From positions 1 to 52,330 of the forward strand of contig JAADJD010000008.1 of the NCBI GenBank assembly GCA_013150955.1: DNA of 52,330 nt, read 5' to 3'. How positions within the stretch are numbered: the stretch's first letter is position 1; every line of letters begins with the position of its first letter. Under the pieces are notes generated by a model. The model was not told the origin of the DNA. It saw only the letters and a list, made by a program, of their open reading frames with translations, and did not search any database. Position numbers and translations under genes: made by a program. Origin of the DNA: Calditrichota bacterium. Lineage in GTDB: Bacteria > Calditrichota > Calditrichia > RBG-13-44-9 > J042. Shown here piece after piece: positions 1 to 52,330 of this stretch.

Positions 1-321
1 AGCATTCGATTACAATATTTTGAAAAAGGGCTTCCGGTATATTACATGGGTTTTAATTTGAATGCTGCCCGAACCATTTCCACGGATGATGATTGAACTT
101 TTTTCAATCTGTTTGCTTTTGGAATTACCACTGGTTTATGGGATGAAAGTCAGGTTTATGAAGACCATCAGAAAGTTAACCCGAGTTTGACAGTGGAATT
201 TTGCTAACGCCTGTAATATCAACAGGATATCCTCAACCAAAAATGGGTGATTTGTCACTACAAGGCGTTGATGGTAGGTTTGGAGGTGCCTGAAAACTTA
301 AAAATCCCTGATCCCAAATAA
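1..321 (+). pseudogene. Possible decayed gene remnant at the left edge
   Basis: Frame 1 reads as protein-like stretches interrupted by stops at 94-96, 205-207 and 214-216 and ends with TAA at 319-321. The first stretch contains YFEKGLPVYYMGFNLNAART, which is reminiscent of the C-terminal strand of PD-(D/E)XK nuclease domains attached to AAA-ATPase-like proteins (DUF1703-type, pattern GLPxYxxGxxF). The later stretches (QKWVICHYKALMVGLEVPEN) also look coding but I do not recognise them. That all pieces lie in one frame suggests a decayed gene rather than chance. The 5' part is outside the window. The family suggestion is a weak resemblance only; it could equally be two unrelated remnants. Confidence 0.3.
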
Positions 322-430
322 TACATTCAAACTGTGAATCACACGAATGAATCCAAAAATATCAGCAAAATCGCGAATAAACCCCGAAGCACATTTTCAT
401 CCAGACACAATCCAGTGTATTTTTATTATT
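314..430. repeat. Family A palindromic element, left part, interrupted
   Basis: Begins CCCAAATAATACATT and continues with a GAATCACACGAATGAA arm and the core ATTTTCATCCAGACACAATC. It shares these blocks with the other family A copies, but its right arm is missing: a family B hairpin element starts at about 435 and a complete family A copy follows at 609. It looks like a family A copy broken by insertion or recombination. Confidence 0.7.
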
Positions 431-434
431 TTTT

Positions 435-607
435 ACCCGTTGTGCTCATCAGACAACCCAAACCGTTAAAACGGTTCTATCACTTACCTGTCATATAGGA
501 GCTCTCCACCCAGATAAATCTGGGTGTTAATGAATGAGCATTTCTATGAACTCCTTGCTTCAGCCAGGAGGATTGATGACGCAACGGATGAATGATTGAC
601 CGTTTTA
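435..607. repeat. Family B multi-hairpin element, copy 1
   Basis: Starts ACCCGTTGTGCT and contains in order a hairpin AACCGTTAAAACGGTT (461-476), a hairpin CACCCAGAT-AA-ATCTGGGTG (507-526), and CTCCTTGCTTCAGCCAGGAG (551-570, with one mismatch relative to the other copies), then a truncated final ACCGTTTTA. The same order and spacing recur at 9833 and 17160. No coding potential. It lies between two family A sequences. Confidence 0.8.
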
Positions 608-608
608 G

Positions 609-774
609 CCCAAATAATGCATTAAACCGCGAATCACACGAATGAAACTAAAAAATATCAACAAAATCGCGTATAAACTCTGGAACACATTTTCATCCAG
701 ATCTAACCCAAGGGATTTTATTAATTTTATTTGTGTTAATTCGTGTCATTCGTAGGCGGATGCATAATCTGGGT
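609..774. repeat. Family A palindromic element, complete copy
   Basis: Left end CCCAAATAATGCATTAAACC and right end GGATGCATAATCTGGGT are inverted copies of each other; inside them the arms CGCGAATCACACGAATGAA and TTAATTCGTGTCATTCGTAG are again inverted. The non-palindromic core contains ACACATTTTCATCCAGATC. About 166 bp, AT-rich and non-coding. The structure resembles a miniature inverted-repeat element. Confidence 0.8.
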
Positions 775-1011
775 CGATCCTTGTACCAGGCACTCAACCG
801 GGAAGAAATGTGGATGATTACCACCTGAAAATGGACTTTTACAAGCTCTTCCTTCTTTTTCACCAAAAAGATCGGTTTTTCCGGGGGAAGATGATGCACC
901 CGTCGTTACGATTGAGTCATCGATTTCCGGAAATTCCCCTGTTTCGTGGAGGAAGAAGCATTCTCAATTCTCACCTCCCGGAAACCATCTCCCTTCCCCG
1001 GTCACATTCAC

Positions 1012-1040
1012 TTGCTTATGGCAATGGAGTTCACTATCTT
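1012..1040 (+). promoter_or_regulatory. Candidate sigma-70 promoter for ftsH-pfkA
   Basis: TTGCTT (1012-1017) and TATCTT (1035-1040) are separated by 17 bases, about 55 bases upstream of the ftsH start. The match to TTGACA/TATAAT is moderate. The rest of 775-1094 shows nothing else I can support. Confidence 0.35.
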
Positions 1041-1094
1041 TGTAATCGATTAATTTTCAATAAGTAACGAATCGTCCGATCACCAGGGGGGGCC

Positions 1095-2996
1095 ATGGAA
1101 AAACGCTGGAAATTTTCCATCCTGTATTATCTGATCGCCATTTTGCTGCTCTTCGGATTTCAGTACTGGTTTGTCAGCAAACAAATCCCGGAAATCTCTT
1201 ATAAAGAATTTAAGGATTACGTCCAGCTGGGTGCGGTGGATGAGGTGGCGATCGGCGAAACCAAAATTGTGGGCAAGTTTAAATCCTGGAAAAGCATTCG
1301 GGAAACGGTGAGCGACACCACCCACCCGGCTTATCAGAAACTCAAAACCCTGCTGAAACGGCGTCCACCCGATGTGCAACTGGGCTTTAAGGTGGTGGCG
1401 CTGGAGGATAAGGAATTGCTTTCCCTGCTGGAGGATCATGATGTGAATTATCGGGGATTGGTGGAAAGCAACTGGTTCGAGACGTTTTTGTTATACTGGG
1501 TGTTGCCTTTCTTTTTTCTGATTTTGTTGTGGGGATATCTGTTCCGGCGGATGGGTACCGGGCCCAACGTGATGACTTTTGGGAAAAGCCGGGCCAAGAT
1601 TTTTGCCGAAGATGTAAAAAACAAAATCACATTCAAAGATGTGGCCGGCATCGACGAGGCGGTTCAGGAGGTCCGGGAGATAGTGGAGTTTTTGAAAAAT
1701 CCGGCGAAATACCAGCGTCTGGGTGGTAAAATGCCCAAAGGGGTGCTATTGGTGGGCCCACCGGGAACGGGAAAAACGCTCCTGGCCAAGGCAGTGGCGG
1801 GCGAGGCCGGAGTCCCCTTCTTCAGCATCTCCGGTTCCGAATTTGTGGAAATGTTTGTTGGCGTGGGAGCGGCACGCGTGCGAGATCTGTTTGCACAGGC
1901 CAAACAAAAAGCCCCCTGCATCGTGTTCATCGATGAAATTGACGCCATCGGTCGCAGTCGTGCCGCGGGGCCCATCCTGAGCGGCCACGACGAGCGGGAA
2001 AACACCCTGAATCAATTGCTGGTGGAGATGGACGGGTTCGATTCCAGTAAAGGGGTAGTCATCATGGCAGCAACCAATCGCCCGGACGTGCTGGATCCCG
2101 CCCTGTTAAGACCGGGCCGCTTTGATCGGCAGATCGTGGTCGATCGTCCCGATTTGAACGGTCGCATTGCCATTTTTGAGGTGCACATGCGCCATCTACC
2201 CCTGGCGGATGATGTGGATGTAAAACTGCTGGCTGCCCAGACGCCGGGATTTGTGGGCGCCGACATCGCCAACGTATGTAACGAAGCGGCGCTGCTGGCA
2301 GCACGGCGCGGTAAAGATCGCATCGATATGTCCGATTTTCAGGAGGCCATCGAACGCGTGGTGGCCGGATTGAAAAAACCCAACAAAGTCATCAACGAGC
2401 AGGAGCGGCGGGTGGTAGCCTACCACGAATCCGGTCACGCACTGGTGGGGTATTACCTGCCTCACGGAGACTATGTGGCCAAAGTGTCCATCGTTCCCCG
2501 CGGTGTAGCTGCACTGGGCTACACGCTGCAAACGCCACTGGAGGATCGCTACCTGCTCACGCGGGAAGAGCTGCTGGATAAAATCACCAGTTTGCTGGGT
2601 GGACGCGCTGCCGAGGAGGTGGTCTTTCAAACCATATCTACCGGCGCTGCCAACGACATCGAGCGCGCCACCGAAATTGCCCGCAACATGGTGCTCGTCT
2701 ACGGGATGAGCAAACGCCTTCCCAATTTCTCATTGTCCGAAACCGATAAATCCCCATTTCTGGGTGCCCCACCACGGGAAAAATTCCTGAGCGATAAAAC
2801 CGCTCAGATTATTGATCAAGAAGTGCAGGAGATCATCGATGATTGTTACCGAAGGGCCAGGGATCTGATCATCCAACATCGCGATAAGCTGGAAACCCTG
2901 GCCCAGACGTTGCTGGAAAAAGAAGTGGTTGACCGCAAGGAACTGGAATCGATTCTGGGGAAACCCCAACATCAACCGAAATCAGATGGAGCGTAA
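1095..2996 (+). CDS. ftsH: ATP-dependent zinc metalloprotease FtsH
   Basis: Membrane-anchored AAA+ protease that extracts and degrades misfolded membrane proteins and short-lived regulators. The 633 residues show a first membrane segment at about 8-27, a small periplasmic domain, a second membrane segment at about 129-150, then the AAA module with Walker A GPPGTGKT (221-228), Walker [10 protein letters not shown] (275-283) and the second region of homology ([19 protein letters not shown]). The zinc site is HESGH at 444-448, and a downstream acidic ligand region [11 protein letters not shown] is present. Length is normal for the family. The ATG follows a G-rich Shine-Dalgarno (1085-1092). pfkA starts 2 bases after the stop, so the two are probably co-transcribed. 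Identity is clear. Confidence 0.97.
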
Positions 2997-2998
2997 CC

Positions 2999-4096
2999 AT
3001 GGGTAAAAAACGTATTGGCATCCTTACCGGCGGGGGCGATTGTCCCGGCCTGAACGCCGTGATTCGTGGTGTGGCCAAAACGGCCATTAATCAGTATGGC
3101 ATGGAGGTGGTGGGTATTCTGGATGGATTCCGCGGCATGCTGGAAGGTCGATTCACCATTCTGGACTATGAGAAAGTCTCGGGTATTCTAACCATTGGCG
3201 GAACGATTCTGGGGACGGACAATAAGACGGATCCGTTCAACGTGCTGGAAGTGGTGAATGGGAAAAAGGAAACGGTGGACAAGTCGGATGTTTGCATGGA
3301 ATTTTACCGGGATCTGGGACTGGATGCCCTCATCTGTGTGGGGGGCGACGGCACGTTAACCATCGCAGGGAAGCTGGCCCAGAAAGGCGCCAATGTTATT
3401 GGCGTGCCCAAGACGATTGACAACGACCTGATGGAGACGGATCAAACATTTGGCTTTGATTCGGCGCGGCACACTGCCACAGAAGCGATCGATAAGCTGC
3501 ATACCACGGCGCAATCCCATCATCGGGTAATGCTGGTCGAAGTGATGGGACGGAACGCGGGCTGGCTGGCTTTGGAGTCCGGGCTGGCGGGCGGCGGAGA
3601 CATTATCCTGATTCCCGAAATCCCCTATGAGATCGACGAGATCATTGCCGCTATTCGCCGACGCAATCGGTTTGGCAAACGCTTCAGCATTATCGTGGTG
3701 TCGGAAGGTGCCCGTCCCAAAGGTGGGGAGCAGGTTTACCAGCGTATTGTGGACGATCCCGCCGAACCCAAGCGATTGGGGGGTGTTAGCAACGTCATTG
3801 CCCGTCAAATTGAACAGGCAACCGGCATCGAATGTCGGGTGGCCATTCTGGGACACCTGCAACGCGGTGGCACTCCCACGCCATACGATCGGCTGCTGGC
3901 CACACAGTACGCCGTGAAAGCGGTGGAGCTGGCGGTGGAGAAAAAATACAATCACATGGTAGCCTTAAAGGGACGGGATATGGTTGCAGTGCCCATTGAA
4001 AGGGTCATGGGGAAACAGCGCCTGGTGCCACGAAATTCGCCCCTGATTGAAGCCGCAATTTGCGTGGGAACCAGCTTTGGTGTAAAAATGGATTGA
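2999..4096 (+). CDS. pfkA: 6-phosphofructokinase (group III-like)
   Basis: Cytoplasmic glycolytic enzyme phosphorylating fructose 6-phosphate to fructose 1,6-bisphosphate. The 365 residues begin with the nucleotide-binding loop GILTGGGDCPGLNAVIRG and contain CVGGDGT, the catalytic PKTIDNDL, the substrate motif VMGRNAGWLA, and ILGHLQRGG. In this family the residues at E. coli positions 104 and 124 track the phosphoryl donor: here GGDGT gives glycine at 104 while PKTIDND gives lysine at 124, the mixed signature of group III enzymes that mostly use ATP; pyrophosphate enzymes usually have GGDDT. GGAG lies 7 bases before the ATG, inside the end of ftsH. Donor specificity is inferred, not shown. 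Confidence 0.93.
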   Translation: MGKKRIGILTGGGDCPGLNAVIRGVAKTAINQYGMEVVGILDGFRGMLEGRFTILDYEKVSGILTIGGTILGTDNKTDPFNVLEVVNGKKETVDKSDVCMEFYRDLGLDALICVGGDGTLTIAGKLAQKGANVIGVPKTIDNDLMETDQTFGFDSARHTATEAIDKLHTTAQSHHRVMLVEVMGRNAGWLALESGLAGGGDIILIPEIPYEIDEIIAAIRRRNRFGKRFSIIVVSEGARPKGGEQVYQRIVDDPAEPKRLGGVSNVIARQIEQATGIECRVAILGHLQRGGTPTPYDRLLATQYAVKAVELAVEKKYNHMVALKGRDMVAVPIERVMGKQRLVPRNSPLIEAAICVGTSFGVKMD

Positions 4097-4320
4097 GTGG
4101 CAAAAGAAGTATCCCGGACAGGTTAGAGTGGCAATAAACCCGAATGGGTGCAGCAGAGCATCATGGCATCACGTGCACCTGTTTTGAAATCCAATATCCC
4201 ACGGATAGACGACCCGTTATACATTCCCATGTTTATCCCCGATGAATCCATGACAACGCAAATAAAAAGCTAACCCGGCTCTTGCATTCGCCCACGAAAG
4301 CAAAAATAATAACCCGAATG

Positions 4321-4612
4321 AAATTTTAAACCGCGAATGACACGAATGAACACGAATAAACCCAAAAAATGCATTTAACCGCGAATCACACGAATGAAAC
4401 CAAAAAATATCTACACAATCGCGAGTAAACCCCGGAACACATTTTCATCCAGACACAATCCAAAGTATTTTATTGGTTTTATTTGTGTTCATTCGTGTCA
4501 TTCGTAGGCTATTGCTTAATCTGGGATAAAATCTATTGGATTATATCCGAATGAAAATGTGTTTCGGGGTTCATTCGCGTGCATTCGTGGTCTAATGCCT
4601 GATTGAGGTTTA
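4321..4612. repeat. Family A cluster (one near-complete copy plus flanking fragments)
   Basis: A left-arm fragment (CGCGAATGACACGAATGAAC) at 4330-4360 is followed by a near-complete copy ending CTATTGCTTAATCTGGGA at 4524, then by a partial copy in the opposite orientation with core TATATCCGAATGAAAATGTG and arm GCATTCGTGGTCTAATGCC. The two orientations side by side suggest repeated insertion or recombination. 4097-4320 has no gene or clear signal. Confidence 0.7.
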
Positions 4613-4890
4613 TTTGGTTTTTTGAATGGGCTACATTATATTTCATGTGCCTTCATTTGAAATCGTAAATCAAAATAGAATAAAAAATCCCTGTTTCTTT
4701 ACTAAATAAATGAGCACCGGGAATTTCGCATCAGAAGGGGAAAGGGTAGGCCGGGCGATTTTCACAATCAATTACAATGGATCTTTGTGAGAAGGTGTCG
4801 GGAAGGGATGGCTTTTGAAGGATTGGAGAGCTTTGTTCTAAAGGGTGAGAATATAAGGAAGCATCTGAACCCGATGGCCTGAACTTTTTA

Positions 4891-5057
4891 ACCTAAATTA
4901 TGCAATAAACCGCGAATCACGCGAATGAAACCAAAAAATATCTACAAAATTGCGAATAAACCAGGGAACACATTTTCATCCAAACACAATCCAATGCATT
5001 TTATTGGTTTTATTTGTGTTCATTCGTGTCATTCGTAGGCTAATGCATAATCTGGGT
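4891..5057. repeat. Family A palindromic element, complete copy
   Basis: Left end ACCTAAATTATGCAATAAAC, right end CTAATGCATAATCTGGGT, with inverted CGAAT arms and the core ACACATTTTCATCCAAACAC. About 167 bp, the same length as the copy at 609-774. 4613-4890 contains no recognisable gene or signal. Confidence 0.8.
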
Positions 5058-5167
5058 TTAAAAACCATTATTCTGAGCAGCTAAAATGAATGAGCTGCTC
5101 ATAGGAATTAAGAATAAAGGCAAAATGATCAGAAAGTGTAATTCTCGATTAAAATTCGGGGTGAAGT

Positions 5168-5938
5168 TTGAAGCCTGCAATTGAAAGAAGTGTGGTCATG
5201 TCCATGGGTGGAACGGAAGATCATTTGTTCCCCTACCTTCCTGCCATCGTGCAAGACTTGTGGGAACTGGGGACAATCCCTGAAGGGGTAATCGCTTTAG
5301 TGAAGAAACATGTGCCGAATTGGCCAGATATTAAAGTGCTTGATCTGGGATGTGGAAAAGGCGCCGTTTCTATCCGGCTGGCAAAGGAGCTGAAATGCCA
5401 GTGTCACGGGATTGATGCCGTTAAAGCATTCATTGAAGAGGCGAAAACCAAGGCGAAAGAATTCAATGTTGAAACCCACTGCTTTTTTGAATGGGGGGAT
5501 ATACGAACCCGAATTAAGGATTTGAAAGGTTTTGATGTTGTGATTCTTGGATCCATTGGGCCGGTCCTGGGAGATTATTATTCGACACTCACCCAACTTT
5601 CGGATTGTGTAAAGACGGATGGTTACATAATTATTGATGATGCATACATGGATGAAAAGGAATCCTGTTCAAATTCTCCGGGAGAAACCCGTTCCGGGAT
5701 CATGGAGCAGGCCGCTAAAGCGGGAATGAAGTTAATTGATGAAGTGATTATCGATAGAGAAAAGTTGAAGAGATTGAATGAATCCATGTATTCAAAGATC
5801 AAAAAGCGATGTCTGGAGCTCATCGCGTTGTACCCTGAAAAAAAGAGGCTTTTTATTGATTTCCTCAGAAGACAGGAAGATGAAAATAAAATACTTGAAG
5901 AAAAGGTCGTCTGTTCTACCATGCTGTTTGGAAAGTGA
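5168..5938 (+). CDS. Class I SAM-dependent methyltransferase
   Basis: A 256-residue protein with the SAM-binding motif VLDLGCGKGAVS (57-68), a motif II acidic residue in CHGIDAVKAF, and the post-core FDVVILGSIGPVLGDYY and YIIIDDAYM strands expected of a Rossmann-type methyltransferase. Substrate cannot be told. Translation is taken from a TTG at 5168 preceded by GGGGTG; ATG codons at 5198 and 5204 are alternatives. The gene stands alone, has no neighbours on its strand within 1 kb, and is flanked on both sides by family A repeats. Its codon use is visibly more A/T-rich than that of ftsH-pfkA, which together with the flanks is compatible with acquisition by transfer (inference). Confidence 0.8.
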   Translation: MKPAIERSVVMSMGGTEDHLFPYLPAIVQDLWELGTIPEGVIALVKKHVPNWPDIKVLDLGCGKGAVSIRLAKELKCQCHGIDAVKAFIEEAKTKAKEFNVETHCFFEWGDIRTRIKDLKGFDVVILGSIGPVLGDYYSTLTQLSDCVKTDGYIIIDDAYMDEKESCSNSPGETRSGIMEQAAKAGMKLIDEVIIDREKLKRLNESMYSKIKKRCLELIALYPEKKRLFIDFLRRQEDENKILEEKVVCSTMLFGK

Positions 5939-5979
5939 AATGTGGTATGCGAGATTTTTTGAAGATTTAGGATATGTTT

Positions 5980-6203
5980 AACTCAGATTAAGCATTAGAA
6001 CCACGAATTACACGAATTAATACCAGTGAAAATAAAAAAATGCACTTGATTCTATCTGGATGAAAATGCTTTCCCGGATATATTCGCTATTTTATTGATT
6101 ATTTTAGAATTCATTCGCGTGATTCGTGGTTTAACACTTTATTCGGGATTATATTTATTCGTGTCCATTCGTGTCATTCGTAGGCGAATGCATAACTTGG
6201 TTT
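5980..6203. repeat. Family A element, variant, with an extra right-end fragment
   Basis: Starts AACTCAGATTAAGCATTAGA with arm ACCACGAATTACACGAATTA, core TTCTATCTGGATGAAAATG, and arm TTCATTCGCGTGATTCGTGG, then a further right-end piece GTGTCATTCGTAGGCGAATG. It fills the gap between the methyltransferase and the tRNA-Ser terminator. Confidence 0.7.
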
Positions 6204-6218
6204 CATGCATTATTCAGA

Positions 6219-6250
6219 ATAAAAAATCAGGGGTAGCCGATGCTACCCCT
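6219..6250 (-). terminator. Rho-independent terminator after tRNA-Ser
   Basis: Read on the minus strand: AGGGGTAGC-ATCG-GCTACCCCT (6229-6250) followed by GATTTTTT. A perfect 9-bp stem with a U-tract, starting 7 bases after the tRNA-Ser 3' end; it would end the tRNA-Arg-tadA-tRNA-Ser transcript. Confidence 0.85.
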
Positions 6251-6256
6251 GGCTTG

Positions 6257-6345
6257 CGGAGAGGGTGGGATTCGAACCCACGGTCCCCCTTCCGGAGGAC
6301 ACACGATTTCCAGTCGTGCCCGTTCGACCGCTCCGGCACCTCTCC
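6257..6345 (-). tRNA. tRNA-Ser (anticodon GGA)
   Basis: Read on the minus strand, a 7-bp acceptor stem GGAGAGG/CCTCTCC, anticodon arm CACGA-CTGGAAA-TCGTG giving anticodon GGA, a long variable arm (TCCTCCGGAAGGGGGA region) typical of class II tRNAs, and T-loop GGGTTCGAATCCC. The CCA end is not encoded. It begins 6 bases after the tadA stop codon and is probably co-transcribed with it. Confidence 0.95.
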
Positions 6346-6351
6346 ATTATG

Positions 6352-6816
6352 CTAATTGGTCTCTCTCAATTTGCGAAAAAAATCCGTTAAGATCAAAGCA
6401 CATTTTGTCTCCATAATGCCCGATATCACCTCTGCCCGATGATTCAACCGCTTGTCCTGCACAATGTTATACAGCGTTCCACAGGCGCCGGCTTTGGGAT
6501 CGCTGGCACCGTATACCAGCAGAGGGATGCGGGCCAACACAATCGCGCCGGCACACATGGGACATGGCTCCAGGGTCACATACAGTCGGGTGTCCAGCAG
6601 TCGCCGCGAACCCAGATAATCCGCTGCCGCCGTAATCGCCAGCATCTCCGCGTGGGCGGTGGGATCCTGCAACGTCTCCGTTAAATTGTGTCCCCGGCCA
6701 ATCACCCGGTTTTCAAAGACCACTACGGCACCAATGGGTACCTCGCCCTTCTCGTAGGCCTTCTCGGCCTCGCTGAAGGCCTGCTCCATCCAGTATTCGT
6801 GCGAGTGTTCCAGCAT
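6352..6816 (-). CDS. tadA: tRNA-specific adenosine-34 deaminase TadA
   Basis: Zinc-dependent deaminase that converts A34 of tRNA-Arg(ACG) to inosine so the tRNA can read CGU, CGC and CGA. The 154 residues carry the cytidine-deaminase fold signature: HAE at 55-57 (zinc ligand and catalytic glutamate) and PCPMC with zinc cysteines 85 and 88. N-terminal HEYWMEQAFSEAEKAYEKGE matches the TadA family. It lies between tRNA-Arg(ACG), its expected substrate, and tRNA-Ser. The ATG at 6816 has no Shine-Dalgarno at normal spacing; AGGGAG sits about 20 bases upstream inside a hairpin stem, so translation may depend on that structure. Confidence 0.95.
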   Translation of the reverse strand: MLEHSHEYWMEQAFSEAEKAYEKGEVPIGAVVVFENRVIGRGHNLTETLQDPTAHAEMLAITAAADYLGSRRLLDTRLYVTLEPCPMCAGAIVLARIPLLVYGASDPKAGACGTLYNIVQDKRLNHRAEVISGIMETKCALILTDFFRKLRETN

Positions 6817-6820
6817 AATA

Positions 6821-6845
6821 AAAAAAGGGAGAAACTCCCTTTTTA
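6821..6845 (-). terminator. Hairpin with U-tract between tRNA-Arg and tadA
   Basis: On the minus strand AAAAAGGGAG-TTT-CTCCCTTTTT, an intrinsic-terminator-like hairpin 4 bases after the encoded CCA of tRNA-Arg and 5 bases before the tadA start. It may terminate tRNA-Arg, or allow partial read-through into tadA; its stem also contains the only Shine-Dalgarno-like sequence for tadA. Confidence 0.7.
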
Positions 6846-6848
6846 AGT

Positions 6849-6925
6849 TGGTGCGCCCGGGAGGACTCGAACCCCCAACCTTCTGATCCGTAGTCAGACG
6901 TTCTATCCAATTGAACTACGGGCGC
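6849..6925 (-). tRNA. tRNA-Arg (anticodon ACG)
   Basis: On the minus strand, acceptor stem GCGCCCG/CGGGCGC, discriminator A and an encoded CCA, anticodon arm TCTGA-CTACGGA-TCAGA giving ACG, and T-loop GGGTTCGAGTCC. ACG is the substrate of TadA, encoded immediately downstream. The upstream region 6926-7200 has an inverted repeat GAGAACA/TGTTCTC (6953-6976) but no promoter I can name with confidence. Confidence 0.95.
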
Positions 6926-7205
6926 ATGATTCATTACTTATTAACGCTTCTGAGAACAAAAGGTTTTTCTGTTCTCAAAGCGGTGCAAAATTTAAATGAG
7001 AATCCCATTTAAATCAACAGGATTTTACAATTGTTCCTGTTTCATTTCGATCCAGGTGTTTAAGTGGATCCACATAAGCCCCACCGATCCGTACCGGATT
7101 TCCGGTGCGCTATTCATGAACCCATGTCTGGGCCCTTCGTGTTCGTTAACCCGGATGAAGCATGAGCAACCGTGGAATTCGGGATATCATCCCGGATCGT
7201 GTATA

Positions 7206-7357
7206 AAACCACGAATTACACGAATTGACACAAATTAAAATAATTAAATACAATAGATCAGGTCTGGATGAAGATTTGTTTCGGGGTATCTTCACGATTT
7301 TGTGGGTATGGCCTGGTTTCATTCGTGTGATTCGCAGTCTAAAGCATAAAATGGGTT
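7206..7357. repeat. Family A palindromic element
   Basis: Arms ACCACGAATTACACGAATTG and TTCATTCGTGTGATTCGCAG are inverted; the core contains GGTCTGGATGAAGATTTG. The right end TAAAGCATAAAATGGGTT is a degenerate form of the family terminus. 6970-7200 and 7358-7600 contain no gene I can support. Confidence 0.7.
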
Positions 7358-7638
7358 AAATATTGTCCGCGGTTTGGGTGTCCACTGGATGATGCCCGTT
7401 CCGGGTTTAAGTCGTGTGTCCGGGATTCGCGCACCGTGTTCCGGCGTGCTGGTAAGAAGGGACTTTTTGGGCGGAAAAGTTCCCTGGAAGGGCGAGGGGA
7501 CGGGGACAATTTTGTAACTTCGGCACGTCTTCATCATCAAAAATTTTCGAAGTGAACGTACGGGAGACGAAAAATTTATTTCTTTTTAAATCAAAAAACG
7601 GTGCATTAAATTTAAATGATCTTGGAGGGATGAAAGGC

Positions 7639-7887
7639 ATGGCGCAGCAACCGCGAGTGATTATTTTTACAACGCCAACGTGTAGTTTTTGTCGGGCAGC
7701 AAAACAGTACTTTATTCAGAAAAAGATTAAGTTTAAAGAAGTGGATGTAAGCAAAGATGAACGCGCCGCGCGCGATATGATGCGGCGTACCGGTCAGATG
7801 GGCGTTCCGGTCATCTTAATTAACAACCGGCCCATTGTGGGATTCGATAAGCCGAAAATTAATCGACTGCTGGGTATTCGCGACTAA
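7639..7887 (+). CDS. Glutaredoxin-family protein
   Basis: An 82-residue single-domain thioredoxin-fold protein for thiol-disulfide exchange in the cytoplasm. The active site is CSFC at 15-18 after TTPT, a cis-proline motif GVPVILI and the C-terminal PIVGFDKPKINRLL match NrdH/glutaredoxin-like proteins. GGAGGG at 7624-7629 sits 9 bases before the ATG at 7639 and directly touches the alternative ATG at 7630, so 7639 is preferred. groES follows 39 bases later, with its own strong ribosome-binding site. The physiological partner is unknown; no ribonucleotide reductase gene is nearby. Confidence 0.85.
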   Translation: MAQQPRVIIFTTPTCSFCRAAKQYFIQKKIKFKEVDVSKDERAARDMMRRTGQMGVPVILINNRPIVGFDKPKINRLLGIRD

Positions 7888-7926
7888 ACGAATAACCGGT
7901 TCAAAAAATACTAAAGGAGGTGACGA

Positions 7927-8199
7927 ATGAAGGTTCAACCCATTGATGATCGCTTGTTGATTGAGCCGATTGAGGAAGCCGAGGAACGAGTGGGTAGCAT
8001 CATTATTCCCGATACCGCCAAAGAAAAACCGCGTATGGGCAAGGTCATTGCCGTGGGTACGGACGAAGATTTGCAAAACGTATTTAAAGAAGGCGATAAA
8101 GTCCTGTTTGCCAAGTACGCCGGCGAGGAAATTAAACTGGATGGTAAGGAGTACCTGATCGTTCAGCGTAGCGACGTGCTGGCCATTGTGCGTGAATAA
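7927..8199 (+). CDS. groES: Co-chaperonin GroES
   Basis: The 90-residue cap of the GroEL folding chamber. N-terminal KVQPIDDRLLIEPIEEAEE, the mobile-loop region GSIIIPDTAKEKPRMGKVIA, and the C-terminal GKEYLIVQRSDVLAIV match GroES at full length. The Shine-Dalgarno AAAGGAGGTG precedes the ATG by 5 bases. Unusually, groEL does not follow: the gene is closed by a terminator at 8226-8253, and no groEL is in the window. I see no CIRCE-type inverted repeat upstream. Confidence 0.95.
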   Translation: MKVQPIDDRLLIEPIEEAEERVGSIIIPDTAKEKPRMGKVIAVGTDEDLQNVFKEGDKVLFAKYAGEEIKLDGKEYLIVQRSDVLAIVRE

Positions 8200-8225
8200 T
8201 TCGGCATTTCACAGGCATTTTCAGG

Positions 8226-8253
8226 AAAGGCGATCGTTGGATCGCCTTTTTTT
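8226..8253 (+). terminator. Rho-independent terminator after groES
   Basis: AAAGGCGATC-GTTG-GATCGCCTTTTTTT: a 7-9-bp GC-rich stem with a run of seven T, about 27 bases after the groES stop. Confidence 0.88.
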
Positions 8254-8404
8254 ATCCCACATTATGCATTAGCCTACGAATTACACGAATAAACACAAAT
8301 AAAACTGTATCTGGATGAAAATGTGTTCCAGGGTTTATTCGCGATTTTGTAGATATTTTTGGGTTTCATTCGTGTGTTTCGCGGTTTAATGCATTATTTG
8401 GGTT
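8254..8404. repeat. Family A palindromic element, complete copy (inverse orientation)
   Basis: Left end TCCCACATTATGCATTAGCC, right end GGTTTAATGCATTATTTGGG, core TCTGGATGAAAATGTGTTCC. It starts at the last base of the groES terminator T-run. The internal order is the reverse complement of the copies at 609 and 4891. Confidence 0.8.
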
Positions 8405-8548
8405 AATGTATTCTTCAGGTTTGTTCCAGATGGATTTTCGTTAACCCGAGCTTCCCGCGCAATCCACTGAACGCATCCTTCCCGGAAGTCGGTAGCATGG
8501 GTTCTCCCACCCGGCATTTCCTCCTGAGCCATGTTTCACAGGTTCCAT

Positions 8549-8577
8549 TTGAATTATTTAGCGAAATTTAGTATCAT
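8549..8577 (+). promoter_or_regulatory. Candidate promoter for the ABC ATPase gene
   Basis: TTGAAT (8549-8554) and TATCAT (8572-8577) with a 17-base spacer, about 50 bases upstream of the TTG start. Confidence 0.45.
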
Positions 8578-8626
8578 TAATGCTGGAAAATAGGAAAGGT
8601 TGATCCAACGCATCGGGAGGTGAACC

Positions 8627-9727
8627 TTGGCCAGAGTTGAGCTGGTAAATGTGACCAAAGTGTATGACAATCGCGTTACCGCGGTAAAGAATGCCAACCT
8701 TGTGGTAGAGGATCGGGAGTTTGTGGTTCTGGTCGGCCCGTCGGGGTGTGGGAAATCGACCCTTTTGCGGATGATTGCCGGTCTGGAGGAAATCACATCC
8801 GGGGATATTTATATTGATGGACGCCGGGTGAACGATGTGCCTCCTAAAGATCGCGATATTGCCATGGTATTCCAGAATTATGCCCTTTATCCCCACATGA
8901 CGGTGTTTGAAAATATGGCGTTTGGGTTAAAGATTCGGAAATATCCCCGGGAAGAAATCCGGCAGCGGGTGCTGGAGGCGGCGGAGATTCTGGGGATCCG
9001 GGAATTTCTGGATCGGAAGCCCAAGGCCCTTTCGGGCGGCCAACGGCAGCGGGTGGCGGTGGGACGCGCCATCGTGCGGAAACCCAAGGTCTTCCTGTTC
9101 GATGAACCCCTGTCCAATCTGGACGCCAAATTGCGGGTGCAGATGCGCATCGAAATTAATCGACTGCACAAACGGTTGCAGACGACCATGATTTACGTGA
9201 CCCACGATCAGGTAGAAGCCATGACCATGGGGGATAAGATCGTGGTGTTGCGGGACGGGGTGATTCAGCAGGTGGATACGCCGTTGAATCTGTACAACAA
9301 TCCCGCCAACCTTTTTGTGGCTGGCTTCATTGGCAGCCCGGCCATGAACTTCATCACCGGAGAGATTGTGGATGGAAAGACGCTGCGATTTCAGGGGAAG
9401 CGGTTCCAGTTTTCGGTGCCGGAGCATCTGCGGAATGCGCTGGAACCCTACGTGGGGCGTCCGGTGATCCTGGGAGTCCGTCCGGAACACCTTTATGACA
9501 TTCAACTGGCGGGCGATCGGCCGGTTACCGAAGCCCAGGACATCCGGGTGGATGTCATCGAACCCATTGGAAATGAGGTGTTCCTGTATTTTGGCGATGG
9601 GGAGAAGAGTTACTGTATGCGCATGACTCCGGATAAGTTGTACCGTCCCGGTGAAGCCCTGCAGGTGGTTCTGGATACGCGCAAGTTATATTTCTTTGAT
9701 CCGGAGACCGAGAATCGCATTGCCTGA
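8627..9727 (+). CDS. ABC transporter ATP-binding protein (UgpC/MalK type)
   Basis: ATPase subunit of a carbohydrate-type importer. The 366 residues have Walker [10 protein letters not shown] (37-45), Q-loop [10 protein letters not shown], signature LSGGQ (135-139), Walker B VFLFDE (155-160), D-loop SNLDAK and H-loop THDQ, followed by a C-terminal TOBE/OB regulatory domain (about 240-360) that is diagnostic of the MalK/UgpC subfamily. The start is TTG, set by GGGAGGTG 4 bases upstream. No permease or substrate-binding protein is adjacent; such ATPases can be shared by several distant sugar importers. Substrate is not predictable. Confidence 0.92.
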
Positions 9728-9777
9728 ATGGTTATTGGGGCTGCCGGGATGATGGACTTGCAAGGAATCCAGAGATA

Positions 9778-10022
9778 ATCCCAGATTATGCATTAGAACC
9801 ACGAATTACACGAATGATCACAAATAAAAATAACCCGTTGTGCTAATTAGACAACCTAAACCGTTAAAAACGGTTCAATAATTTATTGTTTTTATAGGAG
9901 TTGTCCACCCGGATAAATCTGGGTGTTAATGAATGAGAAATTCTATTAACTCCTGGCTTTAGCCAGGAGAAATGGATTTGGTTTCATTCGTGTGATTCGC
10001 GGTTTATCGCATAATTTGGGAT
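9778..10022. repeat. Family A element split by family B copy 2
   Basis: Left half (AATCCCAGATTATGCATTAG with arm ACCACGAATTACACGAATGA) occupies 9778-9832; the right half (TTTCATTCGTGTGATTCGCG, then ATAATTTGGGA) lies at 9975-10021. Between them sits a family B element. The right end touches the start region of the following transporter gene. Confidence 0.75.
9833..9970. repeat. Family B multi-hairpin element, copy 2
   Basis: Starts ACCCGTTGTGCTAATTAGAC; hairpins AACCGTTAAAAACGGTT (9859-9875), CACCCGGATAAATCTGGGTG (9906-9925, one G-T pair) and CTCCTGGCTTTAGCCAGGAG (9950-9969). The final AACCGTT stem seen in copy 3 is absent. Inserted within a family A element. Confidence 0.82.
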
Positions 10023-10025
10023 AAA

Positions 10026-11528
10026 ATGATTGTGTTCCAGAGATTTCGGGGGAGACGCTGGAACTGGGGATTCTGGCTGGGAGTGCTGGTATTCTTGTAT
10101 TTCTTGCGATTCCCCATCAGCAGTGATCTGGCAGAACCTGCCCGACGCATGTTTGCAGTCACCCTGCTCATGGCGCTGTTCTGGATGAGCGAGGCCATTC
10201 CCCTGGCCATCACCGCCCTGTTACCCCTGGTGCTGTTTCCCGTCCTGGAGATTATGCCCACCAGTCAGGTGGCTCCCAATTACGCGCATCACCTGATTTT
10301 TTTATTTATGGGGGGATTTTTTATTGCCAATGCCATTCAGAAGTGGAATTTGCACAGGCGATTTGCCCTGAACACCATCCGCTGGCTGGGCAACCGACCC
10401 CGATCCCTGTTGCTGGGATTTATGCTGGCCACGGCGTTTTTGTCCATGTGGATTTCCAACACCGCCACGGCGGTGATGATCATGCCCATCGGGCTGGCGG
10501 TGGTGCACCGTCTGGAAGAGGAGAACCGGAAACTGGCCACCGCTTTTGGCACCGTGTTGATGCTGGGCATCGCCTACGCCGCCAGCATCGGGGGTACCGG
10601 TACCCTGATCGGCACCCCACCCAATCTGGTCTTTTCGGCGGTGTACAAAAAGTTCTTCCCGGATTTACCAGAAATCACCTTTGCGCAGTGGATGCTGTTG
10701 ATTTTTCCGTTAACCCTGATCCTTTTCGGGGTTACCTACTTTTATTTGAGCCGGATGGTTCTGGGCGGTGGAAAGGATTTTGCCAAGCTGCGGCTGGACG
10801 TTCGCACCATTCTAACGGAACTGCAGCAACTTGGCCCGTTGAATCGCCCGCAGAAGCGCGTGTTGTTCATTTTTGGTACCACGGCGTTGATGTGGATGTT
10901 TCGCTCGGACATTGTGATTGGCCAGTTTAAAATTCCGGGCTGGCCGGGATGGATCGGCCTGCATGGACAGATCCAGGATTCGACCATTGCGATTGGTATG
11001 GCCATGCTGCTGTTCCTGATTCCCACCGGGGAGAAGATCATCGAAGCGCCCACGTTGCTGCATTGGAAGGATATCCTCACCATCCCCTGGGACATTCTTC
11101 TGCTGTTTGGGGGTGGACTGGCGCTGGCAGAAGGCATTCAGTCCACCGGCCTGGCCGAATTTATTGCCCGGAAATTAACCTTCATATCTGCGCTACCGGA
11201 TTTTGTATTCATCTTTGGTCTGACCATCTCGGTGGCGCTGTTAACCGAAATCACCTCCAACACCGCGGTGGCCACCACCATCCTGCCCATTCTGGCAGCG
11301 GTTAGCCAGGATGTGGCCATGCCCCCGTTGATTTTGATGCTACCGGCAACGATTGCAGCTTCCTGCGCCTTTATGCTCCCGGTAGCCACCCCACCCAATG
11401 CCATTATTTTTGGAACCCGCCTGGTACCTATCCGCCGCATGGTGCAAATCGGTTCCATCCTGATTGTTCTATCGGCACTCATCAACGGCGTGTACTTTAC
11501 CCTGCTGAAAGGGATTCTGGGAAACTGA
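10026..11528 (+). CDS. DASS/SLC13-family anion (di/tricarboxylate) transporter
   Basis: Inner-membrane sodium- or proton-coupled anion transporter of 500 residues with many hydrophobic segments. The family's two repeated SNT motifs are present: ISNTATAVMIMP (143-154) and TSNTAVATTILP near residue 410, each followed by the re-entrant hairpin partners GTPPNLVF and ATPPNAIIFG. These bind carboxylate or related anions and Na+. Substrate (dicarboxylate, citrate or sulfate) cannot be assigned. The ATG is preceded by GGGATAAA; the GGGA comes from the right end of a family A repeat, so the repeat supplies the leader. No operon partner. Confidence 0.9.
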   Translation: MIVFQRFRGRRWNWGFWLGVLVFLYFLRFPISSDLAEPARRMFAVTLLMALFWMSEAIPLAITALLPLVLFPVLEIMPTSQVAPNYAHHLIFLFMGGFFIANAIQKWNLHRRFALNTIRWLGNRPRSLLLGFMLATAFLSMWISNTATAVMIMPIGLAVVHRLEEENRKLATAFGTVLMLGIAYAASIGGTGTLIGTPPNLVFSAVYKKFFPDLPEITFAQWMLLIFPLTLILFGVTYFYLSRMVLGGGKDFAKLRLDVRTILTELQQLGPLNRPQKRVLFIFGTTALMWMFRSDIVIGQFKIPGWPGWIGLHGQIQDSTIAIGMAMLLFLIPTGEKIIEAPTLLHWKDILTIPWDILLLFGGGLALAEGIQSTGLAEFIARKLTFISALPDFVFIFGLTISVALLTEITSNTAVATTILPILAAVSQDVAMPPLILMLPATIAASCAFMLPVATPPNAIIFGTRLVPIRRMVQIGSILIVLSALINGVYFTLLKGILGN

Positions 11529-11552
11529 GAACCGGTTCCGTGCTCCGGTTTT

Positions 11553-11914
11553 AACCCAGATGATGCATTCGCCTACGAATGACACGAATTCACGTCAATA
11601 AAAATAATCCCAGATTAAGCAATAGCCTACGAATTACACGAATTCACACATAATCCCGGATTATGCATTAGAACCACGAATTACACGAATGAACACCAAT
11701 AAAAATATGATTCTATCTGGATGAAAATTTTTTCTCGGATACATTCGTTTTTTTATTGACATGATTCGAATTTATTCGCGTGATTCGTGGTTTAACGCAT
11801 TATTCAGGATAATACATTGGATTGTGTCTGGATGAAAATGTGTTCCAGGGTTTATTGGCAATTTTGTGGATACATTTTGGCGTCATTCGCGATCTAAAGC
11901 ATCATTTTGGGTTG
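11553..11914. repeat. Family A cluster (several partial and one fuller copy)
   Basis: Three successive left ends (AACCCAGATGATGCATTCGC, ATCCCAGATTAAGCAATAGC, ATCCCGGATTATGCATTAGA), each with a CGAAT arm, then a core with CTATCTGGATGAAAATTTT and a further inverse partial copy containing TTGTGTCTGGATGAAAATG. The repeated left ends suggest nested or tandem accumulation at one site. Confidence 0.75.
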
Positions 11915-12053
11915 AACTCGATCCTGGATGATGGGTATTTTTCGGGGAACGCAAAACCGTATTCAGCAGGTACAAAATCCCGGATCACCTGCAGTAAATG
12001 CACCGGGTAACATTTCTGTCCAGGAATTATTTCATCGATCCGAAAAAAAATAC

Positions 12054-12083
12054 TTGCATTGTGTTGGTGAAAAATTTTATAAT
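12054..12083 (+). promoter_or_regulatory. Candidate sigma-70 promoter for the nrnA operon
   Basis: TTGCAT (12054-12059) and a perfect TATAAT (12078-12083) with an 18-base spacer, 56 bases before the nrnA start. It lies outside the repeats. Confidence 0.55.
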
Positions 12084-12138
12084 TGGCACTATTTTATCAC
12101 AATGCTACCACTCGAACAAATCCGGAGAGAAACAGGGT

Positions 12139-13128
12139 ATGGCCGATCGAGAAAAATTATATGCGGACATTGTTCAATTTTTAAAAAATCATGATCGCTA
12201 TTTAATTACCGCGCACATGAATGCCGATGGTGATGCGTACGCGTCCTGCCTGGCCATTGCTTACCTGTTGCATCAGTGGGGGAAGTCATTTGAAATCATT
12301 CTGCATGACGAGCGCAAGGAAGATAAATACGCTTTTCTGTGGGGATGGCAGTACGTTCAGAGTTATCGGGATGGGATGAACAAGCAATTTGCCGCGGCGG
12401 TGGTGCTGGACGTTCCCAGTTTGAAGCGCATTGGTGGCCCCTCATCTCTTCTGCCACAGCGGGAATATTGCGTAAAAATCGATCACCATCCCCTGGAAGA
12501 CGATTTTGCGGCCCTGCAGCTGGTGGATGTTCAGGCCTCCTCCACCAGTCAGCTGGTGTACGAAGTGGTTTCCCGCAGTGGCATTTCCTGGCACCTGGAC
12601 ATTGCCACGTTATTGTTTACCGGCATCATGTACGATACCGGTCGGTTTTCCTTCTCCAACACCAGTGCTCGCGATTTTGAAATTGCGGCCCGGCTGGTGC
12701 CCTTTGGCATTCGGCCTCACGAAATTGCCAATCGCATTTTCTTCAACAATTCGTTCGATTCCATGAAAGTGATCGGTTATGGGCTGGCCAATATGGAGGC
12801 TCATCTGGATGGCAAGGTGAGTATCATCTTTCTGCCGCTGGAAATCATGCAGCAAAACAATCATTCGGAGATTGAGGAATTGGCTAACTACAGCGTGGCC
12901 ATCAAGGGGGTGGAAGTGGGATTGTTTATTCGAGAGGTCAAGCCCGGTTATTTTAAGGTGAGTTTTCGTTCCAAAGGGCGAGTGAACGTGAATCAGGTGG
13001 CCAAGGCTTTTGGGGGTGGGGGACACGAGCATGCCGCCGGGTGCCGGATTCAAACAAATTATTCCGAATTAAAACAGCGGTTGATCGAAGAAATCGCCCG
13101 GCAGTTGCCAGAAGTGGATGCCCGATGA
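12139..13128 (+). CDS. nrnA: DHH-family phosphoesterase, NrnA-like (oligoribonuclease/pAp phosphatase)
   Basis: Cytoplasmic DHH/DHHA1 enzyme that in this family degrades short RNA oligomers and dephosphorylates pAp. The 329 residues show motif I AHMNADGDAYAS (NADGD 28-32), motif II VVLDVPS, the namesake DHH at 115-117, and the DHHA1 glycine motif FGGGGHEHAAG (GGGGH 292-296). The start at 12139 is set by GGAGAG 9 bases upstream; an in-frame upstream ATG at 11998 would add 47 residues without family resemblance. First gene of a five-gene run; a nudix gene follows after about 40 bases. NrnA versus another DHH subfamily is a family-level inference. Confidence 0.87.
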   Translation: MADREKLYADIVQFLKNHDRYLITAHMNADGDAYASCLAIAYLLHQWGKSFEIILHDERKEDKYAFLWGWQYVQSYRDGMNKQFAAAVVLDVPSLKRIGGPSSLLPQREYCVKIDHHPLEDDFAALQLVDVQASSTSQLVYEVVSRSGISWHLDIATLLFTGIMYDTGRFSFSNTSARDFEIAARLVPFGIRPHEIANRIFFNNSFDSMKVIGYGLANMEAHLDGKVSIIFLPLEIMQQNNHSEIEELANYSVAIKGVEVGLFIREVKPGYFKVSFRSKGRVNVNQVAKAFGGGGHEHAAGCRIQTNYSELKQRLIEEIARQLPEVDAR

Positions 13129-13170
13129 AAAATCCCGCTTTGGTATTTGACACGGGCGGGAGACGAAAAC

Positions 13171-13605
13171 ATGCCGGGAAATGGGAAGCCAATGGAAAAA
13201 CAGGAAACAATTGTACCGGTGCTGGCGGGAATCATCGAGAATGCAGACGGAAGAATTTTACTAACCCGTAGAAAGCCGCACCTCTCCAATGCCGGTAAGT
13301 GGGAGTTTCCCGGTGGGAAATTGCGTCCCGGAGAGCAGCCGCCCGCCTGCCTGCAACGGGAATTGCGTGAGGAGCTGGGGATTGATGTTCGCGTAAACGA
13401 TCCATTTGAAATCGTCAATTTTACCTACGATCGGGGACACATTCTGCTGATTGCCTACCGATGTCAGTATCGGGGAGGAACGATTCGGATGGTGGATCAC
13501 GATCGCTATGAATGGGTGCGTCCTGAAGACTTGCTGAAGTATGATCTGTCCGCAGCGGACATCCCCATTGCGCAAAAATTGGTTGCGATTCACACCGGGC
13601 GGTGA
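13171..13605 (+). CDS. Nudix hydrolase (MutT-like)
   Basis: Hydrolyses nucleoside diphosphate-linked compounds; MutT-like members cleanse oxidised dNTPs. The 144 residues contain the complete Nudix box, GKLRPGE followed by QPPACLQ and RELREELGI (about 49-71), with the metal-binding REL-EE residues intact, and an N-terminal VPVLAGIIENADGRILLTRR typical of MutT/CTP-pyrophosphohydrolase proteins. GGGAG lies 8 bases upstream of the ATG at 13171; ATG 13192 is an alternative. It sits in the nrnA run, between two other putative nucleic-acid or nucleotide housekeeping enzymes. The substrate is not determinable from sequence. Confidence 0.88.
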   Translation: MPGNGKPMEKQETIVPVLAGIIENADGRILLTRRKPHLSNAGKWEFPGGKLRPGEQPPACLQRELREELGIDVRVNDPFEIVNFTYDRGHILLIAYRCQYRGGTIRMVDHDRYEWVRPEDLLKYDLSAADIPIAQKLVAIHTGR

Positions 13606-13658
13606 GAGGTTCCGAAGCGGATCGACCCAAATTTTACATAACAACCCGGGAGGCGTTC

Positions 13659-14330
13659 ATGAGTTCCCATTCCCACTGGATTGACATTGATGCATCGGTG
13701 CGCGGGAAGGTGAAGCTGGCCGTTTTCATTGCCGATGGACTGAACTGCCAGCCGCGGAATGATGCGCTGTGGGACGCCATCCATCAACTGGTGGCCACCT
13801 ACCGGGAAAAATACCCCGAACCTTCCGCGGCGCGGGAGGCCCTGCGACCGGCGCGGGATCTGTATCGTCGGATCGGTATTGAACCCACCAAAGTGCGGCC
13901 GTCGTCGGAAGCCCTCTTAAGACGGGCGATTCAGGGAAAACCGCTCTATAACATCAATTCGATTGTGGATACCTGCAACTACTGCAGTCTGTCCTTTCTG
14001 CTGCCCATCGGTCTGTATGATCATCAAAAAATTCGGGGACGGGTGGTGGCGCGTCTGGGGCAGGAAGGCGAGGCATATCCGGGCATTGGCAAGGACATCA
14101 TTCATGTTGCCCATCGATTAACCCTGGTGGATGAAGAAGGCCCATTTGGCAATCCCTCCGCCGATTCCCGGCGCACGGCCATCGATCTGCACACCACTCG
14201 CATCTTGTGGGTCATTTACGCACCGTTCGAATATCCCGAAGATGCCCTGCGCGATCACCTCCATTTTTCCATGGAACAATTGATGCGTTTTCATAATGGG
14301 AAGATTGTGGGTCACCAGATCATCTGCTAA
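13659..14330 (+). CDS. Free-standing B3/B4 (tRNA-editing-type) domain protein
   Basis: A 223-residue protein resembling the B3/B4 domain of the phenylalanyl-tRNA synthetase beta subunit, where it edits mischarged Tyr-tRNA-Phe. Supporting segments are RDLYRRIGIEPTKVRPSSEA, the NSIVDTCNYCSLSFLLPIG block and the late DLHTTRILWVIYAPFEY region. As a stand-alone protein its role is not settled: it may edit tRNA in trans or act on another amino-acid ligand. The ATG at 13659 follows GGGAGG with 6 bases of spacing; the frame is open 57 bases further upstream but without a ribosome-binding site. Fourth-position gene of interest in the nrnA run. Confidence 0.75.
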   Translation: MSSHSHWIDIDASVRGKVKLAVFIADGLNCQPRNDALWDAIHQLVATYREKYPEPSAAREALRPARDLYRRIGIEPTKVRPSSEALLRRAIQGKPLYNINSIVDTCNYCSLSFLLPIGLYDHQKIRGRVVARLGQEGEAYPGIGKDIIHVAHRLTLVDEEGPFGNPSADSRRTAIDLHTTRILWVIYAPFEYPEDALRDHLHFSMEQLMRFHNGKIVGHQIIC

Positions 14331-14394
14331 TTTGCTTGCCTATTCGATGTGTGACCATTAATTTGCGCAATGGATGTTAGCAAGAGGGTGAGGC

Positions 14395-15549
14395 ATGAAG
14401 GTGACGATACTGGGCGGGGGCTTGATGGGGTATGCGATTCTGCACGATCTGCTCAATAATTATGGTGCATTCGAAGAAATTGCCGTGGTGGAAAAAAACG
14501 CCGAACGCATTGAATATTTATGGAAGCACTTTCCCAATCAGGATAATCTTTCCTTCATTCAACTGGACATTACCGATACCGAAAAATTACAGGAAACCCT
14601 GCTGGGTACGGACATCATCATCAGTGCGGTTCCGTATCAGTACAATCTGAAGTTGCTGGAGGTAGCGCTCAACATTGGGGCGCATTTTATTGATCTGGGC
14701 GGAAACGAAACCATTTTGAACAAACAGCTGGCCCTGGACGAAAAGGCCGCCCGACTGGGACTGATCGTGATTCCTGCCTGTGGTCTGGCACCGGGACTGG
14801 TCAGCTTACTGGCCATTGATGGGGTTCAAAAGCTGGATCGGGTGGAATGGGTGAAGATGTACTGTGGTGGGCTGCCCCAGCAACCACGGCCTCCGCTGAA
14901 TTATCAGATCGTCTTCTCCCCTCATGGGTTAATCAATGAATACCTGGAACCGGTAAAGGTGATTGAAAATGGGGAGATTGTGGAAAAGCCTGCGCTATCG
15001 GAACTGGAGACGGTTCATTTCATGAAGCCTTACGAGCACATGGAAGCCTTTTTAACCAGCGGGGGTACCGGCACGTTGATTTACACCCTGCAGGGGCAGG
15101 TGACACACCTGTTTTACAAGACCATTCGCTATCCGGGACATGCCGAAAAATTTAAGTTTTTGTTTGATCTGGGTTTTAAATCGGATGAACCCCTTTCCTT
15201 TGAATCGGGAGAAGTCTCGCCGCGGCAGATGCTGGAAAAACTGCTGGAGAAAAATCTGGCCTTCCGCGATCCCGATGTGGTGCTCACGCGGGTGATCGTC
15301 AGCGGCGAATCCAACCAGCAATCCCGCACCTGGACATATGAGGTCATTGACGTTATGGATGAAAATTTGAATTTGACCGCCATGATGCGAACCACCGGAT
15401 TTACCGCCGCCGTGGTGGCTCAAATGATTCACGAAGGCAAAGTCCAGCGCAAGGGGGTCATTCCACTGGAGGAAGCGGTGGATCCGGGAGAATTCTTCCA
15501 GCGCCTGAAACGCCGCGGAATTGCCATCAATCAGAAAAGCGAATCGTGA
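14395..15549 (+). CDS. Saccharopine dehydrogenase-like oxidoreductase
   Basis: NAD(P)-dependent enzyme of 384 residues with an N-terminal Rossmann motif TILGGGLMGYAI (4-15), the conserved second-strand region SAVPYQYN, IDLGGNE, and IPACGLAPGLVSLLA characteristic of saccharopine dehydrogenase/lysine dehydrogenase (LYS9-like) proteins. A lysine-related or carboxyspermidine-type reaction is possible but not provable; no lysine pathway genes are adjacent. GAGGG lies 5 bases before the ATG. The next gene begins 17 bases after the stop, so the two are likely co-transcribed. Confidence 0.87.
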   Translation: MKVTILGGGLMGYAILHDLLNNYGAFEEIAVVEKNAERIEYLWKHFPNQDNLSFIQLDITDTEKLQETLLGTDIIISAVPYQYNLKLLEVALNIGAHFIDLGGNETILNKQLALDEKAARLGLIVIPACGLAPGLVSLLAIDGVQKLDRVEWVKMYCGGLPQQPRPPLNYQIVFSPHGLINEYLEPVKVIENGEIVEKPALSELETVHFMKPYEHMEAFLTSGGTGTLIYTLQGQVTHLFYKTIRYPGHAEKFKFLFDLGFKSDEPLSFESGEVSPRQMLEKLLEKNLAFRDPDVVLTRVIVSGESNQQSRTWTYEVIDVMDENLNLTAMMRTTGFTAAVVAQMIHEGKVQRKGVIPLEEAVDPGEFFQRLKRRGIAINQKSES

Positions 15550-15565
15550 AAGGTTGACCACACCG

Positions 15566-17044
15566 ATGTATCCATCGTCCACATCAAAATCCCGTGCGTA
15601 TCCCTGGCGACTCATCCTGTTTCCAGGAATCATTCTGCTTATCATCTGGATTGTGTATAATATTCCCAATCTGGAGAAACGGAATCCGGCACAGGCAAAA
15701 TTCCTGTTTCCCTTTGTGACCCCGCCGCTGGAAGAACAGCAGTATTTCGATGTCACCGCCTATCGCCTTCACTATCATTTTCAATTCGATAGCATTCGCA
15801 GTCCCAAATTGGTGGCCACGGTGACGGTTGCATTCAAAAGCCGGGTACCGGAACTCAAGCGCATTGTTCTGGATTTTAATTCCTCTCTGGTGGTGGATTC
15901 GGTTTCCGGGGATGCCTACCGCTTTCGTCGCAGCGAGGGCAAGCTGTTTCTGGACTTGCGGCGACAGCTGAATCGCGAAGAGGCGGGAGCGGTCAGGGTG
16001 CATATTCGGGGCTGGCCCAAGCCATACCATCCCTGGATTGCTGGAATGGGTTACGATGTGGTGATGCAGGCACCGGAGTTTAACGAGGTGCCCTGGGTGT
16101 ACACCATCAATCCCCCTTTTGGTGCCCAGACCTGGTTCCCCTGCAAGGATGACCCGCGGGATAAAGCCGATTCGGTCATCATTGCCGTGGTGGTGCCAGA
16201 TACGCTTCAGGCCGTTGCCAATGGACGACTGGTGGCACAGGAATCCCTTCCGGGCAACCAGCGACGATATGTCTGGAAAACCACCTATCCCATCGCCACC
16301 TATTTAATCGCCCTCAACGTCAGTCAGTACAAAATTTATACCTTCACCTACACGGATGACACCCTTGATTCATTGCCGATTTCATTTTATGTATTTAATG
16401 AAGATACTCCCTATGTCGGGGAAATTCGGGATCAAATTTTCCGCATGATGCGCTTTTTCAACCATTACTTGATGCCCTATCCGTTCGAGAAAGAAAAATA
16501 CGGGATGATCCGCTACAATACATCGGGCGGAATGGAAAATCAGACCATCACAGGTATTCGCATTTTTCGACCATCGCGGGAACGGTTATACGCCCATGAA
16601 CTGGCCCACCAGTGGGCAGGCAATCTGGTAACCAACGAGACGTTTCATGAGCCTTACCTGAACGAAGGACTGGCGACTTATTTAACGGCCATTTATTTGC
16701 GGGACCAGTACGGAGACTCCACCTTTACGGCATATCTAAATCGATTGCGACGTTCTGCGTACGGGAAACTGTATGTGGAGGCGGTCACCGTTCCGGATTC
16801 GGTGTATCAGATGAGCAGCGCATATTACAAGGGGGCGCTCTTTTTCCATGCCATTCATAAAATACTGGGGGAAGACGGTTTTCAACAATTTTTACGGCGC
16901 TATCTGCGTGAACATGCCTTTGGAACCATCTCCACTGCACAATTAAAGGCCCTGCTTACCCGCCTGTATCCTTACGATTGGGAGACGTTTTTTCAGCAGT
17001 GGGTGTATCAATCCGCGCTACCCGTGGAGGAGTTCACCCACTGA
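15566..17044 (+). CDS. M1-family metallopeptidase, membrane-anchored
   Basis: A 492-residue zinc aminopeptidase-like protein. After a short basic start, a hydrophobic segment (about 14-32) should anchor it facing the periplasm. The gluzincin motifs are intact: GGMEN (321-325), HELAH (344-348) and the third zinc ligand E367 in LNEGLATY, spaced as HExxH-x18-E; YYKGALFFH carries the catalytic tyrosine. It lacks the long C-terminal helical domain of PepN, so it is a short, secreted-type M1 enzyme. Start ATG 15566 is chosen because the frame upstream overlaps the preceding gene and starts with TTG. Last gene of the nrnA run. Confidence 0.9.
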   Translation: MYPSSTSKSRAYPWRLILFPGIILLIIWIVYNIPNLEKRNPAQAKFLFPFVTPPLEEQQYFDVTAYRLHYHFQFDSIRSPKLVATVTVAFKSRVPELKRIVLDFNSSLVVDSVSGDAYRFRRSEGKLFLDLRRQLNREEAGAVRVHIRGWPKPYHPWIAGMGYDVVMQAPEFNEVPWVYTINPPFGAQTWFPCKDDPRDKADSVIIAVVVPDTLQAVANGRLVAQESLPGNQRRYVWKTTYPIATYLIALNVSQYKIYTFTYTDDTLDSLPISFYVFNEDTPYVGEIRDQIFRMMRFFNHYLMPYPFEKEKYGMIRYNTSGGMENQTITGIRIFRPSRERLYAHELAHQWAGNLVTNETFHEPYLNEGLATYLTAIYLRDQYGDSTFTAYLNRLRRSAYGKLYVEAVTVPDSVYQMSSAYYKGALFFHAIHKILGEDGFQQFLRRYLREHAFGTISTAQLKALLTRLYPYDWETFFQQWVYQSALPVEEFTH

Positions 17045-17055
17045 ATATTTTCCAC

Positions 17056-17157
17056 CCAGGTGATACATTAAACCGCGAATCCCGCGAATGAAACCATACC
17101 ATACCCACAAAATCGCGAATATACCCCGAACTAAATTTTCGTTCAGATCTAATATTT
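17056..17157. repeat. Family A element, left part, interrupted by family B copy 3
   Basis: Left end ACCCAGGTGATACATTAAAC, arm CGCGAATCCCGCGAATGAAA, then the core AAATTTTCGTTCAGATC. It stops where the family B element begins at 17160. Confidence 0.7.
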
Positions 17158-17159
17158 TT

Positions 17160-17340
17160 ACCCGTTGTGCTATTAGACAACCCAAACCGTTGAAACGGTT
17201 CTGTAAATTATTGTTACTTTAGGAGTTGTCCACCCAGATAAATCTGGGTGTTAATGAATGATAAATTCGATTAACTCCTGGCTTCAGCCAGGAGAATAGA
17301 TGACGTAATCGATTGATTCTTAACCGTTTTAACGGTTTTT
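17160..17340. repeat. Family B multi-hairpin element, copy 3 (most complete)
   Basis: Starts ACCCGTTGTGCTATTAGAC; hairpins AACCGTTGAAACGGTT (17185-17200), CACCCAGATAAATCTGGGTG (17231-17250), CTCCTGGCTTCAGCCAGGAG (17275-17294) and a final AACCGTTTTAACGGTT (17322-17337) followed by TTT. The first and last stems share their sequence, so the whole can also fold end to end. No coding potential. Confidence 0.85.
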
Positions 17341-17640
17341 CAAAATATCTGCTTTATCCCAGATTATGAATTAAAACCACGAATTACACGAATTAACACC
17401 AATAAAAATAATAGAATACACTTGATTCTATCAGGATAAAATGTTTTCCCGGATATATTCCCCGGATATATTCGATATTTTGTTGATATTATTCGAGTTC
17501 ATTCGCGTGATTCGTGGTTTAACGCATTATTTGGGTTTATTCTGAATTAGCACAACGGGTATTCGCTATTTTGTTGTTTTTTTCGAATTCATTCGCGAAA
17601 TCGTGGTATAACGCTTTATCTGGGTTTATTTGAGCGTCGC
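17341..17640. repeat. Family A sequences after copy 3, with inverted AGCACAACGGGT
   Basis: One family A copy (CCCAGATTATGAATTAAAAC to GGTTTAACGCATTATTTGGG) is followed at 17545-17560 by AATTAGCACAACGGGT, the inverse complement of the family B start at 17160, and by another family A right half ending at about 17627. Confidence 0.72.
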
Positions 17641-17652
17641 ATGACGGTTGGT

Positions 17653-19464
17653 TCAGGAGGCTTCCGATTCATCCGCCAGGGGAAAATCGATCCAGAAATG
17701 GCTGCCCTGCCCTTCGCGACTCCACAGACCGATCTGTGCCCCCTGCAACTCGGCCATGTGCTTCACTATGGACAAACCCAGACCGGTGCTCTTTTGAATC
17801 CGGGAACGGGCCTTATCGACCCGGAAAAATCGCTCAAAGATGCGATCCTGATATTTTTCGGGAATGCCAATCCCGGTGTCCTTCACCGAAAATCGAACGC
17901 GTTTTTCACCGGGCAACCGGGTTGCACTTACAGTAATCTTTCCCCCGCGTGGGGTGTATTTGATGGCATTGTCCATCAAATTGGCCATGATGGTGCGGAA
18001 CATCTCCGGATCCCCAACAATCCGGAGACCGGATAAACTGGAAAGTTCTGTGCGGAATGCCAGTCCCTGCTTCTGTGCCAGCTCCTCAAACTCCTGGCAC
18101 AATTCCGTGAGGATGGGCAGGGGATGAAATGGCGTAAGCTCGATGCGTTCCAGCTTTTCCACCCGCGCCAATTGCAACAAATCGGTCACCAGGTTTTCCA
18201 GATGCTGCGCCTGATTCAGGATTTTCTGCACGTATTTCTGGCGGGTTTCCGGGTCTTCCAGAGCCCAGTCCAGCAATGTCTCTGCCGCTCCCCGGATGCT
18301 GGCCAGGGGATTTTTAAATTCGTGGGATACATTGGCGACAAAATCCCGGCGTACGCGCTCCAGCCGGCGAAACGCGGTCACATCGCGCAACACCACCGTT
18401 GCTCCCGGCGATCCATTGGCATTTAAATGAAAGGCCGATACCGATACTTCCAGGATGCGCCCGTCTGCCAGCTGAAATTCGTCATGAATTAATGACTGGA
18501 ATTCAAAAAATTTATCGATAAGCATGATGAGATCCGTACTGCGAATGATCTGGTAATAAAACCGTCCCTGCACTTCCACTTCCGGGATATCCAGCAGCGT
18601 CCGGGCCAGCGGATTCATGAAAACAATCTTTCGCTCGCCATCGATGGCGATGATGCCTTCGTTGATGGATCCCAGAATCATATCCAGCTCCCGACGTTCC
18701 CGCTCCAGCTGGGAGAGGAACCGCGAGAGCCGCTCCGAGAGGGTATTCAGGGTGTCCGACAATACCTGCAATTCCTGCGGATTGCTAATGTCACTGCGGA
18801 CGGTCAGATCTCCCTGCGCCAGTCGCTGGGCCTGTCGGGTCAAATCCCCAAAATCCCGATTCAACCGCTTGGTTAACAGCACCACCAGAAAGGCCGAAAC
18901 GGCCAGCACCATGGCCCCTCCCAGGAAAAAGACCCAGCGGGCCAGCGTCAGGATATCGTAGATCTGGCCGGCAAAATACGCCAGGCGCAAAAAGCCCACA
19001 GTTTGCCCCTGAAAATCCAGCCGCCGGCTGCAATACAACAATTCCCGATGAATGGATGCGCTGAGCCGCAAATCGTACCCCCAGCCCTGTTTCAGGGACT
19101 GCTGCACCTCCGGGCGATTTAAATGATTCTCCAGCAGTGGGATCTGGGGAATGGGCACCTCGGAATCGGCCAGCACATTGCCATTGGTGTCGATGAAGGT
19201 AACCCGACAATTCACCCGACGGGCCAGATCATCCGCAAACTGCTTCAGATAAAACGTATCCCGCTGCACCAGGCGACTCATGTCCAGGGATTTCCGGGCA
19301 ATCTGAATATACCGCCGCAATTCATCCTGTTTTTCGTTGAACAAAAAACTGCGGAATTGAAAATAAAACAGAAAAATGCCCACCAGTTGACCAATCAGTA
19401 GCGACAGCACCAGTATGATTAACAGCTGGTGAAGCAACCGTTTTTGAGACAGGAAGGTTTTCAT
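17653..19464 (-). CDS. Sensor histidine kinase (PhoR-like)
   Basis: Membrane sensor kinase of 603 residues. Order: membrane segment about 13-35, periplasmic sensor of about 135 residues, second membrane segment about 178-197, HAMP linker, PAS domain (about 260-365), HisKA with VANVSHEFKNPLASI (phospho-acceptor histidine about 381), and HATPase with N-box MANLMDNAIKYTP, DTGIGI and STGLGLSIVKHM. The architecture is that of PhoR/WalK. The ATG at 19464 overlaps the stop of a possible 25-codon ORF; a TTG one codon earlier is possible. It follows its response regulator gene on the same strand. The stimulus is unknown. Confidence 0.93.
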   Translation of the reverse strand: MKTFLSQKRLLHQLLIILVLSLLIGQLVGIFLFYFQFRSFLFNEKQDELRRYIQIARKSLDMSRLVQRDTFYLKQFADDLARRVNCRVTFIDTNGNVLADSEVPIPQIPLLENHLNRPEVQQSLKQGWGYDLRLSASIHRELLYCSRRLDFQGQTVGFLRLAYFAGQIYDILTLARWVFFLGGAMVLAVSAFLVVLLTKRLNRDFGDLTRQAQRLAQGDLTVRSDISNPQELQVLSDTLNTLSERLSRFLSQLERERRELDMILGSINEGIIAIDGERKIVFMNPLARTLLDIPEVEVQGRFYYQIIRSTDLIMLIDKFFEFQSLIHDEFQLADGRILEVSVSAFHLNANGSPGATVVLRDVTAFRRLERVRRDFVANVSHEFKNPLASIRGAAETLLDWALEDPETRQKYVQKILNQAQHLENLVTDLLQLARVEKLERIELTPFHPLPILTELCQEFEELAQKQGLAFRTELSSLSGLRIVGDPEMFRTIMANLMDNAIKYTPRGGKITVSATRLPGEKRVRFSVKDTGIGIPEKYQDRIFERFFRVDKARSRIQKSTGLGLSIVKHMAELQGAQIGLWSREGQGSHFWIDFPLADESEAS

Positions 19465-19541
19465 CAATCGAATATACCCGTCGTGGTCATACGGTTACTG
19501 CGGCCACCAGGCCGATCTTTATTGAATGGGGATCTTCTCAA
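19464..19541 (-). CDS. Possible 25-codon leader ORF coupled to the sensor kinase
   Basis: On the minus strand, GGAGG (19554-19550) lies 8 bases before a TTG at 19541 that opens 25 codons ending in TGA, which overlaps the kinase ATG as TGATG. The kinase itself has only a poor ribosome-binding site (GGG about 13 bases upstream). The peptide is basic and resembles nothing I know. It may be a translational-coupling leader, or the GGAGG may be coincidental. Confidence 0.3.
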   Translation of the reverse strand: MRRSPFNKDRPGGRSNRMTTTGIFD

Positions 19542-19658
19542 CGCTTATTCCTCCGGTTTCCCCGGAAACAGATTTTTTAGTTTTGCAGGCGCTTCCATTC
19601 TCAAACTCTGCAGGTGCAAAACAATCGCATGAGTACAGCTGTTGAACAGTTCATCGGG

Positions 19659-20345
19659 TTAAGGTGTTTTCCAGCGGTAGCCGGTACCCTTAATGGTCTT
19701 GATAAAGCGACCGGCATCGCCCAGCCGATCCCGCAACCGGGCAATATGAACATCCACCGTTCGGGGATCGCCGTAATAATCCGGGCCCCAGACAATTTCC
19801 AGCAATTGCTGCCGGGACAAAACCCGTCCATTGGCCTGGATGAGGGTTTTCAGCAACTTAAATTGAATGGGCGTTAACTCGATAGGCCGGTTATCGAGAA
19901 ACACTTCGTGGGTATCGAAATTGACCCGGAGGGGCCCCTGTTGAAACATTTGAACGGCCGATTTACGGGCACGCTTCAGGTGCACCCGAACCCTGGCGAC
20001 CAGTTCCCGGGGACTGAACGGCTTGGTGACGTAGTCATCCGCCCCTACTTCGAAACCGATGATTTTGTCAATCTCCTCCCCGCGGGCCGTTAGCATAATG
20101 ACCGGGATTTCGGACGTCCGCGGTTCTTCCCGAAGATACTTGCACAATTCGATCCCGCTCATGCCCGGCAAATTGAGATCCAGGATAATCAAATCGGGAT
20201 TGTGGTTTAAAATAGATTCGTACGCCTCCATGCCATCGGCGTAAATGACAACCCGGAAACCTTCCCTGCGCAGGTTATCGCTCACAATTTCGGCAATGTC
20301 GGGATCATCTTCCACAACGTAAACCGTTGCATCAAAGGATCGCAT
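19659..20345 (-). CDS. Response regulator, OmpR/PhoB family
   Basis: DNA-binding partner of the adjacent kinase. The 228 residues have a receiver domain with acidic pocket VEDDPD (11-16), phospho-acceptor D56 in LIILDLNLPG, the switch threonine in MLTARG and the lysine in VTKPFSP, then an OmpR-type winged helix (LTPIQFKLLKTL through RTVDVHIARLRDRLG and IKTIKGTGYRW). The ATG at 20345 fits the receiver start; the open frame continues upstream to 20417 but those residues look like read-through of the intergenic region. The gene pair is divergent from the propeller gene. Confidence 0.93.
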   Translation of the reverse strand: MRSFDATVYVVEDDPDIAEIVSDNLRREGFRVVIYADGMEAYESILNHNPDLIILDLNLPGMSGIELCKYLREEPRTSEIPVIMLTARGEEIDKIIGFEVGADDYVTKPFSPRELVARVRVHLKRARKSAVQMFQQGPLRVNFDTHEVFLDNRPIELTPIQFKLLKTLIQANGRVLSRQQLLEIVWGPDYYGDPRTVDVHIARLRDRLGDAGRFIKTIKGTGYRWKTP

Positions 20346-20465
20346 AAACACCGCTTTATTTTTCCCCCGGAAATATACACCCGTCGTGGAAAAGATAAAA
20401 ATCAAAATATTGGCCATCCGAATTCGCTATTGATAAAAGAGAAGAACCCCTGGCCTTGCTGACTT

Positions 20466-20494
20466 TTGGCACAGACGCTCGGTGCAAATATTTT
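20466..20494 (+). promoter_or_regulatory. Candidate promoter for the beta-propeller gene
   Basis: TTGGCA (20466-20471) and TATTTT (20489-20494) with a 17-base spacer, 94 bases before the ATG, in the divergent region with the response regulator. Confidence 0.4.
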
Positions 20495-20587
20495 CTATAT
20501 TGAATAAAATTGGGTTTTTCGTAAATTAGCAGTGCTGTATCGGTTTTTGTGGAGTCAGAACGCATCATTACAAACGTCGGGGTCGTG

Positions 20588-21709
20588 ATGGGAAAATTTC
20601 GATGCATCCGTTGTGGTGTGGCAGTTGGTGTTCTTCTCGGATTTTTGGTCTGGCAGTGGAGTTGCTTTCCCCTGCGTCAGGATGTGAAAATGGTGATGTA
20701 CCGGGGCAATCCCGAACACACCGGTGTCATTGCAGCTTCTCCGGTGAAATCCTTCCGCACGGTGGAATGGAAATTTCGGGTGGGAAACTGGGTGTTTGCA
20801 TCGCCGCTGGCATTTAATGACGTGGTTTACGTGGCAGGGCTGAACGGATATTTATTTGCCCTGAATTACCAGACAGGCGAGCCCATCTGGCGCTTTCGTG
20901 CAGAAGGCAACATTTTCTCGACCCCGGCTATTTCGGAAAAGCAGGTTATTCTGGCCGATGGCAAGGGGAATATTTATGGACTGGATATCGTCACCGGCAA
21001 ACGCCTCTGGCACTACGGTGCCGGTTCTCGCATCGTGGCCTCTCCGGCTTTGTATGATGATCGGGTTTACCTGGGAGCGGTAAACGGTAACTTCTACGCC
21101 CTGAAGGCGGCCAGCGGACAGGTGGATTGGACGTTTAAGGCCGAAAACGGCATTTCCTCCTCCGCGGCCGTCCAGGGAAATACCATTTATTTTGGCAGCT
21201 GGGATGGGAAATTGTATGCCATCGATCGGAAGAAAGGGAAACTGAAATGGACATTTGCCACCGAAAACTGGATCATTTCCTCGCCAACAGTGATTAACAA
21301 AACCGTTTATTTTGGCAGTCTGGATGGCCGTTTTTACGCCGTGCGGGCGGATAAAGGCCAGAAGGTGTGGGAATTTGACACTGGTGAACAGATTCGCTCC
21401 TCGCCGGCAGTGGCGAAAGATATGGTTTATTTTGGAAGCCTGAACGGTATTTTTTACGCGTTAGATGCCCGCAGTGGGCAGGAGATCTGGCGCTTCCCTA
21501 CGGACGATCAAATTGACAGTTCGCCCGTCGTGGTGAATGGCGTGGTGTATTTTGGCGGGGTGAACGGGGTGCTTTATGCACTGGAGGCCCACACCGGTAA
21601 GCTCCTGTGGCAATTCGAAACCGGTGGACGCATTTATGCCTCGCCGATGGTGTACCGGGGCATGGTTTTTGTGGGGAGCCGGGATGGGTACCTGTACGCC
21701 CTGCGCTAA
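20588..21709 (+). CDS. PQQ-type beta-propeller repeat protein, exported
   Basis: A 373-residue protein with an N-terminal hydrophobic signal ending in WQWSC, possibly a lipoprotein signal though the lipobox is imperfect. The rest consists of about seven repeats of roughly 40 residues of the form VYFGSLDGRFYAVRADKGQ-xW-F, the PQQ/BamB-like (PF13360) blade pattern. Such proteins act as periplasmic or outer-membrane scaffolds; no dehydrogenase catalytic residues are visible, so it is not a quinoprotein enzyme. ATG 20588 follows GGGG; a GTG at 20549 is an alternative start. Likely monocistronic, convergent with ahcY. A specific role such as BamB is not supported by neighbours. Confidence 0.85.
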   Translation: MGKFRCIRCGVAVGVLLGFLVWQWSCFPLRQDVKMVMYRGNPEHTGVIAASPVKSFRTVEWKFRVGNWVFASPLAFNDVVYVAGLNGYLFALNYQTGEPIWRFRAEGNIFSTPAISEKQVILADGKGNIYGLDIVTGKRLWHYGAGSRIVASPALYDDRVYLGAVNGNFYALKAASGQVDWTFKAENGISSSAAVQGNTIYFGSWDGKLYAIDRKKGKLKWTFATENWIISSPTVINKTVYFGSLDGRFYAVRADKGQKVWEFDTGEQIRSSPAVAKDMVYFGSLNGIFYALDARSGQEIWRFPTDDQIDSSPVVVNGVVYFGGVNGVLYALEAHTGKLLWQFETGGRIYASPMVYRGMVFVGSRDGYLYALR

Positions 21710-21715
21710 ATCATT

Positions 21716-22374
21716 TCACAATCAAAAATCCAAAATCGAAAATCACAATCCGACATCCGCAATCCGAAATCCGAAATCCGCAATCCCAAATCCTCAATCC
21801 GCCCCGCAGGGGCAAAATACGGTAGCCCGGAGCAACGCTCCGGGGATCGGAGAGATTCTCAAAAAATAAACGCGCCCTGTAAGGGCACAATAATAAACAG
21901 GCGGATCCCAAATCCGACATCCGCAATCCGAAATCCGAAATCATTCTCCGGTTGCCCTACAGGCAACGTGGTGGGAATGAGGTTTCGCCATATATCCCCC
22001 ACGCGCTGCGTGGGGCTACCCTCTCTTTGCCCTTCGGGCAAAATGCCTCCACGGCAAATCCCGCAATTTCATTCTCCCCGGATGGCGCCCAATCCCGTGA
22101 ACCCTGGACACCCCCGGTAAATCACCCCCCAAATCCGCAATCCGAAATCCGCCATCCGAAATTCGAAATCCTCAATCCGCCCCGCAGGGACAAAATACGG
22201 TAGCCCGGAGCAACGCTCCGGGAATCGGAGAGATTCTCAAAAAATAAACGCGCCCTGTAAGGGCACAATAATAAACAGGCGGCTCCCAAATCCAACATTC
22301 GAAATCCGACATCCGAAATTCAACTCCCCAAATCCGACATTCGAAATCCCAAATCCGCAATCCCAAATCCTCCC
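21716..22374. repeat. Family C composite repeat region 1
   Basis: Short degenerate units of the type AATCCGAAATCCGCAATCCG fill 21720-21800, 21905-21940, 22130-22178 and 22283-22374. Between them lie two almost identical hairpin cassettes (21801-21904 and 22179-22282: GCCCCGCAGGGGC, CCCGGAGCAACGCTCCGGG, GCGCCCTGTAAGGGCAC) and one longer module (21942-22132) with CCCACGCGCTGCGTGGGG and TTGCCCTTCGGGCAA. The region separates the convergent genes of the propeller protein and ahcY, and recurs in opposite orientation at 51.2 kb. Confidence 0.9.
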
Positions 22375-23643
<1,269 letters not shown>

Positions 23644-23876
23644 TTATCAACCCATTCAATTTTTCATGAACAAAATTTGGAATTTATGATTTCGACCCGC
23701 TCAGTCTGCATTTGATCAACCGTTATACGGATTGGATCTTTCTAATGCCCTGAACCCCTCCCCAACTGAAGGTAGCCCCACATAAATTTCGGGAAAAGCC
23801 CGAACGACTTGAACGAATTTTAAAAAATCTCCTGCCGGTTCCCGTCGTTCTCTGCCGGCATCATCGCCATTTCGCT

Positions 23877-24221
23877 TTACCCGTTTTCGTCGGAAAGCAC
23901 CTGCGTTTCGCGGGCAAACTGCTGGGCAAAATCGGTTATCATATTGGCGACTCTCAGATTATTGGTGGCCTTCAGATAGGTGTCGGCCATCTTCATCAGG
24001 GTCTGGAACACGTGCACGTTCATGTCAAAAATCAACATTTCGGTCGTCCACAAATCAATCCCCATGGTGTTTTTCTCGGCCTTATCCCACAGGGAGACCA
24101 TCAGAGCATCGCATTCTCGCTTGCCCTCAAAATCCGCATCCGTGGCTTCCCATTCAATCTTCACCGGGAATTTTTTCTCGTCCAGGTGAATGGTGAATTT
24201 GAGTTCTGAAGATCGCGCCAT
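23877..24221 (-). CDS. gldC: Gliding motility protein GldC-like
   Basis: A 114-residue cytoplasmic-type protein. The pattern KFTIHLDEKKFPVKIEWEAT, then MVSLWD, GIDLWTTEM and MADTYLKATNNLRVANMITD matches GldC of gliding Bacteroidetes over its full length. GldC's biochemical role is not established. AGGAGGAG lies just before the ATG at 24221; an upstream in-frame ATG at 24239 has no ribosome-binding site. No other gliding genes are in the window, and GldC homologues occur in non-gliding bacteria of the FCB group, so motility should not be inferred. It is divergent from the tetR-type regulator. Confidence 0.8.
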   Translation of the reverse strand: MARSSELKFTIHLDEKKFPVKIEWEATDADFEGKRECDALMVSLWDKAEKNTMGIDLWTTEMLIFDMNVHVFQTLMKMADTYLKATNNLRVANMITDFAQQFARETQVLSDENG

Positions 24222-24257
24222 ACCACTCCTCCTCATCACAAAACTGGAAACGGTGCA

Positions 24258-24286
24258 AGTGTAAGGGATGAAATCTGCAAAAGCAA
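24258..24286 (-). promoter_or_regulatory. Candidate promoter for gldC
   Basis: On the minus strand TTGCTT (24286-24281) and TACACT (24263-24258) with a 17-base spacer, 36 bases before the gldC ATG. Confidence 0.4.
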
Positions 24287-24415
24287 ATTGTTTTCAGATT
24301 TAATGACAATTTTCCAGCGGTGTTCCGCGCCCGTCCTGCAGGTGGTAGGATGGGGTGGTGAGAATGGCCCCATCATTCGGCACCGTTCACCACGCATAGA
24401 AATTTTATTAAAATC

Positions 24416-24484
24416 TTGAAAATGATTTTACCGGGAATTAATTTTCGAACGGTTAGTCGAATTTTGAATGGATGGTCGAATTTT
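24416..24484 (+). promoter_or_regulatory. Candidate promoter and operator of the tetR-RND operon
   Basis: TTGAAA (24416-24421) and TAATTT (24439-24444) with a 17-base spacer, followed by two direct copies of GTCGAATTTT at 24456-24465 and 24475-24484 (19-base period), the second touching the ATG. The repeats could bind the adjacent TetR-type regulator, although such proteins usually bind inverted repeats. Confidence 0.4.
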
Positions 24485-25108
24485 ATGCCCATTGCGGAAC
24501 GAAAAGAGCGGGAACGAAGCGCACGCATTAAACTCATTCTAAACGCTGCCCTGAAAACTTTTGCTGAAAAGGGCTATCACGGCACCAGCATGGATTTAAT
24601 TGCCGAATGTGCTGAGCTGGGGAAGGCGACCATTTACTACTATTTCAAAAGCAAGGACGATCTGCTACTCTCCGTGCTGGAAAACGGCATCCGGGAATTT
24701 TTCAATCTCATGGAGCAGGAATGGGATGCCACCGATGACCTGCTGGAGAAAATCCAGGCCATTCCGCGGGTTGGTGCCCGCTTCTTTGCCGATCATCCCA
24801 ATTATTTCAAGCTTTACTATTACCTAACCGCCCATCCAACCCTGAACCGAAAAGCCATGCGCCAGTTGCAACCGCTCATTCTGGAAAAGACCCGACGGAT
24901 TCAAGATCTGTTTGTGCAGGCGCAAAAAAGCGGACTCTTAAAACCTTTTCCCACAGACAAATTGGTGGAAATCTTTGGCTCGCTGGTCATGGGGTTGGGG
25001 CAGTTCCTGTATGTGGACGCCCGACCGGAAGTGCTGCAGGAAAAAGCGCGCCTGATCAACGAAATCTTCTTAAACGGTACCCGAACGACACAGGAGGACA
25101 CTACCTGA
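24485..25108 (+). CDS. TetR/AcrR-family transcriptional regulator
   Basis: A 207-residue repressor-type regulator. Residues 10-60 form the TetR helix-turn-helix: ILNAALKTFAEKGYHGTSMD, then AECAELGKATIYYYFKSKDD. The C-terminal helical domain would bind a ligand, perhaps a lipid or hydrophobic compound given the transporter context. It shares one base with the following RND gene (TGATG) and probably controls its own operon. The ATG at 24485 has no clear Shine-Dalgarno; the open frame continues upstream to 24416 into the promoter, which makes a longer protein unlikely. Confidence 0.9.
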   Translation: MPIAERKERERSARIKLILNAALKTFAEKGYHGTSMDLIAECAELGKATIYYYFKSKDDLLLSVLENGIREFFNLMEQEWDATDDLLEKIQAIPRVGARFFADHPNYFKLYYYLTAHPTLNRKAMRQLQPLILEKTRRIQDLFVQAQKSGLLKPFPTDKLVEIFGSLVMGLGQFLYVDARPEVLQEKARLINEIFLNGTRTTQEDTT

Positions 25109-27462
25109 TGTTTACTATAACCCGATGGGTGGTACGCCATCCCTGGTGGACGATCGTGCTGGTTCTGGCAGTAACCGCCGTACTGGGATACCAGATCCGC
25201 ACCATCAAAGTGGATCCGGACATTACCTCGGCACTGCCGCAGGACATTCCGGCCAAGCGGCTCTACGACCGCATGAACGAAATCTTCCCCAGCCGGGATT
25301 TTATCCTCATCGCCATCGAATCCGACTCCCTTTTTTCGGTTGAGGTGATCCAGCACCTGTACCGCATCACCCGCCAGCTGGAAGACATGCCAGATGTGTA
25401 CACCGTGATGAGCCCCACCAACGTGAAGGTCATTCGTGGCACAGAAAGCGGCATGGAAGTACGGGAGATTCTGGAGGAACCGCCCCAAACGGCACAGGAG
25501 GTCGATGTCTACCGCCAGACGCTTTTTCACAGCGATCTGCCCATCGAGAATCTCATTTCCAGAGATGGACGCATGGCCGGGATCATGGTGTTCCTGAAAA
25601 ACACCATTAAGCCCGAAGATGCCGCGGATCAGATTCTCCAGTTCTTTGAGCAACAACAGTTGCCCTTCAACTATTACATCACCGGAAAGCCCGTGCTGAC
25701 GTATTACCTGGGCCGTGGCATGGCCAGGGATATGGGCATTCTGTTTCCGCTGGTTATCCTGATCATTATTGTGATCCTGTGGATCAGCTTTCGGTCGTTT
25801 CGGGGCGTGCTGTTGCCCCTGTTCATCGTCATTAGCAGTGTGATTTGCACCATCGGGCTGATGGCTATCTTCGGGGTACCCATCAGCCATTCCACCAACA
25901 TGCTCCCCATTTTGCTGGCCTCCATTGCCGTGGCGGATGGCATCCACATTCTCAACCGCTACTTTGAACACGCCCAGCACAGCCGACGATCGAAGGACAC
26001 GGTGCTGGCGGTCATGAAGGAACTCAATGCTCCGGTCATCATCACCTCCATTACCACATCGTTTGGTTTCCTGGCGTTGAACACCTCCCATGTGGGGTCG
26101 GTGGGAGAACTGGGCATTTTCACGGCGGTAGGGGTCATGATTGCGATGGTGTTCTCGTTAACCTTTCTCCCGGCAACGCTATCGCTCCTGAAAATTCCCG
26201 AAAAAATCCGCGAACACAAACGGCGCAGCTTGCTCAGTCGCCTGGCCATTGGATACGCCAATTTGCTCATACGGCATCGTCCCCTGGCCATGGGATTCGT
26301 GATCGCAGTCGTCTTATTTGCCATTCTGGGGTTTCCGCAAATCCACCTGGAAAACAACACCATCAGCAATTTTCCGGAAGATCATCCCGCGCGGCTGGCG
26401 TTTGAGAAGGTGAATCAAAACTTTGCCGGTACCACCTTCCTGGCGGTCATGGTCGAAGGCGACAGTGCCGGACAGATTAAAGAACCACGGGTTCTGCGCG
26501 ACATGGTACAGCTGGAAGCGTTTCTGAAATCCCTTCCGCACGTGGGTGCCACCCTTTCCATCGCGGATTTCATCAAACGCATGAACAAGGTGATGCACGC
26601 CGATTCTGAAGCCTACAATCGCATCCCTGACGATACCGTGGAAGCCATCGGGTATGAATGGGTGGAAAGAAATGGCCGCTGGGTGGAGGTGCCGGTAAAA
26701 TTCAAAGTCCCCGGCCGCGAACTGGTCGCCCAGTACCTGCAACTGTACGAAATGTCCAGCAAACCGGATGATTTTGCCAATCTGGTGGATTACCAGTATC
26801 AGACGGCTCGCATCAATGCATTCATCGATACGGAGTCCGCCAATGTGTTGCGCGAAATTGAACAAAAGACCCGCGCTTTCATTGCGGAAAATTTCCACAG
26901 CGCGCGGGTGGAATTAACCGGAACATCACAGCTTTTCCTGGCCATTAACGATCTGGTCGTGGGCGGACAGTTCTGGAGCATTCTGGCGTCGCTGTTTCTG
27001 GTCACGCTGGTCACCACCCTTTCCTTTCGATCTGTTACCATTGGATTATTCAATGCCATTCCCCTGCTCTTTGCCATGATTTTCAACTTTGGATTTATGG
27101 GATGGACAGGCACTTACCTGAACATCGTGACCATGTTAACCTCTTCCATCGCCATCGGCGTTGGGGTGGATTATGCCGTGCACTTCATCCATCGCTACCA
27201 GATGGAACTGGCCATGATGTCCGAAGAAGAAAGTCTCCGGGTGACCATGGTGGAAGCCGGCGTACCCATCGTTCTCAATGCATTAACCGTGGGATTGGGC
27301 TTTGCGGTGATGATGTTTTCCATCTTTGCCGGCGTGCAAAATATGGGCATGCTCATCACCCTGGCCATGTTTACTACCTGTTTTGGTGCCATTACCATTT
27401 TACCGGTCATCTTCTTAACCTTTAAACCCCAGGTGCTGAAAAAGAAGGAGATTCCCCAATGA
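25108..27462 (+). CDS. RND/MMPL-family inner-membrane transporter
   Basis: A 784-residue transporter of the HpnN/MmpL-like RND branch. It has the internal duplication of the family: membrane helix 1 (about 14-33), a periplasmic domain, a block of five helices (about 203-365), a second single helix (about 393-412), a second periplasmic domain and a final block (about 615-780). Motifs ILLASIAVADGIHILNRYFE and SSIAIGVGVDYAVHFIHRYQ are the paired helix-4 regions that carry the proton-relay acidic residues. No adaptor (HlyD-type) or TolC gene is present; instead a LolA-like and a barrel gene follow, suggesting lipid export. GGAGG lies 9 bases before the ATG. Confidence 0.92.
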   Translation: MFTITRWVVRHPWWTIVLVLAVTAVLGYQIRTIKVDPDITSALPQDIPAKRLYDRMNEIFPSRDFILIAIESDSLFSVEVIQHLYRITRQLEDMPDVYTVMSPTNVKVIRGTESGMEVREILEEPPQTAQEVDVYRQTLFHSDLPIENLISRDGRMAGIMVFLKNTIKPEDAADQILQFFEQQQLPFNYYITGKPVLTYYLGRGMARDMGILFPLVILIIIVILWISFRSFRGVLLPLFIVISSVICTIGLMAIFGVPISHSTNMLPILLASIAVADGIHILNRYFEHAQHSRRSKDTVLAVMKELNAPVIITSITTSFGFLALNTSHVGSVGELGIFTAVGVMIAMVFSLTFLPATLSLLKIPEKIREHKRRSLLSRLAIGYANLLIRHRPLAMGFVIAVVLFAILGFPQIHLENNTISNFPEDHPARLAFEKVNQNFAGTTFLAVMVEGDSAGQIKEPRVLRDMVQLEAFLKSLPHVGATLSIADFIKRMNKVMHADSEAYNRIPDDTVEAIGYEWVERNGRWVEVPVKFKVPGRELVAQYLQLYEMSSKPDDFANLVDYQYQTARINAFIDTESANVLREIEQKTRAFIAENFHSARVELTGTSQLFLAINDLVVGGQFWSILASLFLVTLVTTLSFRSVTIGLFNAIPLLFAMIFNFGFMGWTGTYLNIVTMLTSSIAIGVGVDYAVHFIHRYQMELAMMSEEESLRVTMVEAGVPIVLNALTVGLGFAVMMFSIFAGVQNMGMLITLAMFTTCFGAITILPVIFLTFKPQVLKKKEIPQ

Positions 27463-28250
27463 TCATAAAACGCATACTTATCCTGATTGGCATGGGTTTG
27501 ATTTGGCTGGCAACGGCCTCGAGTGCGCAGGAACTTTCCGGACGGGAAATTATGGAGAAAGCCCTGCACAAGACCACCTGGAAGGACATGCAGGCCGATG
27601 TCACCCTGATTTTACAGAATCCCCGCGGGGAACAGCGGGTACGTAAAATTAAAATGTTCAGCCGGAAGCGCACGGAAAACGAAAGCGACATGCTCATGCG
27701 ATTCATCTCTCCCCCCGACGTACGCAATACTGCCTTTCTGATCATCGAACACGCCGACGGCGATGATGAACGCTACCTGTACCTTCCCGCACTACGACGG
27801 GTCAAGCGGATTGCATCCAGCGGTAAAGGTGGAAATTTCATGTCATCGGATTTTTCGTACTACGACATCGGTCGGCCCAAACTGAACGACTGGACATACA
27901 GGCGGTTGCCAGACGAAGTTGTTGAAGGCTTCGATTGTTACAAGATCGAATGTCTACCGGCATCACCAGAGATTTCGCGGGACACCGGGTACAACAAAAT
28001 CATTCGCTGGATTCGAAAAGACATTCTGGTTACCGTCCAATCTCATTATTTTGACCGCGGTAATCGCTTATGGAAAATTTTAACCGTGCCCGCAGTGGAA
28101 GAAATCAACGGCGTGTGGTTTCAAACTGATCTGGTGATGCAAGACGTCCAGACAAACCATCGCAGCGAGATGAAATTTGAAAATATAAAGGTGAACGTTA
28201 ATCTTCCGCCCAGATTTTTTAGCGTGCGCTATTTACAACGTGTGTGGTAA
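27459..28250 (+). CDS. LolA-like outer membrane lipoprotein-sorting family protein
   Basis: A 263-residue periplasmic protein with a signal peptide (about 1-24, ending TASSAQ) and the PF17131-type LolA-like half-barrel: the pattern ADVTLILQNPRGEQRVRKIK, then MLMRFISPPDVRNTAFLII, YLYLPALRRVKRIASSGKGG, FMSSDFSYYDIG. These proteins bind lipid or acyl chains and recur next to MMPL transporters. Its ATG overlaps the RND stop codon by four bases (ATGA), strong evidence for coupled expression. It is not the canonical LolA, as no lolCDE is near. Inferred to ferry the lipid from the RND pump towards the outer membrane. Confidence 0.88.
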   Translation: MIIKRILILIGMGLIWLATASSAQELSGREIMEKALHKTTWKDMQADVTLILQNPRGEQRVRKIKMFSRKRTENESDMLMRFISPPDVRNTAFLIIEHADGDDERYLYLPALRRVKRIASSGKGGNFMSSDFSYYDIGRPKLNDWTYRRLPDEVVEGFDCYKIECLPASPEISRDTGYNKIIRWIRKDILVTVQSHYFDRGNRLWKILTVPAVEEINGVWFQTDLVMQDVQTNHRSEMKFENIKVNVNLPPRFFSVRYLQRVW

Positions 28251-28287
28251 TCGCAGATTCCTTTACCCAATCGACGGAGAAGCATCC

Positions 28288-29541
28288 ATGAAGAGGGGCA
28301 TTTTTTTCCTTGCATTCGTTTTTTTGATTGGTGCCGCAACTGATGGAGCCCGCGCGCAAGTTCAGATTGGTGGCTATGTAAAAAGTTTTGTTTATCCCAA
28401 TTTACGGGCGCCTTATGAACTGGATCGGCTGGGTTCCCGATTGCAATTGACCTTTTCCCGACCATTTAGCGATCGGGGAGCGCTGTTTGCTGCCTTTAAT
28501 TTTAATTACGATGCCCGACAGGCGGCCAGTAACGGCTGGAGAAATCGGCAGACGGGATTAACCATTTATCCGGTAGAAGCCTACCTGGATTTGTATTTTA
28601 AAACCCTGGATGTCCGCATCGGGAACCAATTCATCCTCTGGGGAATAACCGACTGGATTAATCCTACAGACAACATTAATCCCTGGGACTATTTGAACAT
28701 CACCGCAGAAATAGAAGACTATCGGGTTCCTGTCTGGGCGGCCAGAGTCCACGTGTACCTGGGGGACTGGACAATTGAGGGGGTGTGGGTTCCCGAATTT
28801 CAGCCGCATCGGCTGCCGGACCCTGAAGGGGTAACCATCCGTCAGTTTGTTCGCCTTCCAAAATTATCTTTCTTTCAGGGGGGCACCCGTATTGCCCTTC
28901 CCTTCCGAATCATCAACGTTTCGCTAAGCTATTACCAGGGATATGATAAATGGCCCACTTATCAAGCGCCTCAATTTCAGCCACGTTACGGTACCAACAT
29001 CGCCCTGGAAAAAAAATACTTCTGGGTACAGATATTTGGTGCGGACTTCGTGACCACTTTCGGGAAATTTGCCCTGAAAGGGGAAGGCGCGTACACCCTG
29101 ACGGAAGATAAAGACGGCAACGATCCGACGATTCGCAATCCACAGTTACAATACGTGCTGGGGATTGATTATTATGCCACCGATCAACTGACCTTAAACG
29201 TCCAATTCGTGCAAACCCGACGATTTTTCTACAGGATGGATCAGGAAATCCAGGCCGCGCTCCAGATGCGGGTGGATCCGCGCAGGGTCCCGGAAGCGGT
29301 GGAAAATTCGGCTTCACTCCGAACCCAGTGGTCTCCCATAAACTTTTTCTCCCTGCAATTGATTGGCGTACTGAATTTCCGTTATCAGGATTACTTTCTT
29401 CTGCCCATCCTTACCTATGATGTGGCCGATGGCATTCGTCTTTATGCAGGGATTACCTATTTTAACGGTCCCGCATATAGCCTGTTCGGCCAAAGTAAGA
29501 CCTATTCCCGCGCCTTTGCCGAGCTGAAGTTTAATTTTTAG
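28288..29541 (+). CDS. Outer-membrane beta-barrel protein (DUF1302-like)
   Basis: A 417-residue protein with a signal peptide (about 1-24, ending in ARAQ), many alternating aromatic/polar strands, and a C-terminal phenylalanine in AFAELKFNF, the recognition signature for outer-membrane barrel assembly. The segment GNQFILWGITDWINPTDNIN resembles DUF1302-type barrels, which are often encoded next to MMPL and LolA-like genes. GGAGA lies 8 bases before the ATG at 28288; a GTG/ATG 48 bases upstream in frame would mask the signal peptide. Last gene of the tetR-RND-LolA-like operon and the probable outer-membrane step of the system. The cargo is unknown. Confidence 0.75.
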   Translation: MKRGIFFLAFVFLIGAATDGARAQVQIGGYVKSFVYPNLRAPYELDRLGSRLQLTFSRPFSDRGALFAAFNFNYDARQAASNGWRNRQTGLTIYPVEAYLDLYFKTLDVRIGNQFILWGITDWINPTDNINPWDYLNITAEIEDYRVPVWAARVHVYLGDWTIEGVWVPEFQPHRLPDPEGVTIRQFVRLPKLSFFQGGTRIALPFRIINVSLSYYQGYDKWPTYQAPQFQPRYGTNIALEKKYFWVQIFGADFVTTFGKFALKGEGAYTLTEDKDGNDPTIRNPQLQYVLGIDYYATDQLTLNVQFVQTRRFFYRMDQEIQAALQMRVDPRRVPEAVENSASLRTQWSPINFFSLQLIGVLNFRYQDYFLLPILTYDVADGIRLYAGITYFNGPAYSLFGQSKTYSRAFAELKFNF

Positions 29542-29563
29542 CGTTATCTTAAGAATGACATGA

Positions 29564-29944
29564 ATGAACCCAGATGATGCATGAGAACCACGAATGACAC
29601 GAATGAACCCAGATTAAGCTATAGCCTACGAATGACACGAATTAACACAAATAAAACCAATATAATTAATACATTGGATTGTGTCTGGATGAAAATGTGT
29701 TCCAGGGTTTATCCCAAATTATGCTTTAAACCACGAATTGCACGAATTAACACAAATAAAAACAATAAAATCCATTGATTTAGATCTGTATGAAAATTCG
29801 CTTCGAGGTTTATTCATGATTTTATTGATATTTTTTATGTTCATTCGCGTGATTCGCGGTTTAATGCATTATCTGGGTTTATTCGCGATTTTGTAGATAA
29901 TTTTTGGTTTCACTCGCGTGATTCGCGGTCTCGTGCAAATCCTG
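29564..29944. repeat. Family A cluster
   Basis: Successive left ends (AACCCAGATGATGCATGAGA, ACCCAGATTAAGCTATAGCC, TCCCAAATTATGCTTTAAAC), cores with TTGTGTCTGGATGAAAATG and GATCTGTATGAAAATTC, and right arms TTCATTCGCGTGATTCGCGG (twice). Several overlapping copies in one orientation; the last right end lies just downstream of the T9SS protein gene. Confidence 0.75.
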
Positions 29945-29984
29945 GAATTGGCACGAAATTGTGTCGTTCCATAAAACGCGTTCC

Positions 29985-32636
29985 TTATTTCAACACCATC
30001 ATTTTTCGGGCTGCACGATACGGTCCCGCTTTCAACTGAAACACATAAACCCCACTGGCCAGATGAGACGCATCGAAGGGAATTTCATAATGTCCGGGTT
30101 TTAATACCCGATCGACTACCGTGGCCACCTTTCGTCCCAGTATATCAAAAACGGTCAGCGTAACAGGCGCTTTCCGGGGTAGATCGAACGCCAGGGTGGT
30201 TGTGGGATTAAACGGATTTGGGAAGTTGGGATACAGAACAAAGTTTTGCGGCACCGCAGGTTCTGCAGCGTACGGCACTCCGGTAATGGCATCGCCTTTT
30301 CGGAAAAGCACCAGTCCTTCATTGGCGGTACCAATCCAGCGGTTCCCTTCCTTATCAATGGTCACACTCAGTACATCGTTTTCTGGCAGTCCCGAATTTT
30401 CTTTGCGATACACCGTCCAGTTGCTCCCGTCAAACTTTACCAGGCCGCCCAACCCGTTTTGATCCCAGGTGGTGGTGGCAATCCAGACATTGCCGGAATC
30501 ATCAAAGGCAATGTCCTCGATAAAATTGGACGATAATCCCGAATTGTCCGTTGTAAACACGGTCCAGCTGGTGCCATCGAATCTGGCCAGACCAGAAGGA
30601 GTGCCGATCCACTTATGATTGGAATCATCAATGGCAATCACATTAATGGCATTATCGGGCAGTGGGGAGTTGGCGGTAGTATACACCTGCCAGGTGGCGC
30701 CATTAAAAGCGGCCAGACCGCCGGCGGTGCCCACCCATACAATTTGCGTTTCAGGTTCAACGGCCAGATCGTAGACCCGGTCGGCGGGGAGATCGGAGTT
30801 TCCGGTTGTGTAGTGAATCCAGTTTTGCCCATCGAAACTGGACAGACCGGCACTTTCGTATCCGACCCATACCAATCCGGCATCACCTGCCGCCACACAG
30901 GTCACATATCGCGATGCCAGGTCTGAATTACTGGTCCCATAAGTGTACCACTGATTTCCCTGAATGCGGGTAAGGCCATACTTTCGGGCCGCTACCCAGA
31001 TGGTGCCCGAATTGTCGATGTCCAGATCGGCAATCAAATTGGCATAATAGCTGGTATTGTAATTGTAAACAAACCAGTTAAATCCGTCGAAATTGACCAG
31101 CCCCCCACCCCAGGTGGCCAGCCATTTTTTCCCGGTTTTATCAATGATAATTTTGTTGATCCGATTGTCCGACAACTGCGAGTTTTGCGTGTTATACACA
31201 ATCCAGCGAGGCACCTGTCCGATGGCGGTATACTCATAAATCGCCGATTGCGTCCCGAAATTGTAAACCACAAACACCAGACTGGTATAGGGAGTCCCCG
31301 AATCCCCGGGACGATAGGGCGTTCCCTCCTGAACGATTTCGACATCAATCCCCGCCCCAACCTTAATCACATCGATGAAAATGTCGTCCGAAAAGGTCTG
31401 GAAGGTAATCTCAAACCCTTCGGTGTAGGCAAAACCAATGTAATCCACCGCATAAACATGCACCGTATCCCGTACCGATACATTGGGATTGATATGATAA
31501 TGGGCAAAGTGCGGTCGCTGGTTCAGGCGTTTTTTATACCCAAATTCGGGAATAATAGAGCGATCCTGGATAATGTTGGCTTTAAACCAGTACTCCAGAA
31601 GGTCAACCAGGGACCATCTTTTGGCAGTACTTAAAAATGCGCTGTCCAATCCGGCTTTCCCGTTTTCTGGATTCTGGACGATTTTTTTCAGGATGGAATC
31701 GCCCAGCTGCTCATCGTAATACAGGGTAAACAACGCCGCACGCGAATAATCCACACTGACGTTTTCACTAATATTATCCCAATCAAAAAGCGGAACATCC
31801 GTTTGACGGAAATAATGTACGGGATCGTACATGGAATAACCACAAATCTTTGCTGCAATTTCCGATAACCCTTCATTAACGAACGATAACTCATCCTTGT
31901 CATAATTATAATGGATTAAATGTTGGAGTTCATGGGCCACCGTTGGTAACACATTTTCTGCATTGCGTTTGCCCCCATTTCTATATAATCCGGGATTGGT
32001 ATCAATGTACAAAATGTCCCTTTGATTGCTTCCCGGAGCGGTGGATTGGTCACGAGGGTCAAAATACCCCAGGACGGCATTTCCTTTTAAAGTAAGACTC
32101 CACTGGTCAATGATGTCCACCAGTAGAAAATCGGTATATCCATCCCCATCGTAATTGGGCGGGTAACCCAAATACTCATTTTCCAATTCAATAATCCCTT
32201 TATAGCGATCCCGGGAATAGATAGGTGTTTCATTTTCCAGCGCATTCAAAATGGTGTCCACCAGACCCTGGGTGACCGTTTCACTCGATATTAAAAATGT
32301 ATCGGCCCATATCTGAGCAAAATTCCCTCTGGCCATCAAACGGGCATAATAAAGTCGATAGCTTTTATTTAAAAAGTCGTATACGTAAAAAGCCCTGACC
32401 GTGCCCAGGGTATCTTCGGTAACCGACGAAGTCCGATCTTTTCCGGCATCTAAAAGCATTCTTTGATACAGGGCGGGATTCTGGATGCGGGTATTCTCCA
32501 GAACGCTTTCCACAAAATCGTCTGTAATCAGGACGGTTCCACATATCCCGGATATGTTCTGGGTGCGATGGACATTGGCAATTACCAGGGAAACCATGAT
32601 AATTAAAAACCCCAGAGGTTGGATAACTCGTTTCAT
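29985..32636 (-). CDS. T9SS-secreted M30-like metalloprotease with propeller repeats
   Basis: An 883-residue exported protein. A signal peptide occupies about 1-24. A protease-like domain contains AHELQHLIHYNYDK with HELQH at 235-239 and a third-ligand candidate E255 in FVNEGLSE, the arrangement of hyicolysin-type (M30) metallopeptidases. From about 490 to 780 there are seven repeats of roughly 43 residues (pattern WVGTAGGLAAFNGATWQVYT), of the two-component-regulator-propeller type. The last 80 residues (NFPNPFNPTTTLAFDLP, LGRKVATVV, GVYVFQLKAG) form a type A sorting domain for the type IX secretion system. GGAGG precedes the ATG at 32636. Substrate is unknown; cleavage by a T9SS sortase is expected from the family. 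Confidence 0.85.
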   Translation of the reverse strand: MKRVIQPLGFLIIMVSLVIANVHRTQNISGICGTVLITDDFVESVLENTRIQNPALYQRMLLDAGKDRTSSVTEDTLGTVRAFYVYDFLNKSYRLYYARLMARGNFAQIWADTFLISSETVTQGLVDTILNALENETPIYSRDRYKGIIELENEYLGYPPNYDGDGYTDFLLVDIIDQWSLTLKGNAVLGYFDPRDQSTAPGSNQRDILYIDTNPGLYRNGGKRNAENVLPTVAHELQHLIHYNYDKDELSFVNEGLSEIAAKICGYSMYDPVHYFRQTDVPLFDWDNISENVSVDYSRAALFTLYYDEQLGDSILKKIVQNPENGKAGLDSAFLSTAKRWSLVDLLEYWFKANIIQDRSIIPEFGYKKRLNQRPHFAHYHINPNVSVRDTVHVYAVDYIGFAYTEGFEITFQTFSDDIFIDVIKVGAGIDVEIVQEGTPYRPGDSGTPYTSLVFVVYNFGTQSAIYEYTAIGQVPRWIVYNTQNSQLSDNRINKIIIDKTGKKWLATWGGGLVNFDGFNWFVYNYNTSYYANLIADLDIDNSGTIWVAARKYGLTRIQGNQWYTYGTSNSDLASRYVTCVAAGDAGLVWVGYESAGLSSFDGQNWIHYTTGNSDLPADRVYDLAVEPETQIVWVGTAGGLAAFNGATWQVYTTANSPLPDNAINVIAIDDSNHKWIGTPSGLARFDGTSWTVFTTDNSGLSSNFIEDIAFDDSGNVWIATTTWDQNGLGGLVKFDGSNWTVYRKENSGLPENDVLSVTIDKEGNRWIGTANEGLVLFRKGDAITGVPYAAEPAVPQNFVLYPNFPNPFNPTTTLAFDLPRKAPVTLTVFDILGRKVATVVDRVLKPGHYEIPFDASHLASGVYVFQLKAGPYRAARKMMVLK

Positions 32637-32723
32637 GGGCGTCCTCCTGGTTGAGTATTTGAATCTTGCTGCTGTGAAATATTCGGAATTATTGCTCATT
32701 TAATTACATATTTTTCAGTTTAT

Positions 32724-33006
32724 GTATTCGACCACGAATGCATGCGAATGAATCCGAAACATGTTTTCATCCAGATACAATCCAATTTAATTAACCCAAA
32801 TAAATCGTTAAACCACGAATCACGCGAATGAATTCGAATAAAATCAACAAAATCGCGAATATATCCGGAATATCATTTTCATCCAGATAGAATCAAGTGC
32901 ATTTTATTATTTTTATTGGTGTTAATTCGTGCAATTCGTGGTCTAAAGCATAATTTGGGTTTATTTGTATTCATTCGTGGAATTCGTGGTCTAATACATA
33001 ATTGAG
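32724..33006. repeat. Family A cluster (left border of the dcw cluster)
   Basis: A partial copy (ACCACGAATGCATGCGAATG, core TTTTCATCCAGATACAATCC) is followed by a fuller one (AACCCAAATAAATCGTTAAA to CTAAAGCATAATTTGGGTT) and a right-end fragment (TTCATTCGTGGAATTCGTGG, CTAATACATAATTGAGA). This is the last family A sequence before the dcw cluster. Confidence 0.75.
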
Positions 33007-33047
33007 ATACAGCAGGTTGGCGGTAAGAATGATGGGCGTGTATCACC

Positions 33048-33077
33048 CAGATGCCCATTCCCGGGAATGGGCATCTG
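33048..33077. other. Perfect 30-bp palindrome downstream of ftsZ
   Basis: CAGATGCCCATTCCC is followed directly by its exact inverse complement, 20 bases past the ftsZ stop codon. There is no T-tract on either side, so it is not a standard intrinsic terminator; it could be a terminator/stabiliser hairpin of the dcw transcript or a protein-binding site. Confidence 0.85.
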
Positions 33078-33096
33078 AGAGAGGAGGCTTGCCAGT

Positions 33097-34269
33097 TTAG
33101 TCCATTTGCTTCCGCAAAAACGTGGGAATATCCAGATCATCGATGTCATCATCAAAAGGCAGCTCGCCGGTTTTCCCGGGCGCGGGTTCCTGTGGCTTTT
33201 TGTCCCGGGTATCCTTCTTTTTCTTATCCCGCAAAAACGTGGGCATCTCCAGCACCTTGGAGTTCTTCTCTTCCGGCACACTGTCCCGCCGCTCCACCAG
33301 CTGTTTGCTATCCGCATGAAAACCAGTGGCAATGACGGTAATGAAAATCTCGTCGTTGAGTTTTTCATCGATCACCGCACCGAAAATCACATTGGCGCCT
33401 TCTCCGGCTTCCTCGTAAATAATGGTGGTTGCTTCGTTGACCTCGTGTAGACTCAGGTCGCGTCCACCACAGATATTCACCAGTACACCCTGTGCACCGC
33501 GGATGGATACGCCTTCCAGCAAGGGACTGGAAATGGCCATCTGAGCGGCGGCCACCGCTTTTCCTTCGCCCTTGGCATAGCCGGTTCCCATCAACGCATC
33601 CCCCATTTCGGCCATGACGGTACGCACGTCGGCAAAATCCAGATTGACCAGGCCGGGTACAGCGATCAAATCCGAGATTCCCTTGGTGGCATGCAACAGC
33701 ACTTCGTCCGCCACCTTAAATGCATCGATGAGCGGGGTGTTTTTATCCACCACGGCAAACAGGCGCTGGTTGGGGATCACAATCAACGTATCCACGTGCT
33801 TGCGCAGTTCCTCAATTCCCTGCTCCGCTCGCTTCATGCGGATCAACCCCTCGAAGGCAAATGGTTTGGTGACGATACCGACGGTCAATGCGCCCATATC
33901 GCGGGCAATTTCGGCCACCACAGGTGCGGCACCGGTACAGGTACCGCCTCCCATTCCCCCGGTGACAAACACCATGTCCGCCCCGGCCAGCACGCGCATC
34001 ACTTCTTCGCGATCCTCTTCAATGGCCTGGCGACCAATTTCCGGGTTGGCTCCGGCACCCAGCCCGTGAGTTAAATTCTTCCCAATCTGCACCCGTATCT
34101 GGGCCTTGTTGTTGTCCAGCGCCTGAGCGTCCGTATTGATGGCAATGAAATCGACACCGGTTAACCCGGCTTCCACCATGGTGTTGATGGCATTCCCTCC
34201 GGCCCCACCAACACCGACCACCTTCATCTTGGCAGTCATTTCGGCAAATTCATCAAATTCAATGGCCAT
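33097..34269 (-). CDS. ftsZ: Cell division protein FtsZ
   Basis: Tubulin-like GTPase that forms the division ring. The 390 residues contain [14 protein letters not shown], the GTP-binding glycine loop [11 protein letters not shown], and [20 protein letters not shown]. The glycine loop reads GGGTCTG where most FtsZ have GGGTGTG. The C-terminal linker is short and charged, and the conserved peptide that binds FtsA/ZipA appears twice: EMPTFLR at 341-347 and DIPTFLR at 380-386, the second at the usual position just before the end. AGAGGAGGC lies just before the ATG. A 288-base gap and a candidate promoter separate it from ftsA. Last gene of the dcw cluster. Confidence 0.97.
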
Positions 34270-34387
34270 AAACGCCTCCTCTCGTTAAATGAGCTTTACC
34301 ATTATCCAAACCGTTCCCACATAAACCTCCGTGTGACCCATGTGGAAACAAATTTTAATCATTGGTTTTATTGAACTTATTTCTCAC

Positions 34388-34416
34388 TAATTAAGCAATT
34401 TATTTTTGAAAATCAA
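34388..34416 (-). promoter_or_regulatory. Candidate internal promoter for ftsZ
   Basis: On the minus strand TTGATT (34416-34411) and TAATTA (34393-34388) with a 17-base spacer, in the AT-rich 288-base gap between ftsA and ftsZ, about 120 bases before the ftsZ ATG. Nothing else is recognisable in this gap. Confidence 0.4.
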
Positions 34417-34557
34417 CCTTTTTTATTCTTAAAGGCCATTTTTTTCATTCACTTAGGCAAAGTTTTTCTCGATCCGCCGAATCCTGTTGTTTATGTAACC
34501 ATTTAAAATTAAATGAATTACATTAATTCGCTCGCCGGCACCCATTTTCCTTGCCCC

Positions 34558-35790
34558 TTAAAAAAATCGTTTAAAGAACCGCTTCAGGCTTTCGAAGACA
34601 TCATCCCATAGGTTTCCGCTGCGCAATTCGGAAAAATAGCCTCCTTCGTGATACTCCGCTCCGTACAGGCACAATCCCACCGCCGTGCTGTAAATGGGAT
34701 TCTGGATGGAATTGGAGAGCCCGCCCATTTCCCGGGGCACTCCCAGCTTCACCGGTAATCCCCAGATGCGCTCGGCCATTTCCACGGTTCCCGGCAACAG
34801 CGCCCCACCGCCGGTAATGACCGCACCTGCCGCCATCAATTCCAGAATGTCCGATTTCTTCATTTTCTGATACGCCAGCGATAAAATCTCCTCCATTCGC
34901 GGCGCGATGATATCCACCAGCGTGGTGCGATGCAACATGCGGGAGGGACGCCCACCCACGCCCGGCACCAGAATCTGCTCACCATCCTCCACCTGATCCC
35001 GCAACACCGTGCCATACTGCACTTTGATTTCTTCCGCCTGCTCCGGAGGGGTGCGGAGACCAATGGCAATGTCGTTGGTTACGTGCTGCCCCCCCAGAGC
35101 CACCACCGAGGTGTTCCGAATGTGCCCATCAAAAAACATGGCAATGTCGGTGGTGCCACCGCCCAGATCCACCAGCACCACTCCCAGATTGCGCTCGTCT
35201 TCATCCAGTACGGCCAGACTGGAGGCCAGGGGTTCCAGCACAATCTCCTGAACGTTGTACCCGGCTCGCTGGACGCTTCGGACAATGTTCTGCGCCGAGG
35301 TTACCGCGGCCGTGACAATGTGTACCTCCACTTCCAGGCGCACTCCGGACATTCCCACCGGATCGTGAATGCCATCCTGATTGTCCACGATGAATTCCTG
35401 GGGAATCACATGAATAATCTCGCGATCGATAGGTAAGGCCAGCGCTTTGGCCGCGTTTATCGCTCGTTCCACGTCCTCTTCCGTAATCTCACGATCGTCC
35501 CGGGACACCCCCACAATCCCCTTGCTATTCAGGCTACGGATGTGGTCTCCCGCAATGCCGACAAATACACCATCCACTTCCACCCCGGCCATTCGCTGGG
35601 CCTCTTCCATTGCCTGCTGAATGGCCTGCACCGTTTTATCGATATTGACCACGACCCCTTTGCGGATCCCGTAAGAGGGGGCGCTTCCCACACCGACCAC
35701 ATTCATTACACCATCGGTGTCCTCTTTAACAATGACGGCACACACCTTGGTGGTGCCAATATCCAGACCTGTAATGAGTCGACCTTCCAT
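34558..35790 (-). CDS. ftsA: Cell division protein FtsA
   Basis: Actin-like ATPase that tethers FtsZ to the membrane and recruits later division proteins. The 410 residues show the phosphate 1 motif TGLDIGTTKVCAVI (8-21), the SHS2/1C region (GIAGDHIRSLNSKGI), phosphate 2 VLVDLGGGTTDIAMF and the adenosine motif VITGGGALLPG. The C-terminal DDVFESLKRFFKRFF is an amphipathic membrane-targeting helix. AAGGATG lies 9 bases upstream of the ATG and overlaps the ftsQ stop. Full length. It lies between ftsQ (9 bases away) and ftsZ. Confidence 0.97.
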   Translation of the reverse strand: MEGRLITGLDIGTTKVCAVIVKEDTDGVMNVVGVGSAPSYGIRKGVVVNIDKTVQAIQQAMEEAQRMAGVEVDGVFVGIAGDHIRSLNSKGIVGVSRDDREITEEDVERAINAAKALALPIDREIIHVIPQEFIVDNQDGIHDPVGMSGVRLEVEVHIVTAAVTSAQNIVRSVQRAGYNVQEIVLEPLASSLAVLDEDERNLGVVLVDLGGGTTDIAMFFDGHIRNTSVVALGGQHVTNDIAIGLRTPPEQAEEIKVQYGTVLRDQVEDGEQILVPGVGGRPSRMLHRTTLVDIIAPRMEEILSLAYQKMKKSDILELMAAGAVITGGGALLPGTVEMAERIWGLPVKLGVPREMGGLSNSIQNPIYSTAVGLCLYGAEYHEGGYFSELRSGNLWDDVFESLKRFFKRFF

Positions 35791-35799
35791 TGTGCTGAT

Positions 35800-36582
35800 T
35801 CATCCTTTTTGGGTTTTGTATTCAACAATGATGCGTTGATCGAACGTAACATCAATGCGTCGAATGTCACGCAATTTTCTCTCGATTCCCTGTTGTTTTA
35901 AAAATTGACTGATCAGATACAGCCGCTGATAGAATTGTTCCTTCCCCAGCACCACTCGCGCGCCACCATCCACCAGGATCAGCTCCGGCCAGCCATCTTT
36001 TCCAATGTGAAAATTCGAAATAAAGTTAAGCATTAACGGATCCACCTCCTGGATGATAGCAATAAGTTGCAACACCCGGTACAGGGGTGTGCGATCCTTG
36101 AGCAATTGCGCAACCGTGGCACCGGTAATGATGGGCAGTTCATCCACCTTTAACGTTCTGGGCACGCGAAGGATGATCCCCGTATCGTCCACCATATAAC
36201 CCACCCGATCCACTAAGTAGGCCACGGGCTGACGTTCCCGCACGGCAATGAGTACCGTTCCCGGAAGGATGCGGCGTACGTTCACCGCGCGGACATATTT
36301 ATTTTCCAGAACGCGCCGGGCGATTTCTTCCGGCGAAACGGAAAACAGGGGCACACCTTTCTGCACTCCTGCCAGTTCCAGAATGCGGGATGCGGAAAGA
36401 TAGCTCAGTCCGGTCACGCGCACCTCCTTCACCATAAACAGCTGTGTCCGGTGCTTTAAATATTGCACTCCACTGGCAATGCCCCAGCCCAGCAGCGCCA
36501 GCAGGAGCACGGTGAAAGTGATCCCCGGAGTGAGATCCAGCTCCATCAAGCGGGGATAATGTTTTCTGGTTCGTCGGGCCAT
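35800..36582 (-). CDS. ftsQ: Cell division protein FtsQ
   Basis: Bitopic membrane protein of the divisome core. The 260 residues have a short basic cytoplasmic start, one membrane segment (about 21-42), then a POTRA domain (VKEVRVTGLSYLSASRILEL, GVPLFSVSPEEIARRV) and a C-terminal FtsQ beta domain. Sequence conservation in this family is low, but position between murB and ftsA, topology and POTRA pattern agree. Starts 1 base after the murB stop. Confidence 0.92.
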   Translation of the reverse strand: MARRTRKHYPRLMELDLTPGITFTVLLLALLGWGIASGVQYLKHRTQLFMVKEVRVTGLSYLSASRILELAGVQKGVPLFSVSPEEIARRVLENKYVRAVNVRRILPGTVLIAVRERQPVAYLVDRVGYMVDDTGIILRVPRTLKVDELPIITGATVAQLLKDRTPLYRVLQLIAIIQEVDPLMLNFISNFHIGKDGWPELILVDGGARVVLGKEQFYQRLYLISQFLKQQGIERKLRDIRRIDVTFDQRIIVEYKTQKG

Positions 36583-36583
36583 G

Positions 36584-37531
36584 TTACGGTTGCTTTAGCT
36601 TTTTTAGTTCCCGTTCGGAAAATCCAATAAACTGCACTTCGGGCTCCAGCCAGACGCCCGCTTCCTGATAAACCCGCTGCTGAACCTGAACAATCAACTC
36701 AAAAATATCGCTGGCCGTTGCCTGATCCACATTCAGGATGAAATTGGCATGTTTTGGGGAGACCATCGCACCACCGACGCGCATGCCCTTTCCCCCTGAT
36801 CGTTCGATCAGGCGTCCGGCAAAATCTCCCGGCGGACGCTTGAACACCGAACCACAGGACGGGTAATCCAGTGGTTGCTTTTCGGCCCGCCTTTGCAGAA
36901 TGGATTGCCGCTGCTGCCGCAGCCGCTCGCTGTTTCCCACCTCCAGCTGTAACCAGCAACCCAGCAACAACAATCCCTGCAAACCCGGCGCCTGCCGATA
37001 CCCGAATTTCGCCGCTTCCCGGGGAATGCGGCACCGATTGCCGTGCGCATCCAGTGCATCCACCGCTATCACCCGATCGCCAATCTCCCCATCAAACGCA
37101 CCCGCATTCATGATCAGGGCACCTCCCACCGTTCCCGGGATCCCCGACATGAAATGCAATCCCGCAAGCTGATGCCTTTCGCAATAGGGCACCAGATCCT
37201 GCACCAGCACGCCGGCCCCCACATATAGCTGGGTGCCCTGTTGCTGAATCTGCCCACAACAATCCCGTAGCAGAATGATCACCCCGCGGTATCCGGCGTC
37301 GTGCACCAGCACATTGGCCCCGCTACCCAGCACCCGGTAAGGTACCCGCTGTTGCTGACAATACCGAACCAGCCACTGCAGGTCTTCCACTGTTTGGGGA
37401 ACCACCAGCGCATCGGCCGGGCCACCCACGCGGTAGGCGGTATACCGGGACAATGGTTCGTTTAAACGGCAGGCTTCGCCAAAACGCTGCCTGAGTTCCT
37501 GCCAGAAGGTTGTTCGGGTTTCCACCATCAT
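36584..37531 (-). CDS. murB: UDP-N-acetylenolpyruvoylglucosamine reductase MurB
   Basis: FAD-dependent reductase that makes UDP-N-acetylmuramic acid. The 315 residues contain the FAD-binding YRVLGSGANVLVHDAGYRGV and GIPGTVGGALIMNAGAFDGE, the catalytic-serine region YPSCGSVFKRP, and the C-terminal glutamate region GVWLEPEVQFIG. The pattern is that of a type II MurB. ATG 37531 or 37528 is the likely start; a start at 37591 would overlap murC by 43 bases. murC ends 17 bases upstream. Confidence 0.95.
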   Translation of the reverse strand: MMVETRTTFWQELRQRFGEACRLNEPLSRYTAYRVGGPADALVVPQTVEDLQWLVRYCQQQRVPYRVLGSGANVLVHDAGYRGVIILLRDCCGQIQQQGTQLYVGAGVLVQDLVPYCERHQLAGLHFMSGIPGTVGGALIMNAGAFDGEIGDRVIAVDALDAHGNRCRIPREAAKFGYRQAPGLQGLLLLGCWLQLEVGNSERLRQQRQSILQRRAEKQPLDYPSCGSVFKRPPGDFAGRLIERSGGKGMRVGGAMVSPKHANFILNVDQATASDIFELIVQVQQRVYQEAGVWLEPEVQFIGFSERELKKLKQP

Positions 37532-37548
37532 CTGCCATTGTCCGGGCT

Positions 37549-38925
37549 TTATTTCGTTAACCAATCCAGCAACCGTTGATTGATCCGCCACACGTCGCCG
37601 GCACCGATGGTAATGATCATATCGCCGGGCTTTACGTGGGGCGCCACGGCATCGGCCACGCGCGATTTGTCCTCCACAAAGTACACCTGGCGATGTCCCA
37701 TTTCCCGGGCGGCATCGGCAATCAATTTGCCGGTCACACCAGTTATGGGGACTTCGCGCGCCGGGTACACGTCCAGGACAAACAATACATCAGAATCCAG
37801 AAACGAACGGGCAAATTCGCGATAAAACTTCTGTGTACGGGTGTACAGATGGGGCTGAAAAACGGCCACGATTCGGCGACCGGGCCATCCGGTGCGAGCC
37901 GCTTCCAGCGTGGCCTGTATTTCCGTGGGATGATGTGCGTAATCGTCCACCAGCATGATTCCATTCACCTCAGCCTTGATCTCGAACCGGCGATTCACCC
38001 CGGTAAAATTGGCCAGTGCCTGCTGCATGGTACGAAACGGAACCTCCAGCTCCAATCCCACCGAAATGGCCGCCAGGGCGTTCAATACATTATGCGAACC
38101 CGGCACCTGCAAGCGTACCGTTCCCAGCTCTTTTTGTCGATAAAACACATCGAAGTGGAGCCGCCCCTTTTCCCAGTGCACGTTGCGGGCCATCAGGTCG
38201 GCCTGACTGCTGAAGCCGTAGGTCTCCACCCGGCGCTTCAGCCGCGGTAAAATTTCCTGAACACCGCGATCATCCAGGCAAACAATGATCTTGCCGTAAA
38301 AGGGCACCTTGTTGGCAAAGGACACGAAGGCATCCTTTAAATCGTCGTAATCCCGGTAACTGTCCAGGTGCTCCGGCTCCACATTGGTAATGACCGCAAT
38401 CGTGGGCACCAGAAACAGGAAACTGCGATCGAATTCATCCGCTTCGGCCACCAGAAATTCGCCACTGCCCAGTTTGGCATTGGTATTCAATGCCCGCACC
38501 TTTCCGCCAATGATCAGGGTGGGATCCAGTCCGCCTTCGGTCAGTATGGCTCCGGTCATGGATGTGGTGGTGGTTTTCCCATGGGTACCGGCAATGGCAA
38601 TGCCATGTTTCAGGCGCATCAATTCTGCCAGCATCTCCGCCCGTTTGATGACCGGAATCTTCTGCCGCAACGCCTCCTGAATCTCCACATTCTCCGGGGT
38701 TACCGCGCTGGAGTAGACCAGCACCTCGGCCCCGTGCACATGTTCCGCCGCATGTCCTTTAAAAATCCGGGCACCCTTTTCTTCCAGGTGTCGGGTGATG
38801 TCGGACGGATTGAGATCCGATCCGCTGATCTGGTAGCCCAGGTTCAACAACAATTCAGCAATGCCACTCATTCCGATACCGCCGATTCCGACAAAATGTA
38901 TCTTGCGAATCTTTCCCAGACGCAC
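37549..38925 (-). CDS. murC: UDP-N-acetylmuramate-L-alanine ligase MurC
   Basis: Adds the first amino acid of the peptidoglycan stem. The 458 residues start with KIHFVGIGGIGMSGIAELLL (UDP-binding Rossmann), then the ATP loop AGTHGKTTTTSM, VEPEHLDSY, and DDYAHHPTEIQATL, all typical. The start is a GTG at 38925, two bases after the murG stop, with GGAGG 10 bases upstream inside the end of murG. The reading frame stays open about 590 bases further upstream, but that part is antiparallel to nothing known and merely an alternative frame of murG. Confidence 0.96.
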   Translation of the reverse strand: MRLGKIRKIHFVGIGGIGMSGIAELLLNLGYQISGSDLNPSDITRHLEEKGARIFKGHAAEHVHGAEVLVYSSAVTPENVEIQEALRQKIPVIKRAEMLAELMRLKHGIAIAGTHGKTTTTSMTGAILTEGGLDPTLIIGGKVRALNTNAKLGSGEFLVAEADEFDRSFLFLVPTIAVITNVEPEHLDSYRDYDDLKDAFVSFANKVPFYGKIIVCLDDRGVQEILPRLKRRVETYGFSSQADLMARNVHWEKGRLHFDVFYRQKELGTVRLQVPGSHNVLNALAAISVGLELEVPFRTMQQALANFTGVNRRFEIKAEVNGIMLVDDYAHHPTEIQATLEAARTGWPGRRIVAVFQPHLYTRTQKFYREFARSFLDSDVLFVLDVYPAREVPITGVTGKLIADAAREMGHRQVYFVEDKSRVADAVAPHVKPGDMIITIGAGDVWRINQRLLDWLTK

Positions 38926-38927
38926 CG

Positions 38928-40061
38928 TTAACGTACCTCCGTCATCGTTGGATTGGGCTGTTGAGTTTTCAGCAGTTCGATGGCAATGTGGGCGATTTTC
39001 CTGGCCGCATCCGGCCGGGCCAGCGCCTTCCAGCTTCGGGCCATTTGTTGACGCCGTTCGGCATCCCCCAGCAGTGCCTTTAACTGGTGCAATAGCTCGG
39101 CTTCCCACCCTTCCCGTTCGGTGACCACCACCGCGGCACAACGGGAGGCAATGAATCGCGCATTGTGTTCCTGATGATTGCCCGCCGCATGGGGATACGG
39201 CACCAGAATGGCCGGTTTTTGCACCAGCGCCAGCTCCGCCAGGGTAATGGCCCCGGCGCGGGCTACGATCAGATCCGCCGCCGCATACGCCGCTGCCATC
39301 TCTTTCACGTAAGGCACAACGCGCACCCTGTCCTCCGGCCACTGTCTCAACTGTTGAACAGTGGCGTAATTGCGTGCCCCCGTTTGCCACAATACCTCCA
39401 TATCGAATTCCTGGAGCAGCGTGGGCAATAATTGAGCCATCGCCCGATTGATGGATTGGGCCCCCTGACTGCCACCAAAAATGAACACCACCAGCGACTG
39501 TTCCCGAAATCCCCACTGTTCGCGGGCGGCCTGACGGGAAACACGGGTCAGATCCCGCCGCACGGGATTTCCGGTCACCACCACTTTCTCTGCCACATCC
39601 TTCAACGCCTCCCGCGTTCCCTCAAAGGCCACACAGATCTTTCGGGCGTGGCGCGCCAGCAGCCGGGTGGTCACGCCTGGATGCACATCCTGTTCCTCGA
39701 TGAGCACCGGGATGCCCATCCGCGCGGCCATAAACAGCACCGGGCCGGTCACGTATCCTCCGGTACCAATCGCCAGCTGTGGCCGAAATTGCTTTAAAAT
39801 CCACCAGCTCTGCATCAAACTGACCAGTAATTTTATCGGGAACAAAAAATTCTTCCACGTCCAGTAGCGCTGAAAACCGGCAATCCAGATGGTCCGCAAG
39901 GGGATTCCTCGCTCCGGGATGATGCGCGTCTCAATCCCGCCCTTTCCCCCAACATAAAGAAATTCGAACGCCCCCTGCTCCTGCAATGCCTCCATGGTAG
40001 CAATGGCCGGATACACATGTCCGCCCGTTCCTCCTCCAGTTATCAATACACGGGTTTTCAT
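38928..40061 (-). CDS. murG: UDP-GlcNAc:lipid I transferase MurG
   Basis: Peripheral membrane glycosyltransferase that turns lipid I into lipid II. The 377 residues start MKTRVLITGGGTGGHVYPAI, the donor/acceptor glycine loop, and include GTGGYVTGPVLF, LIEEQDVHPGVTTRLLARHA, and IFGGSQGAQSINRA; IVARAGAITLAELALVQKPA, ILVPYPHAAGNHQEHNA are the UDP-GlcNAc site. The ATG overlaps the ftsW stop by four bases (ATGA). Full length for the family. Confidence 0.97.
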   Translation of the reverse strand: MKTRVLITGGGTGGHVYPAIATMEALQEQGAFEFLYVGGKGGIETRIIPERGIPLRTIWIAGFQRYWTWKNFLFPIKLLVSLMQSWWILKQFRPQLAIGTGGYVTGPVLFMAARMGIPVLIEEQDVHPGVTTRLLARHARKICVAFEGTREALKDVAEKVVVTGNPVRRDLTRVSRQAAREQWGFREQSLVVFIFGGSQGAQSINRAMAQLLPTLLQEFDMEVLWQTGARNYATVQQLRQWPEDRVRVVPYVKEMAAAYAAADLIVARAGAITLAELALVQKPAILVPYPHAAGNHQEHNARFIASRCAAVVVTEREGWEAELLHQLKALLGDAERRQQMARSWKALARPDAARKIAHIAIELLKTQQPNPTMTEVR

Positions 40062-41212
40062 CGATACATCCGCCGTGTTGCGTACTTTCGGTTCAGGGGA
40101 AGGGTTTGCCGTACCACCGGTTTTCGTCGCGGGGCAGGCACCTCTTCCAGCTGCCGATGAATGCCCAGCAGCAACCCCGCAAAAGCGCAATTGATTATCA
40201 GGGCTGTCCCCCCGTAGCTGATAAACGGCAATGGCAACCCGGTTGGGGGCGCCAGCCGCAGGGTGACCATCATGTTGATCAGCGCGTACCAGATAAAATT
40301 GGCCGTGATCCCGATCGACAGGTAAAAGGCAAAGCGATCCGTGGCGCGATTAGCGATCCTGAGTCCCCGTACCATGATGATAAAAAACAGCGCCAACACA
40401 AACAGGGTGCCCATCAGTCCCCATTCTTCCCCGATGATTGAAAAGATAAAATCCGTATGGGCCTCTGGCAGATAAAACAGTTTCAATTTGCTTTCCGTAA
40501 ATCCCACGCCAAACAGCCCGCCGCTTCCCAGGCTGACCAGCGAGCGACTCACCTGGTATCCCGTGCCCAGTTTATCTTCTTCCATTTTCAACAGCGCCAT
40601 GACGCGCGCCAGCTTGTAAGGCGAGGTGAGAACGACCCCAACGGCCAGCGGAATGGTCGCCCCCACCACGGCAGCCAGATGCTTGATCTGCACCGGGGCC
40701 ACAAACAGCATGGTGAAACCGATCAACAAAATCAGCATGCCGCTGCTGAAATCGGGTTGCAGCACCGTTAATCCCGCAAACAGGGCCAGATAAACCACAT
40801 GGGGGAATACCCCTTCGTGGAAATCCTGCAGACGATCCTCTTTGCGGGACAGCGACGCCGCCAGAAAGATGATCAGCCCAAAGCGGGCCACATCCACTCC
40901 CTGAAAATGAAGGGGGCCCAGAAAAACCCAGCGGGAACGGGCAACAAACGCCAGATACACCAGCAGCAGCAACCCCGCCCAAAGGAACACCGGAGCAACG
41001 GTTTTCAGGTGCCGATAGGGAAAACTGTAAAACCCCACGCCCAGAATGACCCCGATCAACAACGCCAGCAGGTGGCGCAACAGATAATACAGCGCGGAAT
41101 GGCGGGTCATCTCGGCGTAATAAACGCTGGCACTGTACACCATAATCACCCCGATGAACACCAGTAAGAAAAATGCCGCAAACAGCCAGCGATCAATCAG
41201 CGATCGTTGCAT
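40058..41212 (-). CDS. ftsW: Peptidoglycan polymerase FtsW (SEDS family)
   Basis: Divisome glycosyltransferase that polymerises lipid II together with the class B PBP encoded by ftsI. The 384 residues form about ten hydrophobic segments, with SEDS landmarks GFTESKLKLFYLPEAHTDFI, FSIIGEEWGLMG, and GLPLPFISYGGTALI near the C-terminus. Position between murD and murG separates it from RodA. GGAGGG precedes the ATG. The upstream 160 bases to the murD stop hold no recognisable feature. Confidence 0.95.
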   Translation of the reverse strand: MQRSLIDRWLFAAFFLLVFIGVIMVYSASVYYAEMTRHSALYYLLRHLLALLIGVILGVGFYSFPYRHLKTVAPVFLWAGLLLLVYLAFVARSRWVFLGPLHFQGVDVARFGLIIFLAASLSRKEDRLQDFHEGVFPHVVYLALFAGLTVLQPDFSSGMLILLIGFTMLFVAPVQIKHLAAVVGATIPLAVGVVLTSPYKLARVMALLKMEEDKLGTGYQVSRSLVSLGSGGLFGVGFTESKLKLFYLPEAHTDFIFSIIGEEWGLMGTLFVLALFFIIMVRGLRIANRATDRFAFYLSIGITANFIWYALINMMVTLRLAPPTGLPLPFISYGGTALIINCAFAGLLLGIHRQLEEVPAPRRKPVVRQTLPLNRKYATRRMYR

Positions 41213-41372
41213 CGTCCCTCCTTAATCTGTCTCCATAAACACCTGGAGCCTCGTTTCTGTTTTTCCGGATCGGGTTAGCAGCCAGGCAATTCAAGGCCAG
41301 CCCTTTGTTTCCTTTCTGATCTTTCGCAAATTGCCCGTAAATTCGCAAAATCATCGACTGTCTCCCCGTCCC

Positions 41373-42779
41373 TCAACTGGTTGCCCCGACTCGATGGGGC
41401 AGCTTCTGTACCAGTTCGCGAAATTGATCGCCCCGTTCCTCGTAATCCCGGAACATGTCGAAGCTGGAACAGGCGGGCGCCAGCAAAACCACATCGCCGG
41501 GTTGTGCCCGCTGAAAGGCCCGGAGCACCGCATCTTCCAGGGAACCCGCCCGCTCTACTGGCACCTGTCCCTGCCAGGCCTCCTGAATCCGCGCGGCTGC
41601 CTGTCCAATCAGAATGGCCGCCCGCACGCGCTCTCGCAGCAACGGCACCAGCGCGTGGAAATCGCCACCCTTGTCCTTTCCCCCGGCGATCAGCACAATC
41701 GGTTCTTCAAAACTTTGCAGGGCAAATTCCAGCGATTGAACCGTGGTGGCTTTGGAATCGTTCACAAACACCACCCCGTTTAACTCTCCCACCGGTTCCA
41801 GCCGGTGCGGCAATCCCTGAAACGTCTCCGCCACCTGTTGCACCCGCCGGGACTCCACCCCAAAAAGCATCCCCAGCGCAGCCGCCACCAGCAAGTTGTA
41901 TCGATTATGCGGCCCCCGTAACCGCATGGATTCGATGGGGATGGATTCATCCAGTTCCTGCCAGCGTATCCGAATGGTTTGTCCCTGCCAGAACGCTCCC
42001 TGATCCAGCTCCTGCTTCAGGCTGAATGGAAACCTGGCCGGGCGCACGTCCTGCAGATAGGTGCCTAAAACCGCATCGTCCACATTGTACAACAGCAAAT
42101 CATCCGGTGTCATGTTTTTCAGAATGTTCAGCTTGGCCCGCGCATACGCGTCGAAATCCGAATAGCGATCCAGATGATTGGGCGACAGATTGGTGATGAC
42201 CGCCGCCTTTGGATGAAAGGTGTGAATGGTCTCCAGCTGAAAACTGCTCACTTCCAGAATGTTGAACACTGGACGGGGCATTTTTAACAGCTCCCCGGAA
42301 AACGGTCGACCAATATTGCCGCCAACGATTACATCTGCATACTGGTAGCGAAAGATTTCTCCTGTCAATGCGGTGGTGGTGGTCTTACCGTTGCTCCCGG
42401 TAATGGCGATGATCGGTGCCGTCGTGAACCAGGAGGCCACTTCCAGCTCCCCCGCAATGGGAATCTGTAATCGTTGTGCCTGTTGCAAAACCGGAATGTC
42501 CAGCGAAATGCCCGGACTGATGACAATCAGATCGGCATCCAGCACCCGTTCGCTGTGGCCACCGGTTTCCAGGGCAACATCATCCGGCAAATCGCGCAGG
42601 GCTTCTGTCAGCTCGGCGGTGGAACGGACATCGCTGAGCAGCACCTGTGCACCGGCCAGTCGCAACAGCCGGGCCACCTCCTTGCCACTCCGTCCCGCGC
42701 CCAGAACACTAACCCGCCGTCCCTGAAGCTGCCGGACGTTCTCTGCCCCTGTTTCCTGAATGGTCAATCGGCCTTTCAC
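41373..42779 (-). CDS. murD: UDP-N-acetylmuramoylalanine-D-glutamate ligase MurD
   Basis: Adds D-glutamate to the stem peptide. The 468 residues include VSVLGAGRSGKEVARLLRLA, the ATP loop ITGSNGKTTTTALTGE, NLSPNHLDRY and NDSKATTVQSLEFAL, PIVLIAGGKDKGGDF, all of the Mur ligase family and diagnostic of MurD. The start appears to be GTG 42779 right behind GGGGAG; a TTG four codons later is an alternative. mraY ends 12 bases upstream. Confidence 0.96.
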   Translation of the reverse strand: MKGRLTIQETGAENVRQLQGRRVSVLGAGRSGKEVARLLRLAGAQVLLSDVRSTAELTEALRDLPDDVALETGGHSERVLDADLIVISPGISLDIPVLQQAQRLQIPIAGELEVASWFTTAPIIAITGSNGKTTTTALTGEIFRYQYADVIVGGNIGRPFSGELLKMPRPVFNILEVSSFQLETIHTFHPKAAVITNLSPNHLDRYSDFDAYARAKLNILKNMTPDDLLLYNVDDAVLGTYLQDVRPARFPFSLKQELDQGAFWQGQTIRIRWQELDESIPIESMRLRGPHNRYNLLVAAALGMLFGVESRRVQQVAETFQGLPHRLEPVGELNGVVFVNDSKATTVQSLEFALQSFEEPIVLIAGGKDKGGDFHALVPLLRERVRAAILIGQAAARIQEAWQGQVPVERAGSLEDAVLRAFQRAQPGDVVLLAPACSSFDMFRDYEERGDQFRELVQKLPHRVGATS

Positions 42780-42791
42780 CCTTCTCCCCGT

Positions 42792-43904
42792 TTACTGGAC
42801 TTTGAATGTGGTCAGGCTCAGCAGGGCCAGCAGGATCCCGATGATCCAGAAGCGCACCACGACTTTGGCTTCGTGCCAGCCCTTTAGTTCATAATGATGG
42901 TGCAGTGGCGCCATGCGGAATACCCGCCGCCCCTGACCGTATTTTTTTCGCGTATATTTAAAATAGGTGGTCTGGATGATGACGCTCAGCGCTTCGGCCA
43001 CAAACACGCCACCAATCAGTATCAGCAAAATTTCCTTTTTGATGAGCACCGCTGCCGCTCCCAGCGTACTGCCCAGCGCCAGCGCCCCCGTGTCGCCCAT
43101 AAAAACCTGTGCCGGGTACGCATTGAACCATAAAAAGCCCATGGCCGCACCCACCACCGCCATGCAGTACACCGTCAGTTCGCCACTGCCGGGCAGGTAA
43201 ATAATGTTCAGGTAATCCGCAAATTTCACGTTCCCGGTAACATAACTCATCCCGGCAAAGGCCAGCATGGAGATGGCGATCAACCCAGCCGCCAGGCCAT
43301 CCAGACCGTCTGTTAAATTCACCGCATTCGATGCGGCGGTGATTACCAGAATCACAATCGGGATGTAAAAAATGCCAAAGTTGATTTCCAGATTCTTAAA
43401 AAACGGTACGCTGGTATTATCGTTCAGTCCCTGGGCCACAAATTGGGGATGAAAGTAAATCAGGCTACCAATGATCAACCCCAGCGTAATCTGACCGGCC
43501 AGTTTGTAGCGCCCAATCAAACCGCGCTTTTTCTTTTTCACGACCTTTAAATAATCATCCATCAGTCCCACCAGCCCCATCCAGAAAGTGGCCAGAAAGA
43601 TCATCCAGACATAAAAATTGGACAGAATTTTTGACCACATGAGCACTGAAAGCAGGATTGACGACAGGATGATCAGTCCACCCATGGTGGGTGTACCGGC
43701 CTTGGCCAGATGTGTAGCCGGGCCATCGGTACGAATTTCCTCCCCAATTTGATGTTTCTGCAGCCAGCGAATCATTTTGGGGCCCACGTAAAAACTGAAG
43801 ATGAGCGCCGTAATGGCGGCCAGTGCCGCCCGAACGGTGATGTATCGAAACACATTAAACCCGAAAAAGACATCTTTAAACTGATATAAAAAATCGGCCA
43901 ACAT
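42792..43904 (-). CDS. mraY: Phospho-MurNAc-pentapeptide transferase MraY
   Basis: Integral membrane enzyme making lipid I on undecaprenyl phosphate. The 370 residues have about ten membrane helices and the signature regions KAGTPTMGGLIIL, DDYLKVVKKKKRGL, NLTDGLDGLAAG, FNAYPAQVFMGDTGALALG, and the C-terminal MAPLHHHYELKGW. All catalytic aspartate regions are intact. The ATG lies 3 bases after the murF stop; AAGG of the ribosome-binding site overlaps that stop codon. Confidence 0.98.
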   Translation of the reverse strand: MLADFLYQFKDVFFGFNVFRYITVRAALAAITALIFSFYVGPKMIRWLQKHQIGEEIRTDGPATHLAKAGTPTMGGLIILSSILLSVLMWSKILSNFYVWMIFLATFWMGLVGLMDDYLKVVKKKKRGLIGRYKLAGQITLGLIIGSLIYFHPQFVAQGLNDNTSVPFFKNLEINFGIFYIPIVILVITAASNAVNLTDGLDGLAAGLIAISMLAFAGMSYVTGNVKFADYLNIIYLPGSGELTVYCMAVVGAAMGFLWFNAYPAQVFMGDTGALALGSTLGAAAVLIKKEILLILIGGVFVAEALSVIIQTTYFKYTRKKYGQGRRVFRMAPLHHHYELKGWHEAKVVVRFWIIGILLALLSLTTFKVQ

Positions 43905-43907
43905 ACC

Positions 43908-45329
43908 TTACTCCACCGTTAAATTCTCCAGTACCCGTTCCATCTGCATGCCGCGTGATCCCTTAACCAGCACCACATCCCCGGCGTTCAGATGCGTTTT
44001 TAAAAAGGCCGCCAGCGCCGCATGATCGTCAAACCAGCGCACGACGATCCCCGCGTTTGTCACTTCGTGCAACCGGGCTTCCAGATGTTTCATCAACGGG
44101 CCATATAACAACACCATTTGAATGGGCAGCTCTGCGATCACATCGCCCAGTGCCCGGTGTTCGGCGACTTCAAATTCTCCGAGTTCCAGCATGTCGCCCA
44201 GTACCACGATGCGTTTTCCCTGTACATGCGGCAACTCACAGACATACTGCAGAGCGGCTCGCACGGAATCCGGGTTGGCGTTGTACGCATCGTTGATGAA
44301 CAGCACCCCATCGCGCTGGAAGTACTCCATGCGCTGATGGGCCGGACGAAACGCCTCCAGTGCCTGCTGGATGTCCGTGGCGGTCAAACCCAGTTCCAGT
44401 CCCACCGCACTGGCCAGAACGGCGTTCAGCAGATTGTGCCTGCCGGGAATGTGCAATTGAATATCGACCGTGTCATTCAATCGCCAGCGAACACAACCCA
44501 GCGCATCCATTTCCAGGAAACGCCCCCACACATCCAGATCGGCCCGCAAGCCGGCGCGTACGATTCGCACATCCTCCCGCTGGTAGGTTCGCAAGTACGG
44601 ATCTTCCATATTTAAAACAATGGTGCTTCCGGGGGCCATACCGTCGAACATGGCGGTCTTTTCGCGGAAAATGGCTTCCTGGCTGCCGAAAAAACCGATG
44701 TGGCCTTTGCCAATGTGGGTGATGACCCCAATGGTCGGTTGCACCAGTTCGGTTAATCGGCCAATCTCCCCGGGTTGATTGGTTCCCAGTTCCAGCACGG
44801 CCACCTCCGTGTGGGCATCGATTTTTAGCAGAGATAGGGGTACCCCGATTTGATTGTTCTGATTTTTGGCACTGCGCACCACGCGGTACTTGCGTTCCAG
44901 AACGGCAGCGATCATCTCCCGGGTGGTAGTTTTACCACTGGAACCGGTCACCCCAACCACCGGAATGGCGTACTGCAGGCGATGCCATCGGGAGAGTTCC
45001 TGCAGAAAGTGCAGCGTATCCTCCACCACAATGGCCCGGATCCGGTGCTTTTCCAGTAGCTCCCGGTGACGCCGGTATCCCGCCGGGTTGATCACCACCG
45101 CGGCCGGGGATTTTTCCACGACCTGCGGCAGAAAATCGTGGGCATCAAACCGCTCCCCCTTCAGGGCAATGAAAAAGTCACCGGCGGACATGGTGCGGGA
45201 GTCAATCGATAATCGGCGATAATCCACCGCCTGGAGATCGCCCACCACCTGGACGGTACCCGCATAAGCGTGGACGAATTCTTGCAGCTGGCGATGCTGC
45301 CCATGTGGTTGTGAATGCTTCAATGCCAC
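43908..45329 (-). CDS. murF: UDP-MurNAc-tripeptide-D-Ala-D-Ala ligase MurF
   Basis: Completes the UDP-MurNAc-pentapeptide. The 473 residues contain the N-terminal SIDSRTMSAGDFFIALKGER domain, the ATP loop VTGSSGKTTTREMI, ELGTNQPGEIGRLTELVQP, NDAYNANPDSVRAAL and VVLGDMLELG, which are MurF-specific. The start is either GTG 45329 or a TTG two codons later, better spaced to the AAGG. The preceding 198 bases separate it from murE, the only large gap in the upper half of the cluster. Confidence 0.95.
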   Translation of the reverse strand: MALKHSQPHGQHRQLQEFVHAYAGTVQVVGDLQAVDYRRLSIDSRTMSAGDFFIALKGERFDAHDFLPQVVEKSPAAVVINPAGYRRHRELLEKHRIRAIVVEDTLHFLQELSRWHRLQYAIPVVGVTGSSGKTTTREMIAAVLERKYRVVRSAKNQNNQIGVPLSLLKIDAHTEVAVLELGTNQPGEIGRLTELVQPTIGVITHIGKGHIGFFGSQEAIFREKTAMFDGMAPGSTIVLNMEDPYLRTYQREDVRIVRAGLRADLDVWGRFLEMDALGCVRWRLNDTVDIQLHIPGRHNLLNAVLASAVGLELGLTATDIQQALEAFRPAHQRMEYFQRDGVLFINDAYNANPDSVRAALQYVCELPHVQGKRIVVLGDMLELGEFEVAEHRALGDVIAELPIQMVLLYGPLMKHLEARLHEVTNAGIVVRWFDDHAALAAFLKTHLNAGDVVLVKGSRGMQMERVLENLTVE

Positions 45330-45502
45330 CTTCCCCTTCCCTGTTGTTGATTTGCCCGGCGCCCGGCGCGTCCCTTAAAATCCAAAATTACAAAATGAAT
45401 CCCATCTTTTGAAATAAAAAACCATCCCATGGCCGCTGCGGACAATGGCCATTTGAACTTTTATCTGGACACTCAACCGGATCGAACCGGTCACAACAGT
45501 GG

Positions 45503-45523
45503 GGTCATCCAATGACCGTTTTT
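45503..45523 (+). terminator. Weak terminator-like hairpin in the murE-murF gap
   Basis: GGTCAT-CCA-ATGACC followed by GTTTTTTCC on the plus strand, 5 bases past the murE stop, opposite to the genes. It could stop antisense transcription towards murE. On the minus strand a second imperfect hairpin (ATGGCC/GGCCAT, 45428-45453) precedes a T-run and may attenuate murE-murF read-through. Both are weak. Confidence 0.3.
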
Positions 45524-45527
45524 TCCT

Positions 45528-46988
45528 TCAATCCCTGAGGGAAAGATATTTTTCGACCATTTCGCGATCGTCAAAATGAATATAGCGATCGCCGTATATT
45601 TGATACGTTTCGTGCCCCTTCCCCGCGATGAGCACAATATCCCCCTTACGGGCTTCTTTCAAAGCCTGGCGGATGGCCGCTTCGCGATCGGGTTCCACCC
45701 GCACCCGGGAACGATCGTAAATCCCCTGAAGAATTTCCTGAATGATCGCCTCGGGATCCTCACTGCGGGGATTATCGCTGGTCAGGTAAATGATGTCGGC
45801 ATAATCTTCGGCAATTTTGCCCATCATGGGTCGCTTGGCGCGATCCCGATCGCCCCCGCAGCCAAACACCACAATCAATCGACGGGGTTGAAATTCCAGC
45901 AGCGCCTCCAGTACCCGGCGCAGGGCATCCGGGGCATGGGCGTAATCCACATACACCTTAAAGCCCTGAGGCGCCACCCACTTCTGGGCGCGACCGGGCA
46001 CCTGCTGCAGCCGTTGAACGCCTTCCACAATGTGTTCTTCGGGAATGCCCAGCGCCACCGCCGTGGTCACCGCCGCCAGAACGTTGTACACGTTATATTT
46101 ACCGATCAATGCTGTGGACAAGGAAATATCTCCCGACGGAACGTTGATGGTCAGGTACAGCCCTTCCCCCACCACCCGATAGGTTTTCAGGGATACGGTG
46201 GCCTCCCGATTTTCCAGCGAATAGGTGAACACATCGGCTTCGGTGTCGGCCACCATGGGCAGTCCGTACGCGTCGTCCAGATTCACCACCGCGCGGGCCA
46301 TTTCAGAAAGCCCATCAAACAGCTTCTTCTTGGCACGGAAGTAATCGTCCATGTCCTTATGAAAATCCAGGTGATCGTGCCCCAGATTGGTAAATACCGC
46401 TGCAGAGAAGTTCATGAAATCGGTTCGATGCAGGGCCAGTGCGTGGGAGGAGACTTCCATCACCACACTTTTTATGCCCCGAGCATACATGCGATAAAAC
46501 ATGCGGTGCAGGTCGATGGCTTCCGGAGTGGTGCGTTCAGCAGGAATGGTCTCCTCGCCAATTTTATACTCCACCGTGCTGATAAACCCGGGTCGCCAGT
46601 GCGCCGTGGTAAGGATAGAATGCAAAAGATACGCCGTGGTGGTTTTGCCATTGGTTCCGGTTATGCCGATGAGCTTCATGTGATCCACCACGCCATCGTA
46701 AAAATTTTTGGCCAGCAGCGGCAGCCAGCGCCGGGTATCGGGTAAAATAATTTGAGTGGCCTCCCTAAGCGACTGCGGTTCCTCCACAAAAAATACCCGG
46801 CATCCCTTTTCATAGGCCTGGGACACAAAACGGTGCCCATCGGTGCGAAAGCCCCGAATGGCAATAAAGGCATCCTCCGGACGAACCCGACGGGAATCGT
46901 ACTGGATGTCTGCAATCATCCGTGCGGTATCGCCCCGAACTTCCCGAACTGGAACATTCCGCAAAATGTCAGAAACCCGTTTCATCAT
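45528..46988 (-). CDS. murE: UDP-MurNAc-tripeptide synthetase MurE
   Basis: Adds the third stem-peptide amino acid. The 486 residues have the ATP loop ITGTNGKTTTAYLLHS, VMEVSSHALALHR, NLGHDHLDFHKDMDDY, VDYAHAPDALRRVLEAL and GCGGDRDRAKRPMMG. LTSDNPRSEDP carries the DNPR motif that selects meso-diaminopimelate rather than lysine, so this organism should make DAP-type peptidoglycan. The ATG overlaps the ftsI stop by four bases (ATGA). Confidence 0.97.
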   Translation of the reverse strand: MMKRVSDILRNVPVREVRGDTARMIADIQYDSRRVRPEDAFIAIRGFRTDGHRFVSQAYEKGCRVFFVEEPQSLREATQIILPDTRRWLPLLAKNFYDGVVDHMKLIGITGTNGKTTTAYLLHSILTTAHWRPGFISTVEYKIGEETIPAERTTPEAIDLHRMFYRMYARGIKSVVMEVSSHALALHRTDFMNFSAAVFTNLGHDHLDFHKDMDDYFRAKKKLFDGLSEMARAVVNLDDAYGLPMVADTEADVFTYSLENREATVSLKTYRVVGEGLYLTINVPSGDISLSTALIGKYNVYNVLAAVTTAVALGIPEEHIVEGVQRLQQVPGRAQKWVAPQGFKVYVDYAHAPDALRRVLEALLEFQPRRLIVVFGCGGDRDRAKRPMMGKIAEDYADIIYLTSDNPRSEDPEAIIQEILQGIYDRSRVRVEPDREAAIRQALKEARKGDIVLIAGKGHETYQIYGDRYIHFDDREMVEKYLSLRD

Positions 46989-49126
46989 GCCGGTTTACAC
47001 ACCAGTTTGATTCGTTTGTTCCCTTTAATGGGCTTGCCGGGCTGCGGATATTGCTGCACCACCACGCCATAACCTTCCACTTCCGGTTCCACATTCAACC
47101 CGGATAATTTTTGCAACGCCTCTTTCAGGGTCAGCCCCTTTAAACTGGGCATGATGGCATCCGTAATCAGATTCGCCGACCCGGTGATCAGTACAATCTT
47201 TTGCAGCTGCTTGCCATCCCGGGAGAAGATGTTTTTCTGCCGCTCCACCCAAGCACCATTTCCAATGACCTCGTAAGGAATGTTTCGCCGTTTCAGGATG
47301 GCCGTGGCCGCGTCCAGCGATTGATTTGCCAGCCGGGGGATCCGGTTGTCGGTTTCATCTCCCGCTGGCGATAGGCTCATTTTCTGCACTGTGGCGACCT
47401 GCTCCACCGGCAATCCCACCACCCGTCGGGCAATGTTGCGAAACACCGGTGCCGCCACCTGACTGCCGTAGTAGCCATTGCGGGGATTAAAAATCACCAC
47501 CATTAAAACAAACCGCGGCTGCTCGGCAGGGAAGAACCCCACAAAAGAAGCCACGTGGCTGTCCGAAGAATATTGATTTTTTTCCCGGTTCCATCGCTGA
47601 GACGTTCCCGTCTTGCCCGCTATGGACAATCCAGCCACCCGGGCATTCTGACCGGTACCCCGCTCCACCACGCCCTGCAGCACATTCCGGATGTAATCCG
47701 CCGTTTCGGGAGAAATCACCTGCCGAATGACCTGGGGTGTGCGCTCCCGGAACACTTCGCCATCCGGGCCTAAAATTCGCCGCACAATGAACGGCCGCAT
47801 TAATCGCCCCCCATTAGCCACCGCCGCATATGCGGAGGCCACCTGCAGCGGGGTGACCGCCACCTCGTAACCAATCCCCATATAATATTTGGTAGAACGG
47901 GTGAATTTTTCGGGATTGTGGAGAATGCCCCGGGCTTCCGCTGGCAAATCGATGCCGGTGCGCACCCCAAATCCAAAATCCCTTGCATAGCGATAGAATA
48001 CCGGATCCTTGAATTTCTCCGCCAGCTTCAAAATACCGATATTGCTGGAACGTTCAAACACCTGTCGGATGGTCAACCAGCCATAGGGCTCATGGTCGCG
48101 AATGGTACGACCAAAAAGCCGGTAGCGACCGTTTTCGCAATACACAATATCCTGATCCAGATCCACATCCATCTGTTCCAGAATGTACGCCAGAGAGACC
48201 ATCTTGAAAGTGGATCCCGGATCGTACAAATAAGAAATTGCCGTGTTCCGAAAGCGCTCGATGGGATATTTAAAATATTGATTGGGATCGTAACCGGGAT
48301 AATTGGCCATGGCCAGGATTTCCCCGGTTGCAGGATTCATTAAAATGGCGCTTCCGCGATCGGCCTGATGCCGGGTCACGCCCCGCGCCAGTTCGTCTTC
48401 CAGAATGCTCTGGAACACCATGTCCAGCGTGGTTTGAATGCTCATCCCATTGATGGGGGGAGAAATGGGATAGTCCAGATCGGGGAACGTTCTTCCCCGG
48501 GGATCCCGAAGGAAAACACTCCAGCCGGGTTTTCCATTCAGGTAATGATCATAATACTTTTCCAGACCGGCCCGGGCAACATTTTCCAGATCGCAAAACC
48601 CCAGCACCTGGGCCGCCAGCGTCCGGAAGGGATAATAGCGCCGAAAAAACTTTCGGGGATCCAGCCCCTTAATGCGATAGGCCTTTAAACTGTCAACCAC
48701 TTCGGGTGGTTGCTTGTGGGCCAGATAGGCAAATTTTCGATCGGATTTCAAAATTTTCAAAATGTGATGGTAGTCTTTCTTTAAAAATCGGGCCAGTATC
48801 CGCGCGGTACGCTCCGGATCTTCCACCTGCTGGGGATTGATCGCAATGGAGTAATGAATGAGATCCACCGCCAGCTTCTCGCCATTGCGGTCGTAAATGG
48901 TTCCCCGCTGCGCCTGAAGTTCGTGCGAATCCTGAAAGAGCCGCTTCCCTTCGGCCAGATAATCGTCATGATGGATGACCTGTACCTGTACCAGGCGAAC
49001 GACCACCAGAACAAACAGCGCCGTCCAGCCGATCGACAGCCAGATAAAGCGGAAGCCACGCGAACGGCGGAGATTACGGTCGCTGCGGTACGTCCGATAA
49101 CGATGTCCGGGCATCTTTGCGCGCAT
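46985..49126 (-). CDS. ftsI: Class B penicillin-binding protein FtsI with PASTA domains
   Basis: Septal transpeptidase, partner of FtsW. After a basic N-terminus there is one membrane segment (about 27-48 of the protein), a dimerisation domain, and the transpeptidase with GSTFKMVS (nucleophile serine in SxxK), RSSNIG (SxN) and AGKTGTSQ (KTG). Two C-terminal PASTA-like domains follow (RIPRLANQSLDAATAILKRR, and IMPSLKGLTLKEALQKLSGL), more often found in Gram-positive SpoVD/PBP2x and in FCB-group FtsI. GGAAGG lies about 11 bases before the ATG at 49126; a start at 49147 or 49114 is possible. It overlaps ftsL by about 50 bases. Confidence 0.95.
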   Translation of the reverse strand: MRAKMPGHRYRTYRSDRNLRRSRGFRFIWLSIGWTALFVLVVVRLVQVQVIHHDDYLAEGKRLFQDSHELQAQRGTIYDRNGEKLAVDLIHYSIAINPQQVEDPERTARILARFLKKDYHHILKILKSDRKFAYLAHKQPPEVVDSLKAYRIKGLDPRKFFRRYYPFRTLAAQVLGFCDLENVARAGLEKYYDHYLNGKPGWSVFLRDPRGRTFPDLDYPISPPINGMSIQTTLDMVFQSILEDELARGVTRHQADRGSAILMNPATGEILAMANYPGYDPNQYFKYPIERFRNTAISYLYDPGSTFKMVSLAYILEQMDVDLDQDIVYCENGRYRLFGRTIRDHEPYGWLTIRQVFERSSNIGILKLAEKFKDPVFYRYARDFGFGVRTGIDLPAEARGILHNPEKFTRSTKYYMGIGYEVAVTPLQVASAYAAVANGGRLMRPFIVRRILGPDGEVFRERTPQVIRQVISPETADYIRNVLQGVVERGTGQNARVAGLSIAGKTGTSQRWNREKNQYSSDSHVASFVGFFPAEQPRFVLMVVIFNPRNGYYGSQVAAPVFRNIARRVVGLPVEQVATVQKMSLSPAGDETDNRIPRLANQSLDAATAILKRRNIPYEVIGNGAWVERQKNIFSRDGKQLQKIVLITGSANLITDAIMPSLKGLTLKEALQKLSGLNVEPEVEGYGVVVQQYPQPGKPIKGNKRIKLVCKPA

Positions 49127-49502
49127 ACTTTTCGAATTCCTTCCCATCCACGTAAAATTTCGCAGGCGGTTTCACCGGAGCTGAAAGCCCCAGTTTTTCC
49201 CGGGCAATCCGGGCAATTCGGATGTAACTGGCCAGCTCGTACTGAATCCGGGTTTGGTAACGATTGTTTTCACTGTTCAGCCGTAGAATCTCTTCCTTCA
49301 GCAACTGATTTTCCTGGGCATATTTGCGAATCAGATGATTCTTTGTTTGATACAGGATAAATCCCAGGCTTAAAAAGATTAATATCAGGAACATGGCAAA
49401 GCCCAGGGAAATTCCATAAGCCACCTGACGGGACTTTTTCTTAAGCTGGTAAATGACCGGTGACCGCTTCCGTTGTTTTCGACGTTTCCTCCGGGCTGTC
49501 AT
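49074..49502 (-). CDS. ftsL: FtsL-like cell division protein
   Basis: Small bitopic divisome protein. The 142 residues show a strongly basic N-terminus (RRKRRKQRKR), one membrane segment (about 29-51) and a periplasmic heptad-like helix (QENQLLKEEILRLNSENN), then REKLGLSAP, the usual end of the FtsL/DivIC leucine-zipper region. The 40-residue tail beyond is longer than usual. Assignment rests on topology and position between rsmH and ftsI, since the family is poorly conserved. The ATG overlaps the rsmH stop by four bases. Confidence 0.85.
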   Translation of the reverse strand: MTARRKRRKQRKRSPVIYQLKKKSRQVAYGISLGFAMFLILIFLSLGFILYQTKNHLIRKYAQENQLLKEEILRLNSENNRYQTRIQYELASYIRIARIAREKLGLSAPVKPPAKFYVDGKEFEKYARKDARTSLSDVPQRP

Positions 49503-50449
49503 CCCGCTGCCTCCTCATAGGGCACAATCTTTTCGGCTGCCCGCAAGCGGGCACTGCGCGAGCGAGGATTTCGGCGCACCTCCTCCGCATCCGGTGTCAC
49601 CACGTGACGGGTCAGGATCTTCATTTCCGACTGCTTACTGCACACGCACTCCGGAAGCTCGGGTGGACACACACAATCGCTGGCTTTGTATCGAAAGAAT
49701 TCTTTGACAATGCGATCCTCCAGCGAATGATAGCTCAACACCACGATGCGTCCCCCCTGCCGTAAAACGCGAAACGCCTGTTCCAGAGAAGCCTTCAATC
49801 GATCGAGCTCCCGATTCACCTCAATGCGAATGGCCTGAAACACCCGCGCCAGGGATTTGATCAAAAACTGCTCCCCTACAATGGATCGCACAATCTCCAC
49901 CAGATCCCGGGTCGATTGCAACTTCATGACCAATCGTTTTTTAACAATTTCCCGGGCAATGGCTCGCCAGTGCCGCTCTTCCCCATATTCCCGAATGATC
50001 CGCTCCAGCTCCTCCTGGGGATACGTATTAAGCACGTCCGCCGCGGTCAATCGCTGCTGCTGATTAAACCGCATGTCCAGTGGAGCATCCACCTGAAAGC
50101 TAAATCCCCTACGCTCCACATCCACCTGAAACGAGGAAATGCCCAGGTCATAAAACACCCCATCCACGGGGAGTTTTTCCAGCTCGTACAACACGACCTC
50201 CAGGTCGTCGAAATACGCATGCCGGAGGATTTTATTGGGGAAGGGCTTCAACACCTGCGAGGCATACGCCAGCGCTTCGGCATCGGCATCAAGTCCGATG
50301 AGTAATCCACCGGAATCCAGCGCCTGAAGCAGGTAACGGGCATGCCCACCGCCACCCAGCGTACAGTCCACATAAATCCCATCCCTGCGCGTGATCAGGT
50401 ACTGCACCACCTGCGGAGCCAGAACCGGTTGATGAAATCCGTTTTCCAT
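49499..50449 (-). CDS. rsmH: 16S rRNA (cytosine-1402-N4) methyltransferase RsmH
   Basis: SAM-dependent enzyme, formerly MraW, that methylates N4 of C1402 in 16S rRNA. The 316 residues contain the N-terminal HQPVLAPQVVQYLI, SAM motif VDCTLGGGGHARYLLQ, GLDADAEAL, and the family-specific FYDLGISSFQVDVERRGFSF, ARVFQAIRIEVNRELDRL and VVLSYHSLEDRIVKEFF. Full length. Second gene of the dcw cluster, 150 bases after mraZ. Confidence 0.97.
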   Translation of the reverse strand: MENGFHQPVLAPQVVQYLITRRDGIYVDCTLGGGGHARYLLQALDSGGLLIGLDADAEALAYASQVLKPFPNKILRHAYFDDLEVVLYELEKLPVDGVFYDLGISSFQVDVERRGFSFQVDAPLDMRFNQQQRLTAADVLNTYPQEELERIIREYGEERHWRAIAREIVKKRLVMKLQSTRDLVEIVRSIVGEQFLIKSLARVFQAIRIEVNRELDRLKASLEQAFRVLRQGGRIVVLSYHSLEDRIVKEFFRYKASDCVCPPELPECVCSKQSEMKILTRHVVTPDAEEVRRNPRSRSARLRAAEKIVPYEEAAG

Positions 50450-50600
50450 CCCTGCATCCCCGATGCTACACCACCTTTAAACAAACCGATGAGGCACATC
50501 CCCACCCGACCCTCCGGGCAACCCACAACATTTTCAATAAAATAGTTGATATCTCCTATTATTATGCATATTTTTCCAACTCACAAAACACAAGGAGCCG

Positions 50601-51041
50601 CTAAATCTCAAAATTTACTGCCAGTTGACGGAAGCGATCTTCATTCCCTTCAACATCCATGCTGAAATTGCGCGGATTCCAGATTTCCAATCGAGTCACC
50701 GTCCCGATGATGAAGACATCGCCATCCAGCTCGGCATATTCGATTAGTTCTGCAGGAATATTCAGGCGCCCCTGGCGATCGATGGTTTGCTCACTGGCCT
50801 GATACATTAACCGGCGGATGACAATCTTCATATCCTGGGCATTTTTGACCTGCTGCCTAATGCGTTCCATGGTTTCTTCCCAGCGGGAGAGCGGATGCAT
50901 GCTGATGTATTTCTCAGTGCCGCGGATCAGAATAAAGGTGTCCTGATCCTCCGGGCGCAGGTTTTTCCGGATCTTGGCCGGCACGTTGATGCGCCCTTTG
51001 GCATCCAGCCGTGTTCGAAAATATCCCCAGAATCCGCTCAA
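50601..51041 (-). CDS. mraZ: Transcriptional regulator MraZ
   Basis: AbrB-fold DNA-binding regulator of the dcw cluster, forming ring oligomers. Two SpoVT/AbrB half-domains are visible: FRTRLDAKGRINVPAKIR with YFRTRLD, and YQASEQTIDRQGRLNIPAEL in the second half, each carrying the DxxGR motif. The TTG at 51041 is preferred: GGCGGAG ends 6 bases upstream and the protein then starts as other MraZ do, a few residues before the first strand. A GTG at 51056 opens the same frame but has no ribosome-binding site. Probably autoregulates through sites upstream. Confidence 0.92.
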   Translation of the reverse strand: MSGFWGYFRTRLDAKGRINVPAKIRKNLRPEDQDTFILIRGTEKYISMHPLSRWEETMERIRQQVKNAQDMKIVIRRLMYQASEQTIDRQGRLNIPAELIEYAELDGDVFIIGTVTRLEIWNPRNFSMDVEGNEDRFRQLAVNFEI

Positions 51042-51078
51042 GTGATTCTCCGCCACTTTAGTGGAAAATTGTGGAATT

Positions 51079-51108
51079 CACTTCACTTCTCCCCACTATT
51101 ATAGCACT
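51079..51108 (-). promoter_or_regulatory. Candidate MraZ operator (AGTG repeats)
   Basis: On the minus strand four AGTG words start at 51108, 51097, 51087 and 51082 (spacings 11, 10 and 5), including AAGTG and AGTGGGG forms that resemble the G-rich direct repeats with about 10-base period bound by MraZ in other bacteria. They span the -10 element and transcript start of the mraZ promoter. Confidence 0.45.
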
Positions 51109-51125
51109 TTTTCGGAAAAAATCAA
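51098..51125 (-). promoter_or_regulatory. Promoter of the dcw cluster (mraZ)
   Basis: On the minus strand TTGATT (51125-51120) and a perfect TATAAT (51103-51098) with a 16-base spacer, about 57 bases before the mraZ start and just inside the non-repeat margin of the spacer. Confidence 0.6.
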
Positions 51126-51174
51126 GATAAATTTAGCAGAAAGTCATTTTTCTGGGATAAAATGGGAATTTTGA

Positions 51175-52330
51175 TACCTGGAGAGAGGGGGATTGCGGAT
51201 GTCGGATTGCGGATGTCGGATTTCGGATGGCGGATGTCGGATTGCGGATTTGGGATTTGGGGGGACGATTTATTGGGGTGGTTTCCGGGTTCACGGGATT
51301 GGGCGTTATCCGGGCGGAATGAAATTGCGGGGCTTGCCATGGAGGCATTTTGCCCGAAGGGCAAAGAGAGGGTAGCCCCACGCAGCGCGTGGGGGATGCA
51401 AGGCGCCACCATCTTCATCTTCCCGTTGCCAGGCAATTGGAAATGATTTCGGATTTCGGATGTCGGATTGCGGATTTCGAATGTCGGATTTCGGATGGCG
51501 GATTTCGAATGTCGGATTTGGGATTGCGGGTTTTGGATGGCGGATTAGGGGTGAGAGGTGATTTTGGGGGTGGTGCGACTGCCTGTTTTTTATTGTGCCC
51601 TTACAGGGCGCGTTTGTTTTTTGAGAATCTCTCTGATCCCGGGGCGATGCCCCGGGTTAACGTATTTTGCCCCTACGGGGCGGATTGTGGATTTCGAATT
51701 GCGGATGTCGGATTGCGGATTTGGGATTTGGGGGCGATTTATCGGGGTGTTTCCAAATTCACGGTATTGGGTGTCATCCAGGCAAAATGAAATTGCGGGA
51801 TTTGCCGTTGAGGCATTTTGCCCGAAGGGCAAACAGAGGGTAGCCCCACGCAGCGCGTGGGGGATGCAAGGCGCCACCATCTTCATCCCCCGTTGCCTGA
51901 AGGGCAATTGGAAAATGATGTCGGATTTCGGATGTCGGATTTCGGATTTGGGATTGCGGATTTTGGATAGCAGATTTGGATATCTTATCCTGATTGTTGG
52001 TTCACCTGTTTATTATTGTGCCCTTACAGGGCGCGTGTGTTTTTGGTGAACCTCTCCGATCCCGGGGCGATGCCCCGGGTTAACGTATTTTGCCCCTACG
52101 GGGCGGATTGTGGATTTCGGATGGCGGATGTCGAATTTCGGATTTCGGATGTCGGATTTGGGGGGGTGATTTACCGGGGGTGTCCAGGGTTCATGGGATT
52201 GGGCGTTATCCGGGCGGAATGGAATTGCCGTGCTTGCCGTGGAGGCATTTTGCCCGAAGGGCAAAGAGAGGGTAGCCCCACGCAGCGCGTGGGGGATGCA
52301 AGGCGCCACCATCTTCATCTTCCCGTTGCC
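51175..52330. repeat. Family C composite repeat region 2, tandem, runs off the window
   Basis: CGGAT-type short arrays (TCGGATTTCGGATGTCGGAT style) alternate with two module types: a long module (51290-51440, 51750-51915, 52190-52330) with TTGCCCGAAGGGCAA and CCCCACGCAGCGCGTGGGG, and a hairpin cassette (51590-51690, 52005-52112) with GTGCCCTTACAGGGCGC, CCCGGGGCGATGCCCCGGG and GCCCCTACGGGGC. Order is long-cassette-long-cassette-long, period about 430-470 bases. It is the reverse orientation of the region at 21.7 kb. No gene is supported here. Confidence 0.9.

Follow-up and report, generated by a model that had tools for sequence, protein, structure and literature searches.

Which route might a hydrophobic molecule take across the periplasm when its pump is encoded together with a LolA-like carrier and an outer-membrane barrel, and which molecule would this be? 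The question is raised by positions 24416-29541 of the window, i.e., the whole stretch of 52,330 nucleotides analyzed here. Six-frame ORFs, reading of the sequence and family scans reveal four co-directional genes in the order TetR, MMPL, LolA-like and barrel. The features of this region are:

24444..24461, no strand: palindromic operator (predicted) TTCGAACGGTTAGTCGAA, 41 bp upstream of the tetR ATG
24464..24480, no strand: probable second, degenerate operator copy TTGAATGGATGGTCGAA, recognized by eye; a similar repeat lies at the same position in the orthologues G001 and G003
24485..25108, plus strand: TetR-family regulator (PF00440, E=4e-18; PDB relatives RutR and fatty-acid regulators)
25108..27462, plus strand: MMPL-type RND pump of the inner membrane (nearest to HAE3), 784 aa with 12 TM and two domains in the periplasm (PF03176, E=5e-44)
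27459..28250, plus strand: periplasmic LolA-like carrier (PF17131, E=3e-56)
28288..29541, plus strand: outer-membrane beta-barrel of the DUF1302 family with signal peptide and C-terminal Phe (PF06980, E=3e-12)

Gene set, junctions and operator

The family scans bear out the four components named in the initial annotation, which are a TetR regulator, an RND pump of the MMPL/HpnN class, a carrier with LolA fold and an outer-membrane barrel. The four-gene operon is real and not a chance arrangement, because gene set and order repeat at two other sites of the genome and in most relatives. Tight coupling by gene overlaps had been proposed for the entire operon. It is found at the TetR/MMPL junction (TGATG at 25106) and the MMPL/LolA junction (ATGA at 27459) but does not extend to the fourth gene, which follows the carrier after a gap of 37 nt and whose ATG at 28288 opens directly into the signal peptide. 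Judging from the sequence, this ATG is the probable barrel start and GTG 28240 an unlikely one. Likewise, tetR probably starts at ATG 24485 and is unlikely to start at the more upstream TTG 24416, because the conserved operator (24444-24461) lies between the two codons. Family scans of the operon genes detect neither an HlyD/MFP-type adaptor nor TolC, which sets the operon apart from HAE1 tripartite efflux pumps. The earlier statement that TolC is missing holds for the operon only, as TolC-type (OEP) genes are located elsewhere in the genome.

Directly in front of tetR, the window and seven orthologous loci from several genera carry the motif TTCGA-N8-TCGAA; Melioribacteraceae (L087) and a Deltaproteobacteria MAG (L092) are among these loci. 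The motif is absent from all of the approximately 60 other tetR upstream regions examined (in this comparison, L085 is a duplicate of L050). In the 4.07-Mb genome, the pattern occurs just twice. A regulon search with the operator yielded no second convincing site genome-wide and hence no hint on the cargo. In the genomes of relatives, the loose pattern is about as frequent as a reversed-pattern control, so the informative feature is the position upstream of tetR only. Conservation at this position combined with rarity in the genome suggests that local autoregulation of the operon by TetR is likely, and a wider regulon is not indicated. Scans for sigma-70 promoters and terminators gave results at or below chance.

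The assignment of the pump to the HpnN/MmpL type is supported at the level of structural class. The AlphaFold2 model (pLDDT 86, pTM 0.79) comprises 12 membrane helices and two periplasmic domains, and Foldseek places it nearest to MmpL4/MmpL5 (TM 0.76/0.81), followed by HpnN, NPC1/NPC1L1 and MmpL3. HpnN and MmpL3-MmpL5 share the pump fold (TM-scores 0.70-0.76), whereas their partners differ. The nearest NCBIfam model is TIGR00921 (HAE3) with 309 bits, which is under its cut-off of 352 bits, and the HpnN equivalog models score 181 bits (TIGR03480, cut-off 752) and 102 bits (NF052374, cut-off 1100). Asp688 and His692 in TM10 are invariant in 67/67 relatives with residues at these positions. Asp277 in TM4 is kept in 32 of 68 relatives and elsewhere replaced, mostly by Tyr. 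Given this replacement in about half of the relatives, proton coupling may depend on TM10 alone.

The carrier matches PF17131 with 190 bits and DUF1329 (PF07044) with 32.6 bits, above the cut-off of 23.1. The window carrier has no match to PF03548, the canonical LolA family, genes of which are located elsewhere in the genome. Its signal peptide ends near ...ASSAQ and is not followed by a lipobox. The best PDB match is P. gingivalis LolA3 (9tp6, E=7e-37), with 3bk5 and 4z48 as further matches; LolA3 has a groove that is hydrophobic, and its binding to LolB is very weak (PMC13103446). The barrel reaches 46.9 bits with PF06980 (cut-off 23.2). Its AlphaFold2 model (pLDDT 85, pTM 0.80) has about 18 strands by our count and resembles AlgE best, followed by porins, and is not TolC-like according to Foldseek. 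Current annotation is misleading for both proteins, as it assigns the carrier to lipoprotein sorting and lists the barrel as a DUF.

Distribution, paralogues and the ABC variant

Among 40 relatives, pump and barrel are encoded on the carrier's strand within 6 kb at 27 of the 67 carrier loci, and most of the remaining loci represent an ABC version (see below) or are situated at the ends of contigs. Window-type orthologues (pump identity of at least 60%, or a matching carrier/barrel on another contig) are present in about 10 of the 40 relative genomes, and the operon is thus accessory. Together with TetR control, this patchy distribution points to an accessory, inducible role.

At least 584 relatives were retrieved from the species contigs of GTDB. 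Judged from their record titles, the best 80 of these belong to Calditrichota, Bacteroidota/Ignavibacteria, Neomarinimicrobiota, Spirochaetota, several proteobacterial classes, Campylobacterota, Cloacimonadota, Aminicenantes, Fibrobacterota and others, with a pump nearby in 69/80 and a barrel nearby in 69/80, in agreement with the initial remark that the three families co-occur elsewhere. Despite its wide occurrence in diderm bacteria, the cassette has hardly been studied, and a literature search for the exact TetR-MMPL-PF17131-barrel set under its Pfam names returned little. Across 68 cassettes, pump, carrier and barrel yield distance matrices that correlate with coefficients of 0.93-0.95 (permuted at most 0.25; TetR about 0.81, permuted at most 0.29 with TetR included), values that are inflated by shared species history, which explains part of the signal. 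In Azohydromonas caseinilytica (L128:101-9006), pump and carrier are fused into one protein of 1044 aa, followed by a DUF1302-like barrel. The fusion is preceded by an NRPS-like gene, recognized by reading of its translation, which suggests a (lipo)peptide-type cargo in this organism. At the sequence level, the fusion and the cassette-wide co-inheritance support that the parts work together. A three-compartment transport cassette composed of inner-membrane pump, periplasmic carrier and outer-membrane barrel with a cognate TetR is supported.

The genome harbors two further complete TetR-MMPL-LolA-barrel operons (contigs C50 and C59), and the three paralogous clades within one class each keep their own cognate set. 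The TetR encoded on C50 has a FadR-like (YsiA) ligand domain. A predicted beta-hairpin in the second periplasmic domain (pump residues 510-535) is present in the window-type pump and missing from the C50-type pump; it is possible that this is a partner- or cargo-specific feature. As a separate observation, contig C21 encodes an orphan MMPL pump of 978 aa without carrier or barrel (L017:5410-8346), which is also found in the same-genus relative L059.

On contig C14 (L016:933-6816), a member of the carrier family and a barrel flank two FtsX/MacB-type permeases and an ABC ATPase, and a tetR gene is oriented divergently. The C14-type barrel has no Pfam match and is homologous to the window-type barrel (hhalign 99.8%, E 1.2e-27). 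This layout is repeated in at least eight relatives (L069-L075, L083, L084). As the carrier family is the same and the barrels are homologous, the carrier and barrel families are paired with either an RND or an ABC engine, of which the former is presumably proton-driven and the latter ATP-driven. We tentatively propose, at somewhat less than even chances, that the PF17131 carrier and the DUF1302-like barrel constitute a general module for delivery from the periplasm to the surface, for which the inner-membrane engine (MmpL-type RND or FtsX/MacB-type ABC) is interchangeable even within one genome. If true, such a module would represent a class of envelope-spanning transport in many phyla that is distinct from adaptor-TolC, Lpt, Lol and Mla systems. 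Of our results, the exchange of RND and ABC engines around one carrier/barrel pair is the most interesting and the most worth following. The idea is directly testable, since three paralogous operons with separate TetR genes and an ABC-driven version are available in one genome.

Direction of transport and cargo

The operon probably encodes an exporter, controlled by TetR and driven by protons, for a hydrophobic or amphiphilic compound that travels via a shuttle carrier. This is the best reading by analogy and follows the proposal for AmeABCD of Castellaniella defragrans, a putative exporter of monoterpenes and Nile Red, the deletion of which decreases monoterpene tolerance and increases Nile Red accumulation (PMC6394551). 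We infer the contacts between the parts, the order of hand-over, the direction, the proton coupling, the repression and the lipid nature of the cargo along the following lines. Without ligand, TetR would occupy the palindrome at 24444-24461 and repress the operon, and ligand binding would release it. The MmpL-like pump would lift the cargo from the inner membrane into its periplasmic domain, with proton flow via the TM10 Asp/His pair, and deliver it to the docked LolA-like carrier, which might then shield the greasy part of the cargo during the crossing of the periplasm and give it to the DUF1302 barrel, which would release it into or through the outer membrane. If this hand-over model is right, greasy molecules have a further route across the periplasm that needs no continuous conduit. 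The mechanism outlined in the initial annotation is therefore plausible, while its emphasis on a "complete lipid exporter" exceeds the evidence.

AmeABCD is the closest experimental relative and shares a periplasmic protein of the LolA superfamily (DUF1329), a DUF1302 outer-membrane protein and the lack of HlyD/TolC with the window operon; its HAE3 RND pump has a probable counterpart in the window pump, for which HAE3 is the nearest model. In contrast, AmeABCD contains a fourth part, AmeC (COG4447, YCF48-like), and sits in a monoterpene island, whereas in the window operon a separate TetR is encoded and the carrier belongs to PF17131, with a weak match to DUF1329. As AmeC or another YCF48-like gene is absent from the four operon genes, we class the operon as working like the Ame lineage and not as a member of it. 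In P. putida (PP_0765/PP_0766/PP_2018/PP_2019), a DUF1302 barrel, a DUF1329 carrier and an RND pump are likewise present, but they are encoded at two separate loci with an extra periplasmic protein; co-folding of PP_0766/2019/0765 with AlphaFold predicts weak to likely contacts of the carrier with pump and barrel, and the system is required for growth on Tween 20 (PMC10866462). Thalassolituus encodes an MMPL-LolA fusion (TOL_3187) and an adjacent porin, which are induced on long-chain (C28) alkane; the fusion of pump and carrier differs from the window operon (PMC6304351). In P. gingivalis, PG1178-PG1181 form one operon with TetR, MMPL, an outer-membrane lipoprotein-sorting protein and a hypothetical protein as the fourth gene; this operon has neighboring ABC genes and is among the genes most induced under iron/haemin limitation (PMC10434189; PMC10470040). 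In ApeLMN of aryl-polyene clusters, an RND pump and a LolA-like carrier together serve a cargo of lipid type, but the set is located within biosynthesis genes and has a LolB-like acceptor in place of the barrel (PMC8253772).

Within the exporter reading, two cargo classes have to be weighed. Detoxifying efflux, be it of hydrophobic xenobiotics or of surplus fatty-acyl compounds, is a possibility that we hold tentatively. It would fit the shared families of AmeA and AmeB and the HAE3-like pump, the TetR in front, the FadR-like ligand domain of the C50 paralogue and the accessory distribution, whereas the missing AmeC speaks against it. In addition, AmeABCD, as a proposed exporter of apolar monoterpenes, would detoxify rather than build the envelope. 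The narrower proposal of the initial annotation, an envelope-lipid exporter, is conceivable and hardly less likely than detoxification. In the manner of HpnN, MmpL/LppX or ApeLMN, it would equip the outer membrane with a specific structural lipid or a lipid-linked pigment. This proposal is favored by a pump fold closest to lipid and siderophore exporters, the LolA fold of the carrier, the precedent of ApeLMN (PMC8253772) and the pump-carrier fusion beside an NRPS gene, but TetR control and the presence of window-type orthologues in only about 10 of 40 relatives are less easily reconciled with it. Furthermore, no biosynthetic gene linked to the operon was found among its neighbors, and the cargo is thus not indicated from this side. 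Hopanoids as a specific cargo of HpnN type are unlikely, since the 99.7% complete genome yielded no squalene-hopene cyclase, and the HpnN model scores are far under the cut-offs.

Readings other than export of a small compound are considerably weaker. To our knowledge, the RND/MmpL pumps characterized so far all export, and the known cargo of this pump class is small lipids, not proteins. The first point argues against a retrograde system that moves a hydrophobic substrate inward. Uptake could account for the requirement of the P. putida relatives for growth on Tween 20 (PMC10866462) and the induction of the Thalassolituus relatives on C28 alkane (PMC6304351), but with the increased dye accumulation after AmeABCD deletion (PMC6394551) we consider it improbable. 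The second point bears on a specialized, Lol-like route for lipoproteins, in which the RND pump would feed a LolA paralogue. The LolA fold and Pfam name of the carrier as well as the FtsX/MacB-type permeases of the ABC version in the same genome are compatible with such a route. However, general lipoprotein sorting is unlikely as a separate canonical LolA exists, the related P. gingivalis LolA3 hardly binds LolB (PMC13103446), and deletion of F. johnsoniae lolA3, a possible PF17131 homologue, causes no phenotype (PMC11885536). Lipoprotein sorting thus appears highly improbable, and export of a hydrophobic or amphiphilic compound is the preferred reading.

Genomic neighborhood and dispersed repeats

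The operon is surrounded by genes for an SAH hydrolase, a GldC-like protein, a T9SS-tailed protein and cell-division proteins. The upstream pair is conserved in the same-genus relative only and the downstream genes differ among orthologues. An attempt to deduce the cargo from these neighbors failed. The T9SS-tailed protein (29985-32699, minus strand) comprises 904 aa, contains propeller repeats of the two-component regulator type and carries a sorting tail for type IX secretion, and its gene adjoins ftsZ, ftsA and ftsQ.

The window further contains a dispersed repeat, CACGAATTAACACAAATAAA, with 15 matches in both orientations compared to 0.01 expected:

29547-29937; 726, 4341, 4478, 5009, 6154, 7219, 8284, 9809, 11684, 17387, 32912, 32960, both orientations: CACGAATTAACACAAATAAA-type repeats

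The copies that follow the operon form long imperfect inverted repeats, and a comparable stretch is located upstream of tetR in L015.
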